From assembly GCA_902763865.1 (NCBI GenBank), contig CACWTR010000009.1:39244-103243 (forward strand): 64,000 nucleotides of DNA. Reading direction: 5' to 3'. The position numbers were made by a program, and so were the translations under genes. The stretch comes from an uncultured Bacteroidales bacterium. Lineage in GTDB: Bacteria > Bacteroidota > Bacteroidia > Bacteroidales > Bacteroidaceae. Every line of letters begins with the position of its first letter. Positions within the stretch are counted from its first letter, which is position 1. Of the stretch, positions 1 through 64,000 are shown in pieces. The notes below the pieces were generated by a model, which was not told the origin of the DNA, made no database searches, and saw only the letters and a list, made by a program, of their open reading frames with translations.

Positions 1-816
1 CATGTAGCGCTCGTTGTTGGCATTTTGGAAGTCGTTGACCCAGCAGGTCGTGTCGGGATATATATTAACAATGTATGTGTTCAGGAAGTCCCACGGTCCG
101 GAGAGCGGACGTGTGATGGTCTGGCGCACTATCTTGCCGTCGTCGTCGATCCAGGCGGTGTCCTTGCTGATGATTACGTCTTCGTTGCTGACGGCGTGGT
201 CAGTGTTGAGGTCGCGTTCCTCGGGGTTCAGACGGTACTTGCGCTGTGCAGCCGTCACGTAGTCATAGACTTCGTAGCGGTAGTTCATCTGGCTGGCATC
301 GAGCATCTTCGTGCCGTCGATGGGATGGATGACATAGACGCTCTGTATGGCGCGGTCCTCGTCCTCGTTGGCTTTGCGCCAGGGGATGGGCTTGCTCCAG
401 TCGAGGTGAGGCGTGATGGGGTTACCCTCCTTGTCCTCCTCAATTTTGTAGGTCTCGTCGCCTCCGTAGGCAGGGTCGGCCAGGCGCTCGCGGATGATGC
501 TGTCGCGCACCCAGTTGACGAACTGGCGATACTTGGCGTTGCTTATCTCGTGCTGGTCCATCCAGAACCCGTCAACGCTGATGTCGCGCAAGGGGAACTC
601 TGTACCCCATAGCGTGTCGTTCTTCTCAAGGCCGATTTTAAGTGAGCCCTTGTGTATGGGGACCATTCCGAAAGGAGTGGGTTCCGTGAAGGAGGCCCCC
701 CTGACACCTGTCACTTCGCCTCCCACGGCATTGGCCGATGAACTGGAGCCGAGGCAGGAGGCCAGAACCATGCAGCCAATGGCTGCACCTACTAATAGCA
801 GACTTCTTGTCTTCAT
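1..816 (-). CDS. gldK: GldK/PorK-type T9SS lipoprotein, 5' part (cut by window edge)
   Basis: An open frame of 272 codons starts at 816 and runs off the left edge. The first 21 residues form a lipoprotein signal with lipobox LASC (Cys21). From about residue 52 the sequence reads like the formylglycine-generating-enzyme (SUMF1) fold of GldK/PorK: 'GMVPIHKGSLKIG', then 'SVDGFWMDQHEISNAKYRQF'. In the T9SS, PorK/GldK forms an outer-membrane-associated periplasmic ring with PorN/GldN. The upstream neighbour on the same strand is a PorP/SprF protein ending 80 bp before, matching the known porP-porK-porL-porM-porN order, so porL/M/N should lie left of the window. The SUMF1 fold also occurs in unrelated lipoproteins; the porP neighbour makes GldK the best call. 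Confidence 0.85.
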   Translation of the reverse strand, partial: MKTRSLLLVGAAIGCMVLASCLGSSSSANAVGGEVTGVRGASFTEPTPFGMVPIHKGSLKIGLEKNDTLWGTEFPLRDISVDGFWMDQHEISNAKYRQFVNWVRDSIIRERLADPAYGGDETYKIEEDKEGNPITPHLDWSKPIPWRKANEDEDRAIQSVYVIHPIDGTKMLDASQMNYRYEVYDYVTAAQRKYRLNPEERDLNTDHAVSNEDVIISKDTAWIDDDGKIVRQTITRPLSGPWDFLNTYIVNIYPDTTCWVNDFQNANNERYM

Positions 817-896
817 ATAATATAAATGTGTATATGTCTTATGGGTCTTATGTGTCCTATATGTCTTATGAGTCCTGTATGTTCTATCTTGTCCTA
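817..896. repeat. Short-unit degenerate tandem repeat between porP and gldK
   Basis: The 80-bp gap consists of about seven degenerate copies of an 11-bp unit close to TATGTCTTATG (variants TGGGTCTTATG, TGTGTCCTATA, TGAGTCCTGTA). No promoter box is visible, so the two genes are probably co-transcribed through it. Confidence 0.6.
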
Positions 897-1835
897 TTAT
901 AGCAGTCTGACGGCCTTGTGCAGGTTCTTGCCTTTCTTGGTGAGGTCGAGGTCGTGCTGGTAGCCGACGAGTATCTCGTGTGTGCCGTTCAGTGCACCGA
1001 CTCCGCCGGTATAGAGCTCGTAGGAGTATCCTATGTTGATGCCGTGGAAGTCGAAGCCCAGTAGCAGACCGGCGCTGATGGTGGGGCTGTACATGAGGCC
1101 GCCGTATATTTTGTGCTTGTTGCCGTCATAGAGGAGGCGGGCGTTGATGTCGCCTCGCCAGAACTGGAGGTCGGAGCGTACCATTGCGTCCATTGCCAGC
1201 TTGTAGCGCGGATGGCGGAAGGTCAGGGTGTATCCACCCTGAACGAGTACCGTCGGGTCGATGCTTACCTCGTGTGTCTTGTCATCGCCCAGCCTGACGG
1301 TCGGCCCGAGCAGGTGGACTGCACTCACGCCGACGTACCAGAGCTTCTTGTAGGTGTAGCGCAGGCCGACGTCGAGGTCAAAGGCGTTGCCCTTGATGTC
1401 GTTGGAGGCGAAGGCCGGGTCGCCGGAGTCTCTCAGGTCGAGCTCCGAACCGTTGAAGCCCACCATGAGCAGTGCCGGACGCACGCCGATGCTCATCCGC
1501 CCGCCGAAGAGCTTCGGGTGGAAGGCATACTGAATCTGTATCTTCTTGTTCGAGAAGGCTCCGATGGCGTCGTTGAGGAAAGCTGCGCCTACGCCGTGCT
1601 TCGGTCCGATGAAGAAGAGGGGCATGTCGGCATTGATGAGCATCGTCTTCGGTGCTCCCTCGAACCCCACCATCTGCATGCTGTAGGCACCCTGTACATT
1701 AAGCTTGCTGTCGAGCCCTGCCGCTGCGGGGTTGTAGTAGGACTGGAGTGCCCAGGTGTTGGTAAACGCCGCGTCGAACTGTGCCCTTGCGCAGAGGGAC
1801 ACGATGAACATACCTATCCAGAGCAGTCTTTTCAT
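897..1835 (-). CDS. porP: PorP/SprF family type IX secretion outer-membrane protein
   Basis: 312 residues. The N-terminal signal peptide (MKRLLWIGMFIVSLCARAQ) is followed by the family hallmark 'ALQSYYNPAAAGLD' and a series of amphipathic beta strands ('IQIQYAFHPKLFGGRMSIGV', 'YKLAMDAMVRSDLQFW', 'INIGYSYELYTGGVG') that end in a short tail. PorP/SprF proteins are outer-membrane beta-barrel partners of the T9SS or gliding apparatus. It is the first gene before gldK, 80 bp apart. Several SprF paralogues usually exist per genome; position next to gldK favours the core PorP. No clear TAnnTTTG box was seen upstream, so the promoter is uncertain. Confidence 0.85.
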   Translation of the reverse strand: MKRLLWIGMFIVSLCARAQFDAAFTNTWALQSYYNPAAAGLDSKLNVQGAYSMQMVGFEGAPKTMLINADMPLFFIGPKHGVGAAFLNDAIGAFSNKKIQIQYAFHPKLFGGRMSIGVRPALLMVGFNGSELDLRDSGDPAFASNDIKGNAFDLDVGLRYTYKKLWYVGVSAVHLLGPTVRLGDDKTHEVSIDPTVLVQGGYTLTFRHPRYKLAMDAMVRSDLQFWRGDINARLLYDGNKHKIYGGLMYSPTISAGLLLGFDFHGINIGYSYELYTGGVGALNGTHEILVGYQHDLDLTKKGKNLHKAVRLL

Positions 1836-2157
1836 CCTATGCTTAATAACGATGTGGGTTGCCGGTTTATTGTGTCAGGCAGGGCATAATTTTTTCAAAC
1901 ATTCATTTTTCTTCTCAATCAGGCAGGGCAGGAGGCGGGAACAAGCCGGCAAATGCGGCATTGTGCTGTGACTTGCACAGCACGAAGAGTCGGCAAACGC
2001 GCAGTGGTGTTGCAGCAAAGAAAAGGACGTGCCAAAATGAGGGAAGAGGGGACGCCATGCTTCGCATCGATTTTTGCCACGCGAGGAACAAGCGTTTGCC
2101 TCGTGAGGAAAAACCGTTTTCCTCACGAGGCAAAGCCTTAGACGTCGTGAGGCTTGA
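1836..2157. other. Intergenic region with hairpin and 22-bp array, no gene seen
   Basis: 322 bp between porP (start at 1835) and the lipoprotein gene that ends at 2158. It contains a small perfect hairpin (GTGCTGTG/CACAGCAC, about 1965-1985) and the 22-bp array at 2081-2152. Short open frames here have no recognisable content. Confidence 0.5.
2081..2152. repeat. 22-bp tandem palindromic array
   Basis: Three contiguous 22-bp units start at 2081, 2103 and 2125, plus a partial fourth at 2147. Each begins RYGAGG; the first two end GCCTC/TCCTC and the third ends ACGTC. The middle unit and its neighbours form a long near-perfect palindrome (GCCTCGTGAGGAAAA...TTTTCCTCACGAGGC). Layout resembles the 21-bp arrays at 9852, 27435 and 54977, with a different core. 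Confidence 0.7.
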
Positions 2158-2850
2158 CTATGGTTTGCGGAAGTCCTCCCAGCCATCGATGTCTTCGATG
2201 TAGGTACCGGTCTGTGTGGGAGCCACCTTCTGATACTCTTCCTTGCTGACTTTGGTTATCGTCGAATCGTTCTGCAGCATGTACTCTATGCCTTCGGAGA
2301 CGACTTCATTGTTCTTGATGGTGAAGGTTTCGACGGTTGCTCCCGTGGCGGCAGTCCGGCTGTTCTTCAGGCGGATGAACTGCGAGATGAATGAACCGTC
2401 GCGATTGCTCCCGCTTCGTACGATGACGCCGTCCTGCGTGATGCTGATGCCGGTTTGCGGATAATCGACGAAGGTGATGAGGTGCAGCGAGTCCTTGACG
2501 AAGGTGAAGATGGCGGCATAGGGCTGTTCGCCGCGCAGCAGAATCTCGGGACGCTTGTCATCGTCCAGGTCGGTCGAGATGAAGAGGGAGGGCGTGTTTT
2601 GCTTGTAGTCAAGTGACTTTCCCTTCTTTATATCGACGGTGCCTATCTGTTTCCATGCTGCCGAGAGTGCTTCCTTGGTGCATGGAAGTGGGACTTTGTC
2701 GAGCTCTGTTATTTCCAGATCGTCGTCTGGCATGATGCTGTCTTCTGTCTCTGCACCACTGTTCTCTGCGTCATCTGTCTGCGATGAGCCGCAGCCCGTC
2801 GGCAACATAGCCGCTGATACCAAAATGATGGTGGAAAGGATTTTTCTCAT
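2158..2850 (-). CDS. Hypothetical lipoprotein
   Basis: 230 residues beginning MRKILSTIILVSAAMLPTGC, a lipoprotein signal with Cys20, then a long acidic linker rich in Asp/Glu to about residue 55. The remainder contains 'SLFISTDLDDDKRPEILLRGEQPYAAIFTFVKDSLHLI', reminiscent of FG-GAP/VCBS-like 'DLDDDKRPEI' repeats that bind calcium in propeller proteins, but only one such motif is present. I do not recognise a named family. It is transcribed alone from a -7 box at 2882-2889, divergent from glyS. Likely an outer-membrane or periplasmic lipoprotein of unknown function. Confidence 0.7.
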   Translation of the reverse strand: MRKILSTIILVSAAMLPTGCGSSQTDDAENSGAETEDSIMPDDDLEITELDKVPLPCTKEALSAAWKQIGTVDIKKGKSLDYKQNTPSLFISTDLDDDKRPEILLRGEQPYAAIFTFVKDSLHLITFVDYPQTGISITQDGVIVRSGSNRDGSFISQFIRLKNSRTAATGATVETFTIKNNEVVSEGIEYMLQNDSTITKVSKEEYQKVAPTQTGTYIEDIDGWEDFRKP

Positions 2851-2881
2851 GTCTGTGTCGTGTGTTTTGTTCTTTGAAGGA

Positions 2882-2889
2882 CAAAATTA
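2882..2889 (-). promoter_or_regulatory. -7 box for the 2158-2850 lipoprotein
   Basis: TAATTTTG on the minus strand, 31 bp upstream of the start codon; matches Bacteroidetes TAnnTTTG. Confidence 0.65.
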
Positions 2890-2993
2890 CGACTTCTTTT
2901 GAATCCTGCCAAGAAAACTCCGAACTATTTTGCGACACCTGCCAAATTATGAAGAAATATGTTGAAAATGCTTCCTGTTTCATCTTTTTTCGC

Positions 2994-3043
2994 TATCTTT
3001 GCAGCCAAAATTATTCATTTATATAAACAAGTATATAAACAAG
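2994..3043 (+). promoter_or_regulatory. glyS promoter and repeated A-rich leader
   Basis: TATCTTTG at 2994-3001 fits TAnnTTTG. The leader contains two exact copies of TATATAAACAAG (3020-3031, 3032-3043) ending 9 nt before the ATG at 3053. There is no Shine-Dalgarno; A/U-rich leaders of this kind are thought to drive initiation in Bacteroidetes. Confidence 0.65.
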
Positions 3044-3052
3044 GTATAAGAA

Positions 3053-4606
3053 ATGGCACAACAAGAAGATGTTTTCAAGAAAATCGTGTCGCACTGCAAA
3101 GAGTACGGCTTCGTCTTCCCTTCAAGTGATATCTACGACGGACTGGGTGCCGTCTATGACTACGGTCAGAACGGCGTGGAACTGAAGAACAACATAAAGC
3201 AATACTGGTGGCAGAGCATGGTGCTGCTGCACGAGAACATCGTGGGCATCGACGCTGCCATCTTCATGCACCCGATGACGTGGAAGGCCAGCGGACACGT
3301 GGATGCCTTCAACGACCCCCTCATCGACAACCGCGACTCAAAGAAGCGCTACCGTGCCGACGTGCTCATAGAAGAGCAGATGGCGAAGTACGAGGACAAG
3401 ATACAGAAGGAAATCGAAAAGGCCCGCAAGCGCTTCGGCGACAGCTTCGACGAGGCGAAGTTCCGTGCCACCAGCGAGCATGTCCAGGAGCATCAGGCCA
3501 AGTACGATGCGCTGCATCGCCGCTACCAGGAGGCCATGAACGCTGAAGGAGGCATCGACCTCGACGGCCTCAAGCAGATTATCCTCGACGAAGGCATCGT
3601 CTGCCCCATCAGCGGTACGCGCAACTGGACCGATGTGCGCCAGTTCAACCTCATGTTCAAGACGGAGATGGGCAGTACTGCCGACGGCGCATCGATCATC
3701 TATCTGCGCCCAGAGACGGCACAAGGCATCTTCGTCAACTACCTGAACGTGCAGAAGACGGGCCGCATGAAGCTTCCCTTCGGCATTGCCCAGATAGGCA
3801 AGGCTTTCCGCAACGAGATAGTTGCGCGTCAGTTCATCTTCCGTATGCGCGAGTTCGAGCAGATGGAGATGCAATTCTTCATCCAGCCCGGCACGGAGCT
3901 TGACTGGTTCGCCAAGTGGAAGGAGACCCGCATGAAGTGGCACCTGAACCTGGGCTTCGGAGCCGAGAACTATCGCTTCCACGACCACGACAAGCTGGCC
4001 CACTACGCCAATGCTGCCACCGACATCGAGTTCCGCATGCCCTTCGGATTCAAAGAGGTGGAAGGCATCCACAGCCGCACGAACTTCGACCTCTCCCAGC
4101 ATGCCAAGTACAGCGGCAAGAAGATAGAATACTTCGACCCCGAGCGTAACGAGAGCTATACGCCCTACGTCATCGAGACCTCCATCGGCGTAGATCGCAT
4201 GTTCCTCTCCATCATGTGCCACAGCTACGAGGAGCAGCAGTTGCCCGACGGACAGTCGCGCACCGTGCTCCACCTGCCTGCCGCCCTTGCGCCGGTCAAG
4301 CTTGCCGTCTTCCCTCTGACGAAGAAGGACGGCATGCCCGAGAAGGCACAGGAGATTATCAACGACCTGCGCTTCCACTTCAACTGCAAGTACGAGGAGA
4401 AGGACCAGATAGGCAAGCGCTACCGCCGCATGGACGCCATCGGGTGCCCCTATTGTGTCACCGTTGACCCGCAGACCCTCGAGGACAATACCGTCACCCT
4501 TCGCGACCGTGACACGATGGAACAGCGTCGCGTCAACATCAGCGACCTGCGCTCCATTATCGAGGACAAGGTGAGCATCACCTCTCTGCTCAAGAAACTG
4601 CTCTAA
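3053..4606 (+). CDS. glyS: Glycine--tRNA ligase
   Basis: 517 residues, the usual size of the dimeric (alpha2) bacterial/eukaryotic-type GlyRS. It charges tRNA-Gly with glycine in the cytoplasm. Visible class II features: 'GAVYDYGQNGVELKNNIKQYWW' near the N-terminus, 'HVDAFNDPLIDNRDSKKRYRAD', 'YLRPETAQGIFVNY', motif 2 'GKAFRNEIVARQFIFRMREF', and motif 3 'IETSIGVDRMFL'. The C-terminal anticodon-binding domain starts near 'APVKLAVFPLTKKDGMPEKA'. The start fits the promoter and leader immediately upstream. A lipoprotein gene follows after 68 bp. Confidence 0.97.
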   Translation: MAQQEDVFKKIVSHCKEYGFVFPSSDIYDGLGAVYDYGQNGVELKNNIKQYWWQSMVLLHENIVGIDAAIFMHPMTWKASGHVDAFNDPLIDNRDSKKRYRADVLIEEQMAKYEDKIQKEIEKARKRFGDSFDEAKFRATSEHVQEHQAKYDALHRRYQEAMNAEGGIDLDGLKQIILDEGIVCPISGTRNWTDVRQFNLMFKTEMGSTADGASIIYLRPETAQGIFVNYLNVQKTGRMKLPFGIAQIGKAFRNEIVARQFIFRMREFEQMEMQFFIQPGTELDWFAKWKETRMKWHLNLGFGAENYRFHDHDKLAHYANAATDIEFRMPFGFKEVEGIHSRTNFDLSQHAKYSGKKIEYFDPERNESYTPYVIETSIGVDRMFLSIMCHSYEEQQLPDGQSRTVLHLPAALAPVKLAVFPLTKKDGMPEKAQEIINDLRFHFNCKYEEKDQIGKRYRRMDAIGCPYCVTVDPQTLEDNTVTLRDRDTMEQRRVNISDLRSIIEDKVSITSLLKKLL

Positions 4607-4633
4607 AGGAAGTCACTCTCCTCAAGTCCCATA

Positions 4634-4664
4634 AGCCCCTCCCCCTCCCCGGGGGAGGGAAACA
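4634..4664. repeat. CCTCCCC/GGGGAGG palindrome
   Basis: A GC-rich hairpin in the glyS to FKBP gap. Related palindromes occur at 10675-10692 and inside the uracil-DNA glycosylase-like gene near 59470-59575. Confidence 0.6.
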
Positions 4665-4674
4665 GACAGATAGA

Positions 4675-5343
4675 ATGAAAGGATTATTGAAAGTCATATT
4701 CCCCGTTTCGCTGCTTCTCCTTGCCTCGTGCACGAGCAGTGAGGTGGAGGACCCGCGTCCCGACTGGGAGGCACGCAACGCTCTATGGTTTGCCGAGGTG
4801 TACGATACCGCGGCAGAGGCTATTGCCCAGGCAAAGGCACAGTACCCCGACGGCAACGAATGGGAGCAGCACTGCGACTGGCGCATCTACAAGACTCTGC
4901 TGAAGAGCCAGGACGTGCCGGGTGCGGCCACGGACCATATCGTCTGCAAAATCAACGAGCGCGGCGAGGACCGCTTCCCTTACGACGACCTATGGAGTGC
5001 TGCTTATACCGACAGCGTCCGCCTCTACTACCGAGGCTGGATTATGGACAATGGCTATCCGGACAGCAAGGACAACATGACCGTCTTCAGCCAGACTTAC
5101 TACGGCGATTTCAACGAGACGACCGCTGCCCCTATCGCTATGCCTGTCACCAGCACCGTCGAGGGATTCATGACAGCCGTGCAGTACATGGTGAAGGGCG
5201 ACGACTGGCTGGTCTATATCCCGCAGCAGCTGGCCTACAAGGAGACTGCCTCCGATGCCATACCTGCCTACAGCACGCTGCTCTTCCGCCTTCGCATAGA
5301 GCTTGTCCACAGGAGCGGCACAGGCATCTCGGAGTGGAGGTAG
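4675..5343 (+). CDS. FKBP-type peptidyl-prolyl isomerase-like lipoprotein
   Basis: 222 residues. Lipoprotein signal MKGLLKVIFPVSLLLLASC (Cys19). The C-terminal part resembles an FKBP domain: 'VTSTVEGFMTAVQYMVKGDDWLVYIPQQLAYKE...IPAYSTLLFRLRIELV' follows the FKBP pattern 'v..G....l..m..G....v.iP..laYG......ip..s.L.F.veL'. FKBPs catalyse cis-trans isomerisation at Xaa-Pro bonds; lipoprotein forms assist folding in the periplasm. The usual YG motif reads YK here and several aromatic active-site positions are hard to place, so enzymatic activity is uncertain. It converges on tyrA. Confidence 0.75.
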   Translation: MKGLLKVIFPVSLLLLASCTSSEVEDPRPDWEARNALWFAEVYDTAAEAIAQAKAQYPDGNEWEQHCDWRIYKTLLKSQDVPGAATDHIVCKINERGEDRFPYDDLWSAAYTDSVRLYYRGWIMDNGYPDSKDNMTVFSQTYYGDFNETTAAPIAMPVTSTVEGFMTAVQYMVKGDDWLVYIPQQLAYKETASDAIPAYSTLLFRLRIELVHRSGTGISEWR

Positions 5344-5426
5344 GGACATTTACCATTTAGCCATTTACCATTTACCCATTTAGCCATTTAGCCGTTGACC
5401 ATTTACCATTTAGCCGTTGACGGTTA
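5344..5426. repeat. CATTTACCATTTAGC tandem repeat
   Basis: The gap between two convergent genes consists almost entirely of degenerate copies of CATTTACC and CATTTAGCC, with a few GTTGACC variants. Related units lie on the other side of tyrA (6201-6349). Confidence 0.7.
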
Positions 5427-6200
5427 TCACCTGATGTTGGCGCGGATTTTAGCGAGGTATGCTCCCAGGGCTTCTTCGTCGTGATTGTCGATAATCTGAA
5501 TCAAGTCCTTCAGTTCGGAGCGTATGCCTTCGACGTGTGCCTTGGTGCGCGGGTTGAAGAGTATCTCGCGCAGGAGTGTGTCGTCCTCGCCCAGGACGCC
5601 GCGTGCTATCTTCAGGTGCCGCTTGAATGTCGTGCCCGGAGCATCCTGATGCTTCATGACGGCTGAGAAGACGAAGGTGCTGACGAAGGGCACCGACAGG
5701 CTGTAGGCCATTGCTTCGTCGTGCTCGTCGAAGCTGTATTCGTGGACGTTCAGCCCGAGTCTGCGGTAGAGGTCGAGGAAGAAGATGCGTCCCATGTAGT
5801 CGCCCTCGTTGATGACGATGGCGTTCTCCGAGGAGAGCGCTCCGAGGTTGGCAAAGGTGGGGCCGAACATCGGGTGGGTCGAGACGTAGCGTCGGCCTGT
5901 TTCCTCGTAGAAGTCCTTCAGCCCTGTCTTGACCGATGCGATGTCCGAGATGATGCAGTCGTCGGGCAGGCAGGGGATGACTTGGCGGAAGACATCGGTG
6001 GTGTATTTCAGCGTAACGGCATTGATGACGAGTTCGGGGCGGAAGTCGCGAACCTCGTCGAGCGACGTGAAGCGCTGCGTGTTGTAGAGGAAGCGCATCC
6101 GCCGTGCGTCGATTTCATAGACGGCGCATTCGTGGTCGAAGGAGAGCACGTCGGTGAAGAACGAGCCCATCTTGCCTGCGCCAAGGATAAGTATTCTCAT
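5427..6200 (-). CDS. tyrA: Prephenate dehydrogenase
   Basis: 257 residues. The Rossmann motif 'MRILILGAGKMGSFFTDVL' binds NAD(P). 'SDIASVKTGLKDF' and 'YVSTHPMFGPTFANL' are the conserved TyrA signatures around the catalytic His (THPMFGP). It oxidatively decarboxylates prephenate to 4-hydroxyphenylpyruvate, the last committed step to tyrosine. There is no fused chorismate mutase or ACT domain; the mutase is carried by the upstream gene at 6355-7419. It is the last gene of the Phe/Tyr operon. The repeat tract at 6201-6349 runs directly up to its ATG. Confidence 0.93.
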   Translation of the reverse strand: MRILILGAGKMGSFFTDVLSFDHECAVYEIDARRMRFLYNTQRFTSLDEVRDFRPELVINAVTLKYTTDVFRQVIPCLPDDCIISDIASVKTGLKDFYEETGRRYVSTHPMFGPTFANLGALSSENAIVINEGDYMGRIFFLDLYRRLGLNVHEYSFDEHDEAMAYSLSVPFVSTFVFSAVMKHQDAPGTTFKRHLKIARGVLGEDDTLLREILFNPRTKAHVEGIRSELKDLIQIIDNHDEEALGAYLAKIRANIR

Positions 6201-6349
6201 CTCGCATTTACCATTTAATCATTTACCATTTACCATTTAACCAACTCGCATTTACCATTTAATCATTTACCATTTACCATTTATTACCATTTCGCCAGGG
6301 CGGGACTTGCATCCAGCTACCGCGAAATGGTAAATGGCGAAATGGTAAA
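6201..6349. repeat. Direct 39-bp duplication and inverted arms of CATTTACC units
   Basis: A 39-bp stretch beginning CTCGCATTTACCATTTAATC occurs at 6201-6239 and again at 6245-6283 (44-bp period). It is followed by TTTCGCC and, 40 bp later, the opposite-strand form GCGAAATGGTAAATG. The whole could fold as a hairpin in the aroG-tyrA intercistronic RNA. Confidence 0.75.
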
Positions 6350-6354
6350 TGTCA

Positions 6355-7419
6355 TTACTTGTTGATTATCTCCATTTGTTGGCGGACGCTTTCTTCGTGG
6401 ATGTGCTCGAAGATGTTCTTGATGCACTGCGTGTCGATGCCGAGCAGGGAGCCTTGTGCGCCGCGCTTGTCGAGGATTTCGCTGTAGCGACGTGTCTGCA
6501 CGATGGTCATGCCGCTTTCCTTCTTGTACTCGCCGATGCTGCGGCAGACCTTCATGCGCTTGGCCAGCAGGTCGATGAGTTCGTTGTCGAGCTCGTCAAT
6601 CTCCTGACGGAGGTCCTTGAGGCGGTCCGTGTGCTCCGATGTGTCGCGGAAGATGAGGCGCGAGACGATGAAGTCGAGCACTTCGGGCGTCACCTGCTGC
6701 GACGCGTCGCTCCATGCTTTGTCGGGGTCGCAGTGGCTTTCCACGATGAGTCCGTCAAAGCCAAGGTCCATAGCCTGCTGGCAGAGGGAGGCAATCAGGT
6801 CGCGGCGTCCGCTGATGTGGCTGGGGTCGCACACGATGGGGAGTTCCGGCAGCCGCCGCTTCAGTTCGATGGGTATCTGCCACATGGGTTCGTTGCGGTA
6901 GAGTTTCTTTTCGTAGCTGCTGAAGCCACGGTGGATGGCTCCCATCTTCTGTATGCCGGCGCCGTTGATGCGTTCCAGTGCGCCTATCCACAGTTCGATG
7001 TCGGGGTTGACGGGGTTCTTGACGAGCACGGTGGCGTCGGTGCCTTTCAGGGCGTCGGCCAGTTCCTGAACGGCAAAGGGGTTGGCCGTGGTGCGTGCGC
7101 CGACCCATAGGATGTCGATGCCGTACTTCAAGGCCAGCTCCACGTGCTTGGGCGTTGCCACTTCTGTGGCGACGAGCATGCCGGTTTCCTTCTTGACTTT
7201 TGCCATCCAGGGCAGTGCGGGTTCGCCGTGTCCCTCGAATCCTCCGGGCTTGGTGCGCGGCTTCCATACTCCTGCGCGGAAGATGTGGCAGCCTTTTCCG
7301 GCCAGCTGCTTGGCTGTTGTCATCACTTGTTCTTCTGTCTCAGCGCTGCACGGGCCGGCGATGATGAAGGCACGTTCCTGGTCGCTTGGCAGGTTCAGGG
7401 GTTGTAATTGAAGTTCCAT
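6355..7419 (-). CDS. Bifunctional DAHP synthase / chorismate mutase
   Basis: 354 residues. Residues 1 to about 260 are a type I-beta DAHP synthase: 'AFIIAGPCSAETEEQVM', 'FRAGVWKPRTKPGGFEGHG', 'ILWVGARTTANPFAVQELA', 'PIVCDPSHISGRRDLI'. It condenses phosphoenolpyruvate with erythrose 4-phosphate. Residues about 265 to 354 are an AroQ-type chorismate mutase: 'LKDLRQEIDELDNELIDLLAKRMKVCRSIGEYKKESG'. One polypeptide therefore runs the first shikimate step and the branch to prephenate, which feeds its operon partners pheA and tyrA. Such fusions are usual in Bacteroidetes and often allow feedback control through the mutase domain. Confidence 0.94.
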   Translation of the reverse strand: MELQLQPLNLPSDQERAFIIAGPCSAETEEQVMTTAKQLAGKGCHIFRAGVWKPRTKPGGFEGHGEPALPWMAKVKKETGMLVATEVATPKHVELALKYGIDILWVGARTTANPFAVQELADALKGTDATVLVKNPVNPDIELWIGALERINGAGIQKMGAIHRGFSSYEKKLYRNEPMWQIPIELKRRLPELPIVCDPSHISGRRDLIASLCQQAMDLGFDGLIVESHCDPDKAWSDASQQVTPEVLDFIVSRLIFRDTSEHTDRLKDLRQEIDELDNELIDLLAKRMKVCRSIGEYKKESGMTIVQTRRYSEILDKRGAQGSLLGIDTQCIKNIFEHIHEESVRQQMEIINK

Positions 7420-7436
7420 TATAGTGAGTTTTTTCG

Positions 7437-7523
7437 TTGGTTCGTTATCTTATTCTTCGTTATAACGTTATATCGTTATTACGTTATCACGACAAATCCT
7501 TAAATCCTCAAATCCTTAAATCC
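7437..7523. repeat. CGTTAT and AAATCCTT short tandem repeats
   Basis: Next to the aminotransferase stop codon lie iterated CGTTAT/ACGTTAT units (7441-7490), then AAATCCTT/AAATCCTC units (7495-7523) that extend into the last codons of the aminotransferase. Confidence 0.55.
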
Positions 7524-8699
7524 CCTTATTCTTCGGAGTGCTTCGGCGAACTTGTCGTCCTTCTGGCAGAGGCTGATGCGTATGTAGCGGTTGCCGCCGG
7601 TGCCGAAGATGAAGCCTGGGGTGATGAAGACGCGGGCTTCGTGGAGGACGCGCTCGGTGAGCTCTTCTACATTATTATATATGTCGGGTATGCGGCCCCA
7701 GAGGAACATGCCTGTCTGCTCGGGGTCGTAGTGGCAGCCGAGCACTTGCATGATTTCCTCGGCGTAGCGGCGCCGGCGGGCGTAGGTCTCGATGTTGGAC
7801 TGGCGGTGCCAGAGGTCGGTGTTGTCGTAGGCCGTTGCCGCTGCGAGCTGCAGGGCGCGGAAGGTGCCGCTGTCGATGTTCGACTTTACCTTCAGTATCC
7901 ACTGCACGAACTGCGGGTTGGTGGCAAGCATGCCTACGCGCCAGCCGGGCATGTTGTGGCTCTTCGACATGGAGTTGAACTCGATGCAGCACTCCTTGGC
8001 CCGCGGCACTTGCAGGATGGAGAGGCGTTCCCCCTCGTTGAGGATGAAGCTGTAGGGGTTGTCGTTGACCACGACGATGCCGTGCCTGAGGGCGAAATCC
8101 ACGAGTTGCTCGTAGGTCTCGCGCCGTGCCTTTGCGCCGGTGGGCATGTTGGGATAGTTGGTCCAGAGGAGCTTGACGCGGCTCAGGTCCATCCGTTCCA
8201 GTGCGTCGAAGTCGGGCTGCCACTGGTTCTGGGGCAGCAGGTCGTAGTTCACCACCTTTGCGCCGAGCAGTTTGGAGAGGCTGGTGTAGGTGGGGTAGCC
8301 CGGGTTGGGCACGAGCACTTCGTCGCCCGGGTTGACGAAGGCGAGGGTGACGTGCAGGATGCCTTCCTTGCTTCCGATGAGGGGCTGTATCTCGCTCCCC
8401 GGGTCGAGTTCTACGCCGTACCACCTGCGGTAGAAGCCGGCCATGGCCTGCCGCAGCTCGGGGATGCCTACGGTGGGCTGATAGCCGTGGGCCGTAGGCT
8501 TGCGTGCTTCCTGGCAGAGCGTCTCGATGGTTTCGGGCGATGGGGGCATGTCGGGGCTGCCGATGGCGAGGCTGATGACGTCCATGCCCTTGGCGTTCAT
8601 GGCTGCAACTTCCTTGAGCTTGCGGCTGAAATAATACTCGCTGACTTCGGCAAGCCTGTCTGCCGGAGCGATGCTAAATGCTTTGTTTTCCGCTTTCAT
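7500..8699 (-). CDS. PLP-dependent aminotransferase (Phe/Tyr operon)
   Basis: 399 residues from the Met at 8699; a Met three codons upstream is also possible. Fold-type I class I/II aminotransferase: 'PTVGIPELRQAMAGFYRRW', 'NPGYPTYTSL', 'WTNYPNMPTGAKA' and PLP-binding lysine motif 'FNSMSKSHNMPGWRVGML'. Both ends of the reaction fit its operon: it most likely transaminates phenylpyruvate and 4-hydroxyphenylpyruvate to Phe and Tyr, although the family also contains LL-diaminopimelate and alanine aminotransferases. Its start overlaps the end of pheA by 26 bp, suggesting translational coupling. Confidence 0.9.
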   Translation of the reverse strand: MKAENKAFSIAPADRLAEVSEYYFSRKLKEVAAMNAKGMDVISLAIGSPDMPPSPETIETLCQEARKPTAHGYQPTVGIPELRQAMAGFYRRWYGVELDPGSEIQPLIGSKEGILHVTLAFVNPGDEVLVPNPGYPTYTSLSKLLGAKVVNYDLLPQNQWQPDFDALERMDLSRVKLLWTNYPNMPTGAKARRETYEQLVDFALRHGIVVVNDNPYSFILNEGERLSILQVPRAKECCIEFNSMSKSHNMPGWRVGMLATNPQFVQWILKVKSNIDSGTFRALQLAAATAYDNTDLWHRQSNIETYARRRRYAEEIMQVLGCHYDPEQTGMFLWGRIPDIYNNVEELTERVLHEARVFITPGFIFGTGGNRYIRISLCQKDDKFAEALRRIRGFKDLRI

Positions 8700-9516
8700 A
8701 GACACCAAGTTGTTTGAGTTCCCGCGTCAGAGGCGTGATGGCACCGAGTGCCTGATGGTAGCGCCTCTCGTCGTTGAAGGAAAGGTCGATGTAGAACATG
8801 TATTGCCACTCCTGTCCGATGATGGGCAGTGACTGTATTTTTGTGAGGTTGAGCTTGTAGAAGGAGAGCACGGAGAGGATGGCGCTGAGGCTGCCTTCCT
8901 CGTGTGGGAGGGTGAAGACGAGGCTGGCCTTGTCGATGTGTCGGGTGCTGCGGACGGCGGTTGCCGCCTCGGGCTGTGCCAGCACGAGGAAGCGCGTGAA
9001 GTTGTGCTTGTTCGTCTCGATGCCTTCTTGCAGTATCTTCATGCCGTAGATGTCGGCAGCGTCGCGATGGCAGATGGCGGCGTGTCCGTGCCGTCGCTCG
9101 CGGCTGATGTCGGCGGCGGCACCTGCCGTGTCGGACACCTCCACCACCTTCAGCCCCGGGTGCTGCGAGAGGAACTTGCGGCACTGCATCAGTGCGACGG
9201 GGTGGGAGTTGACCTCGCGGATGTCGTCCCAGCTCTCGCCGGGCAGACACATGATGCTGTGGCTGATGCGCAGCTTGTGTTCGCCTACGATGGTCATGCC
9301 GCTGTCGCGCAGCAGCTCGTAGTTGTGGAGCAGGCTGCCGGCTATGGTGTTCTCGATGGCCATGAGCCCCAGCATGTCGGGTCTCCCCTTGAGGCGGGCA
9401 AACATCTCTTCGAAGGTGTCGCAGCACTCCAGCTCCACCTCCTCGCCCTCGAAGAAGCGATGTGCGGCAATGTCGTGGAAACTGCCTTCGATGCCCTGTA
9501 TTGCTATCCTTTTCAT
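8674..9516 (-). CDS. pheA: Prephenate dehydratase
   Basis: 280 residues. The catalytic domain (1 to about 185) begins 'MKRIAIQGIEGSFHDIAAHRFF' and contains the essential Thr-Arg-Phe in 'HNFTRFLVL'. A C-terminal ACT domain ('SLVFTLPHEEGSLSAILSVL') is the usual Phe-sensing module. The E. coli ESRP signature reads QSLP here, so the Arg is absent. It converts prephenate to phenylpyruvate. It is the first structural gene of the operon and its ATG lies only 10 nt after the T-run of the leader terminator, so expression depends on read-through of the attenuator at 9527-9677. Confidence 0.95.
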   Translation of the reverse strand: MKRIAIQGIEGSFHDIAAHRFFEGEEVELECCDTFEEMFARLKGRPDMLGLMAIENTIAGSLLHNYELLRDSGMTIVGEHKLRISHSIMCLPGESWDDIREVNSHPVALMQCRKFLSQHPGLKVVEVSDTAGAAADISRERRHGHAAICHRDAADIYGMKILQEGIETNKHNFTRFLVLAQPEAATAVRSTRHIDKASLVFTLPHEEGSLSAILSVLSFYKLNLTKIQSLPIIGQEWQYMFYIDLSFNDERRYHQALGAITPLTRELKQLGVYESGKQSI

Positions 9517-9526
9517 CTTTCAGTGC

Positions 9527-9620
9527 AAAAAAAATCCCGCTTCACTGTTGTGAGCGGGATGTGTTTCTATATCTGTTCTCTCTTATACCTTATTATATAT
9601 ATACGCCGACCCGCTTCACT
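9527..9620 (-). promoter_or_regulatory. Phe/Tyr operon transcription attenuator (terminator plus antiterminator strand)
   Basis: Read on the minus strand. Immediately after the leader-peptide stop codon comes strand 2, AGTGAAGCGGG (9620-9610). Strand 3 is CCCGCTCAC (9558-9550) and strand 4 GTGAAGCGGGAT (9545-9534), followed by eight T (9534-9527). Strands 3 and 4 form an intrinsic terminator with an 11-bp stem and one bulged A. Strand 2 is a near-copy of strand 4, so it can pair with strand 3 instead. A ribosome at the leader stop codon would cover strand 2 and allow termination; a ribosome stalled on Phe/Tyr codons would leave strand 2 free and prevent it. Confidence 0.88.
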
Positions 9621-9677
9621 TCATTTGCTAAAGTAAAAGTAATAGTAAAAGTCGAAGAAGTTGCTGTGATATGTCAT
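9621..9677 (-). CDS. Phe/Tyr-rich leader peptide
   Basis: An 18-codon frame, MTYHSNFFDFYYYFYFSK, then TGA. It contains five Phe and five Tyr, eight of the ten clustered within residues 7-16. It starts about 15 nt after the predicted transcription start and ends directly before the antiterminator strand. This is the classical arrangement of a ribosome-mediated attenuator; the operon it precedes makes exactly these two amino acids. No Shine-Dalgarno is visible, as usual for this phylum. Confidence 0.9.
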   Translation of the reverse strand: MTYHSNFFDFYYYFYFSK

Positions 9678-9698
9678 GCGTACTTTGTTTTTACGGTG

Positions 9699-9729
9699 CA
9701 AAGGTATGACAATTCCTGCATTTTGCCAA
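9699..9729 (-). promoter_or_regulatory. Promoter of the pheA operon
   Basis: TACCTTTG (9706-9699) with TTGG (9729-9726), 19 bp apart, matching the Bacteroidetes -7/-33 consensus. Predicted transcription start is near 9692, just before the leader peptide. Confidence 0.8.
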
Positions 9730-9818
9730 GAAAACCCCCGATTTTTTTGCAAAAAGTTTTCAAGTTGTCTTTCCGGAGAGCAGGGAGTAAAGTTCCGGCG
9801 GACGCACGGGGAAGTTCT

Positions 9819-9945
9819 CCGCGACGCGAGGAAAAAACTATTTTCATGACGTGAAAATCAATTTTCAAATCATGAAAATCAATTTTCAAAGCGTGAAAAT
9901 TAATTTTCACGTCATGAAAATAACTTTTCGACGCGTTCTCCGGGG
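9819..9945. repeat. 21-bp tandem palindrome array, copy 1
   Basis: Four contiguous 21-bp units start at 9852, 9873, 9894 and 9915, preceded by a half unit at 9838. Each has the form TGAAAATNAATTTTCA followed by five variable bases. The core GAAAATNAATTTTC is palindromic. The fourth unit decays to GAAAATAACTTTTC and runs into CGACGCG; the left flank is GCGACGCGAGG. It sits between the divergent pheA-operon promoter and the gene at 10130. Confidence 0.85.
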
Positions 9946-10085
9946 TTTTCCTTCGCGGTGCGGAATGTTTCCCGAGGCGGCGGATGACCTTTCTGCAACA
10001 GGGCAAACCCGAGCCTCTGCCTGCGTAAATCGGCAATGGAAAAGAAAAAGTTGGGCAAATGATTGTGTATGTTGGAAATAAGTCG

Positions 10086-10093
10086 TACTTTTG
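10086..10093 (+). promoter_or_regulatory. -7 box for the gene at 10130
   Basis: TACTTTTG, 36 bp before the chosen ATG at 10130. It overlaps the possible upstream start at 10091, which is the reason for rejecting that start. Confidence 0.7.
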
Positions 10094-10129
10094 CAGAAGC
10101 AAATAACAAGAAACACAAGGCTGAAACAC

Positions 10130-10663
10130 ATGAATCTTTATATCAGATATTTCGACGACGAGACGCTCGTGCACAACGTGGCAGAGGCACTGAATTTCCT
10201 GTCTTCCCTCGACGACGTGGAAGTCGATGGTGAGATGGCTGCAGAACTGGAGAAATTCATGAGCAGCAGCGCCATGTACCCCAAGCACATCAAGGTGCGG
10301 GCCCGCTCCTTCTTTATCGCCATCAAGACGACAGCCGCCACGATGGAGGAATTCAAGGCAAAGGGTGCAGGACAGGGCAAGGCGGAGAAGAACGCGCAGA
10401 AGGAAGCCTTGGCGCAGTACGGCAAGCCGCAGTCCGGATGGTATCAGGCCAAGATACTCTTCAAGCGCGTCATCCTCATGCCCGACACGCAGAAGTCGCA
10501 TTACGTGGATACTCCCTTTGTCTGCAAAGTCAAGGCCGGCAGCATCCAGGACTGCTACGACAAGGTCGTCTCGCACCTGCGTAGCCGTCAGGACATCGAC
10601 CCCCGAAGCCAGTTCCCCAGCATCAAGAGCCAGAACTTCGAGTACAGCTTCCTGGGGGAATAA
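10130..10663 (+). CDS. Conserved hypothetical protein
   Basis: 177 residues, soluble, no signal peptide or membrane segment. It begins MNLYIRYFDDETLVHNVAEALNF, contains a low-complexity Ala/Lys/Glu segment ('KAKGAGQGKAEKNAQKEALAQYGKPQ', residues about 79-104), and ends 'SQFPSIKSQNFEYSFLGE'. I recall similar proteins only from Bacteroidales and cannot assign a function. It has its own promoter and is followed after 39 bp by the lysozyme gene, possibly in one transcript interrupted by a GC-rich hairpin at 10675-10692. Confidence 0.8.
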   Translation: MNLYIRYFDDETLVHNVAEALNFLSSLDDVEVDGEMAAELEKFMSSSAMYPKHIKVRARSFFIAIKTTAATMEEFKAKGAGQGKAEKNAQKEALAQYGKPQSGWYQAKILFKRVILMPDTQKSHYVDTPFVCKVKAGSIQDCYDKVVSHLRSRQDIDPRSQFPSIKSQNFEYSFLGE

Positions 10664-10674
10664 GTTGACCTCCT

Positions 10675-10692
10675 TTCCCCCTCAGGAGGGGG
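10675..10692. repeat. TCCCCCT/AGGGGGA palindrome
   Basis: Perfect 7-bp stem (loop CAGG) between the 10130 gene and the lysozyme gene. Similar GC-rich palindromes occur at 4634-4664 and within 59470-59575. Confidence 0.5.
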
Positions 10693-10702
10693 ACCGAATC
10701 GT

Positions 10703-11551
10703 ATGGTTTTGCATCCGAGCATTTATGCCAAAGGCATCCCATTCCCGACCAGCCGGAGAGGATGGGTTGTCGTGTTGCTGCAGCTCTTCCTGCTGGCAGG
10801 CACAGCCCTTGCCGACAAAAAGAAAACATCGCAGACAGAGCCAATCTACGCCCTGCCCATGCCCGACGTGCTGCCCGCAGCGCCTGTGCCGGACCCGCCC
10901 CTGCCGGCAATCGGCGAGCTGCACCCCATCCTCCGCCACACGGCAACCCGGCAGCAGGGCATCGACGTATCGCACTATCAGGGACGCATCGACTGGGAAC
11001 AGGTGGCCCTCAACAAGGACATACAGTTCGTCTATGTCAAGGCAACCGAGTCCTCCGGCTTCGTGGATGAGTTCTACCTGCGCAATCTCTATGGAGCTAA
11101 GCGCGTAGGCATCCCCGTAGGAGTCTATCATTTCTTCAGGCCCAACGCCAGTGCCCTGACGCAGCTGGAGAACTTCCGCAGCAACGTGGACCCCCGGCAG
11201 CAGGACCTCATCCCCATCGTCGATGTCGAGAAGCGCGGCAAAGGCTCCCTCTCGCAGTTCCAGCACAGGCTGAAAGCCTTCCTCGACGGCGTGGAGCGCA
11301 TGTTCGGCACGAAGCCCATCATCTACACCGGAGTCAACTTCTACGCCAAGTACCTCGCAGGCCGCTTCACGCAGTACCGCTTCATGGTGGCCCGCTACGC
11401 CGAGGAATTCCCCGGACTGTGCGACGACGTGCCCATCCTCATCTGGCAGTACAGCTGCACAGAGGAAGTCGAAGGCATCAAAGGCCACGTAGATCGCAGC
11501 GTCTTCCTCGACCGCTACACACTGGCCGACATCCTCCTAAACAAGAAATGA
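10703..11551 (+). CDS. Glycoside hydrolase family 25 lysozyme
   Basis: 282 residues. After about 20 N-terminal residues a hydrophobic stretch (WVVVLLQLFLLAGTALA) acts as signal peptide or anchor. The GH25 domain (residues about 85-280) shows 'QGIDVSHYQGRIDWEQV', 'FVYVKATESSGFVDEFY', 'GVYHFFRP' and the catalytic Asp-x-Glu in 'LIPIVDVEKRG'. GH25 enzymes cleave the MurNAc-GlcNAc bond of peptidoglycan. It may remodel the cell's own wall or act on other bacteria. The next gene starts one base after its stop codon. Confidence 0.93.
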   Translation: MVLHPSIYAKGIPFPTSRRGWVVVLLQLFLLAGTALADKKKTSQTEPIYALPMPDVLPAAPVPDPPLPAIGELHPILRHTATRQQGIDVSHYQGRIDWEQVALNKDIQFVYVKATESSGFVDEFYLRNLYGAKRVGIPVGVYHFFRPNASALTQLENFRSNVDPRQQDLIPIVDVEKRGKGSLSQFQHRLKAFLDGVERMFGTKPIIYTGVNFYAKYLAGRFTQYRFMVARYAEEFPGLCDDVPILIWQYSCTEEVEGIKGHVDRSVFLDRYTLADILLNKK

Positions 11552-11552
11552 C

Positions 11553-12176
11553 ATGCACATAGCCATAGCCGGAAACATAGGCAGCGGCAAGACCACGCTG
11601 ACCGAGATGCTCGCACGCCATTACCAATGGGAGCCAAGGTACGAGCAAGTGACCTACAACCCCTATCTGGACGATTACTACAGCGACATCAAGCGATGGT
11701 CGTTCCCTATGGAAGTCTATTTCCTCAAGGAACGCCTGCGCGACATCATGGAGATGCAGAAGAGCGGGCGCGACACCATTCAGGACCGCACCATCTACGA
11801 AGGCGTCTATGTCTTCGCTACCAACAACAAGCAGATGGGCAACCTCAGCGACCGCGACTTCGAGACCTACATGGAACTCTTCTCGCACATGACCGACATC
11901 GTCCGCTACCCCGACCTCATGATTTACCTGCGCGCCAGCGTCCCGCACCTCGTGGCCAACATACAGAAACGCGGACGCGACTGCGAGCAGACCATACAAA
12001 TCGAGTACCTCAAAGGGCTGAACGACCTCTACGAGGACTTCATCTACAACCGCTACAAGGGCCGCGTGCTCACCGTAGAGGTCGATGACATCGACTATCA
12101 GCACAACCCACGCGACTTCAAGGACATCACCGACAAGATAGACGGACTGCTTTTCGGCATGTTCCCGCTCTCTTAA
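11553..12176 (+). CDS. Deoxynucleoside kinase (first of tandem pair)
   Basis: 207 residues. P-loop 'GNIGSGKTT' at residues 7-15, 'RYEQVTYNPYLDDYY' (substrate-binding Glu), 'DTIQDRTIYEGVYVFA' (catalytic DR-x-x-x-E) and lid 'LRASVPHLVANIQKRGRDCEQTI'. It phosphorylates deoxynucleosides to 5'-monophosphates in the salvage pathway. Substrate preference (dA, dG or dC) cannot be read reliably. The paralogue at 12295 is about the same length and closely similar; in some bacteria such tandem kinases form heterodimers. Confidence 0.92.
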   Translation: MHIAIAGNIGSGKTTLTEMLARHYQWEPRYEQVTYNPYLDDYYSDIKRWSFPMEVYFLKERLRDIMEMQKSGRDTIQDRTIYEGVYVFATNNKQMGNLSDRDFETYMELFSHMTDIVRYPDLMIYLRASVPHLVANIQKRGRDCEQTIQIEYLKGLNDLYEDFIYNRYKGRVLTVEVDDIDYQHNPRDFKDITDKIDGLLFGMFPLS

Positions 12177-12258
12177 ACGAAGAGTGAAGAATGAAGAATC
12201 TGATACCGCCCTTAGCTTAGGATGATGAATCGTAAACCATTCCCGTTGCAAATAAACA

Positions 12259-12294
12259 AGTAAATAGTAAATCGTCAAATAGTAAATAAGAATC
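12259..12294 (+). promoter_or_regulatory. Leader repeat containing the shared 20-mer, upstream of second kinase
   Basis: AAATCGTCAAATAGTAAATA at 12269-12288, 6 nt before the ATG at 12295. The identical 20-mer precedes panD and the 18144-19361 aminotransferase, with a close variant before the 53179 transporter. Confidence 0.75.
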
Positions 12295-12915
12295 ATGCAT
12301 ATCGCAGTAGCAGGAAACATAGGGTGCGGCAAGACCACCCTGACCAAGTTGCTCGCCAAGCGCTACGGATGGACACCCCGCTTCGAGCCAGTCGATACAA
12401 ACCCCTACCTCGACGACTTCTATCAGGACATGAACCGCTGGAGCTTCAACCTCCAGATATACTTCCTCAACAAGCGCTTCCGCGATGTCGTAGAGATAGC
12501 ACGCAGCCAGGACACCATCATCCAGGACCGCACCATCTTCGAGGACGCACGCATCTTCGCCCCGAACCTGCACGCACAAGGCTACATGAGCGACCGCGAC
12601 TTCCGGAACTACAGCGAACTCTTCGACCTGATGATGTCGCTCGTCGCACTGCCCGACCTGCTCATCTACATTCGCAGCACCATCCCCAACCTCATCGCAC
12701 AAATCAGCAAGCGCGGACGCGACTACGAGCAAAGCATACGCATCGACTACCTCACTGGCCTAAACGAGCGCTACGAAGCCTGGATAAAAGACTACCCCGG
12801 CAAGCTACTCATCGTCGATGGCGACACGCTGAAGTTCGAGTCCAACACCGCCGACCTGCAACGCATCACGGAGCAAATCGACGCCAAGCTCTACGGCCTC
12901 TTTCCCGAGGAATAA
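12295..12915 (+). CDS. Deoxynucleoside kinase (second of tandem pair)
   Basis: 206 residues. P-loop 'GNIGCGKTT', 'RFEPVDTNPYLDDFYQDM', 'DTIIQDRTIFEDARIFA' and lid 'IRSTIPNLIAQISKRGRDYEQSI'. Same family and fold as its upstream neighbour, differing at positions such as EQVTYN versus EPVDTN near the substrate pocket, which suggests divided nucleoside specificity. The 118-bp gap to the first kinase contains no promoter box but ends in the 20-mer leader, so co-transcription with separate translation control is plausible. Confidence 0.92.
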   Translation: MHIAVAGNIGCGKTTLTKLLAKRYGWTPRFEPVDTNPYLDDFYQDMNRWSFNLQIYFLNKRFRDVVEIARSQDTIIQDRTIFEDARIFAPNLHAQGYMSDRDFRNYSELFDLMMSLVALPDLLIYIRSTIPNLIAQISKRGRDYEQSIRIDYLTGLNERYEAWIKDYPGKLLIVDGDTLKFESNTADLQRITEQIDAKLYGLFPEE

Positions 12916-12943
12916 AATAAAAGAACAGATTCTTTTTTATGAT

Positions 12944-13035
12944 TTAACCACGAATTCCACGAATTTCACGAACCGTTCAACTGCAGGTTGTCAGCTGATT
13001 ATAAATTCGTGTAATTCGTGTAATTCGTGGTTAAA
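12944..13035. repeat. ACGAATT hairpin element, copy A
   Basis: Inverted arms built from a 10-bp unit: ACCACGAATTCCACGAATTT on the left, and the opposite-strand form ending AATTCGTGTAATTCGTGGT on the right, around a loop of about 30 bp. The loop resembles the reverse complement of the loop in copy B (39394-39484). It lies in the gap between the convergent kinase and porin genes. Confidence 0.85.
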
Positions 13036-13085
13036 AGTGTTGATCGTATTTTGATATATTCCCTTCTCTTTTGTAGCAAAGCGGC

Positions 13086-14642
13086 TCAGAACTTGCAGCC
13101 CAGTGTGCACGTAATGGCATGCCGCGTCAGGTTCACCTCCACAGGGTCGATGGTGGCATTGGTGAGCTCAGGCGGCGCATTATTCAGGAATACAGGGTCA
13201 CCAGTTGTTTCATTCGTAAACCTCGTGTCGAATGCGTAGAAATCGCCAAACTGGTTGCGGAGCTTGTAGGCAAGGTCAATGTGGAAGTTCTTGATGTGAT
13301 AGCCCATGCCAAGCGTCAGGATGTTGGTTGCACCCAAGCGCATATAGTTGGTACCTGTCGCATACATCATGGCGCGGCTATCAATGTTGAACTGGTCGAA
13401 GCTGACATTCTTCTCGTAGGCCGAAGTACTCAGGTTATAGCCCAGGCGGAAGGAAAGGTTCTTGGTGGCATTGCCTTCCATGCCAACACGCAGTGTGTGT
13501 GTGCCGCGGAGGATGTTGCTGGTGAGGTCGTTCATATCCACATCCTTCACGTTGCCAGAAGTGGAACCGTCCGCGTATTCAGTGCTGGGATAGCCTTGGC
13601 TGGTGCTTGCGTATGCTGCAAACTCATAGTCGATGTCCCATGCAAAGACAGAACCGACGGTGCTGCCAATGCTGGCACGTACCTTCCAGGGCGTCCGGAC
13701 GTTGAACTTCAGGTAGCTTCTCAATGCAGCATCCTCTCTGATATCGTAACCGAAGTCAAACCAAGTGGAGTTGCGCAGGCGGTACCACGTCGGAGTCTCT
13801 ACAGCAAGGCCAAAGCGGAAAGGATTGTCTTTGATGGGACGTATGATGGTGCCCAGCTTGACATTGACGCCGGTTCCCCTGACCTCGCAGTTTCGGCTTA
13901 AGGCATAGTCTGCATCGCCAAATTCTTCGTAGCATGTCAACTCATTGAAGTTCATGTTGTCCACTCCGACCGTAAGTCCAAGGAAAGCACAATTGTTGAT
14001 GTTCGTACTGAGGTTGAAGTCGAAAGACTGCGCGGAGCCTTCGCTACGGTGAGTGTATTTGTTGCCGTACGAAGCATAGTAGTTATAATAATACTTCTTT
14101 CCCTCGCTGTCGATGGCAGAGTTCAGATACTCTTTGTCGATGGCAAGGCCAGCTAAGTTCTCCGTACCGCTATCCCAGTATGTAAGCTCTGCCACCTGGT
14201 CCATCTGGCTGAGGCCACCCAGCTTGTCGTTTGAGGCGTAGAAGTTATGGAAGAAGTTAATCTTCTTCTGAAAGTTGAAGGAAAAGTTGATGTAGGGAAC
14301 GCTTTCGCTGCCTGTCTTCATGTTAATGACGAAACCAGCTTGGTCACTGGTAGCCTTTCCTCGACTGGCTTCCTTGATGCTCGACTTTCCCCACACACCG
14401 CCGAAGGTGAAGGCAACGTCGTTCTTGCGGATAAGGCCGATGCCTGCCGGGTTCCAGCTGATGACGCTGATGTCTGCGCCGAGTGCGCCGAGTGCACCGC
14501 CCATGCCCACGTAGCGTGCCGTACCGATGACATCGGATGAGTTATTGGTGAGGCGCTCGTTCATGTAAGTGTCCTGTGCCTGCAAAAGGGGAAGGAAGCA
14601 GGGTGCAAGGAGCATGGTGGGAATTAAGATATAACGTTTCAT
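13086..14642 (-). CDS. OmpP1/FadL-type outer-membrane transport protein
   Basis: 518 residues. Signal peptide MKRYILIPTMLLAPCFLPLLQAQ, then 'TARYVGMGGALGALGADISVISWNPAGIGLIRKNDVAFTFGG', the N-terminal hatch region typical of FadL-like barrels in Bacteroidetes ('gmGGA..a.g.d.sa...NPAgl'). The rest is beta-strand rich, ending in an aromatic-containing final strand 'ITCTLGCKF'. FadL relatives move hydrophobic molecules across the outer membrane; no substrate can be named here. It follows the glycine-rich protein gene after 63 bp on the same strand and may be co-transcribed with it. Confidence 0.85.
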   Translation of the reverse strand: MKRYILIPTMLLAPCFLPLLQAQDTYMNERLTNNSSDVIGTARYVGMGGALGALGADISVISWNPAGIGLIRKNDVAFTFGGVWGKSSIKEASRGKATSDQAGFVINMKTGSESVPYINFSFNFQKKINFFHNFYASNDKLGGLSQMDQVAELTYWDSGTENLAGLAIDKEYLNSAIDSEGKKYYYNYYASYGNKYTHRSEGSAQSFDFNLSTNINNCAFLGLTVGVDNMNFNELTCYEEFGDADYALSRNCEVRGTGVNVKLGTIIRPIKDNPFRFGLAVETPTWYRLRNSTWFDFGYDIREDAALRSYLKFNVRTPWKVRASIGSTVGSVFAWDIDYEFAAYASTSQGYPSTEYADGSTSGNVKDVDMNDLTSNILRGTHTLRVGMEGNATKNLSFRLGYNLSTSAYEKNVSFDQFNIDSRAMMYATGTNYMRLGATNILTLGMGYHIKNFHIDLAYKLRNQFGDFYAFDTRFTNETTGDPVFLNNAPPELTNATIDPVEVNLTRHAITCTLGCKF

Positions 14643-14705
14643 CGTGTAATATACTATTTAAGTCATTTACCAATTGCTTTTAGTAACGCAGGGGCTGAGG
14701 GTCAT

Positions 14706-15818
14706 TTATCTGCGGCCACCCCCTCCGCCACTGCTGCGACCTCCGCCACCGCTGAAGCCACCGCCACCGCCGAAGCCACTGCTGCGACCACCGCCACCGC
14801 TGAAGCCTCCGCCACCGCCGAAGCTGCCGCTACTGCGACCTCCTCCATAGCTGCTGCCGCTGTATCCGCGAGAACCACCGTTGCTGTAGGTGCTACTGCT
14901 TCTGGTAGAACTGTTGTTGTAGGTACTGCTGCTTCTTCTCATGCTGCCATTATTGGAGATGTTGCCACGGGAAGTAGTAGCGTTGTTGCTGCGAGTTGAG
15001 GCATTGCTGCTTCTTCTTGTAGTCATCTGGTATCCGCTGCGTGAACCCTCGGTCTGCATCCTTACGCCATCGCTTCTGGTGCCGCCGCGAGCCCCGGTTG
15101 CTGTTCCAATCCGTGTTGAACCTACACGTCTGCCGGGCTGTCTGCCGCCACCTGTGTATGCCCCGTTGCTTGCAGAGCGACGTCCGCTGTTAATGCTGGT
15201 AATAGAACGATTGCGTGTTCCGTATCCACCATGATAAACACCTCCGTAGTAGTGATGGTGCGGGTGGTGCCAGCCGTAGTACCAACTAGTGTGGTAATGG
15301 GGATAGCCCCAGCCCCAGCTTATGCTCCAACCGTTCCAGCCGACGTAGTAGTAGGGCCTGTGCCACCAGGGGTCGTACCAGCCGTAGTAGTCCCAATAGA
15401 AGGGATCGCTCAGGCAGAAACCGCGATAGCGTGCCAGGCGCGTCGTGTAGGTGAAGTCACCATCGTAGAAGCCGTCGGAGTAACCGTCGTTGTAGCCTTC
15501 GTTGTAGCTGATGACCTCATCCTTCGACGGAGCCGAGGAGACGTAGAGCGTGTCGCCCTCCAGATGGTAGGACGGCGCGTCTGTTTCCGAGGAGGTGGAG
15601 TAGCGACGGTTGTACTCGTCCACGTCGCGAAGCTGGCCGGTGTGATAGTCGGCTTCTTCCTCGTCGCTGACAGACGTGCGGGCAGGCTTGGAGGTTACCG
15701 TTATGGTATTCTTCTGGGCTTTCTTCTTGGAGGACATGAAGTACATGTCGTCGTCCTGTGCGTATGCATTAAGGCAGAGTGCCGAGAGCAGCAGGAGGGT
15801 AAAGATGTTAGCTTTCAT
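14706..15818 (-). CDS. Secreted low-complexity Tyr/Trp/His- and Gly/Ser-rich protein
   Basis: 370 residues. Signal peptide MKANIFTLLLLSALCLNAYAQ. Residues about 30-110 are hydrophilic and acidic. Residues about 130-200 are extraordinarily rich in Tyr, Trp, His and Gly ('WHRPYYYVGWNGWSISWGWG', 'WHHPHHHYYGG'). The C-terminal 150 residues are Ser/Thr/Asn/Arg-rich, then glycine-rich with repeats of GGGGGFSGGGGRSSG. I know of no enzymatic fold here; an extracytoplasmic structural or adhesive role is a guess. It has its own promoter at 15843-15850, divergent from prmA. Confidence 0.75.
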   Translation of the reverse strand: MKANIFTLLLLSALCLNAYAQDDDMYFMSSKKKAQKNTITVTSKPARTSVSDEEEADYHTGQLRDVDEYNRRYSTSSETDAPSYHLEGDTLYVSSAPSKDEVISYNEGYNDGYSDGFYDGDFTYTTRLARYRGFCLSDPFYWDYYGWYDPWWHRPYYYVGWNGWSISWGWGYPHYHTSWYYGWHHPHHHYYGGVYHGGYGTRNRSITSINSGRRSASNGAYTGGGRQPGRRVGSTRIGTATGARGGTRSDGVRMQTEGSRSGYQMTTRRSSNASTRSNNATTSRGNISNNGSMRRSSSTYNNSSTRSSSTYSNGGSRGYSGSSYGGGRSSGSFGGGGGFSGGGGRSSGFGGGGGFSGGGGRSSGGGGGRR

Positions 15819-15842
15819 AGTCGTATCTGTTTAATTGTTGCT

Positions 15843-15850
15843 GCAAAGTT
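15843..15850 (-). promoter_or_regulatory. -7 box for the glycine-rich protein
   Basis: TAACTTTG on the minus strand, 24 bp upstream of the ATG at 15818. Confidence 0.65.
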
Positions 15851-15925
15851 ACGGCAATTTATGCAATATCCAAAAGGGAAACGCCTATTTTGCGGGGGAA
15901 ATTTCCCCATGTGGAGAAAAAGAAG

Positions 15926-15933
15926 TACTTTTG
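15926..15933 (+). promoter_or_regulatory. prmA -7 box
   Basis: TACTTTTG, 25 bp before the ATG at 15959; this places the start downstream of possible in-frame codons at 15890. Confidence 0.65.
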
Positions 15934-15958
15934 CACATATTATAATATAGAATACCGT

Positions 15959-16852
15959 ATGAAGTACTATGAGGTAAAATGCAGGCTGCAACCGTTCAGC
16001 CAGAATGCCGCCGATGTCCTCTCGGCCTCGCTTTCCGCGATTGGGTTCGAGGCTTTCACCCAAACCGAGGACGGCCTGACGGCATACATACAGCAAGGCG
16101 AGTGGGACGAGGAAAGAATGCAAGAGGCCGTCGGTGGCTTCTTCATGCCCGATGTCAGTATCAGCTACACCTGTTCCGAAGCTCCCGACGAGGACTGGAA
16201 CCAGGTCTGGGAGGAAGAAGGGTTCCAACCTATCTGCCTTCCCCTTGACCCGTCCGAAGGAGGGAAGATGATTGTCGTTCACGACGTGAAGCATACAGAC
16301 GTTCCGCCGGCATCCTACGACATCCTTATATCGCCCCGCATGGCCTTCGGCACCGGCAGCCACGAGACGACACGGCTCATCCTCCGTACCCTTGCACGCA
16401 TGGACCTGGAGGGCAGGAACGTCATCGATGCCGGAACAGGTACGGGCATCCTGGCAATCATGGCCGTGAAGCGCGGCGCAGCCCATGTCCTCGCCTACGA
16501 CATCGACCAGTGGAGCGTGGAGAACACGCGCGACAACCTTTTGCTAAACCATATATATAATAATGTAGTCGAGGTGCAGGCTGGCGACAGTTCCGTCCTG
16601 AAGGATAGAGAACAGGCAGACTTGCTGATTGCAAACATCAACCGCAACATTCTGCTTGCCGACATGTCGCGCTTTGCCTTGGCCGTCAGGCCGGGCGGCA
16701 AGATGATACTGAGCGGATTCTATCTCGCCGATGTCCCTGTCTTGAAGCAGGCAGCAGCACAGCAAGGCTTTTCCCTGACTGAAACAGAAAGCGAAGGGGA
16801 GTGGGCAATGCTCCTATTCGAAGCGGATGCTTCTGGCGGGCGTAATGTGTGA
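15959..16852 (+). CDS. prmA: Ribosomal protein L11 methyltransferase
   Basis: 297 residues. The N-terminal substrate-recognition domain (about 1-100) is followed by a Rossmann methyltransferase domain with SAM motif 'VIDAGTGTGILAIMAVKRGAAHVLAYDID' and the catalytic-site motif 'LLIANINRNILL'; 'SPRMAFGTGSHETTRL' is the characteristic PrmA signature. The enzyme trimethylates ribosomal protein L11 (uL11). The first codon was chosen because it lies just after the promoter and gives the normal family N-terminus (MKYYEVKCRLQPF). Its 3' end overlaps the convergent permease gene by 39 bp. Confidence 0.95.
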   Translation: MKYYEVKCRLQPFSQNAADVLSASLSAIGFEAFTQTEDGLTAYIQQGEWDEERMQEAVGGFFMPDVSISYTCSEAPDEDWNQVWEEEGFQPICLPLDPSEGGKMIVVHDVKHTDVPPASYDILISPRMAFGTGSHETTRLILRTLARMDLEGRNVIDAGTGTGILAIMAVKRGAAHVLAYDIDQWSVENTRDNLLLNHIYNNVVEVQAGDSSVLKDREQADLLIANINRNILLADMSRFALAVRPGGKMILSGFYLADVPVLKQAAAQQGFSLTETESEGEWAMLLFEADASGGRNV

Positions 16853-18055
16853 CACTACAAAACTCGGCACAATCATCGAAAGCGAACTGACAATGAGTGT
16901 ACCCACATCGATGGCTGCCACCCACCACCAGTTCACCAGGACAGGCACGGCTTCGACATAGTAAACTTCCGGGTCGAGCGTAATGAGGCCGGTGTACTTC
17001 TGCAAGAGAATGAGGGCGAAGGCCAGCACATTGCCCAGCACGATGCCCCGAATGATAATCAACGAGGCAAGTCCCAGAAAGATGCGACGCACCTGCCTGT
17101 TGGGTGCGCCCAAGGCTTTCATGATGCCGATGAAGTTGGTGCGCTCTAGTATGATGATGAGCAGTCCGCTGACAGCCGTGAAGACCGAGATGGATATCAT
17201 CAAGATGAGAATGACGACGATGTCCATGTCGAGAAGCTTGAGCCAGCCGAATATCTGCGGATGCTCCATCTTGATGCTCATGCTGGAATAGTATTCGCCA
17301 TAGGCATCCTGCTTGTGGTTGACTTCGTTCACGACGTCAAGCAACGTCTCGTCGAGGCGCTCGAAGTCTTGCAATCTTATCTCCGCACCGGCGTATTGCT
17401 TGGCATCCCACCCCATAAGGCGGTGGATGGTGAAGATGTCTGTGTAGGCAAAGTGATTGTCGAAGTCGGTAAGGTTCGTGCTGTAGATGCCTGCTATGGT
17501 GAACTTCCTTGCCCTGACCGTCTGTTCGAAGAAATAGGCGTAGATGGTCTGTCCGACGTCAACCTGCATCTCGCGAGCCGTAGATTGCGATATGACAATC
17601 CGTCCCGAGCTGACCGAATCGGTGAACTGTGGCATCTCGCCCTTCACGAGGTGGCTGCTGATGAAGCTTTGGTCGTAGTCCTGGCCGATGCCTTGAATGG
17701 CAATGCCTCGGAAGTTGGCATCGGTCTTCAGCATGCCGGGCTTGATGCAGAAGCGGGCTACTGACGCGACACCAGGGATGGCCGAGAGGCGTGCCGTGAG
17801 GGAGTCGTCGATGACAATGGGACTATATTCCTGCTGGCCGAGGCTTTTGTAGTTGAGTACCTTGATGTGTGCGCCGAAGCCCAGCACCTTGTTCTGTACC
17901 TCGCGCTGGAAGCCCAGCACGATGGCTATGCTGACCAGCATTACGGCCAAGCCAATGGCAACACCGGCGGTGGCAATGCCTGTGGCGAGACGTGAGGCGC
18001 GTCCGCTGTTGCCGCCTTGGGCAAAAAGGCGTTTAGCTACAAACCAGGAGAACAT
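16814..18055 (-). CDS. LolC/LolE-type ABC transporter permease
   Basis: 413 residues. N-terminal membrane segment ('GIATAGVAIGLAVMLVSIAIVLGF'), a large periplasmic MacB-like domain (about 45-265), then three C-terminal membrane helices ('IVVILILMISISVFTAVSGLLII', 'LASLIIIRGIVLGNVLAFALILL', 'AAIDVGTLIVSSLSMIVPSFVV'), the FtsX-type permease topology. Ends 'HITPARSIRFE', the usual tail of LolC/E permeases. These release lipoproteins from the inner membrane together with LolD ATPase; no lolD is in the window. It lies 88 bp downstream of the aminotransferase gene on the same strand. Confidence 0.9.
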   Translation of the reverse strand: MFSWFVAKRLFAQGGNSGRASRLATGIATAGVAIGLAVMLVSIAIVLGFQREVQNKVLGFGAHIKVLNYKSLGQQEYSPIVIDDSLTARLSAIPGVASVARFCIKPGMLKTDANFRGIAIQGIGQDYDQSFISSHLVKGEMPQFTDSVSSGRIVISQSTAREMQVDVGQTIYAYFFEQTVRARKFTIAGIYSTNLTDFDNHFAYTDIFTIHRLMGWDAKQYAGAEIRLQDFERLDETLLDVVNEVNHKQDAYGEYYSSMSIKMEHPQIFGWLKLLDMDIVVILILMISISVFTAVSGLLIIILERTNFIGIMKALGAPNRQVRRIFLGLASLIIIRGIVLGNVLAFALILLQKYTGLITLDPEVYYVEAVPVLVNWWWVAAIDVGTLIVSSLSMIVPSFVVSHITPARSIRFE

Positions 18056-18065
18056 CTTTTCTGTC

Positions 18066-18168
18066 TTTGGTGGTTAGTGGTTGGAGGTTAGTGGTCAGAG
18101 GAATGCGTGGAATGTTGGCTTGGGCTTATGTATCCTCTAACCTCTAACTCTTAACCTCTACCCCTTCG
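18066..18168. repeat. Inverted GGTTAGTGG/CCTCTAACC short-unit repeats
   Basis: Left arm GGTGGTTAGTGGTTGGAGG (18069-18087) and onwards; right arm CCTCTAACCTCTAACTCTTA (18134-18153) and onwards into the last codons of the aminotransferase. The two arms are roughly complementary, giving a hairpin in the intercistronic RNA. Confidence 0.6.
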
Positions 18169-19361
18169 GTCTTTCCGGGATAAGCCTCGAGTGCCTTTCT
18201 TAAGACAAACAAGGCGCGGTTGAGGTCTTCCTTCTTCAGAACGTAGGCCAGGCGGACTTCGTTCTTGCCTATGCCGGGAGTGGTGTAGAAGCCGGCAGCA
18301 GGGGCGAGCATGACGGTCTCGCCCTCGTAGTTGAAGTCACTCAGGCACCATGCACAGAACTTTTCTGCATCATCGACCGGAAGCTTTGCCACAGTATAGA
18401 ACGCACCCATCGGGATGGGACTATAGACGCCGGGGATGCGGTTCAGCCCGTCGATGAGGCACTTGCGCCGTTCTACGTATTCGTCATAGACTTCCCTGCC
18501 GTACTCTTCGGGCTCGTCGAGGCTGGCTTCGGCTGCAATCTGGCCGATGAGTGGCGGACTGAGACGTGCCTGACAGAACTTCATGACGGCCTTCCTGACT
18601 TCCGGGTTCTTGGTGATGAGCGCGCCGATGCGGATGCCGCATTCGCTGTAGCGCTTGCTGACACTGTCGATGAGCACTACGTTGTTCTCGATGCCCTCGA
18701 GGTGACAGGCACTGATGTAGGGGCTGCCCGTATAGATGAACTCGCGATAGACTTCGTCGCTGAAGAGGTAGAGGTCGTATTTCTTGACGAGGTCACGTAT
18801 CTGATTCATTTCGCGGCGCGTGTAGAGATAACCTGTCGGGTTGTTGGGGTTGCAGATGAGGATGGCACGTGTCCGCTCGTTGATGAGTTCCTCGAACTTT
18901 TCTACCTTGGGCAACGAGAAACCCTCGTCGATGGTTGTCGTGATGGTGCGTATGACGGCACCGGCGGAGATGGCAAACGCCATGTAGTTGGCATAGGCAG
19001 GTTCGGGCACGATGATTTCGTCGCCCGGGTTCAGGCAGGCCAGGAAGGAGAAGAGCACGGCCTCGCTGCCGCCGCTGGTGATGATGATGTCGTCAGGCGT
19101 GAGGTTGATGTTATACTTTTGGTAGTAGCCCACCAGCTTCTTGCGATAGCTCAGGTAGCCTTGGCTGGGGCTGTACTCGAGGATGGTGCGGTCGATGTTC
19201 CTGATGGCGTCGATGGCCGCCTTGGGCGTAGGCAGGTCGGGCTGACCGATATTCAGGTGATAGACATGAATTCCCCTGTCCTTCGCTGCATAAGCCAGCG
19301 GAGCCAGCTTGCGAATAGGCGACTCCGGCATCTCTACACCTCGTACGGAAATCTGTGGCAT
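18144..19361 (-). CDS. PLP-dependent aminotransferase (aspartate-type)
   Basis: 405 residues. Begins 'MPQISVRGVEMPESPIRKLAPLAYAAKDRGIHVYHLNIGQPDLPTPK', the AspC/AatA subgroup pattern. PLP-binding motifs: 'ITSGGSEAVLFSFLACLNPGDEIIVPEP', 'ICNPNNPTGYLY', 'YLFSDEVYREF', and lysine motif 'VLIDSVSKRYSECGIRIGAL'. It likely exchanges amino groups between aspartate (or an aromatic/branched donor) and 2-oxoglutarate. The final residues are Glu/Val-rich and overlap an intergenic repeat. A leader with the shared 20-mer lies directly upstream. Confidence 0.9.
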   Translation of the reverse strand: MPQISVRGVEMPESPIRKLAPLAYAAKDRGIHVYHLNIGQPDLPTPKAAIDAIRNIDRTILEYSPSQGYLSYRKKLVGYYQKYNINLTPDDIIITSGGSEAVLFSFLACLNPGDEIIVPEPAYANYMAFAISAGAVIRTITTTIDEGFSLPKVEKFEELINERTRAILICNPNNPTGYLYTRREMNQIRDLVKKYDLYLFSDEVYREFIYTGSPYISACHLEGIENNVVLIDSVSKRYSECGIRIGALITKNPEVRKAVMKFCQARLSPPLIGQIAAEASLDEPEEYGREVYDEYVERRKCLIDGLNRIPGVYSPIPMGAFYTVAKLPVDDAEKFCAWCLSDFNYEGETVMLAPAAGFYTTPGIGKNEVRLAYVLKKEDLNRALFVLRKALEAYPGKTEGVEVKS

Positions 19362-19420
19362 AACAATATTTACTATTTGACGATTTATTATTTACCATTA
19401 CAAATTCGCGTGCAAAGGTA
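19362..19420 (-). promoter_or_regulatory. Promoter and 20-mer leader of the aminotransferase
   Basis: TACCTTTG box at 19420-19413. The leader contains AAATCGTCAAATAGTAAATA (19386-19367) ending 5 nt before the ATG at 19361, identical to the leaders at 12269-12288 and 48432-48451. Confidence 0.75.
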
Positions 19421-19838
19421 CGAATAAGCGAGCACAATACAAAAGAAGAACCAAAGTTTTTCTTTTTATTGTCGAGCGGAAGTACTTTCTTGCGCTCCGT
19501 TGGTGTTCATGTCAAAGGTAAAAGGATTTCTAATTCTTCTCATATCCCTCTCTATTACTTCTCATCTTCCCCTCTAATCTTTCTACCTTCCCGCTCTATA
19601 GCCTCTCCAATACTTATTCGGTGTTTCTTCGGTACTTATTCGGTACTTGTTCGGTCAAACACCGAACAAGTACCGAACAGATACCGAACAAGTACCGAAC
19701 AGAAATTGGAGCAACTACAGAGGGGGTCATGCGAGGCTTTGGAGTTATATTTGAGCAGAAGATGATAGAAATATGAGGGGAATATGAGAGGAATATGAGA
19801 ATTTCCCACCATCTCTTGCAGGTAAGGGAGGTTTTTCG
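19421..19838. other. Intergenic region with one large hairpin, no gene seen
   Basis: About 420 bp of pyrimidine-rich DNA between divergent genes. The only structured part is the hairpin at 19605-19711; the rest shows no coding pattern. Confidence 0.5.
19605..19711. repeat. Large hairpin of CGGTACTTATT units
   Basis: Arms closed by CTCCAAT (19605-19611) and ATTGGAG (19705-19711). The left arm is TTCGGT-rich with CGGTACTTATT and CGGTACTTGTT units; the right arm carries ACCGAACAAGTACCGAA twice. The central 17-18 bp are perfectly complementary around a loop of about 4 bp. Confidence 0.85.
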
Positions 19839-19846
19839 TACCTTTG
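19839..19846 (+). promoter_or_regulatory. -7 box for the FISUMP-domain protein
   Basis: TACCTTTG, 31 bp before the ATG at 19878. Confidence 0.7.
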
Positions 19847-19877
19847 CCCTCGATAATACTTCAATAAACCTAATATT

Positions 19878-21533
19878 ATGCGAAAACGATTCATTTCTCT
19901 TGCTCTGTTACTGTTCTCGTTGGTGGCAGGGGCACAGAAGATGGTGGTTCACATGACGAGCAACCAAACTATCGAGTTCGATGCCATGCAGTTGGACAGC
20001 ATCACGTTCGTTGACGTTGACAATCCGGGCACTGACCCAGGCACCGACCCTTCGGTGACGGGTGATGCCATCAACATTACCAATAAGTCTGCAACCCTTG
20101 TGGGCTATGCTACCAGTATTCGCGACAATCTTTCTACAGACCTTCGCGTCGGCTTCATCTATTGTCTCGAAGGCACGCCTAACAAAAGCAATGGTACGCA
20201 GGTTGATGTGGCTACTACCAATGTTGCAGAAGATGGCCGGTATACTAAGACAATCGCCAATCTTCAGTCCGACGCCACATATTACTATCGCTCATTTGTC
20301 TATCAGAGCGGTATCTGGTTTTATGGTAAGGTAAAATCCTTTACGACAAAAGGTATCGAAGTGAGTTTTACGACCGGTGAAGCAACTGCCATCACCTGTT
20401 TCAGCGCCAAAGTGTCGGGCAGCGTGGCAGTACAGTTCTCTTACTCAAGCCTTTCATACGGTATTTGTTATGGCACAGGCATAGAGCCTACTACAAGCGA
20501 CAATACGATGTCTGCTTCCACTAATAGTTTTACCCTGCAGCTGCGTAAGCTGACAGGCGGTACATCCTATTACTATCGCCCTTATGCCATTGTGGACGGT
20601 CAGACACGTTATGGTACAGTACGCACCTTCCGCACACTTGATGACAATGTGGTAGAGACTGGAAATATCGATAAAAAAACACTTACCGTTACTTCACACC
20701 TTACCATTGGCGGTGGAGCTTATAGTTCTCTTGTCCTTGGCGTATGTTATGCTAAGACAGAGATTCCAACTATCAATGATATGACTGTCACTACCAACGA
20801 GGTTGACGATGACAACAATTATATGGTTCAATTGATATCCCCCGGATTTGGTACCATCTATTACCGCTCTTATATTCTTATTGATGGTATTCCTCACTAT
20901 GGCGTGGTGAAGAGTGTTGAAGTTACCCATGGCATTACTAATGGTTACGAATGGGTTGATCTTGGTTTGCCAAGTGGAACATTATGGGCAACCTGTAATG
21001 TTGGTGCCAATAAGCCAGAGGAGTACGGTGACTATTTTGCTTGGGGTGAGACGCAGCCTAAGAGTAAATACAACAAGAGCACCTACAAATACTGCAACGA
21101 ATCTAATAACAATATGACTAAATACTGCACAAGCAGTGATTACGGTATAGTAGATAACAAGACAGAACTTGAACCTGCCGACGATGCCGCAACTGCTAAC
21201 TGGGGAACTAGCTGGCAGATGCCGAGCAAGGCTCAACAACAAGAACTGATCAACAGCAATTATACCACCACAACATGGACCACACAAAACGGTGTCTACG
21301 GCCGTAAGATAACCAGCAAAAGCAATGGTAATTCCATTTTCTTGCCTGCTGCGGGCTATTGCGCCGGTACGTCACTCTACCACGCTGGCTCCTTCGGCGG
21401 CTATTGGTCGCGTTCACTCCGTACGATCTGCTCCGACGACGGACACCAACTGTACTTCGATTCCAGTAATTTCGACACGGGCCGCTTCGACCGCCCCTGT
21501 GGCCTAAGTGTCCGGCCTGTGCGTGTTCCTTGA
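19878..21533 (+). CDS. Secreted FISUMP-domain protein with fibronectin-like repeats
   Basis: 551 residues. Signal peptide MRKRFISLALLLFSLVAGAQ. Residues about 65-350 contain three similar beta-sandwich repeats, each ending in a YYR..(Y/V)..(Y)G.V..F pattern ('YYYRSFVYQSGIWFYGKVKSFTT', 'YYYRPYAIVDGQTRYGTVRTFRT', 'YYRSYILIDGIPHYGVVKSVEV'). Residues about 355-551 are a Fibrobacter-succinogenes-major-paralogous (FISUMP) domain: 'VDLGLPSGTLWATCNVGA', 'YGDYFAWGET', 'WGTSWQMPSKAQQQELI', ending 'GLSVRPVRVP'. The C-terminal fold resembles C-type-lectin-like variable domains. Probably a surface-exposed binding protein; ligand unknown. Codon use is more AT-rich than its neighbours, which may reflect transfer. 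Confidence 0.85.
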   Translation: MRKRFISLALLLFSLVAGAQKMVVHMTSNQTIEFDAMQLDSITFVDVDNPGTDPGTDPSVTGDAINITNKSATLVGYATSIRDNLSTDLRVGFIYCLEGTPNKSNGTQVDVATTNVAEDGRYTKTIANLQSDATYYYRSFVYQSGIWFYGKVKSFTTKGIEVSFTTGEATAITCFSAKVSGSVAVQFSYSSLSYGICYGTGIEPTTSDNTMSASTNSFTLQLRKLTGGTSYYYRPYAIVDGQTRYGTVRTFRTLDDNVVETGNIDKKTLTVTSHLTIGGGAYSSLVLGVCYAKTEIPTINDMTVTTNEVDDDNNYMVQLISPGFGTIYYRSYILIDGIPHYGVVKSVEVTHGITNGYEWVDLGLPSGTLWATCNVGANKPEEYGDYFAWGETQPKSKYNKSTYKYCNESNNNMTKYCTSSDYGIVDNKTELEPADDAATANWGTSWQMPSKAQQQELINSNYTTTTWTTQNGVYGRKITSKSNGNSIFLPAAGYCAGTSLYHAGSFGGYWSRSLRTICSDDGHQLYFDSSNFDTGRFDRPCGLSVRPVRVP

Positions 21534-22099
21534 TGCTTTAGCAACTTCCGTCTGCGCCTGAGGCTTTAGCCGAAGAACAGAATAAAGTCCCTCAGCCGAA
21601 CAAACCCCAATACATTTCATGTTCGGCTCTCCACCCTGCGTGAGGAGAACGCTAACCGCCGGATTTCCTGTTGTTGGAGTTCGGCGGTGGATAAGATATT
21701 AAATTATAAATTTGTGGGGCAGTTAAGACTATTTACTTTGGTTGAACACTGTAAATGGTATTTGCACGCCTATCGTAAGCCAAACTTCTTTTCGCGTTTA
21801 TCTACGGTGGACATCCATTCTCGCTTGAGATTTAAGGTTGCCCGTAATGCGGCTTTAAACTCTGCGTCGGTAAATTGGCGAAAGTCTTTTTCCCCATATT
21901 TTCATTTCGTTTGCACTAATCTGCGGGCAAAGGTACGCTTTTCCCACGATACTGCCAAAAGGATTCAGTGTGTTTTTTCTTATCTTTTTCTGGTGTTTGT
22001 TTTGTTTTAGTTGGTTATTGATTAATGGTTTTGGTTATTAGGTTTGAAGTTGTGGAAATATTTTTCACTTTTCACTTTTCTTTTCTCACATTTTCTTCG
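21534..22099. other. Intergenic region after the FISUMP gene
   Basis: About 570 bp. No tRNA, reverse transcriptase or template repeat of the upstream variable region is visible. A minus-strand -7 box at 21928-21935 and a frameshifted small frame (21770-21905) are the only gene-like signals. Confidence 0.5.
21770..21905 (-). pseudogene. Possible small gene remnant with one-base frameshift
   Basis: On the minus strand an open frame of 43 codons reads KYGEKDFRQFTDAEFKAALR and on to EKKFGLR, with a protein-like composition. It lacks its own start: the ATG at 21905 is out of frame by one base, separated by an AAAA run. Removing one A would give a continuous MKYGEKDF... protein of about 45 residues. 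A TACCTTTG box lies upstream at 21935-21928, appropriately placed. I do not recognise the family. It could be a decayed gene, a sequencing error, or coincidence. Confidence 0.4.
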
Positions 22100-22107
22100 T
22101 ACTTTTG
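22100..22107 (+). promoter_or_regulatory. -7 box of the AraC regulator
   Basis: TACTTTTG, 43 bp before the ATG at 22151; frames starting further upstream would begin before the transcript. Confidence 0.65.
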
Positions 22108-22150
22108 CAGCGGGAATATTCACCATTTACCTTTTCACCCTTATATCTTC

Positions 22151-22861
22151 ATGCAACAACAGATTCTGCACCTCCTTTGCACAGCCGGAACGTGCCGGCT
22201 ACATTTCTCTGGACGCGAGCATACACTCACGCCTGGCTGTTGCATGATAGCGATGGCAAGTCACGTGGGGCGCATCGAGCCTTCGGAGGACTGTCAGCTC
22301 TGCCAGCTCCTTCTGCCTGCCGAGCTGCAGGTGGACTGTATGCCCCACAGCAGTTACGGCACTTGCGGTTGGTTGCATCTGTTCATGCACCCCATCTTCC
22401 AGTTGGACGGCGATGCACTTGCCATCCTTCGGCGCGACTTCGAGGACGTGGCTTTCCGCTCTGCTCATACGCCGGAGGCTTATCGTCAGGAAGCCGTCCT
22501 GCAAAGTATGCGCATACTCTACCTCGATGCTATGAACGCCCATGCCGCTCTCTTTGAGCACGAAGAAGTGTCGCAGCGGGCTGCCGACATCATGTCGCGC
22601 TTCATCCAAATGCTCGAGGGCGGCAGCTACCGCAAGCACAGAACAGTTGCTTATTATGCACAGGAACTTTGCGTGACTCCCAAGCATCTTCACAAAATCT
22701 CGACGCAGGTGAGCGGTCGTACGCCAAGCTATTGGATCAGACAGTTCACTATGATGGAAATCAGACACTTGATGATGCACGGCAAGCTCACGGCAAAGGA
22801 GGTGGCAGGGAAGATGAACTTTGACAGCGTCTCGCATTTCAGTCGCTATATCAGCAGATAA
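22151..22861 (+). CDS. AraC-family transcriptional regulator
   Basis: 236 residues. The N-terminal region (about 1-130) is a cupin-like ligand domain. The C-terminal region carries the two helix-turn-helix motifs of AraC: 'TVAYYAQELCVTPKHLHKISTQVSGRTPSYWIRQF' and 'LTAKEVAGKMNFDSVSHFSRYISR'. The second motif stops at FSRYISR, without the usual 10-20 residues ('F...G.TP..YR') that close the domain, so the protein is slightly short. It lies directly upstream of, and in the same direction as, a TonB-dependent receptor with its own promoter and is a good candidate regulator of it. Confidence 0.88.
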   Translation: MQQQILHLLCTAGTCRLHFSGREHTLTPGCCMIAMASHVGRIEPSEDCQLCQLLLPAELQVDCMPHSSYGTCGWLHLFMHPIFQLDGDALAILRRDFEDVAFRSAHTPEAYRQEAVLQSMRILYLDAMNAHAALFEHEEVSQRAADIMSRFIQMLEGGSYRKHRTVAYYAQELCVTPKHLHKISTQVSGRTPSYWIRQFTMMEIRHLMMHGKLTAKEVAGKMNFDSVSHFSRYISR

Positions 22862-22919
22862 AGGAAAAACAGGTAACACTCTGCGAAATCTGGGTTCGTG
22901 TGCATACAAACATTATTCA

Positions 22920-22927
22920 TAACTTTG
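22920..22927 (+). promoter_or_regulatory. -7 box of the TonB-dependent receptor
   Basis: TAACTTTG; the start codons at 22951 and 22966 follow, while the frame opening at 22900 precedes the box and is unlikely. Confidence 0.65.
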
Positions 22928-22965
22928 CAGCGCGATTATTAACACAGAAAATGGATTGCAGAGTT

Positions 22966-24855
22966 ATGAGAATTCGTACATTATTGTTTGTGGGAGCCGG
23001 CGCCGCTGCTCTCTCTATTCATGCAGAAGAAACGCTTCGCGACACGACGCGAATGGACGAAGTGGTCGTTACCGGCACACGCGATGCTACCGACGTACGC
23101 TATTTGCCCCTGACCGTGACCAGTATCACAAACGAGACACTCAACGAGAATTATCGCAGCTCCGTCATTCCGACGGTCGTAGAGCAGACGCCGGGCCTCT
23201 TTGCTACGAGCCGGGGCGTGCTGGGCTACGGTGTCAGCACCGGCGCAGCCGGAAACATGATGGTGCGTGGCGTGGGCAGTGGCGCTCAGTTGCTTGTCCT
23301 GATAGACGGGCAGCCGCAATATGCCGGCCTCATGGGACATCCTATTCCTGATATCTATCAGACCATGATGGCCGAGAGGGTGGAGGTGGTTCGCGGACCA
23401 GCCAGCCTGCTGTACGGCAGCAATGCTATGGGCGGAGTGGTGAACATCATTACGCACCAGATGGAGCAAGACGGCATCCGGACCAACGTCCGCTTGCAGG
23501 GCGGCAGCTACGGAACCTTTCAGGCCGACGGCGTGAACCGCTACCGCATGGGCCGGTTCAGCAGCATCGTGGGAGCCCAATACCAGCGCACCGACGGACA
23601 CAGGCCCAACAGCGCCTTCGAGCAGTTCGGCGGCTATGCCAAGGTGGGCTACGAGTTCTCCGACAACTGGAAAGCCGTCTTCGATGCCAATGTGACCCAT
23701 TTCAATGCCAGCAACCCCGGCCCTGTCGCAGCTCCCTTGCTCGACAACGATTCCCGAATAACGCGCGGCCTGGCAAGTGTCAGCCTGAGCAACAACTACC
23801 GGAATACGAGCGGTACGCTGCGTGCCTACATCGACTGGGGACATCATCGTATCGACGACGGCTACAACATCGGCGGCACGCCAAGGACAGCACTCTACAA
23901 GCACGACGACTACATTGCCGGCATCTCGTGGTATCAGAGCGCCCATTTCTTCAAGGGCAATACCGTGACTGTCGGCCTTGACTGGCAGCACTTTGGCGGC
24001 AGTGCCTGGAATGCTGACAAGCAGACCGGCCAGAAGACATACCTTGTCAAGGATGCTGAGGGCAACATTGTAGAGAGCCAGCATGCCGACGAGGTGGGGA
24101 CGTATGTCGATTTCCGTCAGGATATATGGAAGTGGCTCACCGTCGATGCCGGCCTGCGTGTCGATTGGCATTCTGTCGTAGGCACAGAACTTGTGCCTCA
24201 AGGCGGCCTCTCCTTCCACCTGACCCGCGATGCCGACATCAAGGCACTCGTGAGCAAGGGCTTCCGCAACCCCGTCATCCGCGATATGTACATGTTCCCG
24301 CCTGCCACCACCGACCTCAAGCCCGAGCGCATGATGAACTACGAGCTGGCCTACACGCAACGCATTGCGGGGAAAGCTCACGTCGGGGTGAACCTCTTCT
24401 ACATCAAGGGAGAGAACCTCATCAACACGGTCCGTGTAGGTGGACGTCCGCGCAACGTGAACACCGGCGACTTCGAGAACTGGGGCTTGGAGCTTTCTGC
24501 CGACTATGCTATCAACAGCCGTTGGAGCTTGAACGGCAATTACTCCTTCCTGCGCATGAGGACACCGATTACCGGCGCTCCCGAGGGCAAGCTCTACATA
24601 GGCGGCAAGTACCAGGACAGGAAGTGGACTGTCACGGCTGGCCTGCAGAACATCAGTGGCCTCTACATCGCAGCGGGAGACAATCCGCAGAAGGAGAACT
24701 TCACCCTGCTGAATGCTTCTGTCAGCTACAAGGTGCTTCGCTGGCTGTCCGTTTTTGCCAAGGGGGAGAACCTGCTGGCTGAGAAATACCAGACCTACGA
24801 GGGCTACTTCATGCCCAAGGCTACCTTCATGGGCGGCGTAAGCTTAGACTTCTGA
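22966..24855 (+). CDS. TonB-dependent outer-membrane receptor
   Basis: 629 residues from 22966 (an in-frame Met at 22951 is also possible). Signal peptide MRIRTLLFVGAGAAALSIHA; TonB-box-like 'MDEVVVTGTR'; plug domain with 'VVEQTPGLFATSRGVLG', 'MMVRGVGSGAQLLVLIDGQPQ' and 'ERVEVVRGPASLLYGSNAMGGVVNIIT'; a beta-barrel ending in an aromatic-terminated strand 'PKATFMGGVSLDF'. It lacks the N-terminal carboxypeptidase-like extension of SusC proteins, so it more likely imports a metal chelate, haem or vitamin than a glycan. No cobalamin riboswitch fits in the short leader. The AraC gene upstream probably controls it. Confidence 0.92.
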   Translation: MRIRTLLFVGAGAAALSIHAEETLRDTTRMDEVVVTGTRDATDVRYLPLTVTSITNETLNENYRSSVIPTVVEQTPGLFATSRGVLGYGVSTGAAGNMMVRGVGSGAQLLVLIDGQPQYAGLMGHPIPDIYQTMMAERVEVVRGPASLLYGSNAMGGVVNIITHQMEQDGIRTNVRLQGGSYGTFQADGVNRYRMGRFSSIVGAQYQRTDGHRPNSAFEQFGGYAKVGYEFSDNWKAVFDANVTHFNASNPGPVAAPLLDNDSRITRGLASVSLSNNYRNTSGTLRAYIDWGHHRIDDGYNIGGTPRTALYKHDDYIAGISWYQSAHFFKGNTVTVGLDWQHFGGSAWNADKQTGQKTYLVKDAEGNIVESQHADEVGTYVDFRQDIWKWLTVDAGLRVDWHSVVGTELVPQGGLSFHLTRDADIKALVSKGFRNPVIRDMYMFPPATTDLKPERMMNYELAYTQRIAGKAHVGVNLFYIKGENLINTVRVGGRPRNVNTGDFENWGLELSADYAINSRWSLNGNYSFLRMRTPITGAPEGKLYIGGKYQDRKWTVTAGLQNISGLYIAAGDNPQKENFTLLNASVSYKVLRWLSVFAKGENLLAEKYQTYEGYFMPKATFMGGVSLDF

Positions 24856-24880
24856 GAAGGAGCAGGAGGACGAAGTGCTG

Positions 24881-25858
24881 CTATTCAAACAGCTTGTCGT
24901 CCAAGGGCATTACCTTTAGGCTTCGCAAGTGCGTGATTCCGTTCGAGGGCTCGCTGTCGTGGTGAAAAAGCCACCAGCGGCCCTCGTATTGTATTATGCT
25001 GTGGTGAGTGGTCCAGCCGACCACGGGCTGCAGCAGCTCGCACTGGAAGCGGAAGGGTCCGTAGGGATTGTCGCCCACGGAGAGGCAGAGCAGATGGCTG
25101 TCGCCCGTAGAGTAGGAGAAGTAGTAGCGCCCACCGGCCTTGTGCATCCACGAGGCTTCGAAGAAGCGGTGCGGGTCGCCTGCCTTGAGGGGCTCTCCGT
25201 CGGCATCGAGGATGACAACGGGTCGCGGTGCCTCGGCAAATTGCAGGACGTCGTCGCTCATGCGTGCCACATAGGAGGGCAGGGCCGGTGCGTCAGGAGG
25301 ACAGAAGAGTTGTGTCTTCCTGTCGGGAGCAGGGCCGAGGTCAATACCACCCTTCGTGAGCTTTTGCGGCGACTGATACCATTGCAATTGTCCGCCCCAT
25401 AGTCCGCCGAAGTAGCAGTAAACTTCGCCGTCATCGTCCTTGAAGGCGCACGGGTCTATGCTGAACGAACCGCGGATGGGGTGTGTCTGGGGGATGAAGG
25501 GGCCTTCGGGACGGTCGCTGATGGCTACGCCCAGATGGAAGACTCCATTGTAGTCCTTTGCCGAGAAGATGAGGTAGTAGCGTCCGTTCTTCTCTACGAC
25601 GTCGTTGTCCCACATCTGTTTCTCGGCCCAAGGCACCTGGTCAACGTCCAGGATGATGCCGTGGTCGGTCACGGGTGCTTCGAGGGGATTGCCCGAGAGG
25701 GAAAGCACGTGGTAGTCGCGCATCTGGAAGTGGCCGCCGTCGTCGTCGAAGGCCGCTCCCGTCTCGCGGTCGTGGGAAGGATAGATGTAGAGGCGGTTGC
25801 CAAACACATGGACCGAAGGGTCGGCCATGTAGTCGTCGGGGAACAGGTATCGGGTCAT
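24881..25858 (-). CDS. Glycoside hydrolase family 43-like enzyme
   Basis: 325 residues, five-bladed propeller of GH43 type. Expected carboxylates are visible: catalytic base Asp in 'DDYMADPSVHVFGNRLYIYPS', pKa-modulating Asp in 'SFSIDPCAFKDDDGEVYCYFGG', and acid Glu in 'HRFFEASWMHKAGGRYYFSYST'. GH43 enzymes mostly remove arabinofuranose or xylose from plant oligosaccharides. No signal peptide, so it is cytoplasmic, fitting its location 13 bp after a sugar symporter gene in the same operon: import followed by hydrolysis. Confidence 0.9.
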   Translation of the reverse strand: MTRYLFPDDYMADPSVHVFGNRLYIYPSHDRETGAAFDDDGGHFQMRDYHVLSLSGNPLEAPVTDHGIILDVDQVPWAEKQMWDNDVVEKNGRYYLIFSAKDYNGVFHLGVAISDRPEGPFIPQTHPIRGSFSIDPCAFKDDDGEVYCYFGGLWGGQLQWYQSPQKLTKGGIDLGPAPDRKTQLFCPPDAPALPSYVARMSDDVLQFAEAPRPVVILDADGEPLKAGDPHRFFEASWMHKAGGRYYFSYSTGDSHLLCLSVGDNPYGPFRFQCELLQPVVGWTTHHSIIQYEGRWWLFHHDSEPSNGITHLRSLKVMPLDDKLFE

Positions 25859-25871
25859 GCTTTATGTGTTG

Positions 25872-27269
25872 TTAGTTGTTTCTTGCTTCTATTTCCTTAT
25901 TGATGAGGTCTATCTTCTCGTCTGTCAGTTCATATTTGGAGATGATGAACATGGCGATGAGGAGCAATGCGGCGGGGATGATGCACACAAGCCAGAGGAT
26001 GCCTTCCTCGGCTTCGGGTGTCTGCTGAATGCTGCTGGGATTATAGGTGACGTAGGCAAGGATGGCCGGGGCCACGACGCTGCCCAGGGTCATACCGGCC
26101 TTGAAGAAGATGCCGGTCAGAGCATTCACGATGCCCGCGATGCGCTTACCGCTCTTCCATTCGCCATACGAGATGACTTCCGGCACCAGGGCCCACATGT
26201 AGCCCGTTGCCACAATGACACCTGTTGATTTCACGAATTGGGCCACATAGACAAGCTGCATGCTGGGTTCGTCCATCTTGGCTACGACATAGAGGAAGAC
26301 CATGCCGATGATGGCGATGCTGAGGAAGATGTAGAACATGTTCTTCTTGCCGACCAGCTTCTTGATGATGGGCACCAGCGGCATGAAGATGAACGATGGC
26401 GCGGAACCCAGCCCCATGAAGATGGAGAGCTGGTCGGGCGAGCCGTGCATGTTGCTGTTGATGAAGTAGGCACCAGCCGCATTGCCGATGGACATCATGG
26501 CGAAGGCGGTGATGAAGAAGAAGGCAATGACACGCAGCGGACGGTTGTGGAAGAACTCCATCCAGAGGTCGCTGACTTTCACGTTGGCCGCCTCGCTTTC
26601 GTCCATTACGACGCGCTCCTTGCACTGGCTGAAGCAGAAAAACAGCAGGGCCAGCCCCACGAGGGCATAGATAGTCATCGTGGTGAACCAGGCGGCAGGG
26701 TCCTTGGGGAGCCCTTCTGCAGGCTCGTTGGTGAAATGTGCTATCAGCAAGGGCAGGCCCGAGCCGACGGCCAGACCGCCGCAGTTTGCCATGAACATGC
26801 GCACGGAGGTGAGGATGGTTATCTCGTCCGTGTCGCGGGACAGGGATGAGTTCAAAGCTCCGTAGGGCACATTGATAAATGTATAGAGCAGCGTCATGGC
26901 TATGTACGTGACGTAGGCATAGAGCAGGGAGGGAGCAAAGCCGTTCCAGAAGCAGAGGATGGCGAAACCCGTCAGCGGAATGCCTACATACACAAGGTAG
27001 GAGCGGTACTTGCCGAGCCTTGGGTTGTGCTTGTCGATGAGTGCCCCCACTACGGGGTCCCAGATGACGTTGGCGATGTTGCCCACCGTGAACATTACAG
27101 AGACATCGACGGCATCCAGGCCGTAGATGTCGGTGTAGAAGAACAGCAGGTACATGCATGTCGTCTGGAAGATGAGGTTCTGAGCCAAGTCGCCGGCCCC
27201 GAAGCCGATACGCGTGAGCCAGGAAAGGCGACAAAAGCCCGAGTTTGCTGTCGATTCAGTATTTCCCAT
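25872..27269 (-). CDS. GPH-family sugar:cation symporter
   Basis: 465 residues from the Met at 27269, chosen because the -7 box is at 27302-27295. Twelve membrane helices can be traced. Family motifs: 'GFGAGDLAQNLIFQTTCMYLLFFYTD', 'VGNIANVIWDPVVGALIDKHNPRLGKYR' and the second-half 'EVISYGEWKSGKRIAGIVNAL'. Members of the glycoside-pentoside-hexuronide family import xylosides, melibiose or glucuronides with Na+ or H+. With the adjacent cytoplasmic GH43 it forms a two-gene uptake and cleavage unit, probably for arabino- or xylo-oligosaccharides. Confidence 0.93.
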   Translation of the reverse strand: MGNTESTANSGFCRLSWLTRIGFGAGDLAQNLIFQTTCMYLLFFYTDIYGLDAVDVSVMFTVGNIANVIWDPVVGALIDKHNPRLGKYRSYLVYVGIPLTGFAILCFWNGFAPSLLYAYVTYIAMTLLYTFINVPYGALNSSLSRDTDEITILTSVRMFMANCGGLAVGSGLPLLIAHFTNEPAEGLPKDPAAWFTTMTIYALVGLALLFFCFSQCKERVVMDESEAANVKVSDLWMEFFHNRPLRVIAFFFITAFAMMSIGNAAGAYFINSNMHGSPDQLSIFMGLGSAPSFIFMPLVPIIKKLVGKKNMFYIFLSIAIIGMVFLYVVAKMDEPSMQLVYVAQFVKSTGVIVATGYMWALVPEVISYGEWKSGKRIAGIVNALTGIFFKAGMTLGSVVAPAILAYVTYNPSSIQQTPEAEEGILWLVCIIPAALLLIAMFIISKYELTDEKIDLINKEIEARNN

Positions 27270-27294
27270 GATGATTTTCTTCTCTTTTTCCTTG

Positions 27295-27302
27295 CAAAGA
27301 TA
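27295..27302 (-). promoter_or_regulatory. -7 box of the symporter-GH43 operon
   Basis: TATCTTTG on the minus strand, 25 bp upstream of the ATG at 27269. Confidence 0.7.
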
Positions 27303-27394
27303 GCAAAAAGAACGTAGAACTTCGACCATTGGACGATGTTTTTTCTTCCTTCCTGCCGTTTTTTGCTTAGTCCAAGCACTTACCGACGTGTAAG

Positions 27395-27485
27395 AAAACC
27401 TCAGGCAACGTGACATAAAACTATTTTCACGTCATGAAAATTAATTTTCAAACTTTGAAAATAACTTTCCGACGTGTCCTTCGCA
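27395..27485. repeat. 21-bp tandem palindrome array, copy 2
   Basis: A half unit (CTATTTTCACGTCA from 27421) is followed by 21-bp units at 27435 and 27456. Left flank is CAACGTGACATAAAA; right flank AACTTTCCGACGTGTCC. The flanks are roughly inverted relative to each other. The array lies upstream of the symporter promoter. Confidence 0.85.
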
Positions 27486-27547
27486 GGTTTATCATGAGCC
27501 CTGCGGAGGGATATAAAAAGAGGATGTGCCTATTCTCCTGACAAACG

Positions 27548-27587
27548 AATGGCGGCGGATTTGCTTTGATGCAAACTCGCCGCCATT
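27548..27587 (-). terminator. Hairpin downstream of the DUF4965 gene
   Basis: Perfect arms AATGGCGGCG/CGCCGCCATT around a loop containing a second small stem (TTTGC/GCAAA). It lies about 40 bp after the stop codon of the 27629-30199 gene. A T-rich run follows on the plus side rather than the minus side, so its terminator role for the minus gene is tentative. Confidence 0.5.
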
Positions 27588-27628
27588 GCTTTTTGTTTTC
27601 CTAAGGGGAAATTAAGGAGGGGAGGCTT

Positions 27629-30199
27629 TTACTTCATCTTGTCGGCCAGGACTTTCATCCAGTAGCCGCCGATGACGCTGCGGGCCTTGAAGCCGACCAT
27701 GTTGCCGGTCTTCGTGTCGTGCCAGTCGGAGATGGGCACGCGGCTCTTCGTCTCGTTGATATACTTGTAGAGAGGCTCGACGAAGGCTTGGAAGTCCTTG
27801 TCGTTGTCGGCCATCGCAGCGCTCCACATGATCCAGTCGCTCTTCGTGTAGTCCTTGCGGACGTCGAGCGGCAGACCGTACTTGTTCTGCTTCTTCAGGT
27901 AGTACTTCACCTCGGTCTGCATGGCGCCATTGGGAATGATGTTTGTCTTCCAGAGCTTGTCCCAAACCATGTTGTACTTCTGGCTCCAAGTCTTTTCGCC
28001 TGCGCCGTAGGCCAGTTCGTAGTGGTCCTTCACCTTGGTTTCCTTTTCCCATGCGGCAGCCATCTCCTTGGCTTTGGCATTGTAGCGGCTGTAGATGTCG
28101 TCCTTGCCCATCATCCTGGCAATCTCGGCATAGCCTGCCACGCCCATGATGGCCTTGATAGCAAGGTTGCAGTTGCCGGCCCAGTGGCCTGCGAAGTCGT
28201 CGGTGCAGAGCTGGTTGGCGGGATGGAGGCCGTTCTCCACGAGGTAGTCGGCCCAGGTGGTCATCGTGTCGAAATACTTTTGGACGTAGGACGTGTTGCC
28301 GTCGAGCATGCAAATGGTGGCAGCCAGGGTAATCATGTTGCCTGCTTCCTCCAGGGGCATGTCGCCGCCATAGACCTGACCGTTGGCACGGGGGTACTGG
28401 CCGAGGTCGTGGGCTGCGAAGGGCTTGGTCCAGCGACCCGAGAGGCTGTAATCGAAGATGGAGGTCATCATGGCCTTCTGCAGCTCGGGGTTGTAGGCCA
28501 GGAAGATGGGTGCTTCGGGGTAAGTCAAGTCAACGGTGTTGACGCAGCCGTTGGAGTTGTTCTCCTTCGAGAACCAGAGCAGGTTGCCGTCCTTGTCTTC
28601 AAAGAGCTTGTGGGCTGCCATCATGTGGCGGTAGGAGCCTGAGAGGATTTCGGCATACTTCTTGCCGCCTGCCTTGAGGCCGTCGTCGTAGATCATCTTG
28701 TCGAACTGGCGGCAGCGCTGCATGATGCCGGCGTAGCGGCTCTGCATCGACTTGAATGCCTGGAAGATGCTGACGCTTCCGCCGTGAGCCCAGTAGCCTT
28801 TGTAGCGGTTGTAGAAGTACTCGATGTCCTCTATCTCGTCGTAGCCCATCATCATGAAGCTGGTGGCTGTCTCTACGGAGCCGAAGTTGTGTGTGTAGGC
28901 CAGTGTGGGCATGTCGGCAGCCTTGCGCGACGTAATGCCGCGGTTCCATCCGAAGCCGCCGCGTCCGCCTTGGCTGCGTCCGCCTTGGCTGCGTCCGCCT
29001 TGCTGTCTGCGCTGCGGGAAGATGTTTCCGTGCTGCGTGAAGGCGTTTTCGATTTCGGTTGTTGCGCCCATCATGACTTCACCGTTGATGGCGGGCATGT
29101 AGAAGTAGCCCCAGTCGATGCAGATGCCGTCGCCCGTCTTGGCGAGGATGGGCTGTTCGATGGTGCCGGTGCGGACGTAGCGCACGCCTTCCTCGTTGCC
29201 CAGCGTGGTGATGGTGGCCTGCGTGTCCTTATTGACGGCCAGCAGGGGAGAGGCGCCGAAGAATATCTGCACGTCGTGCTTCTTCCCGTCGGTTGCCCTT
29301 ACCTGATAGGAGATGTAGTTGATGGGCATGGAAATCAGGTCGTAGTCGTCGATGAGCATGGGTGCGGTGAAGACGAGGTCGAGCTCAACGGGGCCGCACG
29401 AGAAGGTGTAGTAGGTGTTGGTGGCAAGCACGTCGATGCTCTTCTGCTCGGCCAGCTTGATGTCCTGACCTTGGGGCTTGATGTTCTTGTAGAGTCCGAA
29501 GTCAGCATAGGCGCCGCCCGTCGTGTTGTGGCAGTGAGCGGCGATGGTGTTGCTGCCCGAGTGCAGGAGCTTCTTGATGTCGCCGTCGGCATGGAGCACT
29601 ACGCCGTTGACCCATGTCTCGCCCGTATCGGCCACCTTGGTGCCGTTGACGTAGAGCTCGAATACATCGTCGTGGCTATACTTCAGATAGAGGTCTTCCT
29701 GCAGGTCGAAGTCGCTCAGGTTGACGTTGCGACGAATGTAGATGTCGCTGCCCTGACGTCCCCAGCGGCTGTTGATGTTCTCGCCTTCGCTGCCCCAGGC
29801 GGCCTTCTCCGTCTTCCAGCTGCTGTCGTCGAAAGAGGGTTTTGTCCAGCCTTCGCCGCTTTGCTTGTCGCGGCTGACCTTGCCTTCCCAGGCTTCTTCG
29901 TCGGACATGGGGGCAATGGAGGAGAGGATGTACTCCTGCTGTGCGCCCATGAAGCGGTAGGTGGTGCCATCCACGCGGAGCAGGCCGAGCAGGGGCTTCT
30001 CGTCGTTGGTCCAGTGACGCGTCGTGCCGTCGGTGAGCTTGTCGTAAGGGCTCCAGATGGAGAAGTAGGGGTCGTTGACAATCAGAGGCACGGAGGGCAG
30101 ACGCAGGTCTGTCGCCGCATAGGGCTTGAAGAGGTCGGCTGTCTGGGCACTTGCCAAGGCAGCTACTGCGACAAGCGCAGAAAGGAATGTTTTTCTCAT
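27629..30199 (-). CDS. Glutaminase-A-like secreted protein (DUF4964/5127/4965)
   Basis: 856 residues. Signal peptide MRKTFLSALVAVAALASAQ. Early motif 'LRLPSVPLIVNDPYFSIWSPYDKLTDGTTRHW' marks the glutaminase-GtaA-like family; the C-terminal half is an (alpha/alpha)6-type domain with 'GYDEIEDIEYFYNRYKGYWAHGG', 'NSNGCVNTVDLTYPEAPIFLAYNPELQK', 'RWTKPFAAHDLGQYPRANGQ'. Residues about 175-250 form an inserted jelly-roll ('KYSHDDVFELYVNGTKVADTG...HCHNTTGGAYADFGLYKN') also present twice in the 32512 gene. An Arg/Gly/Gln repeat (RSQGG-type) interrupts the protein near residues 398-416. Fungal GtaA hydrolyses glutamine, but in Bacteroidetes the substrate is unproven. Confidence 0.85.
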   Translation of the reverse strand: MRKTFLSALVAVAALASAQTADLFKPYAATDLRLPSVPLIVNDPYFSIWSPYDKLTDGTTRHWTNDEKPLLGLLRVDGTTYRFMGAQQEYILSSIAPMSDEEAWEGKVSRDKQSGEGWTKPSFDDSSWKTEKAAWGSEGENINSRWGRQGSDIYIRRNVNLSDFDLQEDLYLKYSHDDVFELYVNGTKVADTGETWVNGVVLHADGDIKKLLHSGSNTIAAHCHNTTGGAYADFGLYKNIKPQGQDIKLAEQKSIDVLATNTYYTFSCGPVELDLVFTAPMLIDDYDLISMPINYISYQVRATDGKKHDVQIFFGASPLLAVNKDTQATITTLGNEEGVRYVRTGTIEQPILAKTGDGICIDWGYFYMPAINGEVMMGATTEIENAFTQHGNIFPQRRQQGGRSQGGRSQGGRGGFGWNRGITSRKAADMPTLAYTHNFGSVETATSFMMMGYDEIEDIEYFYNRYKGYWAHGGSVSIFQAFKSMQSRYAGIMQRCRQFDKMIYDDGLKAGGKKYAEILSGSYRHMMAAHKLFEDKDGNLLWFSKENNSNGCVNTVDLTYPEAPIFLAYNPELQKAMMTSIFDYSLSGRWTKPFAAHDLGQYPRANGQVYGGDMPLEEAGNMITLAATICMLDGNTSYVQKYFDTMTTWADYLVENGLHPANQLCTDDFAGHWAGNCNLAIKAIMGVAGYAEIARMMGKDDIYSRYNAKAKEMAAAWEKETKVKDHYELAYGAGEKTWSQKYNMVWDKLWKTNIIPNGAMQTEVKYYLKKQNKYGLPLDVRKDYTKSDWIMWSAAMADNDKDFQAFVEPLYKYINETKSRVPISDWHDTKTGNMVGFKARSVIGGYWMKVLADKMK

Positions 30200-30302
30200 T
30201 TGAATTATTGTTTAGTGTTACCTGATTATTCTGATTATTCTGATTACTCGGAGTACTCTGATTACTCTGATTATTTGGAGTACTCCGATTACTTGGAATC
30301 CT
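30200..30302. repeat. TGATTACTC short-unit repeats
   Basis: From about 30222 to 30298 the gap is a run of CTGATTATT, CTGATTACT and CGGAGTACTC units, including two self-complementary GGAGTACTC(C) sites. It separates two co-directional genes. Confidence 0.65.
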
Positions 30303-32327
30303 TTATCTCATTGGCGGGAAGGCCGAGATGCGGAGCCTTGCAGCGCCCATCGGGATGAGTGTAATCTCCTCCATCTTGCCGCGGCGCTGGTCGGGGTCGG
30401 GCAGTATCTGGCAGAGGCCCGTGGCGTCCATGCCCCAGCCCTCGACACGAGCTCCGCGGGCTTTCACCGTGAGGGGAGTGCCTTCGTGACTCCAGGGGTA
30501 GTTGTTCTCGGGCCAGGGCTTGAACTCAAGCTTCATGTGCTTCAGGTTGTCGGCCACGGCATAGTTCCAGGGCGAGTCGGCATAGATTTCATAAGTCGGC
30601 CACTTGCTCGGGTCGGCGGTTGCCTGCCAATGCGAGTCGCCGATGGCGGTCTTGCGGCTGTCCTTCTCTTCGTAGCGCTCCTTTATTTTGAGGCTCAACG
30701 TGAGCGGGCCGTAGTTCACCGAGACGCTGTTCTTGTTGAGGGCCCAGACGCGCTTCGTCAGGCGCATCGGGAAGTGCAGGCATACCACGTCGCCGTCTGC
30801 CCACTCGCGGCTGATGCGAAGCAGGCCGCAGCTCACCTTGTGGTCAACGGTTTCGCCGTTGACAGTCACGTGCGCCCCCTCGGTCCATGTCGGGATGCGC
30901 AAGTAGAGCGGGAAGGTGGCGGTACGCTTCTTGCCAAGGCCCGAGACGCTGACTTTGATGTCCTCGCTGAAGGGGTAGTGCGTCTGTTCGTCGAGCACGA
31001 CTTCCTTGCCGTCGGCCACCTTGAGCCGAGCCGTACAGTCGCCGTAGATGAGCAGGGCAGCTCCGCCGTCGGCACTGGCCAGGACAAGGTTCTCGGCATA
31101 GTAGGGCCAGCCCATCGAGTGGTTGTGCTGGCAGCAGCGCGAGCTGAAGGGGTTCATGCAGAAGAACGGGCCGCCGTTATCCACGCCGGGGTTATGGTTG
31201 TTGGAGTCGGCCTGCACCTGATTGGGGCAGGTCAGGTAGCGCAGGGCCCGCATGTCCTCGGTCAGGGCTGCGGGGTAGTCGTTGAAGGCCACGTCCTCGA
31301 GGTTCTCCATCCATAGGAGGTCGCCGGTCTGCGCCATCAGTATCTCGTCGGAGAGCATCTGCTCCACGAAGCCACAGGTCTCGGTGCCCTGACGCGGGTC
31401 GATGTAGCCGTGCCGACAGTTCTCGTCCGAGCCGAACATGCCGCCCGGCACCTGCCCGTAGATACGACGGATAAGCCAGTAGTCGTTGTACGTGGACTTG
31501 AGGGCAGCCTTGTCGCCGCTCACCAGGTACCATGTTGCGGGCTCGCGGAAGCACTCTGCCACGTTGACGTTATGCCAGTTGGGCAGTCCGCTCTCCTGCA
31601 TCCAGTTGGCCGTGCAGCGGTGTATCTTTGCGGCAAGTTCAAGCAGGAAGGGCTCGCCCGTGCGGTTATAGAGCCAGATGACGGAGAGCAAGTTGTCGCC
31701 GCCACGCGAGTTCTCCCAATAGTCGCGCAGGAATTTCTCGTCGGGGTACTGGAGCTGCCACTTGTAGTAGGCGGTGAGGACGGGCAGGACGCGCTCGTCG
31801 CCGCACCATTCGTAGTAGTCCTGCAGGATTTGCAGCGCAAGCATGTTGGCCCAGAGCTCGCGTCGGCCATCCTTGTTCTCGTTGACGGGGCCGAGGAAAC
31901 CGTCCGCCTGACTGCTGCGCAGGATGCCTTCTATCCAGAACTTCGTCTCGTCGAGCATCGCCTTGTCATTCAGGATGTAGGCGAGGTTGGCATAGCCTCG
32001 GAGCCAGTACGGCACTTCCTCCCAGCCGTGACTGCCGCTTGGCTCGAGCCAGGCATTGCCTTTCTTGTCGAGCCAGTCGCTGATTTCGCCAAGCTGTCCG
32101 CTCAGGCCGTTCTTCTGCCTCAAGAGCATTTCGCCAATCCAGCCGCGGGGCGTGACCGCTGCGGGAGGCAACTTGATGAAAGGATTGTGGGGCAGGGGAG
32201 CACGGTTGTTGACATAGAGCGTGGATGTAGGTTTAATGTCGCCGGGCTTCACCATTTGTGCCTGTTGAGCCATGAGTGGCAAATGGAGCAGCAAAGCTGC
32301 CATGAGGAAAGCTTTTTTTACGTGCAT
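30303..32327 (-). CDS. GH127-type beta-L-arabinofuranosidase (DUF1680)
   Basis: 674 residues from the Met at 32327, which follows the promoter and gives signal peptide MHVKKAFLMAALLLHLPLMA. Family features: 'GWIGEMLLRQKNGLSGQLGEISDWLDKKGNAWLE', 'ANLAYILNDKAMLDETKFWIEGILRSSQADGFLGP', 'TCGFVEQMLSDEILMAQTGDLLWMENLEDVAFNDYPAALTEDMRALRYLTCPNQV', and 'FFCMNPFSSRCCQHNHSMGWPYYAENLV', where the two Cys residues correspond to the metal-binding/nucleophile cysteines of GH127. Known members remove beta-L-arabinofuranose from plant glycans. Co-directional with the downstream DUF4965 gene. Confidence 0.9.
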   Translation of the reverse strand: MHVKKAFLMAALLLHLPLMAQQAQMVKPGDIKPTSTLYVNNRAPLPHNPFIKLPPAAVTPRGWIGEMLLRQKNGLSGQLGEISDWLDKKGNAWLEPSGSHGWEEVPYWLRGYANLAYILNDKAMLDETKFWIEGILRSSQADGFLGPVNENKDGRRELWANMLALQILQDYYEWCGDERVLPVLTAYYKWQLQYPDEKFLRDYWENSRGGDNLLSVIWLYNRTGEPFLLELAAKIHRCTANWMQESGLPNWHNVNVAECFREPATWYLVSGDKAALKSTYNDYWLIRRIYGQVPGGMFGSDENCRHGYIDPRQGTETCGFVEQMLSDEILMAQTGDLLWMENLEDVAFNDYPAALTEDMRALRYLTCPNQVQADSNNHNPGVDNGGPFFCMNPFSSRCCQHNHSMGWPYYAENLVLASADGGAALLIYGDCTARLKVADGKEVVLDEQTHYPFSEDIKVSVSGLGKKRTATFPLYLRIPTWTEGAHVTVNGETVDHKVSCGLLRISREWADGDVVCLHFPMRLTKRVWALNKNSVSVNYGPLTLSLKIKERYEEKDSRKTAIGDSHWQATADPSKWPTYEIYADSPWNYAVADNLKHMKLEFKPWPENNYPWSHEGTPLTVKARGARVEGWGMDATGLCQILPDPDQRRGKMEEITLIPMGAARLRISAFPPMR

Positions 32328-32353
32328 AGTGTCAATTCTGTGTATTTGGGCTG

Positions 32354-32361
32354 TAAAGGTA
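32354..32361 (-). promoter_or_regulatory. -7 box of the GH127 gene
   Basis: TACCTTTA on the minus strand; one mismatch to TAnnTTTG, 26 bp before the chosen start codon. Confidence 0.55.
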
Positions 32362-32452
32362 CGACTTTTTTTATCAAAAAGCAAGTGCAGCCCCTATTTT
32401 ATTGACAAAGAACCCCTGAAAGGCCCATTTGCCTCATTAGGCCCATGAAACC

Positions 32453-32483
32453 AAAAAGCGGGCCCGGCTGCTGCCGGACCCGC
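32453..32483 (-). terminator. Terminator of the 32512-36210 gene
   Basis: Stem GCGGGTCCGGC/GCCGGGCCCGC with one G-T pair, followed on the minus strand by TTTTTGG; 29 bp after the stop codon. Confidence 0.8.
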
Positions 32484-32511
32484 TGGATGGTTGGTGAGAT
32501 AATCGGGAATG

Positions 32512-35500
32512 TTACTTCCTGACAATCTTCTTGCCGCCAATGATGTTCACACCCTTCTGAGCCTTGCTCATGCGCTGGCCGAGCATGTTGTAGATGCCTG
32601 TCGAAGCGTTTGTGGTGTTGCTGTTGATTTCATCGGAAGCGATACCCTTGATGGCATCGATGTCGATCTCACCCTTGCCGTAGTACCTGAGGCGCCAGTT
32701 GTCAACTACACTCCAGTCGCCGGGAGTCCTTTCCTCGTAGAGGTCCTTGTAGATACCAATGCTGACGTGTCCGGGATCTTCCTCGGAGATGGTGAAGGGA
32801 AGCTGGTTCTTGTAGAGGCCGCAGGGGAAGTATTCTATGCCGGCCTGGTCTGTAGCGTTCAGAGGCTGGCCGCCGTAGGTGCCGGGTGTCTGCAAGCCCT
32901 GGTCAGCACCGTAGCCGATGCCGGGAACCTGGTTGGCCTCGATGTGGATGGGAGCGAGAGGAATGGTCTGCCAGCCGTTGTCCGTGTTGTAGGGATCGGA
33001 ATCAGCGCCGGCAAAGATGACGGCAAGCTGTGCTACAGGCTGGTTGGCAAGAACCTTAGCAACGTGGGTTGACTCGATGCCGTCGCGGTAGTAGCCCTGT
33101 ACTTCGAGCACATAAGTGCCTGCGGGCAGTGCATCCTCGCCTTCTTCGGGCCAGAGGTCCTGAGCGATGGTAAAGTCAGAAGAGTTGTAGGACTCGAAGA
33201 CGAAGTTGGCATGGTCCTCGCCGCGCCCGAGGACGCTGCCTTGGTTGAATATCCATTCATCGATGGACCAGCGCTGGTCGAAGCCGGGGTTCTGGATGAG
33301 GAACGTGAGGTCAGCGGGATTCTCTGCAGAGGCAGTCTTGATGAAGCCAAGCATCTCTTCGCGGCTGATGAACATCCACTGGTTGGTCTCCAGCTCAGGA
33401 GTCTTGCAGTCGGTATCGACCACATAGTAGGAGGGAGCATAGGCGTTGTCGCCGCTGCGCAGGCCGAGCAGCTTCTTGCCGCCGCCGACTTGAGTCTCGT
33501 TGCCTTCTTCGTCGGTAACGGTCTCAATGGGGAACGTCTGGCCGTACTGTGCGATGTTATATACGTTGGGCTTGCCTTCAACGGGGATGATTTCCCAGGT
33601 ATTGCCGGCCATCGGGCAGTCGATGTAACCGTTCCAGCCCATGAAGTCCATTGAACCGAGATCACCATTGGGACGGAAGGTCTCGATGTAGTATGCGCCT
33701 TCGATGTTCTCTTCGCCGACAACTTCGCCGTCTTCATTGGTGACGTCCTTCACGGCCTGAACGAGCATCATCGGGTTGGATGCGTATTCTATAACGAGGT
33801 GTGCGCCCCATGATTCACCGCCGCCGAGGAAGTTCTTGGCACCTACATTATATATATAGTACTTGGGAGTTCCTTCCCAGTAGCCAATCTCATTGAGGGT
33901 CACTGTCTGCGGAGCGGTGCCGACAAACTTCTCGGTGTGGCGCTCCATGGCTGTTGCCTTGCGTGCCTCGCGCAGAGGATTGATGTACTTGTTGATGTCG
34001 TTTGCTGTGGCGCAGGTGTCGAGGGCAGCGGCGGCATCGTCAAGTGCGGTGCCCCAGTAGCCCTTGTCTTCCATCTTGCGGCAGATGTCCCATGTGTCCT
34101 TGAGCGTCTTGACTGTGCTGCTGTAAGCGAAGATTTCGTTGATGCGAGTCCTCAGCTCTCTTGCATAGTTCCTCAGCTCTGCGGGGTCGTTCCTGTTCTC
34201 TTCGAAGTACTGGTTGGCCTCGTCGATGATGGCCTGTATGTCGGCTTTCATCCTGTTGGTCAGGAGCACGTCGCTCTTGGCGTATGCGATGGCGTCGTTG
34301 AAGAGCTTGACACACTCTTCGTAGTTCACCTCGGTGACGTTGATGCCGCAGTCGTAGAAGTAGCCGCCCCAGTTCTGCTGGATGTAGGTGGCGATGACGT
34401 TCTTGCCTACGTTGAGGTACTTGGCGGGGATGTGAACCTGTACGGGATTCTTGCCGCTGGTCCAGCCTACGTTCTTCTGCAGCAGGTGGCCGTTGACGTA
34501 TGTCTCGTAAACGTCGTCGTGGCAGACGTTGAGCTCGTAGGAGAGGCGGTCGTTGATCTTGTCGAGCTCGAAGTTGCGGCGAATCCAGTAGTTGGAGCTG
34601 TGGCCGGTTTCTTCGAGGATGCCGCTTGGCCAGATGCTCTGCTGCTCGGGCATGTAGCCTTCGCTGCCAGTGGGCATCATCTGGTCGTCCCACATGGAGT
34701 CGTCGAAGTCAGCCTGTGTCCAGGCCAGTGTCTCGACGCGACCGCTGATTTCGGGAGCAACTGATTCCTCGTAAACGACTTCTTCATAGTCGTAGGTTCC
34801 TTCTTCAATCTCTTCCGGTGTGGCATCTCTGTAGTCGCCTTGTCCGTCGTTGAGTTCCTGGTCCCAAGTGTAGTACTTGACGACGCGGTTCTTCATGTAG
34901 ATATAGTTGAAGTAGGGTGTGCCTGTCCAGAGGTCAACGGCATCTTCGCCTTCACCTTCTGTGACGTCAAGCAGTGACATTTCCTTGATGGTGACGTTGG
35001 CACCTGCCTCGCCGCCGCCGAAGTCGAAGACAACCTTGAAGTTGTTGACCTCCTGACCGAGGAAGTCAAACTCTACGAGTGTGCCCTCGTATTCCTTGCC
35101 TTCTTCGGGAGCTTCGATTTCCACTTCGTCATAGGCCAGTTCGATTTCGTCGTTGTCGTTGTCGGTGAGCTTGACGGTGACGTTCTTGAATGCCTTGTCG
35201 CTCTCGAGTCTGACGGAGAACTTGTAGTCGTTGCCCTCAACAATCTTGATGGGAGTCTTGAAGTGGAGCTGTTCGGCCCAGTAGCCGTCGGTGTCGTTCT
35301 CGGGGTCGCTGAAGCCGGGCATTGTGAAGGTATAGACATCGCCTTCCTGTGCCTCGAAGAGGGGCGACCAGGGGTGGTGCGGGTTGTTGCTGGGCGACTT
35401 TCCGTCGCGGTTGTAGCCGCCGGTGTTGTTGAAGAGGACTTTGCCTTCCCAGGGAGTGGTGAAGCCCATGTCGAGGCCGCCTTCCATCTTGGTGTAGAGT

Positions 35501-36210
35501 CCGCAGTCGGCAAAGGCGCCGCCCCAGTTCTGGTGAACGTGGAAGGCGATGACGTTCTCTTCGCCGCCCAGCTTGATGAGAGCCTTCTGCTCGTCGGTCA
35601 GCTGGATGTACTCGGCATTGTTCCATCCGTTGGCATAGTGTGTGTTGCCAGCATCATCGACCCATTCGCCTTCGTAGCCGGTGCGCTCGAAGACGAGTTC
35701 GCCGTTGATGTAGTACTCTGCGGGAGCGTCATCGTGGCCGCAAGCCAGATAGACGGGACCGGAGAGGAGCTGGTCGGTCGTGAAGATACGGCGCACGTAG
35801 ATGTCGGCCATGATGCTGCTGGTGGTCCACTTGTAGGAGGGACGTCCGTTGAAGGTGTCGTCGCTGCTGTAGGGTGCTGTGCGCTCTTCCCAGAGGATGG
35901 GTTCGAAGGTGTCGAGGTTGATGTCATCTTCCTTGGCACCCATGTCGAAGCCGGGCTCGAACCACTGCAGTCCGGCGGCGTCTTTGTTAGGAGTGAAGAC
36001 GTTCTGGTTGTAGTTGGGGTTGGTGTCGTTCCATTCCCCGTAAGCTACGCCTGTGTTGTACACCCAGGTCCAGGCTTTCCACTCGATGTCGCCGTCCCAA
36101 TAGGATGATGGCAACACGATTACGTTTGCACCGACGGGGGTCAGTCCGTCTGCTGCACTTGCCATCATCGAGAACAGCGCAGCCGCAAAGAGAAGTAATG
36201 ATTTCTTCAT
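32512..36210 (-). CDS. Large secreted protein with jelly-roll repeats and T9SS-type C-terminal tail
   Basis: 1232 residues from the Met at 36210. Signal peptide MKKSLLLFAAALFSMMASA. Two copies of a jelly-roll module: 'LACGHDDAPAEYYINGELVF...FHVHQNWGGAFADCGLYTK' (about 160-260) and 'NVCHDDVYETYVNGHLLQ...YIQQNWGGYFYDCGINV' (about 565-640). Between them is a carbohydrate-binding-like domain ending 'NFKVVFDFGGGEAGANVTIKEMSL'. The C-terminus, STGIYNMLGQRMSKAQKGVN followed by IIGGKKIVRK, matches the T9SS sorting signal common in Prevotella, so the protein is probably exported by the porP/gldK machinery. No catalytic domain recognised; a glycan-binding role is inferred from the GH neighbours. Confidence 0.85.
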   Translation of the reverse strand: MKKSLLLFAAALFSMMASAADGLTPVGANVIVLPSSYWDGDIEWKAWTWVYNTGVAYGEWNDTNPNYNQNVFTPNKDAAGLQWFEPGFDMGAKEDDINLDTFEPILWEERTAPYSSDDTFNGRPSYKWTTSSIMADIYVRRIFTTDQLLSGPVYLACGHDDAPAEYYINGELVFERTGYEGEWVDDAGNTHYANGWNNAEYIQLTDEQKALIKLGGEENVIAFHVHQNWGGAFADCGLYTKMEGGLDMGFTTPWEGKVLFNNTGGYNRDGKSPSNNPHHPWSPLFEAQEGDVYTFTMPGFSDPENDTDGYWAEQLHFKTPIKIVEGNDYKFSVRLESDKAFKNVTVKLTDNDNDEIELAYDEVEIEAPEEGKEYEGTLVEFDFLGQEVNNFKVVFDFGGGEAGANVTIKEMSLLDVTEGEGEDAVDLWTGTPYFNYIYMKNRVVKYYTWDQELNDGQGDYRDATPEEIEEGTYDYEEVVYEESVAPEISGRVETLAWTQADFDDSMWDDQMMPTGSEGYMPEQQSIWPSGILEETGHSSNYWIRRNFELDKINDRLSYELNVCHDDVYETYVNGHLLQKNVGWTSGKNPVQVHIPAKYLNVGKNVIATYIQQNWGGYFYDCGINVTEVNYEECVKLFNDAIAYAKSDVLLTNRMKADIQAIIDEANQYFEENRNDPAELRNYARELRTRINEIFAYSSTVKTLKDTWDICRKMEDKGYWGTALDDAAAALDTCATANDINKYINPLREARKATAMERHTEKFVGTAPQTVTLNEIGYWEGTPKYYIYNVGAKNFLGGGESWGAHLVIEYASNPMMLVQAVKDVTNEDGEVVGEENIEGAYYIETFRPNGDLGSMDFMGWNGYIDCPMAGNTWEIIPVEGKPNVYNIAQYGQTFPIETVTDEEGNETQVGGGKKLLGLRSGDNAYAPSYYVVDTDCKTPELETNQWMFISREEMLGFIKTASAENPADLTFLIQNPGFDQRWSIDEWIFNQGSVLGRGEDHANFVFESYNSSDFTIAQDLWPEEGEDALPAGTYVLEVQGYYRDGIESTHVAKVLANQPVAQLAVIFAGADSDPYNTDNGWQTIPLAPIHIEANQVPGIGYGADQGLQTPGTYGGQPLNATDQAGIEYFPCGLYKNQLPFTISEEDPGHVSIGIYKDLYEERTPGDWSVVDNWRLRYYGKGEIDIDAIKGIASDEINSNTTNASTGIYNMLGQRMSKAQKGVNIIGGKKIVRK

Positions 36211-36255
36211 GCTGTCTGTTTTTGAATTGTTAATACTTATTTGCCATTCTGCCCG

Positions 36256-36286
36256 CAAATTTACCAATTTTTCCTCTAAGTTCAAA
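36256..36286 (-). promoter_or_regulatory. Promoter of the T9SS-exported protein
   Basis: TAAATTTG (36263-36256) with TTTG 19 bp upstream (36286-36283). Confidence 0.8.
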
Positions 36287-36303
36287 ACAAAATTGCACAA
36301 AAG

Positions 36304-36335
36304 TTTGTTTTATTTAACATTAATTTTTAACTTTG
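36304..36335 (+). promoter_or_regulatory. Promoter of the MBL-fold hydrolase
   Basis: TTTG (36304-36307), 20-bp spacer, TAACTTTG (36328-36335); a full consensus match. Confidence 0.85.
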
Positions 36336-36358
36336 CAGGTAAATAAACAACAAGAAGG

Positions 36359-37162
36359 ATGAAATTCATATCACTTGGCTCGGGTAGCAGTGGCAATTGC
36401 TATCTCCTGCAGTCGGGCGAGACATCCATACTGCTTGATGCAGGCATCGGCATCCGTTCCCTGAAGAAACACCTCAGGGACATCGGGTTGAGCCTGGAAC
36501 AAGACATCGCGGCAGTATTCGTGACGCACGACCATGCCGACCACATCAAGGCAGTGGGGAGTCTTGCCAGTGACTGCGGAAAGTCCATCTATGCCACGCA
36601 CCTTGTGCACGAGGGTATTGCGTGCAACCGTTGCCTTCACATCCGGATACCGTCCGGTTGCGTAGCCTTCATCGAGAAGGGAGCGACGCTGGAGATGGGC
36701 AACTTCCGCATTACAGCATTCGACGTGCCGCACGACAGCCGCGACTGCGTGGGCTATGTCGTTGAGGCGGACGGCGTGCGCTTCTGCCTCATTACCGACG
36801 TGGGGCACATTACCGACACCATCCGCGAGCAGGTTGGGCTGGCGAACTACTTGGTGCTGGAGTCGAACCACGACGTCAACATGCTCTCGATGGGTAAGTA
36901 CTCGGCCTACCTGAAGGAGCGCATCAGCAGCGACAAGGGGCACCTGAGCAATGAGCAGGCTGCGGGTCTGCTGGCCGAGTATGCCACGCCGCAGCTCCGT
37001 CATGTCTGGCTTTGCCACCTGAGCGAAGAGAACAACCATCCCGAGCTTGCCCGCAAGACGGCAGAGGCTGTACTGCGTCGGCATGGCATCATTCCGGGGG
37101 TCGATTTCGGACTCGATGTGCTGAAGCGTAAAACGCCATCAGAGTTCTACACATTGAGCTAA
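36359..37162 (+). CDS. MBL-fold metallo-hydrolase (YycJ-like)
   Basis: 267 residues. Metallo-beta-lactamase fold with 'FISLGSGSSGNCYLLQSGETSILLDAGI' (YycJ/WalJ-type opening), metal motif 'VFVTHDHADHIKAV' (HxHxDH), 'FDVPHDSRDCVGYVV' (His ligand), 'LITDVGHI' (Asp ligand) and 'HVWLCHLSEENNHPELA'. In Firmicutes the homologue is linked to exonuclease activity and cell-wall/division control; in Bacteroidetes the role is not established. Stands alone, just upstream of the tRNA-Lys gene. Confidence 0.9.
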   Translation: MKFISLGSGSSGNCYLLQSGETSILLDAGIGIRSLKKHLRDIGLSLEQDIAAVFVTHDHADHIKAVGSLASDCGKSIYATHLVHEGIACNRCLHIRIPSGCVAFIEKGATLEMGNFRITAFDVPHDSRDCVGYVVEADGVRFCLITDVGHITDTIREQVGLANYLVLESNHDVNMLSMGKYSAYLKERISSDKGHLSNEQAAGLLAEYATPQLRHVWLCHLSEENNHPELARKTAEAVLRRHGIIPGVDFGLDVLKRKTPSEFYTLS

Positions 37163-37228
37163 AATGGTGCAGAATCGGGGCAATAAATGCCAAATCTGCC
37201 CCCACAAAGAAAAAAAACAGTAAAAACA

Positions 37229-37260
37229 TTTGGTGGTTTAAGGAAAAGTTCATACCTTTG
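37229..37260 (+). promoter_or_regulatory. Promoter of tRNA-Lys
   Basis: TTTG (37229-37232) and TACCTTTG (37253-37260) with a 20-bp spacer, 23 bp before the tRNA. Confidence 0.8.
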
Positions 37261-37283
37261 CACCGCAATTAAGCAAAACGGAT

Positions 37284-37356
37284 GCGTCCTTAGCTCAGTT
37301 GGTAGAGCAATTGACTCTTAATCAATGGGTCCAGGGTTCGAGCCCCTGAGGGCGTA
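37284..37356 (+). tRNA. tRNA-Lys (anticodon CTT)
   Basis: 73 nt cloverleaf: acceptor GCGTCCT/AGGGCGT with wobble pairs, D-arm GCTC-AGTTGGTA-GAGC, anticodon stem ATTGA/TCAAT with loop CTCTTAA (anticodon CTT), T-arm CAGGG-TTCGAGC-CCCTG, discriminator A. CCA is not encoded. It decodes AAG. Confidence 0.93.
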
Positions 37357-37361
37357 CAAAG

Positions 37362-37394
37362 AAAGGGATGAACAGGAAACGGTTCATCCCTTTT
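37362..37394 (+). terminator. Terminator after tRNA-Lys
   Basis: 12-bp stem AAAGGGATGAAC/GTTCATCCCTTT with T residues in the 3' arm, 6 bp after the tRNA. Confidence 0.75.
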
Positions 37395-37401
37395 ACGTTA
37401 A

Positions 37402-37556
37402 AACGGAAGTTAAATACGGAAGTTAAAATGGAAGTTAAAATGGAAGTTAAGCACTCCGTGCGGACAACACCTTTGATGCAGAAGCTACTGTCCGTGAGCG
37501 AAGCGAATTAACTTCCACGAGCGAAGCGAGTTTACTCCCGCTTTTACTTCCATGCT
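37402..37556. repeat. GGAAGTTAAA tandem units with inverted partner
   Basis: Four GGAAGTTAA(A) copies (about 37405-37450), then the opposite strand form TTAACTTCC at 37508-37516 and TTTTACTTCC near 37542-37551. GAGCGAAGCGA is also directly repeated (37496-37506, 37520-37530). Lies in the aspS leader region. Confidence 0.7.
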
Positions 37557-37578
37557 AACTCCATTAATATTATTTATA

Positions 37579-39366
37579 ATGTATAGAACAAAGACATGTG
37601 GCGAGCTTCGGCTTGCCAACGTAGGAGAGACAGTCACCGTGGCAGGCTGGGTGCAGAGTGTCCACAACCTGGGTGCGCTGACGTTTGTCGATTTGCGCGA
37701 CCGCTACGGTATTACGCAGCTTGCCTTCAACGAGGATGCTGCCGAGGAGCTGCGCCAGCAGGCCGGACGCCTGGGGCGCGAGTTCGTGGTGCAGGCCACG
37801 GGCACAGTGGCAGAGCGCTATTCCAAGAACAAGAACCTGCCGACGGGCGACATCGAGATTCTCGTCAGCGAACTCAACATCCTGAACGAGAGCCTGACGC
37901 CTCCTTTCACTATAGAGGAGGAGAGCGACGGCGGCGATGACATCCGCATGAAGTACCGCTACCTGGACCTTCGCCGTCCCTGTGTGCGGAAGAATCTGGA
38001 ACTGCGCCACAAGTTCGCCTTCGAGGTGCGGCGCTACCTGGACCAGCATGGTTTCCTGGAGATCGAGACGCCCGTGCTGGTGAACAGCACGCCGGAGGGC
38101 GCACGCGACTTCGTGGTGCCCAGCCGTATGAATCCCGGCCAGTTCTATGCCCTGCCGCAGAGCCCGCAGACGCTGAAGCAGCTGCTCATGGTCTCGGGCA
38201 TGGACCGCTACTTCCAAATCGTGAAGTGCTTCCGCGACGAGGACCTTCGTGCCGACCGCCAGCCTGAGTTTACGCAGATCGACTGCGAAATGTCGTTTGT
38301 GGAGCAGGAGGACATCCTGCAGATGTTCGAAGGCATGAGCCGCCACCTCTTCAAAACGCTGAAGGGCATCGACATTCCCGAACTGCCGCGCATGACGTGG
38401 GCCGACGCGATGAAGTACTACGGCAGCGACAAGCCCGACACGCGCTTCGGCATGAAGTTCGTGGAGCTGAAGAACCAGCAGCCCGACAATGCGTCGCGCG
38501 AGATGGTGGAGAGTATCTTCCCCCAGGGCTTCCAGGTGTTCGACGAGGCGGCCTACATCGGTGCCATCTGCTGCGAAGGGCAGGCCGCCTATACGCGCAA
38601 GCAGCTCGACCAGCTGACCGACTTCGTGAAGCGTCCGCAGGTGGGAGCCAAGGGACTCGTCTATGCCCGCGTGCAGGAGGACGGCAGCGTGAAGAGCTCC
38701 GTCGATAAGTTCTACGGCCCCGAGACGCTCGAGGTCCTCAAGGAGAAGATGAACGCCAAGGCCGGCGACCTCATCCTCATCCTCTGCGGCCCCGATGCCA
38801 TGAAGGTGCGTAAGCAGCTCAGCGAGCTTCGCCTGGAGATGGGCAGCCGCATGGGACTGCGCGACAAGAGCAAGTACTCGTGCCTGTGGGTCATCGACTT
38901 CCCGATGTACGAGTGGAGCGACGAGGAACAGCGTCTCATGGCGATGCACCATCCCTTCACGTCGCCCAAGCCCGAGGACATACCCCTGCTCGACACCGAC
39001 CCTGCCAGCGTCCGCGCCAATGCCTACGACATGGTGGTGAACGGCGTTGAGGTGGGCGGCGGCAGCATCCGTATCCACGACGCCAAGCTGCAACAGAAGA
39101 TATTCGAGATTTTGGGCTTCACGCCGGAACAGGCACAGCAGAAGTTCGGCTTCCTGATGAATGCCTTCAAGTACGGCGCACCCCCACACGGCGGACTGGC
39201 CTACGGCCTGGACCGCTTCGTGAGCCTCTTTGCCGAGCTCGACAGCATCCGCGACTGCATTGCCTTCCCCAAGAACAACAGCGGGCGCGACGTCATGCTG
39301 GATGCCCCCGGCCCCATCGACCAGCAGCAGCTCGACGAGCTCCGCATCACGGTGAAAGGCATTTAA
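37579..39366 (+). CDS. aspS: Aspartate--tRNA ligase
   Basis: 595 residues from the Met at 37579. N-terminal OB-fold anticodon-binding domain ('[32 protein letters not shown]'), class II motifs '[25 protein letters not shown]', '[47 protein letters not shown]' and motif 3 '[13 protein letters not shown]', plus the bacterial GAD insertion. It charges tRNA-Asp. The size and GAD domain are normal for bacterial AspRS; discriminating versus non-discriminating status cannot be read. Confidence 0.97.
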
Positions 39367-39393
39367 GCCCACAGGAAAGACAGCTTTTTGATA

Positions 39394-39484
39394 TAACCAC
39401 GAATTGCACGAATTACACGAATTTATTATTAACAGCCAACCAGCAGTTGATAAATTCGTGTAATTCGTGCAATTCGTGGTTAAA
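39394..39484. repeat. ACGAATT hairpin element, copy B
   Basis: Perfect 30-bp inverted repeat: the left arm begins ACCACGAATTGCACGAATTA and the right arm is its exact reverse complement, around a loop of about 28 bp. The loop, read on the opposite strand, resembles that of copy A (both start TCAACTGC). Confidence 0.92.
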
Positions 39485-39694
39485 AGCTATTGGTTGTTAA
39501 TTACGACGCATTCTCTTTCTTGTTTCCGGCAAGGGGTGGCGGCGGGGGCTGGGACCTGCACCTAGGACGATGCTTGACAAATGTCGGTACTTCGCGGGGA
39601 ATTGTGTCAATATGTCATTTTTGCACACTGCGGAAAAAGGTGAAAAACGGGGGTTCAACGTGTAGTTTTACCCATCGCGACACGTCGCCTCAGT

Positions 39695-39738
39695 CATAAG
39701 CTCACGTCCCGTTGGCCATAAGCTCACGACGTGTTTCG
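39695..39738. repeat. 22-bp direct repeat
   Basis: CATAAGCTCACG at 39695-39706 and 39717-39728, exactly 22 bp apart, followed by GACGTGTTTCGG and CGACGCGTTTCG. The flanks resemble the outer flanks of the 21-bp arrays. Confidence 0.6.
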
Positions 39739-40022
39739 GGAATCGACGCGTTTCGTCCAACCGATGCATCGCGCCGAAAAGTGTGCAAAAACGGCAAGAA
39801 ACGGTCAGTTTTGCAATGTGGAGCTGCCAAAACGACGTGAACAGAAAGGCCGATACATCTTTTTCTGAGATTACAAGAATCTGTAATTGAGAATGTTGGG
39901 AAACGACTTTCGTTCTGAGCGATTATTTCCCCTTTGGGGCGGAAAAGTGCGTCCAAAGGGGAAAAAGTCGATTCTGACGAACCTGCGGAAAATGGGTGTG
40001 TAAGCAAAAGAGGGTGTTTTGC

Positions 40023-41510
40023 TTACATATTGTCAGGCTGGCATGAGTCGGTGGTGGCCGATGCCTTTTTCTTCATCTGCGGTGCCTTGCTGAGCCAGCT
40101 GTCCGTGAAGAACCTGACGAGGAAGATGATGCCGCGGAAACACAGCTCAGTAGCCATAGCAATCCATACGCCCCGCAATCCCATCGACGAGGCAAGCATG
40201 GCGGCCAGGACGATGCGCACCAGCCAGATGCTCGAGAGGTTCATGGCGCAGGGAACGAGCGTGTCGCGGGCTCCGACGAAGATGCCGTAGCAGACGATGC
40301 TGGCGGCAAACATCGGTTCGGCAAACGCCTCGATGCGAAGAATCTGGACCGTCAGCTTCTGCACGTCGATGTCGGGCGTCATGACCGAGAGCAAGGCGGG
40401 CGAGCAACAGTACATGACGACGGCCATCAGCGTCATCATCCCTATGCCCATGCCGAGCGTGATGCGTCCGAAGCTGCGTGCCAGGAAGCGCCGGCCTGCC
40501 CCCAGGCTCTGCCCGACCAGCGTAGTGGCAGCGTCCGAGATGCCGTAGCCCGGCATGTAGCAGAGCGCTTCAACCGTAATGCCGAAGCTGTTGGCGGCAA
40601 TCGCCACCGTGCCGAGCGGCGCAACGATAATCGTGCTGACTATCTGGGCTCCGCACAGGATGACGTGTTCCACGGCTATGGGGGCGGAGATGTGGAAGCT
40701 CTCGCGCAGCGTGTTCCGCTGAGGAATGAAGGTGCCGCTGTCCTGTCGCAGGGAGAGTTCCTTGCTGCGTACCACCGTGAAGTAGCACATCAGGCCCGAG
40801 CAGATGACGAAAGCCAGGGCCGTGCCCAGCACAGCGCCCACCACGCCGAGTCCTGCGCCGGGAATGGTCATTGAACATTGAACATCGGACATTGACCATT
40901 GATAGGTGCGGGTGGGGAAGATGAGCAGCCAGTTGAACACCACGTCGAGCAGGCACATCGCAATGTTCAGGATGCTGGGGACGTGCATGTTGCCGCTGCA
41001 GCGGAGCATGCCTGCACAGAGCGAGTTCAGCATCGAGAAGGGCAGGCACATGGAGAAGAACATGAAGTAGAGCGAAGCATCGTGGCAGATGTCCTCGCCT
41101 CCGCCCAACCAGTGCGGCAGGTAGCTGCTCACGCTCACGCCGATGCAGCTCAACATCAGCGCAAACAGAATGCAGGAAAGGAAGCTTTGCCTGAGCACCT
41201 GTCGCGCTCCGGCAAAGTCGTTGGCTCCAATCTTGTGCGCCACCTGCACGTAGAAACCTACGCTGACCGCGGCGCACAGGCTGCCGAAGAGCCAGATGCT
41301 GGTGCTGACCAGTCCGATGCTCGCACTGGCGTGGGCGCCAAGGCTGCCCACCATAGCTGCATCGATGTACTGCATCAGGATGTGCACCATCTGGGCCAGC
41401 ATGCTGGGAAAACTCAACAAGGCGGTAAGCTTGACCTGGGAAATCCAGTCAAGCTTGCCGCCTTCTCGTATGAGCGAGAGCAGTTGGTCCTTACTCTGCG
41501 TGTAGTTCAT
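40023..41510 (-). CDS. MATE-family efflux transporter
   Basis: 495 residues with about twelve membrane helices in two similar halves ('LLSFPSMLAQMVHILMQYIDAAMVGSLGAHASASIGLV' and 'SAPIAVEHVILCGAQIVSTIIVAPLGTVAIAANSFGI', the paired MATE openings). It exports cationic drugs or metabolites using Na+ or H+; the substrate is unknown. The start overlaps the end of the DUF3737 gene by 20 bp, implying coupled translation. Confidence 0.92.
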   Translation of the reverse strand: MNYTQSKDQLLSLIREGGKLDWISQVKLTALLSFPSMLAQMVHILMQYIDAAMVGSLGAHASASIGLVSTSIWLFGSLCAAVSVGFYVQVAHKIGANDFAGARQVLRQSFLSCILFALMLSCIGVSVSSYLPHWLGGGEDICHDASLYFMFFSMCLPFSMLNSLCAGMLRCSGNMHVPSILNIAMCLLDVVFNWLLIFPTRTYQWSMSDVQCSMTIPGAGLGVVGAVLGTALAFVICSGLMCYFTVVRSKELSLRQDSGTFIPQRNTLRESFHISAPIAVEHVILCGAQIVSTIIVAPLGTVAIAANSFGITVEALCYMPGYGISDAATTLVGQSLGAGRRFLARSFGRITLGMGIGMMTLMAVVMYCCSPALLSVMTPDIDVQKLTVQILRIEAFAEPMFAASIVCYGIFVGARDTLVPCAMNLSSIWLVRIVLAAMLASSMGLRGVWIAMATELCFRGIIFLVRFFTDSWLSKAPQMKKKASATTDSCQPDNM

Positions 41511-42345
41511 TGATGGTGCAATCGGCTGGTGCCTTGCGGTTCTCGTCGATGATGGTTTCCCCGATGCGTCCCTCCACGATGATGCTGCCGCTCGTGGGGT
41601 TCTTGATGCTGTGCACGTCGCCCTTGATGGTTGCCCTGACGGTGCTGTATTCCAGCATCAGGTTGGCATCCTCCCCGAAGGTGCAATCAATCAGGGTCAG
41701 GTCCTCGCAGTAGCAAAGCGGCTGCTCGCCCGTGATGTGGCAGCGGACGAGGGTAAGCCCCTTGCTGTACCAGCCGAGGTATTCGCCGTTGACCTCGCAG
41801 TCGGTCAGCGTCACGTTCTCACATTCCCAGAGGGCATCCTTCGTGTTGAGCAGCGAGTCCCGTATCTCGACGTTCTTGCTGTACTGAAAGCCATAGTTGC
41901 CGTCAAGGTGCAGTCGCTCGATGCGGATGTTGTCGGTGTGCATGCCGAAGTAGTCGGCATTCTGTATCTTGCAGTCGCGGATGCTGACGTGGTCGCAGTC
42001 CCACAGCGTCTCCTGCGCATCGGTGAAGTTGCAGTTCTCCAGCTCGATGCCCTTCATGCGGCGGAACATCTTCGGCGCATCCACCTGGCAGTTCACAAGC
42101 CTGCCATTCTCGCTGTACCAGAGCGAGGAACGCGCCGTTGTCTCGAAGCGGCAGTCCTGAGCCAGAAAGCCCCTGCACTCCCAAAAGACGTATTTACCCT
42201 GAAACGTACAATCGTAGGCCTCGATGTTGCCACTTTCCTTGATGCTTGATTCACCGAGGTGAATGGTCACGCGCTCCAGTCGCGCGTCGTGTAGTGTATA
42301 AAGCGGCCTCTCGCCGCCGTATTCCTTGTCTTGAATTACAATCAT
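41491..42345 (-). CDS. DUF3737 right-handed beta-helix protein
   Basis: 284 residues from the Met at 42345. Begins 'MIVIQDKEYGGERPLYTLHDARLERVTIHLGESSIKES', the DUF3737 signature, followed by about ten beta-helix coils of roughly 20-22 residues ('IELENCNFTDAQETLWDCDHVSIRDCKIQNADYFGMHTDNIRIERLHL'). No signal peptide; probably cytoplasmic. Function unknown. It is located between ettA and a MATE transporter and overlaps the latter. Confidence 0.85.
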   Translation of the reverse strand: MIVIQDKEYGGERPLYTLHDARLERVTIHLGESSIKESGNIEAYDCTFQGKYVFWECRGFLAQDCRFETTARSSLWYSENGRLVNCQVDAPKMFRRMKGIELENCNFTDAQETLWDCDHVSIRDCKIQNADYFGMHTDNIRIERLHLDGNYGFQYSKNVEIRDSLLNTKDALWECENVTLTDCEVNGEYLGWYSKGLTLVRCHITGEQPLCYCEDLTLIDCTFGEDANLMLEYSTVRATIKGDVHSIKNPTSGSIIVEGRIGETIIDENRKAPADCTINELHAE

Positions 42346-42362
42346 ATTGTATATATTATAGG

Positions 42363-42468
42363 CGAGGGGCAAGGGTCAGGGAGCAAGAGAACAGTTTTTC
42401 GCATTAGTTCCTACATGCTATCCTCTTGCTCCCTGCTCCTTGCTCCTTGCACCTTACTCCTTGCCCCT

Positions 42469-42470
<2 letters not shown>
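42363..42470. repeat. Hairpin of AGGGGCAAGG/CCTTGCCCCT units
   Basis: Left arm AGGGGCAAGG (42365-42374), GAGCAAGAG; right arm a run of TGCTCCT units ending CCTTGCCCCT (42459-42468). Arms are complementary. It lies between ettA and DUF3737 genes. Confidence 0.7.
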
Positions 42471-44166
<1,696 letters not shown>

Positions 44167-44170
44167 TCGC

Positions 44171-44575
44171 TTATTCCAATTTGTCGTCGCTGAGTTTCAT
44201 TGCCTTGTAAGCCTGCTGAGCAGTGAGCACCGTCTTGAACTTGGCATACCATTTGCGGTTCAGCGCAGGCTCTTTGTCCTCTTGCTTCTGCTTCATCTCG
44301 AAGAGCTGGTCGCATTGAGCGGCAGTGAGCTTGTTGCCGTCAATGGCATCCTGCAGCTCGTTCTTGAGGTCCTTGTAGGGGTCCTTCAGGTCGGAAAGTT
44401 CCTTGAGATATGCTTCGAGCAGGGGCTTGAACTTCTCCTGGACGTCGGCTTTAAGCCTTAGGTTCTTCAGGACGTAAGCAACACGGGCGTCACGCTTGGC
44501 ACCAGCCAAGGCCGTGGAGGGAATCGTGGCGGCCAGACAGAAAGCGATGGCCGCAAGGAGCATGAAATGTTTCAT
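44171..44575 (-). CDS. Small periplasmic helical protein (Spy/CpxP-like)
   Basis: 134 residues from 44575. Signal peptide MKHFMLLAAIAFCLAATIPSTALA, then a highly charged, helical mature part ('RDARVAYVLKNLRLKADVQEKFKPLLEAYLKELSDLK') ending 'LNRKWYAKFKTVLTAQQAYKAMKLSDDK', which resembles LTxxQ-type repeats of Spy/CpxP chaperones ('LTAQQ'). The assignment is by pattern only. It sits between DUF4270 and ettA genes, probably in one transcript. Confidence 0.7.
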   Translation of the reverse strand: MKHFMLLAAIAFCLAATIPSTALAGAKRDARVAYVLKNLRLKADVQEKFKPLLEAYLKELSDLKDPYKDLKNELQDAIDGNKLTAAQCDQLFEMKQKQEDKEPALNRKWYAKFKTVLTAQQAYKAMKLSDDKLE

Positions 44576-44614
44576 AGCGGTTGTGATATTGATGATTGAA
44601 TGATGTGACAACTG

Positions 44615-46105
44615 TTATTTGTTGATAAAGTGGCTGTAGAAGACCTGCATCTTGATGGGAGCGGCCTTCGTGCCGCGGACCAGCTTCGTGCTGCAGAGAC
44701 TCATGTCCTGATTGACGGACACCTGCGAGGTATTGCCGTTGCTGTCTGTGGCCGATGCCACGGTGACGGGAACCAGCACCACACGGTTCCAGTCCGGATG
44801 TTCTTTCTCCCAGGCCTCCTCTGTCATGCCAAGCGCCTTCATGCTTGCCTGCTTCTCGTAGTAGCAGTATGTGATGAGGCGGCTTAGGTTGTCGAAGCTG
44901 TAGCTGTTGTAGGTTGCGAGGAACGGGGTGGTGTAGGACTGCAGGTTGTCGCTCACCTGGTGGTTCTCGAAGAACTGAGTGAGGTGCTGCTTGCGCACGA
45001 GCAGCAGGTTCTGTGGGATGCCTAAGGCATAGTCGTCGTTCTTTGCGTCCTCGTCTTGGTTATTGATGCGGGTGAGGGTCATGGTAGCACGTGCGATGCT
45101 GTCGTTCTCGTGTCCGCGGAAGATGTCGTTGATGGGGAGGACGAGTTCGGTGCAGATGCCAGCCGGCGTCTTGAGCAATGTGGTGTCGCTGTCATCGGCA
45201 TTCATCTTGTCAACGAGGGTTGTCAGGTCGCTGCTCTCAAAATGGGTGCTCTGTATGACCTCGGGCGTCGCGGCAAAGCGGCAGAGCGCGTTGATTGTAG
45301 AGTCGGGGAAGGCATCGACCTTGTAGCTGAAGTTGAGGTTCATGGTGCACACCTCCAGGTTGAGCATGGTGCCGGTGCCGCCGATGGTGCGGAACAGATA
45401 GCCCGCGCAGATGTTGCGGATGAAGGAATACGAGTCGCGGAAGTAGGAGGGCTGCTCGTGGAATTTCCTTATGATGTTGTCTCCTATCTCGCGGTTCAGG
45501 ACGATGCGGACGTTGGGCTGGTAGTTGCTGCTGGCACGTTCAGCGTCGCTCATGATGTAGTCGGTGGCGGTGATGACCTTTGTGGCGAGGGGGCCGGACG
45601 TCTGGTCCACGAACTGCCAGAGGTCGGTATTGGTATATAGCTTCTGCGATTCTTCGATGAGCTTGCCCTTCTCCTGGCTGAGCGGCCAGACTTCAATCTT
45701 CATCGGGTTGTTCTTGTCGCCAAAGACATTCTTGATGAAAAGCCTTATCTCAACGGATTCGCAGAGGTGGTCGCCGTCCTTGATGATGTGTGCCTCGTCG
45801 GGGAAGGTATAGTTCTCGAAGGTGTGGAACTGCGTGGCGAAGGTGGCCGTGATGGCTTTGTCAGTCTCGGGGTCGATGACTTTGCCCAGGTAGCAGGCAG
45901 AGCTGTTGGCAGGCACGTTGTTATTCGCAATGCTGCCCGAAAGGACTCCGAAGATGCTCTCCGTTGTGCTGATGGCATCATGCTGTGGATAGATGCCCAG
46001 CGTGTCGGTGTTTTCCGTGCAACCGGCAAGCAGGCAGGCAACGGTCAGGATGATGGCAGACCATGCCCGGGGTGTATTGTCAAGTCTCAATGTTTCTTTC
46101 TTCAA
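44615..46105 (-). CDS. DUF4270 family lipoprotein
   Basis: 496 residues. Lipobox 'CLLAGC' (Cys29) after an unusually long N-region. Mature start 'TENTDTLGIYPQHDAISTTESIFGVLSGSIANNNVPANSSACYLGKVIDPETDKAITATFATQF' is the DUF4270 pattern. The family is restricted to Bacteroidetes and commonly lies next to this GT5 gene and panC; its function is not known to me. Probably outer-membrane anchored. Confidence 0.88.
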   Translation of the reverse strand: MKKETLRLDNTPRAWSAIILTVACLLAGCTENTDTLGIYPQHDAISTTESIFGVLSGSIANNNVPANSSACYLGKVIDPETDKAITATFATQFHTFENYTFPDEAHIIKDGDHLCESVEIRLFIKNVFGDKNNPMKIEVWPLSQEKGKLIEESQKLYTNTDLWQFVDQTSGPLATKVITATDYIMSDAERASSNYQPNVRIVLNREIGDNIIRKFHEQPSYFRDSYSFIRNICAGYLFRTIGGTGTMLNLEVCTMNLNFSYKVDAFPDSTINALCRFAATPEVIQSTHFESSDLTTLVDKMNADDSDTTLLKTPAGICTELVLPINDIFRGHENDSIARATMTLTRINNQDEDAKNDDYALGIPQNLLLVRKQHLTQFFENHQVSDNLQSYTTPFLATYNSYSFDNLSRLITYCYYEKQASMKALGMTEEAWEKEHPDWNRVVLVPVTVASATDSNGNTSQVSVNQDMSLCSTKLVRGTKAAPIKMQVFYSHFINK

Positions 46106-46121
46106 TTATCAATGTCTAACT

Positions 46122-46958
46122 TTAGTGCTCCTCCTCTTCTTCCACCTTGTCGATGTTCCATATCATGTCGTAGAAGGCAGGGTAGTGGATGCCGTAGTCT
46201 TCCACGCTGACCGGTTGCAGGCAAGGCTTGCCAAGTCCCTCGGCAAAGGACGTGAGTTCCTCGTTCTTGGCAAGGAACCCGATGCCGTCGGCATACTTGA
46301 TGCCCAGCTTGTTGAGCATGGGGACAAGTTTCTTCTCGCCCAGCCCCCTTGTGGCAGAGATGGTGGCACCCCGGAAAGTGATGATGCCGTCCATGTTCTG
46401 AGGTATGGGAGCGGAAAGCATCTGAGTGGAGGGGGTGAAGATGACCTTACAGTCGCGATATGACGGTTCCTCGGCGTAGGCCGTCTTGATGAAGAGGGGG
46501 ACAAAGCTGCCCATCCAGCCTTGGCAGTGAATGATGTCGGGCGACCACCTCAGCTTCTTAATGGTCTCGAGCACGCCGCGAGCGTAGAAGGCGGCGCGCT
46601 CGGCGTTGTCCTCATACTCCTTGCCGGCATCGTCCGTCGCCATCTTGCGCTTTTCGAAGAAGTCGTCGTTGTCGATGAAGTATATCTGCATCCTGGCAGC
46701 CGTAATGCTTGCCACCTTGATGACGAGCGGGTGGTCGGTATCATCGACCACGATGTTGATGCCGCTCAGCCTGATGACCTCGTGCAGCTGGTTACGACGC
46801 TCGTTAATCGTGCCCCATTTGGGCATGAAGGAGCGAATCTCCCTGCTCTTCTCCTGAACTGCCTGAGGCAGGTATCTGCCCATTTGAGCCATGTCTGTCT
46901 CTGGCACGAAGGGCACCATCTCTTGCGTGATGAAGAGTATCTTCTTGGCCTTGGTCAT
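46122..46958 (-). CDS. Short glycogen/starch synthase-like protein (GT5 N-terminal domain)
   Basis: 278 residues. Begins 'KKILFITQEMVPFVPETDMAQMGRYLPQAVQEKSREIRSFMPKWGTINERRNQLHEVIRLSG', the ADP-glucose-binding half of GT5, with 'DIIHCQGWMGSFVPLFIK'. A full glycogen synthase has about 480 residues including a C-terminal GT-B half; that half is absent, and the usual N-terminal KxGGL substrate loop reads 'DMAQMG'. Short forms occur across Bacteroidales, so it is a lineage gene rather than a truncation here. Catalysis is doubtful. Divergent from panC. Confidence 0.82.
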   Translation of the reverse strand: MTKAKKILFITQEMVPFVPETDMAQMGRYLPQAVQEKSREIRSFMPKWGTINERRNQLHEVIRLSGINIVVDDTDHPLVIKVASITAARMQIYFIDNDDFFEKRKMATDDAGKEYEDNAERAAFYARGVLETIKKLRWSPDIIHCQGWMGSFVPLFIKTAYAEEPSYRDCKVIFTPSTQMLSAPIPQNMDGIITFRGATISATRGLGEKKLVPMLNKLGIKYADGIGFLAKNEELTSFAEGLGKPCLQPVSVEDYGIHYPAFYDMIWNIDKVEEEEEH

Positions 46959-46983
46959 CTTCTTATATATATATGTATCTGTG

Positions 46984-46991
46984 CAAAGGTA
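46984..46991 (-). promoter_or_regulatory. -7 box of the GT5-DUF4270 operon
   Basis: TACCTTTG on the minus strand, 25 bp before the ATG at 46958. Confidence 0.7.
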
Positions 46992-47098
46992 CGATTATTT
47001 TCGCACTCCGCAATGGATTCCTGATTCTTTTCACACTTTTTAGATTAAAATATGCTAAATAATTGTGGTTTGTGAATAACTAATTATGAATTATTTCG

Positions 47099-47106
47099 TA
47101 CCTTTG
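47099..47106 (+). promoter_or_regulatory. panC -7 box
   Basis: TACCTTTG, 20 bp before the ATG at 47127. Confidence 0.7.
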
Positions 47107-47126
47107 CATGATTTTATGTCCAAGGC

Positions 47127-47969
47127 ATGAAGGTTATAAATAATATCAGTCAGCTCCGCGAGTGTTTGGCGGAGCTTCGCAGTAAGGGCCAAAGCATAGG
47201 CTTTGTACCCACAATGGGTGCCCTGCACGAAGGGCATGCCTCGCTTGTCCGCAGGAGCGTCAAGGAGAATGACGTCACGGTGGTCAGCATCTTTCTTAAT
47301 CCAACACAGTTCAACGACCCGAAGGATTTGGAACGCTATCCTCGTACGCTCGAGGCAGACTGTCGGCTGCTTGAAGCTTGCGGTGCGGATATCGCCTTTG
47401 CCCCGACCGTCAAGGAGATTTATCCCGAGCCGGACACGCGCCAGTTCAGTTATCCCCCAACTGACAGCGTTATGGAGGGTGCTATGCGTCCCGGTCACTT
47501 CAATGGCGTTTGTCAGATTGTCAGCAAGCTCTTCTCCTATGTGGAGCCGGACCGCTCCTATTTCGGCGAGAAGGACTACCAGCAGATAGCCGTCATCCGC
47601 CGCATGGCGGCTGACCTCGGCATCAAGTCGCAGATCGTGCCATGTCCTGTTGTCCGCCAGAGCGACGGCCTTGCCTTGAGCAGCCGCAATACGCTCCTCT
47701 CTGAGGAAGAACGCATCACGGCAGCCAACATCTACCGCATCATGAAAGAGAGCCTTACCAAGAATCTTTCTGTGCAGCAGACACATGACTATGTCGTCAA
47801 TTCAATCAATGCTATCCCCGGCCTCGAGGTGCAGTACTTCAGCATCGTGGATGGAGACAGCCTGGCAGACGTCACATCGTGGGACGACGCCCCGAGCATC
47901 GTGGGCTGCATTACAGTCTTCTGCGGCGAGAAACCCATCAGACTCATTGACCACATTAGATATAAATAA
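47127..47969 (+). CDS. panC: Pantothenate synthetase
   Basis: 280 residues. Cytidylyltransferase-like motifs: '[21 protein letters not shown]' (HxGH), '[23 protein letters not shown]', '[15 protein letters not shown]', '[19 protein letters not shown]' and KMSKS-like 'LALSSRN'. It joins pantoate and beta-alanine with ATP, giving pantothenate for coenzyme A. panD, which makes the beta-alanine, follows downstream; the pair is split by a four-helix-bundle gene and its repeat arms. Confidence 0.96.
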
Positions 47970-48028
47970 TTTACGATTTCACTATTTACTATTTACGGTT
48001 TATTTCCGATTTGAGTATTTAGTTATTT
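47970..48028. repeat. Left repeat arm of the four-helix-bundle insert
   Basis: AATAATTTACGATTTCACTA and following ATTTACTATTTAC, TTTATTTCCGATTTGAG units. The units are inverted relative to the GTAAATAGTAAA units on the right side (48405-48451). Confidence 0.7.
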
Positions 48029-48412
48029 ATGACTAAGGATGAGCTTCGAGAACGTATGACAGACTTCGCTGTTCGCATTGTCAAGATGGTGGATTCTCTG
48101 CCGTCAAGTATTGCCGGCAATGCCATCGCTCGTCAGGTTGTCCGTTCCGGCACATCACCTTCTGCCAACTACAGGGCTGCATGTCTTGCAAAGTCTGACA
48201 AAGATTTCATAAATAAATTAAAGATGGTCGAAGAGGAACTTGATGAGACTACTCATTGGCTCGACGTCATCATGCGTTCACAGATGCTGAAGGAATCGCG
48301 GCTCAAGCCGTTGCATTAGGAATGTTGCGAATTGCTGAACATCATCGCGAAGTCAATGGTGACGACTAAAACAAGGTTGAATGCCGACGAAATAGTCAAA
48401 TCATATAAATAG
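48029..48412 (+). pseudogene. Four-helix-bundle (S23/IVP-like) protein gene with in-frame TAG
   Basis: Codons 1-96 encode 'MTKDELRERMTDFAVRIVKMVDSLPSSIAGNAIARQVVRSGTSPSANYRAACLAKSDKDFINKLKMVEEELDETTHWLDVI', the TIGR02436 four-helix-bundle family (23S rRNA intervening-sequence protein, related to DGR Avd proteins). A TAG at 48317-48319 interrupts it, but the same frame continues 'ECCELLNIIAKSMVTTKTRLNADEIVKSYK' to TAG at 48410-48412, restoring the normal family length. A Gln codon at the stop would fit the family, so this is probably a C-to-T nonsense mutation. No helix 4 is made unless the stop is read through. Confidence 0.82.
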
Positions 48413-48457
48413 TAAATAAATAGTAAATAGAAAATCGTCAAATAGTAAATAAACAAG
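48413..48457 (+). promoter_or_regulatory. Right repeat arm and 20-mer leader of panD
   Basis: GTAAATAAATAGTAAATAG units, then AAATCGTCAAATAGTAAATA (48432-48451) 6 nt before the panD ATG; the same 20-mer at the same distance precedes the kinase at 12295. Confidence 0.75.
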
Positions 48458-48799
48458 ATGTTGATAGAAGTTCTGAAGTCAAAACTGCATTGCGTCACTG
48501 TTACCGAAGCGAATCTCAATTACATGGGCAGCATAACCATCGACGAGGACTTGATGGATGCTGCCGGAATCATTGCAGGCGAGAAGGTGCAGGTGGTGAA
48601 CAACAACAACGGCGAGCGTTTCGAGACTTACGTCATCCGGGGCGAGCGCGGCTCGGGCTGCATCTGCCTCAATGGGGCAGCAGCGCGTAAGGCTGTGGTG
48701 GGCGATACGGTCATTATCATTTCCTATGCCTTGATGGACTTCGACGAAGCCCGTTCTTTCCAGCCCCGCATCGTCTTTCCCAGAAACAACAGACCATAG
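48458..48799 (+). CDS. panD: Aspartate 1-decarboxylase
   Basis: 113 residues. The self-processing site Gly-Ser lies in '[14 protein letters not shown]' and yields the pyruvoyl cofactor; '[23 protein letters not shown]' is the conserved C-terminal half. It decarboxylates aspartate to beta-alanine, the second substrate of PanC. Maturation factor PanM/PanZ is not expected in this phylum. A bidirectional terminator follows. Confidence 0.95.
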
Positions 48800-48854
48800 G
48801 CTTATAAGAGGCCATTGAGCCTAATGAGCAGTGTGCCCATTAGGACTTAAACAA

Positions 48855-48905
48855 AACAAAAAGGAGGGCGTGTCTCAAAATCTTGACACGCCCTCCTTTG
48901 TTTTT
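48855..48905. terminator. Bidirectional terminator between panD and mutB
   Basis: Perfect 15-bp stem AAAGGAGGGCGTGTC/GACACGCCCTCCTTT with a 10-bp loop; T-rich on the plus side (GTTTTTC) and A-rich, hence T-rich on the minus strand, on the other. Serves both convergent genes. Confidence 0.92.
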
Positions 48906-48929
48906 CAGAGGGGGAAGGGAAGGAGGATG

Positions 48930-51101
48930 TTACTCCTCCGTTCCCATCAGGATTTTCATCATTTCAACAGCGGAGTAGGGGACCGGTGTGCCGGGGCCGA
49001 AGATGGCTGCGACACCAGCCTGATAGAGGAAGTCGTAGTCCTGTGCGGGGATGACGCCGCCTGCGATGACCATGATGTCCTCGCGTCCCAGCTTCTTCAG
49101 CTCTTCGATGAGCTGCGGGATGAGCGTCTTGTGGCCTGCAGCCAGGGAGCTGGCTCCTACGATGTCCACGTCGTTTTCCACTGCCTGGCGTGCTGCCTCG
49201 GCGGGAGTCTGGAACAGGGGTCCCATATCTACGTCGAAGCCGCAGTCGGCATAACCTGTAGCGACGACCTTTGCGCCGCGGTCGTGACCGTCCTGACCCA
49301 TCTTGGCAACCATGATGCGTGGGCGGCGACCTTCCTTCTTGGCGAAGGCATCGGTCATTTCGCAAGCCTTTTCGAAGAGCTTGTCGTTCTTGCTTTCACT
49401 TCTATACACGCCTGAAATAGTTCTGATTACTGCTTTGTATCGGCCTACGATGGCTTCGCAGGCATCACTGATTTCGCCGAGTGTGGCTCTGTGTCCGGCA
49501 GCGATGACGGCCAGGTCGAGCAGGTTGTGCTTGCTCTTCTTGCCTTCGTTGAATTCGCGGACGCACTCGGTGATGGCTTCGAGGTCTTTCTTGACCTGAG
49601 CCTCGTCGCGGTGGGCGCGGAGCTGTTTCAACGACTCTTCCTGCTGCAGGCGCACGGCCGTGTTGTCGATCTCAAGGATGTCAATGGGATCTTCGTGCTC
49701 CAGACGATACTTATTCACGCCCACGATGGTCTGCACGCCGCTGTCGATGCGAGCCTGTGTGCGTGCCGAGGCTTCCTCGATGCGCATCTTGGGCAGGCCT
49801 GTCTCGATGGCTTTTGCCATGCCGCCCAGCTTCTCGATTTCCTGAATGTGTTCCCAAGCCTTGTGGTAGAGCTCGTAGGTGAGTTTCTCCACGTAATAGC
49901 TGCCGGCCCACGGGTCGATGTGCTTGCAGACTTGTGTCTCGTTCTGGATGTAGATCTGAGTATTACGTGCGATACGGGCCGAGAAGTCTGTGGGCAGTGC
50001 GATGGCCTCGTCGAGTGCATTGGTGTGGAGCGACTGGGTGTGACCCAGCACGGCAGCCATTGCCTCGATACAGGTGCGGCCTACGTTGTTGAAGGGGTCT
50101 TGTTCGGTCAGAGACCAGCCGGAGGTCTGCGAGTGAGTACGCAGTGCCATCGACTTGGGGTTCTTGGCTCCGAAGCTCTTCACAATCTTTGCCCAGAGCA
50201 GGCGACCTGCACGCATCTTGGCTATCTCCATGAAGTGGTTCACGCCGATGGCCCAGAAGAAGGAGAGTCGGGGTGCGAAGGCATCCACGTCGATGCCGGC
50301 ATTGATGCCTGCACGCAGGTAGTCCATGCCGTCGGCCAGCGTGTAGGCCAGCTCGATGTCGGCTGTGGCGCCTGCTTCCTGCATGTGATAGCCGGAGATG
50401 GAGATGCTGTTGAACTTAGGCATCTTCTGAGAGGTATATTCGAAGATGTCGGCAATAATCTTCATGGAGAATGCTGGCGGGTAGATGTAGGTGTTGCGCA
50501 CCATGAACTCCTTCAGGATGTCGTTCTGTATGGTGCCAGCCATTTCTTCCAGCTTTGCTCCCTGCTCCAGGCCCGCGTTGATGTAGAAGGCCAGCACGGG
50601 CAGCACAGCGCCGTTCATCGTCATGGAGACGGACATCTTGTTCAGGGGAATGCCGTCGAAGAGGACCTTCATGTTCTCCAGCGAGCAGATGCTCACGCCG
50701 GCCTTGCCGACGTCGCCAACGACGCGCTGGTTGTCGGGGTCGTAGCCGCGGTGCGTGGGCAGGTCGAAGGCTACGGACAGACCCTTCTGGCCTGAAGCGA
50801 GGTTGCGGCGATAGAAGGCATTCGACTCTTCAGCCGTGGAGAAGCCTGCGTACTGACGGATGGTCCACGGGCGGAAGGGGTACATCATGCTGTACGGGCC
50901 GCGAAGGAAGGGAGGGATGCCGGCAGCGAAGTCCAGGTGCTCCATGCCTTCGAGGTCTTCCTTAGTATATACGGGTTGGATGTCAATCTGCTCAGGAGTC
51001 TTCCAGTTGGCAGTGATACCATTCTCCTTTTGCCAGGCCTGGCCGTTCTTGGCCTCGATGCCTGCAAAGATGTCTATGTTGTTGAATTGTTTGCGTGCCA
51101 T
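48930..51101 (-). CDS. mutB: Methylmalonyl-CoA mutase large subunit
   Basis: 723 residues. TIM-barrel substrate domain ('[61 protein letters not shown]') and C-terminal cobalamin domain with '[25 protein letters not shown]' (DxHxxG, lower axial His) and '[20 protein letters not shown]'. It interconverts succinyl-CoA and (R)-methylmalonyl-CoA with adenosylcobalamin, the route to propionate in Bacteroidales. Begins 2 bp after mutA. Epimerase and decarboxylase genes are not in the window. Confidence 0.97.
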
Positions 51102-51103
51102 AG

Positions 51104-52954
51104 TTAGATTCCGAGTTTAGTGTTGTATTCTTTCAATGTCTCCAGTTGGTTAGACCTTACATGGATGAAGTTCTCGATGCCTGCTGCCTTGAGGTCGTCG
51201 GTGCAGGCCGGAGCACCTGCTACGACGTAGAGGGCGCGGCCATTGAGGTACTTGAAGGCGGGGATGGCATACTCGGCATACTCGTCGTCGCTCGAGCAGA
51301 TGACCACGATGTCGGCGCCTGCGGCGAGGGCTGCATCGACGCCTTCCTCTACGGTCTTGAAGCCGAGGTTGTCGATGACCTGATAGCCTGCGGCAGCCAG
51401 GAAGTTGCACGAGAACTGTGCGCGAGCCTGACGCATGGCGAGGTTACCGATGGTGAGCATGAAGGCGACGGGCACCTTGGCTGCCTTTTCTGTCTTCAGG
51501 CGCAGTGCCTCGAAGTCACTTGCCAGACGGGAAGTCTTGATGGCAGGAATCTCACTCTCGCAGCCGCAGCTGTTCTTGCAGCAGCACTCGACGGGTTCCT
51601 TGCCTTCGCTCTTCTCGGTGAAGTTGGGGAACTGGTTCGTGCCGAGCAGGAATTCCTTGCGCTTGTCGGCGTTGGCGTGGCGGGTCTTGTTCGTCTCGTT
51701 GATGGTGTTCTGTACGGAGCCTGCCTTGGCAGCAGCGAGGAATCCGCCTTCTTCCTCTACGGCGAGGAAGAGTTTCCAAGCCTGGCCTGCGAGGGCGGAG
51801 GTCAGTTCCTCGACGAAGTAGGAACCGCCGGCCACATCCACCATACGGTCGAAGTGGCACTCGTCCTTGAGCAGCAGCTGCTGGTTGCGGGCGATGCGCT
51901 CGGCGAATTCTGTGGGCACTTCGTAGGGCTCGTCGAAGGGTGTGACGACGATGCTGTCAACGCCTCCGAGGGCGGCAGACATGGTTTCTGTCTGCGAGCG
52001 GAGCATGTTGACGTAGCTGTCGAAGAGTGTCTGGTTGTAGGTTGTGGTGAAGGCGCAGACGTGCATCTTGGCGCTTTCCTTGCAAGCCGTGTATTGGCTG
52101 ACGATTTGTGCCCAGAGCATGCGTGCTGCACGCAGTTTGGCAATCTCCATGAAATAGACGCCGTTGATGCCCAGGTTGAATTTGATGCTCTGTGCTGCCA
52201 GCTCGGGAGCCACGCCGGCTTCGGTCAGCTCTGCCATGTACTCGTTGCCCCAGGCCAGGGCATAGCCGAGGTCCTGATAGCTGTAGGCACCAGCATTGGT
52301 GAGCTTGTAGGCGTTCACTGCGATGGGGCGGAACTTGGGGTAGGCGGCGAAGGTCTCGACCAGAGCCTTGGCGTTCTTCAGTACTTCGGTTGTGTCCTTG
52401 CCCTTCATGAGCATCTTCTCCAGGGGGTCGAAGCTGATGCTGCCTTCAATCTTAGCGGCATCGGCACCTTTCTTCTGGAAGTAGGCCACGAGAATCTGAG
52501 CCAGCTCAAGCGACTTGCACTGGCAGGTGCAGAAGTTCAGCTCTACGCAATCCACGTAGATGCCTTCGAGCAGCTGCTCGATGTAGTCGGCGCTGACCTT
52601 CTCTCCAGGGATGCAGAAGCCGAGGCTCGTCACGCCCTTGTTCAGGATGTCCAGTGCCTTGGCATTGGCTTCCTTGGGGCATTCGCACTTGATGTCCTGA
52701 CGGACATACCATTCGTTGTCGGCGGCTTTGTTGCCGCGCACGTAGGGGAACTCGCCGGGCAGGGCGTTGACCAGCGGAAGCTTATCGACGTCCTCCTTGC
52801 GGTAGAAGGGCTCCATGCTGAAACCCTCGTTGGTTCTCCAGACCATTTTCTTCTGATAGTCAGCTCCCTTGAGGTCAACCTCAATTTTGTCGCGCCATTC
52901 CTGGCGGGTAGGGGCTGTAAAGTCAGAAAAGAGTTTTTCTTTACTATCTGCCAT
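51104..52954 (-). CDS. mutA: Methylmalonyl-CoA mutase small subunit
   Basis: 616 residues. Catalytically inactive partner of MutB with a related barrel and a degenerate cobalamin-like domain; '[13 protein letters not shown]' near the N-terminus and '[50 protein letters not shown]' in the barrel. An unusual Cys-rich segment, '[18 protein letters not shown]' (about residues 458-475), lies in the linker between the domains. Promoter box at 53016-53009; no cobalamin riboswitch was seen in the leader. Confidence 0.95.
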
Positions 52955-53008
52955 GTTTGTTAAAAAATAAGATATAATGTATGGTTGGTTAATACGCTAA
53001 AAAGCACG

Positions 53009-53016
53009 CAAAGGTA
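53009..53016 (-). promoter_or_regulatory. -7 box of the mutA-mutB operon
   Basis: TACCTTTG on the minus strand, 54 bp before the mutA start. Confidence 0.7.
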
Positions 53017-53121
53017 CGCATTTTTATGCGAACAGCAAAACATTCGTCCGTAAATCATCGTTTTCTTGTGCTTATTGGCGAGTTTTGACTTCTCTGTGTT
53101 GCAACATAAGGCATTATTTCG

Positions 53122-53173
53122 TACCTTTGCGCCCGCAAATCGTAAAAATTGTCAAATCGTCAAATTGTAAATC
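53122..53173 (+). promoter_or_regulatory. Promoter and 20-mer-like leader of the AspT-type transporter
   Basis: TACCTTTG at 53122-53129. The leader contains AAATCGTCAAATTGTAAATC (53154-53173), 18 of 20 identical to the 20-mer shared by three other genes, 5 nt before the ATG at 53179. Confidence 0.7.
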
Positions 53174-53178
53174 CAACC

Positions 53179-54882
53179 ATGTCCTGGCTGCACTCTCTAT
53201 TTTTTTCGTCCGATAGCGTGGCACACATCATGCTGCTCTATGCAATCGTCATTTCCGTGGGTCTCGGCTTGGGCCGCATCAAGGTGGGAGGCATCTCGCT
53301 GGGTGTCACCTTCGTGCTCTTTGCCGGCATCCTTGCCGGACATTTCGGCTTCACGGGCACCCTGAGCGTCCTGAACTTTGTCCAGGACTTCGGCCTCATT
53401 CTCTTTGTCTATTGCATTGGCCTGCAGGTGGGCCCCGGCTTCTTCGAGAGCTTCAAGAAGGGCGGTGTGCAGCTCAACGTGATGGCGCTGAGCATCGTCC
53501 TGCTCAACGTGCTGTGCTGCATCGGCCTCTACTATGCCGTCTTCTACGACAGCAGTGCCTCTGCCGCCGCCAACTCGTCGGGCCTTGCCATGATGGTGGG
53601 CGTGCTCTGCGGAGCTATCACTAACACGCCCGGCCTCGGCGCTGCCACAGAAGCCTGCAGTCAGGTCTTCGGCTCCTCTGCCCCGGCTATTGCCAACGGC
53701 TATGCCTGTGCCTATCCCCTCGGCGTGCTGGGCATCATCGGGGCAACGATAGCCTTGCGATTCCTGTGCCGCATCAGTCTGGGGGACGAACAGAAGCGGA
53801 TAGAGGCGGAACAGGCTGCCAATCCCCATGCTACGCCCCACCGCATGACGCTTGTCGTGAAAAACGCCTACCTCACGGGCCGCACCATTCTGCAGGTCCG
53901 CCAGTTCCTGGGCCGCGACTTCGTCTGCAGCCGTATCCTGCATAACGGACACGTCAGCATCCCCAATCGCGACACCGTCATCTCCGAGGGCGACAAGATG
54001 TTCATCACCTGTGCTCAGGACGATGCCGAGGCCATACGTGTCTTCATCGGACCGGAGGAGAAAGTCGAGTGGGAGGAGCAGGACGTGCCGATGGTGAGCA
54101 AGCACATCCTCGTCACCCAGCCGTCCATGAACGGCAAGACCTTCGGACAGATGCACTTCAGCTCTGTCTATGGTGTGAACGTGACGCGCATCCGCCGCGG
54201 TGACATGAACCTCTTTGCCGACCGCAACCTGCGCATGCAGATAGGTGACCGCATCGTCGTGGTCGGTCCCGAGGATGCCGTGGATCGCGTAGCCCGCAAG
54301 ATGGGGAACAGCGTCAAGAAGCTCGACCACCCCAACCTGGCCGCCATCTTCATCGGCATCCTGGTCGGCATCATCTTCGGTTCCATTCCCTTCGCCCTGC
54401 CCGGCGTGCCCACGCCTGTCAAGCTCGGACTGGCCGGCGGCCCGCTCATCATAGCCATCCTCATTGGTCGCTTCGGCTACAAGGCCAAGCTCGTGGCCTA
54501 CACCACGACCAGCGCCAACCTGATGCTCCGCGAGATCGGCCTTGCCCTCTTCCTTGCCAGCGTCGGCATCAAGGCCGGTGCCAGCTTCGCCAACACCGTT
54601 GTCGAGGGCGACGGACTCACCTACGTCTGGTGCGGCTTCCTCATCACCGTCCTGCCTATCCTCATTGTCGGCATCGTGGCACGTCTTCTTTACAAGGTCA
54701 ACTACTTCACCCTCATGGGTATGATAGCTGGCAGCACCACCGACCCCCCAGCACTGGCCTTTGCCAATCAGACCGCGGGCAACGATGCCCCGGCTGTCGG
54801 CTACAGCACCGTCTATCCCCTGAGCATGTTCCTCCGCATCCTGACGGCACAGCTCATCATCCTGCTGCTCTGCTCTCTGTAG
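53179..54882 (+). CDS. AspT/YidE-family putative transporter
   Basis: 567 residues from 53179. Two blocks of about five membrane helices ('[42 protein letters not shown]', '[32 protein letters not shown]') flank two cytoplasmic TrkA-C (RCK-C) domains at about 205-385 ('[19 protein letters not shown]', '[63 protein letters not shown]'). Related aspartate:alanine exchangers and YidE/YbjL proteins share this layout. Substrate unknown. Confidence 0.88.
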
Positions 54883-54934
54883 GGCAGGCAGGGAACCTCC
54901 GAAGCCTTCGGGACATTTTCCCGAAAGCTTCGCT

Positions 54935-55085
54935 GCAAAACCCCGCGCAACGTGTCATAAAGTTATTTTCAAAGTTTGAAAATCAATTTTCAAGCTTTGA
55001 AAATATATTTTCATGACGTGAAAATTAATTTTCATGACGTGAAAATAGTTTTGCATCGTGTCGGGCGGCGTTTGTTCCCCTGGCT
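54935..55085. repeat. 21-bp tandem palindrome array, copy 3
   Basis: Units of 21 bp start at 54977, 54998, 55019 and 55040; the fourth decays to GAAAATAGTTTTGC. Left flank is CAACGTGTCATAAAGTTATTTTC, right flank CATCGTGTCGGG. Left flank closely matches that of copy 2 (CAACGTGACATAAAACTATTTTC). Confidence 0.87.
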
Positions 55086-55187
55086 ATACATATTATATAT
55101 ATACGCGCCCGCGAGGTGTGTGTGCCCCCAATTTGCTACGGGAACGTGACAAACCTGCCCCAATATGGAACGGAAAAAGGGGAAACA

Positions 55188-55219
55188 TTTGGATAAGTAG
55201 AGGGAATTGCGTAATTTTG
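55188..55219 (+). promoter_or_regulatory. Promoter of the acyl-activating fusion gene
   Basis: TTTG (55188-55191), 20-bp spacer, TAATTTTG (55212-55219); this puts the start at 55240 rather than any earlier codon. Confidence 0.8.
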
Positions 55220-55239
55220 TGGCCGAAACACAAGCGACC

Positions 55240-57747
55240 ATGATAGACCTGAACAAAACAGCCATCATTACGAAGGAGCACGACGTGACGTACAGTGAGT
55301 TGCTTCAGCACGTGGCACAGTTTGCCAGAAAGTCACCAAAGGGAAAGGGAACCAAGACTGTCATCTTTAGCGAGAACCGCGAAGGCTGGGCCTATAGCTT
55401 CTTCTCTGTCTGGCTGAACGAGGGCATCGCAGTTCCCGTAGATGCTTCGAGCACGGCAAGCGACGTGGCCTACATACTGAACGACTGCCGCCCCGATGCC
55501 GTCTGGGTGTCGAAGGAAAAGGAAGCGGTGCTCAGGAAAAGCCTGGCCCAGACCTCCTTCAGGGGAGAAGGGATAAGCGTCCTTCTCATTGACGACTACG
55601 AACACCTGTCCGTAGCAGACGAGCCGGCCACCTCCATCCTTCCCTGGTCGGCCCTGAGCGAGCCCGACAACAACGACACGGCAATCATCATCTACACCTC
55701 CGGCACAACCGGCTCGCCGAAGGGTGTCATGCTCAGCTATGCCAACCTGAAAGCCAACGTGCACAGCGTCTCCTACGACGTCCCCATCTATACCGAGAAG
55801 CGTCGTGCACTCGTTCTGCTGCCGCTCCACCATGTCTTGCCGCTCATGGGGTCGCTCATTGCTCCGCTCTACATGGGCGGCGGCATAGCCATCTGTCCCT
55901 CGCTCTCCGGCCCGGACATCATGGACACGCTCTGTCGCGGACAGGTGGGCATCATGATCGGTGTGCCCCGTCTCTGGCAGACGCTCTACACCGGCATCAA
56001 GAAGAAGATTGACCAGTCGGCCATCACGCGGATGCTTTTCGCCGTCTGCAAGGCCGCAAAGAGCCGCACCCTGAGCCGCTTCGTCTTCAGTTCCGTCAGG
56101 AAGAAGATGGGAGGCCACATAGCCTACTGCGTCAGCGGAGGTGCCGCCCTGGACAAAGAGATCGGCGAAGGCTTGCGGACGCTGGGCCTGGATGTCCTCG
56201 AGGGCTACGGGATGACGGAGACGGCCCCCATCATTGCCTTCACGCGCCCCGGCGACATCATACCGGGATGCTCGGGGCTGCCCCTGCCCGGAGTGGAGTG
56301 TAAGCTGGTGGACGGCGAGCTCTGCGTCAAGGGACCGAACCTCATGAAGGGCTACTACAACCGTCCCGAGGAGACGAAAGCCGTCATCGACAGCGACGGC
56401 TGGCTCCATACCGGCGACCTCGCCCGCTTCGATACGGCTGGGCGCGTCATCATCACGGGGCGCACAAAGGAAATCATCGTCCTGAGCAATGGCAAGAACG
56501 TGCAGCCCAGCGAAATCGAATATAAGCTGGAGAAGTACGACACCCTCGTCAAGGAAGCTGCCGTGGTGCAGGACGGCGACAAACTTTGCGCCATCATCGT
56601 GCCCCAGCCCTCATGGGCCGGAAGCATCACCGACAGCGAGGCGACGGAACGGCTGAAGCGCGAGGTGCTGGAACCTTACAACATGACTGTCTCGGCCTAC
56701 AAGAAGATAATGACCCTCCTCGTCTATCGCGGCGAGCTGCCCCGCACAAGGCTCGACAAGCTGCAGCGCTTCAAGCTGGGCGATATCCTCAAAGACGGAC
56801 AGGGGGCAAGGAGCAAGGAGCACGAGGCTCAGCCCGAACCTGACAGCGAGGAGTATCGTCTCATCAAGAACTTCATCGAACAGGAGAAAGGCGTGAAAGT
56901 GCACACTGCCGACCACATCGAGACGGACCTTGCACTCGACTCACTCGACAAGGTCAGCCTCCAGGGATATATCGAAAACACCTTCGGCATGTCCGTTGCA
57001 GCCGACGAAATGGCTTCCTTCCCCAACATGGAGGCACTTGCCCGTTACGTAGCTGCCCAGAAGACACGTGTGGAGACGGGCGAAGTGGATTGGCACCAGC
57101 TCCTGAACGGGCCCGTGGATGACCTGCCCTTGCCTACGGCAGGGTTGGTCTGCCGCATCGTCTCGCGACTCTTCAGTGGCTTCTTCCGCTGCTACAACAG
57201 CCTCACCGTCCGAGGGAAAGAGAACATCCCGCAACAGGGAGGATGCATCCTGGCTCCCAATCACCAGAGCTTCGTTGACGGCCCGCTGGCACTCTCCGGC
57301 ATCGCATGGAGAGACCTCGGCGAGTACTTCTTCTATGCTACGGAAGAACACGTCCGTGGCAACGTCCGCCGCAGCCTTGCAGCAAGGGCCGGCGTCATCG
57401 TCATGGAGCGAACAAACCTGAAGAACTCCATCCTGAAGCTTGCCAAGGTCCTCAGGGAAGGGCACCGCATCGTCATCTTCCCCGAAGGAGCACGAACCCA
57501 CGACGGCGGAACAGTTCCCTTCAAGAAGACCTTCGCCATCCTTGCCAAGGAGATTGGCGTGCCCATCGTACCCGTCTGCATCCGTGGTGCCTACGAAGCC
57601 TTGCCACGAGGCAGCCGCTTCCTCAGTCCCAAGCATATCGAAGTGACGTACCTGCCGCAGATAAAACCCTCGGCAGGACTGACATACGAAGAACTGACCA
57701 AGCAGACACAGGATGCAATCGAAACGGTTTTGGCCTCAAAAGGCTGA
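55240..57747 (+). CDS. Acyl-activating enzyme / ACP / acyltransferase fusion
   Basis: 835 residues in three domains. (1) AMP-forming acyl-CoA/acyl-ACP synthetase, about 1-520: 'IIYTSGTTGSPKGVMLSYANL', 'EGYGMTETAPIIAFT', 'GWLHTGDLARFD', 'KEIIVLSNGKNVQPSEIE'. (2) Acyl carrier domain, about 545-620, with phosphopantetheine Ser in 'DLALDSLDKVSLQGYI' (near residue 568). (3) PlsC-type acyltransferase, about 640-810: 'NHQSFVDGPLA' (HxxxxD) and 'FPEGARTHDGGTVPFKKTF'. The arrangement suggests one protein activates a fatty acid, loads it on its own ACP and transfers it to a lysolipid, as E. coli Aas does without an internal ACP. Overlaps the next gene by 35 bp. Confidence 0.92.
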   Translation: MIDLNKTAIITKEHDVTYSELLQHVAQFARKSPKGKGTKTVIFSENREGWAYSFFSVWLNEGIAVPVDASSTASDVAYILNDCRPDAVWVSKEKEAVLRKSLAQTSFRGEGISVLLIDDYEHLSVADEPATSILPWSALSEPDNNDTAIIIYTSGTTGSPKGVMLSYANLKANVHSVSYDVPIYTEKRRALVLLPLHHVLPLMGSLIAPLYMGGGIAICPSLSGPDIMDTLCRGQVGIMIGVPRLWQTLYTGIKKKIDQSAITRMLFAVCKAAKSRTLSRFVFSSVRKKMGGHIAYCVSGGAALDKEIGEGLRTLGLDVLEGYGMTETAPIIAFTRPGDIIPGCSGLPLPGVECKLVDGELCVKGPNLMKGYYNRPEETKAVIDSDGWLHTGDLARFDTAGRVIITGRTKEIIVLSNGKNVQPSEIEYKLEKYDTLVKEAAVVQDGDKLCAIIVPQPSWAGSITDSEATERLKREVLEPYNMTVSAYKKIMTLLVYRGELPRTRLDKLQRFKLGDILKDGQGARSKEHEAQPEPDSEEYRLIKNFIEQEKGVKVHTADHIETDLALDSLDKVSLQGYIENTFGMSVAADEMASFPNMEALARYVAAQKTRVETGEVDWHQLLNGPVDDLPLPTAGLVCRIVSRLFSGFFRCYNSLTVRGKENIPQQGGCILAPNHQSFVDGPLALSGIAWRDLGEYFFYATEEHVRGNVRRSLAARAGVIVMERTNLKNSILKLAKVLREGHRIVIFPEGARTHDGGTVPFKKTFAILAKEIGVPIVPVCIRGAYEALPRGSRFLSPKHIEVTYLPQIKPSAGLTYEELTKQTQDAIETVLASKG

Positions 57748-58345
57748 GCAGGGCAACACCTGGACACACGCCCTCGGAGCTGTCTTTGCACTGAGCAGCA
57801 TCTGGCTCGTGTGGCTGGCAGCCGACGTCAGCCCTCAGATGGCATTCGGCGTCGTCTGCTTCCTCTTCGGCATGTTCTTCATGTTCCTCAGCAGCACGGT
57901 CTATCATTGGGTACACGAGGGGCGGCTGAAGCAGGCGCTGCGCAAGTGCGACCACATCAGCATCTACGTCATGATAGCCTGCTCCTATACGCCCATCCTT
58001 GTCGGCGTGGTGGGCGGCTGGCTCGGCTGGACGGTCTTCGCCCTGCAATGGGCAGTGGTCATAGCCGGAGCCGTCTATAAAATCGTTGCACTTGGCCGTT
58101 GGCCGCGTCTCTCGCTTGCCATCTATCTCATCATGGGCTGGAGCATCGTCCTTGTTGCCGAACCGGTGATAAAGCTCCTGACGCCTCTGACGCTTTGGCT
58201 TATAATCGCCGAAGGCATCGCCTACACCGCAGGCACCTATTTCTTTGCCCACGACGAGCGGCCTCACTACCATGCCATCTGGCACGTCTTCGTCCTGCTC
58301 GGTGCCCTCGCTCATTGGGGAGCCGTCCTGTCGCTGCTGATATAG
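57713..58345 (+). CDS. Hemolysin III / PAQR-family membrane protein
   Basis: 210 residues with seven predicted membrane helices. Signature motifs of the family are present: 'FLSSTVYHWV' (Ser-x3-His), 'CDHISIYVMIACSYTP' (Asp), and 'HYHAIWHVFVLLGALAHW' (His-x3-His), which form a metal site in PAQR proteins and suggest amide or ester hydrolase activity on lipids. Its start lies inside the upstream lipid-acylating gene, so the two are translationally coupled and may act together on membrane lipids. Its stop abuts the stop of rubrerythrin. Confidence 0.9.
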   Translation: MQSKRFWPQKAEQGNTWTHALGAVFALSSIWLVWLAADVSPQMAFGVVCFLFGMFFMFLSSTVYHWVHEGRLKQALRKCDHISIYVMIACSYTPILVGVVGGWLGWTVFALQWAVVIAGAVYKIVALGRWPRLSLAIYLIMGWSIVLVAEPVIKLLTPLTLWLIIAEGIAYTAGTYFFAHDERPHYHAIWHVFVLLGALAHWGAVLSLLI

Positions 58346-58888
58346 TCAATAGTTCTCTGCCTTGATCTGGAAGTAGCTCTGCGGGTGGTCGCAGACGGGA
58401 CACACTTCCGGAGCCTTCTTGCCGATGACGATGTGTCCGCAGTTAGCGCATTGCCAGATGACGTCGCCGTCGCGCGAGAAGACAATCTCGTCCTCGATGT
58501 TCTTCAGGAGCTTGCGGTAGCGCTCCTCATGGTGCTTCTCGATGGCAGCCACCTGCTCGAACTTCTCGGCAATCTCAGGGAAACCTTCCTCGCGGGCCTC
58601 CTTAGCCATGCGGGCATACATGTCGGTCCATTCGAAGTTCTCGCCGCCTGCAGCATCGGCCAGGTTCGTCCGTGTGTCGCTCACCTTGCCGCCGTTCAGC
58701 AGCTTGTACCACATCTTGGCGTGCTCCTTCTCGTTGGCAGCTGTCTCCTCGAAGATAGCGGCAATCTGCACGTAGCCGTCCTTCTTGGCCTTCGAAGCAA
58801 AGTAGCTGTACTTGTTGCGTGCCATGCTCTCTCCGGCAAAAGCCTCCTTGAGGTTCTGCTCCGTCTTGGTTCCTTTCAGGTCTTTCAT
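58346..58888 (-). CDS. rbr: Rubrerythrin
   Basis: 180 residues. N-terminal four-helix di-iron domain with ligands in '[13 protein letters not shown]', '[13 protein letters not shown]' and '[17 protein letters not shown]' (ExxH motifs); C-terminal rubredoxin domain with '[23 protein letters not shown]' (two CxxC). It reduces hydrogen peroxide with electrons from rubredoxin or NADH oxidoreductases, protecting anaerobes from oxygen. Single gene with promoter at 58941-58934. Confidence 0.97.
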
Positions 58889-58933
58889 TGTCTCGTAAGT
58901 TAAAGGGTTAATGACTTAAAGCGTTCACGAGGA

Positions 58934-58941
58934 CAAAGATA
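58934..58941 (-). promoter_or_regulatory. -7 box of rubrerythrin
   Basis: TATCTTTG on the minus strand, 45 bp before the ATG. Confidence 0.7.
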
Positions 58942-58997
58942 GCTTAAATTCTCCGAGTTGCAAAGCAAATTAAGCTTTTTTATAAATAAAAAGACAA

Positions 58998-59030
58998 AGC
59001 GGTGCCCGACGTCATTCGCCAGGCACCGCT
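58998..59030 (-). terminator. Orphan terminator-like hairpin
   Basis: Perfect 9-bp stem AGCGGTGCC/GGCACCGCT with a 15-bp loop; T-rich on the minus strand after the stem (TTTGTCTTTTTATTTAT). No minus-strand gene ends here today: the plus-strand glycosylase remnant lies upstream of it. It may be the leftover end of a lost gene. Confidence 0.55.
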
Positions 59031-59106
59031 CTTAATCTGAAGGGGAATTCATTCCTTTAGGGAGTCATCAGGAAGATTTCGCAGGTGTCGAAGTTAAAGG
59101 TGGTGC

Positions 59107-59694
59107 ATGGATTTCTACTACCCTAACTTCCTGAACGACCATTGGCGCATCGAGGGACTCGTCTTCTATGGCGACAGGAACCGCTTTGTCGATGCCGAGG
59201 GCAAGTGCTTCAAGCTGGACGAGATAGTGAGGCATTGCGAGAAGAAGGGCCTGGCCTTCTTCGACACGGCGACTGCTGTGCGTCGGCTCAAGGACAATGC
59301 TTCCGACAAGTTTCTCGAGGTTGTGGAGCCTACCGATATTGGCGCCCTTATCGCTCGCCTGCCGCATCTCCGTGTCATTGTTACTACGGGCGAGAAGGCT
59401 GCAGAGACCATCTGCGCCTCGCTTGGCATCGGGGAAGTGCCCAAGGTCGGTGCTTCGGTAGAAATTCAAGCCTCCCCCGTCCCCTCCAATGAAGGGGGGA
59501 AGCAAAGCTCGACGAATGTCAACGGCGAGGCGGGCGGAAGGTTCTTTTCCCCCTCGGGGGAGGTCGTGAGGGGATTACGGCTTTGGCGACTTCCTTCTTC
59601 TTCGCGTGCCTATCCGCTTTCCCTTGAAAAGAAGGCCGAGGCCTACCGGCGGATGTTCAGTGCAACCTGTAGTGACGGGCTAAAAGGTGATTGA
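59107..59694 (+). pseudogene. 5'-truncated uracil-DNA glycosylase-like gene with in-frame repeat insertion
   Basis: Open frame of 195 residues: 'MDFYYPNFLNDHWRIEGLVFYGDRNRFVD', 'GLAFFDTATAVRRLKDNASDKFLEVVEPTDIGALIARLPHLRVIVTTGEKAAETIC', ending 'RLWRLPSSSRAYPLSLEKKAEAYRRMF'. This is a Bacteroidales uracil-DNA glycosylase-superfamily protein whose full forms begin about 30 residues earlier with a GSFPP-type catalytic loop and '(K)RWCMDFYYPN'. Here RWC is present just upstream but an in-frame TAA precedes it, so the catalytic loop is lost. Residues about 122-158 are an in-frame insertion derived from a GC-rich palindromic repeat (59470-59575). Likely decayed. Confidence 0.75.
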
Positions 59695-59998
59695 GCAGGG
59701 CGAAGAAGGCGAGGCTGAAGAGCGTGGGCAGGGCGAGTGAGAGGGCATCGGGCCTCTTCGCCATCTCCACCAGCGCGTGCCAGAAGACCGGACCGAAGGC
59801 ATAGGCAAGTCCGCCGATGCCAAGGACTGTGACGGATAAGACGCAGCAAAAGGCCACGACCTGTTGCCTTCGCCGACTCTCGCGTTGCTCGCGGCGGATG
59901 CGGCGCATGGTGGTGAAGGCGAAGTTCGACGGCAGGGCCGGCTTCTCGCGGGGCGCGAGAGCTTGGCGCAGGACATTATTATTTATTGGCTTTTCCAT
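59657..59998 (-). CDS. Small membrane protein of the sigma cluster (putative anti-sigma)
   Basis: 113 residues. A basic N-terminal half ('FAFTTMRRIRREQRESRRRQQ') precedes two or three membrane helices ('VVAFCCVLSVTVLGIGGLAYAFG', 'LPTLFSLAFFALLNHLL'). It overlaps the sigma factor gene by 20 bp upstream and the glycosylase remnant by 38 bp downstream. Position and layout (cytoplasmic N-terminus plus membrane anchor) suggest control of the sigma factor; it resembles the DUF5056 proteins that accompany such sigma genes. No zinc-binding anti-sigma motif is visible. Confidence 0.72.
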   Translation of the reverse strand: MEKPINNNVLRQALAPREKPALPSNFAFTTMRRIRREQRESRRRQQVVAFCCVLSVTVLGIGGLAYAFGPVFWHALVEMAKRPDALSLALPTLFSLAFFALLNHLLARHYRLH

Positions 59999-60515
59999 GT
60001 TTCATGAGTGAATAGAGTTTGCGACGGATGCGGTGCAGACGCGTGGCGATGGTGCCCGGTTCCACGTCGAGGATGTAGGCGATGTCCGCCAGGGGACGGC
60101 TCTCGAAGTAGAAGAGCTCGAGGAGCATCTGCTCGTCCGGCCTGAGGAGGCTGATGGCCCTTCGCAGGTCTTCGAGCCGGCTCTCGTCGTCCAGCACCTC
60201 GTCCACCTCGGCATCGCTGGCGTGGGGATGGTCGTCGATGCTGAGATACTTGATGCGCTTCTTGCGGAGCCACGAGACGGCGACGGTGTAGGCGATGCGA
60301 CAGATCCATGTGGAGAACGAGGAGCGCCCGATGAAGGAGTCGAGACGGCTGTAGGCGCGGACGAAGGCGTCCTGCGTCAGCTCCTCGGCATCCTCGCGGT
60401 TGGGCACCAGGCGCGACACGATGGCAAACACTTCGCCACCGTATCGCTCCAGGAAATAGCCGTAGTCACTCTCGTGACCTTCGAGGATGCGGACTATCAG
60501 TCGCTGCTCGTCCAT
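59979..60515 (-). CDS. ECF RNA polymerase sigma factor
   Basis: 178 residues from 60515. Region 2: 'YGYFLERYGGEVFAIVSRLVPNREDAEELTQDAFVRAYSRLDSFIGRSSFSTWICRIAYTVAVSWLRKKR'; region 4: 'LRPDEQMLLELFYFESRPLADIAYILDVEPGTIATRLHRIRRKLYSLM'. It directs RNA polymerase to an unknown regulon. It is flanked by two small membrane-protein genes, an arrangement seen repeatedly in Bacteroidales. Confidence 0.93.
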   Translation of the reverse strand: MDEQRLIVRILEGHESDYGYFLERYGGEVFAIVSRLVPNREDAEELTQDAFVRAYSRLDSFIGRSSFSTWICRIAYTVAVSWLRKKRIKYLSIDDHPHASDAEVDEVLDDESRLEDLRRAISLLRPDEQMLLELFYFESRPLADIAYILDVEPGTIATRLHRIRRKLYSLMKHGKANK

Positions 60516-60525
60516 CAACATTGAA

Positions 60526-60616
60526 AGTTGAAAAATTAAAAAGTTGAAAGGTTAAAAAGTTAAAGAGGAATGGATTTCCTCCTTTTTACCTTTTTACTTT
60601 TTCACCGTTTCACTTT
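60526..60616. repeat. Hairpin of AAAAGTTGAAAGGTT units
   Basis: Left arm AAAAGTTGAAAGGTTAAAAA (60539-60558) and on to GAGGAA; loop TGGA; right arm TTTCCTCCTTTTTACCTTTT and on to CACTTTTC. Arms are complementary, units about 10 bp. Confidence 0.7.
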
Positions 60617-61023
60617 TCTTTTGTTTGTTCGGCCTTGCGCTCGGCACGATAAGACATGAGCAATCCTATGCCTCCACAGATGCAGACACTCGCCACATAG
60701 ACGATGCCTCCGACATAATCTCTATAGCGAAACATGAAATCTGTGTCTGCACGAAAAGCGTAATCGCCATAGGTCACCAGCATGTTGATGCAGAAGCCGA
60801 GCAGGAATCCGCAACCGATGCCAAGCAACAGCCAGCCGACGCGGAGGGCTGTGTACTTGTTTCCGCTGCTGTAAAGGCTGATGCCTTTGAAATCGACGTG
60901 AGTGAGTTCGGCAATTTTGCTGATGAGCAACAGTCTCTCCTGTCTGTGAACAAAGAGTTCCACGACTTTGTAAATGCAGCCAAACACGATGGCGCAGTTC
61001 AGGGGAATCATAATCCATTCCAT
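60610..61023 (-). CDS. Small membrane protein (DUF6249-like)
   Basis: 137 residues. N-terminal helix 'IPLNCAIVFGCIYKVVELFV', a cytoplasmic segment, then 'VGWLLLGIGCGFLLGFCINMLV' and 'GGIVYVASVCICGGIGLLMSYRAE'. This resembles the DUF6249 proteins found with ECF sigma genes in Bacteroidales. It is the first gene of the cluster; the -7-like box TATCTTTA lies at 61112-61105 and a palindrome AGACGCGTCT at 61078-61087. Confidence 0.75.
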   Translation of the reverse strand: MEWIMIPLNCAIVFGCIYKVVELFVHRQERLLLISKIAELTHVDFKGISLYSSGNKYTALRVGWLLLGIGCGFLLGFCINMLVTYGDYAFRADTDFMFRYRDYVGGIVYVASVCICGGIGLLMSYRAERKAEQTKEK

Positions 61024-61077
61024 AGTCTTGATGTTTTAAGTTTATAAATGCTAAGTTTTGTTCGTCTCTATTAGGTT

Positions 61078-61112
61078 AGACGCGTCTTTTCGCTAAACAT
61101 TACATAAAGATA
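61078..61112 (-). promoter_or_regulatory. Putative promoter and operator of the sigma cluster
   Basis: TATCTTTA (61112-61105) as -7 box, then a perfect 10-bp palindrome AGACGCGTCT (61087-61078) about 20 bp downstream. The palindrome could be an operator. Confidence 0.45.
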
Positions 61113-61192
61113 CAAAAAAAGTGAAGCGCGAAAAATAAGCGTTCCCTACAGGGCGGAGGCAAATTATTCACTTTTCACTATTCACTTTTCCC

Positions 61193-61531
61193 TTAAAACT
61201 CAGGTTCCCAAAGGTGTCGGCTCATATCGACATGACCGTTGGGTTTGAAGGTGACGCCTTCTGCCTCGAGGAGTTCGCGCTGCCGCTTCCATCCGGGAGC
61301 CGTACGGCCAGCTACGTTGACGACGCGGTGGCAAGGCAGCAACTCGGCCCCGGGCGTGTAGCGAAGCGTTCGCCCCACCATGCGGGCGTGGCTGGGCCAA
61401 CCAGCCAAGGTGGCGATGAGGCCGTAAGTCATCACGCTGCCCGAGGGAATCTGGCTGACGATGCTGAGCACGTCGGCCTGGAACGTCCGCGCCTCCTCTG
61501 CGCTCATCTTGTCGAAACAGTCCTTTGTCAT
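61193..61531 (-). CDS. MGMT-family DNA alkyltransferase-like protein
   Basis: 112 residues consisting only of the DNA-binding/active-site domain: 'VMTYGLIATLAGWPSHARMVGRTL' (helix-turn-helix and arginine finger) and 'LLPCHRVVNVAGRTAPGW' with the alkyl-accepting Cys in PCHRV. Alkyltransferase-like proteins lacking activity have Trp at that position, so this one may still transfer alkyl groups from guanine. Full-length Ogt/Ada proteins carry an additional N-terminal domain that is absent here. Confidence 0.9.
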   Translation of the reverse strand: MTKDCFDKMSAEEARTFQADVLSIVSQIPSGSVMTYGLIATLAGWPSHARMVGRTLRYTPGAELLPCHRVVNVAGRTAPGWKRQRELLEAEGVTFKPNGHVDMSRHLWEPEF

Positions 61532-61555
61532 GCTAAACTAAGAATGCTTTTTTTT

Positions 61556-61647
61556 TACCACGAATTACACGAATTGCACGAATTGGCCGCGCCCTTGATA
61601 ATGCCATGAGACATTTGAAGAAACGTGTAATTCGTGCAATTCGTGGT
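61556..61647. repeat. ACGAATT hairpin element, copy C
   Basis: Left ACCACGAATTACACGAATTG, right ACGTGTAATTCGTGCAATTCGTGGT. Same 10-bp units and outer ends as copies A and B, but a different loop sequence. Confidence 0.85.
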
Positions 61648-61740
61648 CATGATAACTCATCAGTGGAATAATCCGTTCTTCGGCTGTCGCCTCAGGCGCA
61701 GGCGGAAGCTTTAGCTCGATGAAGTTGGCCGAAACTTTAG

Positions 61741-62652
61741 TTAATTCTTCACTCTTCTGTTGAAGCGGACGACGCCGCCGCCGTTTGTCTGCATGATGAG
61801 GCTGCCGCGGAAGATGTCGCAGTCCTCGAACTCGTGGGGCACTTGCTGCTGGAAGTTGAGGATGTGGTCCAGGCGCTTCTTCTTCATGTTCCAGACGTAG
61901 AGGATGCTGGGGTGCTTCTCCGTGCCGACGCCTACGGGGATGAACATCTGGTCCTTGATGATGCAAGCCCCCTGGCCGATGTGGTTCGAGGGGAAGCGTG
62001 GGTCGATGTCCTGGATGCAGTAGTTGTCGAGGGCGTCCTCGGGGCGCAGGTGCACGACGGGTCCGTCGCTGAGGCGCGGCATGCGGAAGACCATCGTGCG
62101 CCAGCGGTTGCCCTTGCCCATGTTCTCCACCGTGTTGCCGTAGCCGACGAGGAGCCCATGCTTGCTGTCTATCATCCATTGCAGGGCGTAGCCGTAGAGT
62201 CCGTCGGGGTCATCCAGGACAATCGTCTGCACGAGTTCGGGCGCTTTCGCGAGTGAGATGCGTTCCACGAAGCAGACGTCCTTCAGCCCCCGGTAGCGCT
62301 GCTTGGAGCATTGCGACACGTAGAGGAGCGGGAACTGGTCGGCCTTGTCGTAGCGTTCCGTGCCGAAGAAGGCCACGTTGGCATGGTTCTCGGGTGTGTT
62401 GCTGGCGAGGGGGAACTGCCGGAGCAGCTCGAGACTGTCGGCATGGAGGCGGTAGATGGTGGCGAGGCCGGTGTTCTGCAAGCTGACGAGCAGGTCGCCG
62501 CAGATAGCCATGCCCTGATAGCTCTGGCCTTTGACGCCGCGGAGGTCGTCGATCTTCTCCACGGAGGCGTTGGTGAAATCAAGTGGTTTGCAGGCTGCCA
62601 GCAGCAGGAGTGCCAGCAGCAGGGGGAGTTGTGAGAGATGTCTTGTGTTCAT
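61741..62652 (-). CDS. Beta-propeller lipoprotein (BF3164-like)
   Basis: 303 residues. Lipoprotein signal MNTRHLSQLPLLLALLLLAAC (Cys21). The mature protein shows blade-like repeats ('AICGDLLVSLQNTGLATIYRLHADSLELLRQF', 'HIGQGACIIKDQMFIPVGVGTEKHPSILYVWNMKKK') of the six-bladed TolB-like propeller seen in Bacteroides BF3164-type lipoproteins. Function unknown; probably on the cell surface or in the periplasm. Confidence 0.8.
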   Translation of the reverse strand: MNTRHLSQLPLLLALLLLAACKPLDFTNASVEKIDDLRGVKGQSYQGMAICGDLLVSLQNTGLATIYRLHADSLELLRQFPLASNTPENHANVAFFGTERYDKADQFPLLYVSQCSKQRYRGLKDVCFVERISLAKAPELVQTIVLDDPDGLYGYALQWMIDSKHGLLVGYGNTVENMGKGNRWRTMVFRMPRLSDGPVVHLRPEDALDNYCIQDIDPRFPSNHIGQGACIIKDQMFIPVGVGTEKHPSILYVWNMKKKRLDHILNFQQQVPHEFEDCDIFRGSLIMQTNGGGVVRFNRRVKN

Positions 62653-62667
62653 GGTCTTATGTGTTTG

Positions 62668-63174
62668 TCAGGCGCGTCTGAGCCTTTCGTTCATGATGTT
62701 GCATAATTCGTCTGCCGTCATGCTTACGTCTGTAATGGAGATAGAGTCCAGAGCATTTATGAGACGCTTGTTCATGGAACGGAGAAGGCGGTCGAAGATG
62801 CTGGCGTCCTGCATCATTTGCCGTTCCACGTCGGGCTTATAGTTGATGGCTACGAACTCGTTATCCCCAATTTCCCTGACCTCGAAGGACGCGACATCGG
62901 CAAAGCGGACGTGTATCGTCCTGAAGCGTCGGTAGGTAAGTTCCTCGTCGGTAATGGTCAAGTGAGCTTGGCCGAAGAGTCTTTCCTTCAGGAAAGAAAA
63001 GAGAAATATGATGCCGCAGCAGCAGAAGAACAAGATGCTGACCCATCCCACAACCAGATGAAACATGTTCCTGTGCATGTGAAGGATGAAGATGCCGGCA
63101 AGGACAAAAAGGATACTTGCCAAAAACAGCAGTATCATCCGCCATAGAGAGGAGTATATCTTGACTTCTTCCAT
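62668..63174 (-). CDS. Small membrane protein (STM3941-like)
   Basis: 168 residues from the Met at 63174. Two membrane helices ('MILLFLASILFVLAGIFIL', 'LVVGWVSILFFCCCGIIFLFSF') followed by a PH-like soluble domain ('LTITDEELTYRRFRTIHVRFADVASFEVREIGDNEFVAINYKP'). This layout matches STM3941-type proteins. Function unknown. Own promoter (TATCTTTG, 63216-63209), divergent from the Bro-N gene. Confidence 0.75.
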   Translation of the reverse strand: MEEVKIYSSLWRMILLFLASILFVLAGIFILHMHRNMFHLVVGWVSILFFCCCGIIFLFSFLKERLFGQAHLTITDEELTYRRFRTIHVRFADVASFEVREIGDNEFVAINYKPDVERQMMQDASIFDRLLRSMNKRLINALDSISITDVSMTADELCNIMNERLRRA

Positions 63175-63208
63175 CGTCTTACATATAGTTTTATCGCTGT
63201 TTCGTCTG

Positions 63209-63216
63209 CAAAGATA
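63209..63216 (-). promoter_or_regulatory. -7 box of the STM3941-like gene
   Basis: TATCTTTG on the minus strand, 34 bp before the ATG at 63174. Confidence 0.65.
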
Positions 63217-63272
63217 CGAAAATAAAATGAAAATTATCGTGGCAGGGCGGGCATTTTTCTCGTTTCTTTTTG

Positions 63273-63280
63273 TAAATTTG
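63273..63280 (+). promoter_or_regulatory. -7 box of the Bro-N gene
   Basis: TAAATTTG, 21 bp before the ATG at 63302. Confidence 0.65.
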
Positions 63281-63301
63281 CAAGCGAAACAGATAAACAT
63301 T

Positions 63302-64000
63302 ATGAACGAGAATTTTGCCATCCAGCTGTTTGAAGGCCGGAAAGTCCGCATTGCTTGGGATGCGGAGCGAGAGAAGTATTACTTTTCCGTAGTGGACATC
63401 GTGCAGATTCTGACGGAGAGTGTTGACGTCAAGCAATACATCAAGCGAATGCGAGCACGCGATCAAGAGCTAAATTCCAAGTGGGGTACAATTTGTACCC
63501 CTGTTGAAATGCTTGCTCCCGACGGTAAGCGACGCAAGACGCAAGCTGCTGATTTGGAAGGCATCTTCCGCCTCATTCAGTCTATCCCTTCGAAGAAGGC
63601 GGAGCCAGTAAAGACTTGGTTGGCCGAAGTGGGAGCCCGCCGCGTTGACCAGATGATTGACCCCGAGCTGACTTTCCTGATGGCTGTGGAAGACTACCGT
63701 CGCCAAGGGTACAGCGACCGCTGGATAAACGAGCGGATGCGCTCCATCGAGATGCGCAAGGAGCTGACCGACGAGTGGCATCGTTCCGGCATTCACGAGC
63801 CGAAGGACTTCGCCATTCTGACCAACATCCTAACCAAAGCATGGAGCGGGATGACGACGGGCGAGTATAAACGGCACAAGGGGCTGACCAAGCAGAACCT
63901 CCGCGACAACATGACGAATGTGGAACTGGCACTCAACACACTTGCCGAGGTAGCTACCACGGAGTATTCTCGCCAATCTAATCCGCAGTCGATGGCCGAG
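63302..64000 (+). CDS. Bro-N/antirepressor-like DNA-binding protein, 5' part (cut by window edge)
   Basis: 233 codons, open to the right edge. N-terminal 'MNENFAIQLFEGRKVRIAWDAEREKYYFSVVDIVQILTESVDVKQYIKRMRARDQEL' is a Bro-N domain (phage antirepressor and DinD-like). Residues about 85-150 ('ADLEGIFRLIQSIPSKKAEPVKTWLAEVGARRVDQMIDPELTF') continue the family pattern, followed by a long helical region 'INERMRSIEMRKELTDEWHRSGI'. Such genes occur in prophages but also as single chromosomal genes in Bacteroidales; nothing else phage-like is in the window. Function probably regulatory, possibly DNA-damage or toxin related. Confidence 0.85.
   Translation, partial: MNENFAIQLFEGRKVRIAWDAEREKYYFSVVDIVQILTESVDVKQYIKRMRARDQELNSKWGTICTPVEMLAPDGKRRKTQAADLEGIFRLIQSIPSKKAEPVKTWLAEVGARRVDQMIDPELTFLMAVEDYRRQGYSDRWINERMRSIEMRKELTDEWHRSGIHEPKDFAILTNILTKAWSGMTTGEYKRHKGLTKQNLRDNMTNVELALNTLAEVATTEYSRQSNPQSMAE

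Follow-up and report, generated by a model that had tools for sequence, protein, structure and literature searches.

A putative leader-peptide attenuator with phenylalanine and tyrosine codons upstream of the pheA operon in Bacteroidales

We propose that the operon for the phenylalanine and tyrosine branches in the 64,000-nucleotide stretch of DNA analysed here (hereafter the window) is controlled by a ribosome-mediated transcription attenuator which, with high probability, senses charged tRNA-Phe and tRNA-Tyr together. Comparison of pheA loci shows, at the level of sequence, a conserved leader, a terminator, complementarity between strands 2 and 3, their spacing and a match between leader codons and operon content. 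From this comparison ribosome-mediated attenuation is very likely, and the operon would very probably be switched on when Phe or Tyr runs short; we infer from it that the leader is translated, that ribosomes stall in it, that the switch operates and that each of the two amino acids evokes a response. The mechanism is classical ribosome-mediated attenuation, and it is the comparative argument that sensor content follows operon content that appears to be new, as far as the literature was searched. Few reports on leader-peptide attenuation in Bacteroidota were found, and the phylum is described in passages of PMC6847099 as starting translation without Shine-Dalgarno sequences. What is described here is a small element for the control of aromatic amino acid synthesis that is found across the class, rumen and gut species among them, and that amounts to a natural experiment: the amino acids sensed appear to change along with gene content. 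It also makes testable the question of whether one leader integrates two tRNA charging signals, where the Corynebacterium case discussed below did not.

Based on Pfam matches, the operon, which lies on the minus strand, runs in the order pheA (prephenate dehydratase, 8674..9516; PF00800, E 3.7e-55), a class I/II aminotransferase (7500..8708; PF00155, E 5.8e-61), a DAHP synthase fused to chorismate mutase (6355..7419; PF00793, E 8.7e-43, and PF01817, E 8.9e-24) and tyrA (prephenate dehydrogenase, 5427..6200; PF02153, E 6.8e-10); NCBIfam scores for these genes were below the cut-offs. Taken from its listed TTG, the aminotransferase frame overlaps the end of pheA by 35 nt (8674-8708), and its true start may be further in. 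Beyond the promoter region, a divergent gene at 10130-10663 on the plus strand has no Pfam or NCBIfam match. Among the nearest named relatives, most are MAGs from rumen or gut that bear the title Bacteroidaceae, Prevotellaceae or Bacteroidales, and the class of the window was therefore taken to be Bacteroidia.

Upstream of pheA, sequence and locus comparison place the leader ORF MTYHSNFFDFYYYFYFSK and its stop codon at 9677-9621 on the minus strand, with the ATG at 9677; it consists of 18 codons, among them 5 Phe and 5 Tyr sensor codons. The box TACCTTTG (9706-9699, minus strand), separated from the leader ATG by 21 nt, was assigned from its sequence and from locus counts as a -7 promoter box of the Bacteroidota type, TAnnTTTG, which we take to be the promoter consensus of this phylum. 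The base at -3 of the leader start is C, not A. Six Phe/Tyr codons in a row were found at just one other place in the window's genome (84% complete), a poly-T tract, and the control search with the pattern reversed gave 14 matches. A consensus scan of 9400-9900 reported no terminator at its settings, so the terminator call rests on sequence and folds; the two promoter-like sites that it did report, at 9840-9889, lie apart from the leader. A/T-rich palindromic repeats of GTGAAAAT/ATTTTCA-like units lie 5' of the promoter box, at 9829-9936, and the weak Rfam matches at about 9820-9940, mostly to microRNA families, were rejected, being below cut-offs and located on this A/T-rich palindromic repeat.

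By sequence and folds, an intrinsic terminator hairpin with T8 occupies 9527..9560 on the minus strand, the hairpin ATCCCGCTCACAACAGTGAAGCGGGAT spanning 9560-9534 and the T8 tract 9534-9527, with 10 nt (9526-9517) between the tract and the pheA ATG at 9516. Its 3' strand (strand 4, AGTGAAGCGGG, 9546-9536) is duplicated as strand 2 (9620-9610), which stands directly 3' of the leader stop, the two 11-nt minus-strand copies being identical at a spacing of 74. Between them, strand 3 (CCCGCTCAC, 9550..9558) can pair with strand 2 as an antiterminator or with strand 4 as the terminator. Strand 1 (UUUUACUUUA, 9629..9638) is made of the last codons, Phe-Tyr-Phe, plus one base, and in the folds its partner is the stop codon with the 5' part of strand 2 (UUUUACUUUA with UGAAGUGAAG). 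The first-pass annotation of this DNA had pointed to an 18-codon frame with 5 Phe and 5 Tyr, to a terminator whose T8 ends 10 nt short of pheA, and to a duplicate of its 3' strand immediately behind the leader stop codon, and each of these was confirmed; strand 1 and the TACCTTTG box were absent from it.

Folding of the 189-nt leader region yielded the combination of 1:2 and 3:4 at -40.2 kcal/mol (z -3.18), a value that 1 of 200 shuffles reached. If strand 1 was masked and strand 4 still missing, 2:3 formed (-15.6 kcal/mol for the stretch), and with strand 2 masked the terminator formed. The terminator has the lower energy as soon as strand 4 exists, even if nothing blocks strand 2, so that antitermination must depend on the order of synthesis, which is a feature of classical attenuators. 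In the proposed mechanism, the transcript would start a short distance 5' of the leader ORF. Shortage of Phe or Tyr would make the ribosome stall in the run of Phe/Tyr codons and mask strand 1; strand 2 would remain free because it begins about 11 nt further on, and could capture strand 3 as the antiterminator before strand 4 is made, in which case no terminator would form and the operon would be read. When Phe and Tyr are both plentiful, the ribosome would reach the stop codon beside strand 2, strand 2 would be covered or re-paired with strand 1, and 3:4 would form, ending transcription before pheA.

The comparison covered pheA loci placed by tblastn. At genus level 55 of 61 genomes had the gene and at family level 127 of 151; the samples for the order and the phylum gave 49 of 118 and 138 of 158, respectively. 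The conservation set was a part of the loci found (276, minus one with 15 nt of upstream sequence), and a leader was defined as an ORF of 8-60 codons within 450 nt of pheA in which at least 6 of 8 consecutive residues are Phe or Tyr; as this criterion scores Phe and Tyr alike, mixed composition is not built in. A leader preceded pheA in 222/275 loci, vs. 9/275 on the reverse strand and 8/1375 Markov shuffles, and thus is not due to chance. It was found in 34/36 loci of the genus, 50/55 of the family, 40/44 of the order and 22/34 of the class, as well as in 72/80 named loci (which overlap with the genus set) and in 4/26 loci from other classes of the phylum. At a threshold of 5 of 8 the count for the class rose to 30/34, with higher chance levels over all groups (43/275 on the reverse strand, 48/1100 shuffles). 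Leaders occurred both with the gene order of the window and with other orders of its class.

Terminators were called in 211 of the 222 loci with a leader vs. 22 of the 53 without, the opposite of the pattern (hairpin kept, leader not) that the first-pass annotation had named as speaking against its reading. A translation-independent switch, such as a riboswitch, T-box or protein-bound RNA accompanied by a fortuitous ORF, would be compatible with the existence of a terminator/antiterminator pair and with the terminators called in those 22 loci, but we find it scarcely credible in view of leader ORF conservation far above chance and of the Rfam results. At gathering score, no cis-regulatory family was found in the window, where only a tRNA reaches the cut-off, and with E values allowed up to 10 the leader region still fitted no RNA family; the best leader-type score was that of Trp_leader (RF00513), at 21.2 bits vs. 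a cut-off of 41, and Thr_leader (RF00506) scored 15.7 bits vs. 55.

Further comparisons were made on a pairing set of 171 non-duplicate loci with an ordered leader and terminator, from which 51 of the 222 were left out as duplicates, for want of a terminator call or as out of order or distance. A TAnnTTTG box lay at most 70 nt 5' of the leader start in 144/171 loci, vs. 11/171 on the reverse strand. This, together with the leader and pairing controls (reverse strand, shuffles and permutation), leaves a vanishingly small probability that the hairpin merely terminates an upstream transcript and that the ORF arose by chance. The leader starts with ATG in 149/171 loci, and AGGA, GGAG or GAGG was found in the 17 nt upstream of it in only 3/171, the other 168 having none of these motifs. 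A stands at -3 in 60% of leader starts and is frequent from -15 to -8 (171 loci). The absence of a Shine-Dalgarno-like motif and the A at -3 are in line with Bacteroidota initiation as presented in passages of PMC6847099.

At least two Phe and at least two Tyr were present in the leader of 168/171 loci, and Phe and Tyr were each found at every one of the last twelve positions of the run, so that what is kept is composition rather than peptide sequence. Such variation in residue order, with Phe/Tyr swaps at run positions, differing N-termini and a composition that follows the operon, argues against a nascent peptide acting in the ribosome tunnel as an arrest peptide that senses a metabolite; we regard this as highly improbable even though the end of the run, UACUUUUACUUUAGC in the consensus, is well kept within the family.

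The stretch after the run paired with the 5' arm of the terminator (2:3) better than 100 base shuffles, at p<=0.05, in 154/171 loci. The mean energy of a locus's own 2:3 pairing was -15.15 vs. -11.54 (sd 0.17) when strand 3 was permuted among loci, with 0 of 2000 permutations as low. The outcome was the same in each of four bands of PheA identity, which control for relatedness only in part, and the 42 most distant loci gave -13.3 vs. -9.08. Strand 2 started 8-14 nt past the last Phe/Tyr codon in 89% of the 171 loci, compared with 64% for permuted arms and 13% for shuffled stretches; judged by the size of the ribosome footprint, the sensor codons are therefore placed such that a stalled ribosome leaves strand 2 free. 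The actual codons paired 1:2 better than the mean of synonymous draws in 124/171 loci, although these rows are not independent.

In 108 aligned rows from the family, standard pairs filled 637/648 cells of the six-pair core for 2:3 and 635/648 for 3:4, and only 171/317 and 124/294 cells, respectively, at the three outer pairs. The first-pass annotation had suggested looking in related upstream regions for leader conservation and for compensatory changes in the strands: the leader is indeed conserved, in the 222 of 275 loci given above, but within the family compensatory changes proved sparse, with two-sided changes in core pairs in 11/648 cells for 2:3 and 3/648 for 3:4. Since the core of the stem is nearly invariant, column covariation within the family is weak, and the pairing argument rests on the permutation test over wider distances. 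In loci with a PheA identity of at least 70%, the usual start of strand 2 is at the stop codon (median -1 nt), where it also starts in the window. At 60-70% identity it is located inside the ORF (medians 24 to 15 nt before the stop), which means that a terminating ribosome would not simply cover it; in these lineages the ribosome would pass over strand 2, and 1:2 would have to re-form behind it. Leader conservation, the terminator and 2:3 pairing together lend support to the attenuator proposed in the first-pass annotation.

Loci in which pheA is separated from the rest of the operon bear on what the leader senses. Removing redundancy from 361 loci left 283, of which 280 extended far enough downstream for classification, either as split-off pheA (no aminotransferase, DAHP synthase or tyrA in the stretch covered; 57 loci) or as operon (at least one of these; 223 loci, among them L039 and L002, in which an aminotransferase gene is present). 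At the 5 of 8 threshold, leaders were detected in 15/57 split-off and 208/223 operon loci. All 15 split-off leaders had at most one Tyr in the run, vs. 1 of the 208 operon leaders, and the median Tyr fraction of the run was 0 and 0.5, respectively, locus counts being inflated by relatedness. The single operon exception, L237, has a second, Tyr-containing leader in tandem. A profile re-check of the 15 split-off loci in every frame, reaching about 1.5 kb past pheA in 11 of them and about 4-5 kb in 4, found none of the aminotransferase, DAHP synthase or tyrA. Pairing of 2:3 was significant in 10 of these 15 loci and not in the other 5. Many of the 42 split-off loci without a leader are outside the class or have a different PheA, and others are inside the class; by eye, L363 shows a Phe-rich, Tyr-free frame just below the threshold. 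On a PheA tree of 117 rows built by a quick method, split-off pheA needs four changes, and the Phe-only leader shares the direction of change in an average of 3.9 out of four independent pairs (sign test, p 0.125), a number of pairs with which the test cannot reach significance.

The fate of tyrA was surveyed in 12 genomes with split-off pheA, namely 11 of the 15 above and G528, whose pheA leader is under the threshold. The gene was found in 11 of the 12, and in 10 of these 11 the tyrA operon, located elsewhere, has its own leader with Phe and Tyr. Such leaders precede the split tyrA operon in eight loci (L369-L372 and L374-L377); in L371, MNNTFGYYAFYYYFFYNN stands before tyrA-DAHP synthase and is followed by its own strand 2 copy and terminator. 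In two genomes of family f26, MIKNISVFAYFYYYFYFSKK and MIKNISVFAYFYYYFYFSNK precede aminotransferase-DAHP synthase-tyrA, and the rule had been set down before those stretches were examined. In the eleventh genome (L373) the contig edge lies about 160 nt upstream of the tyrA frame. Split-off pheA leaders that are poor in Tyr and split tyrA leaders with both residues suggest that leader content follows what the transcript makes. Dual sensing, which the first-pass annotation had deduced from control of both branches, thus gains support from the split loci, in which leader composition appears to follow operon content.

These data also bear on the possibility that the attenuator is real but answers in practice to Phe alone, with UAY codons kept for strand 1 pairing or as neutral neighbours of UUY. 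In its favour, 88% of loci have Phe as the final Phe/Tyr codon of the run, and the AroR leader of Corynebacterium glutamicum aroF, with its Phe-Tyr-Phe motif, responds to Phe and not to Tyr (Neshat et al. 2014, as reported in passages of PMC11802643). AroR resembles the present leader in being an aromatic leader with Phe and Tyr codons that works by attenuation through ribosome stalling; in the same passages it differs in its short motif, its phylum, its operon with DAHP synthase and the lack of effect of Tyr availability. We consider a response to Phe alone unlikely, because split-off pheA leaders keep Phe with little or no Tyr, split tyrA operon leaders contain Tyr, and half of the run is Tyr in the median operon leader.

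Some leaders contain Trp in addition to Phe and Tyr. At 36-50% PheA identity, 25 of 62 distinct operon leaders (e.g. L316, L319 and L308) have it within the run or close by, compared with 7/130 at higher PheA identity and 0/15 split-off pheA leaders; its frequency is 2.6% in the distant operon leaders vs. 0.1-0.7% in nearer groups. Trp in distant leaders would be expected if the DAHP synthase step were also governed by Trp. Taken together with the split loci, this suggests a broader scenario, to which we give slightly less than an even chance, in which the class has one ancestral attenuator and the leader mirrors the amino acids provided by its transcript: Phe and Tyr for the joined operon, Phe alone for split-off pheA, Phe and Tyr for the separated tyrA/DAHP synthase operon, and also Trp in distant lineages. 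Sensor content would then evolve codon by codon with gene order.

Among known systems, the strand architecture of the E. coli pheL-pheA attenuator is alike. Multivalent leaders, in which one leader senses several amino acids made by the operon, are found in the enterobacterial ilvGMEDA and thrABC operons, which concern other amino acids and another phylum, and Bacteroid-trp RNA is located before trp genes. That RNA (RF01692), a predicted cis-regulatory RNA in Bacteroidetes in Table 1 of PMC2864571, has no match in the window. The E. coli system further shares with ours a leader peptide before pheA and control by charged tRNA-Phe, as outlined in passages of PMC11802643. It is a Phe leader, whereas here Tyr makes up half of the leader, a monofunctional pheA stands first in an operon that includes tyrA, and no Shine-Dalgarno-like motif is present. 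In B. thetaiotaomicron, a putative attenuator was listed in 2005 for pheA > hisHb > aroAIb-aroQ > tyrA (PMC1173090, Table 7), an operon with the same gene order and phylum as that of the window; the entry comes from a database of predicted attenuators, and as the word 'leader' is missing from the main text, neither a leader peptide nor a sensed residue is named there. For the same species, 5' UTRs with small ORFs 'reminiscent of leader peptides' are mentioned in PMC7366714, the main text of which does not contain 'pheA'. In Flavobacterium psychrophilum, a structured 5' element before pheA was derived from the transcriptome and also occurs in other Flavobacteriaceae genera (PMC9723704); passages of that paper give clues for leader-peptide attenuation before amino acid operons and name no Phe/Tyr leader. 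In the passages of open-licence papers that were searched, we found no description of a Phe/Tyr leader in Bacteroidota.

Among close relatives, L002, L120 and L122 are without the leader. In these three and in L117, which have 91-93% PheA identity, pheA stands directly behind another coding frame and no leader is present. Seven loci at 72-76% PheA identity (L019, L159, L164, L179, L180, L187 and L189) have no attenuator; in the last 105 nt before pheA they carry a TAnnTTTG-type box that ends 8-9 nt before the ATG and, 5' of this box, the same inverted repeat, CTACC...GGTAGAAA, its halves separated by about 30 nt. In the scan of upstream regions these seven loci were the only matches (the sequences of L019 and L159 being the same), and the window had none; the repeat is perhaps a repressor site that replaced attenuation. 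Tandem Phe/Tyr-rich leaders stand before pheA in L060, L065, L066, L230, L234, L237, L242, L243 and L249, as well as in L366 and L367, and before the split tyrA operons of L369, L370 and L374. Finally, pheA leaders were observed in four genomes outside the class of the window (L088, L091, L098 and L116), with PheA 40-45% identical, and these operons were possibly transferred.
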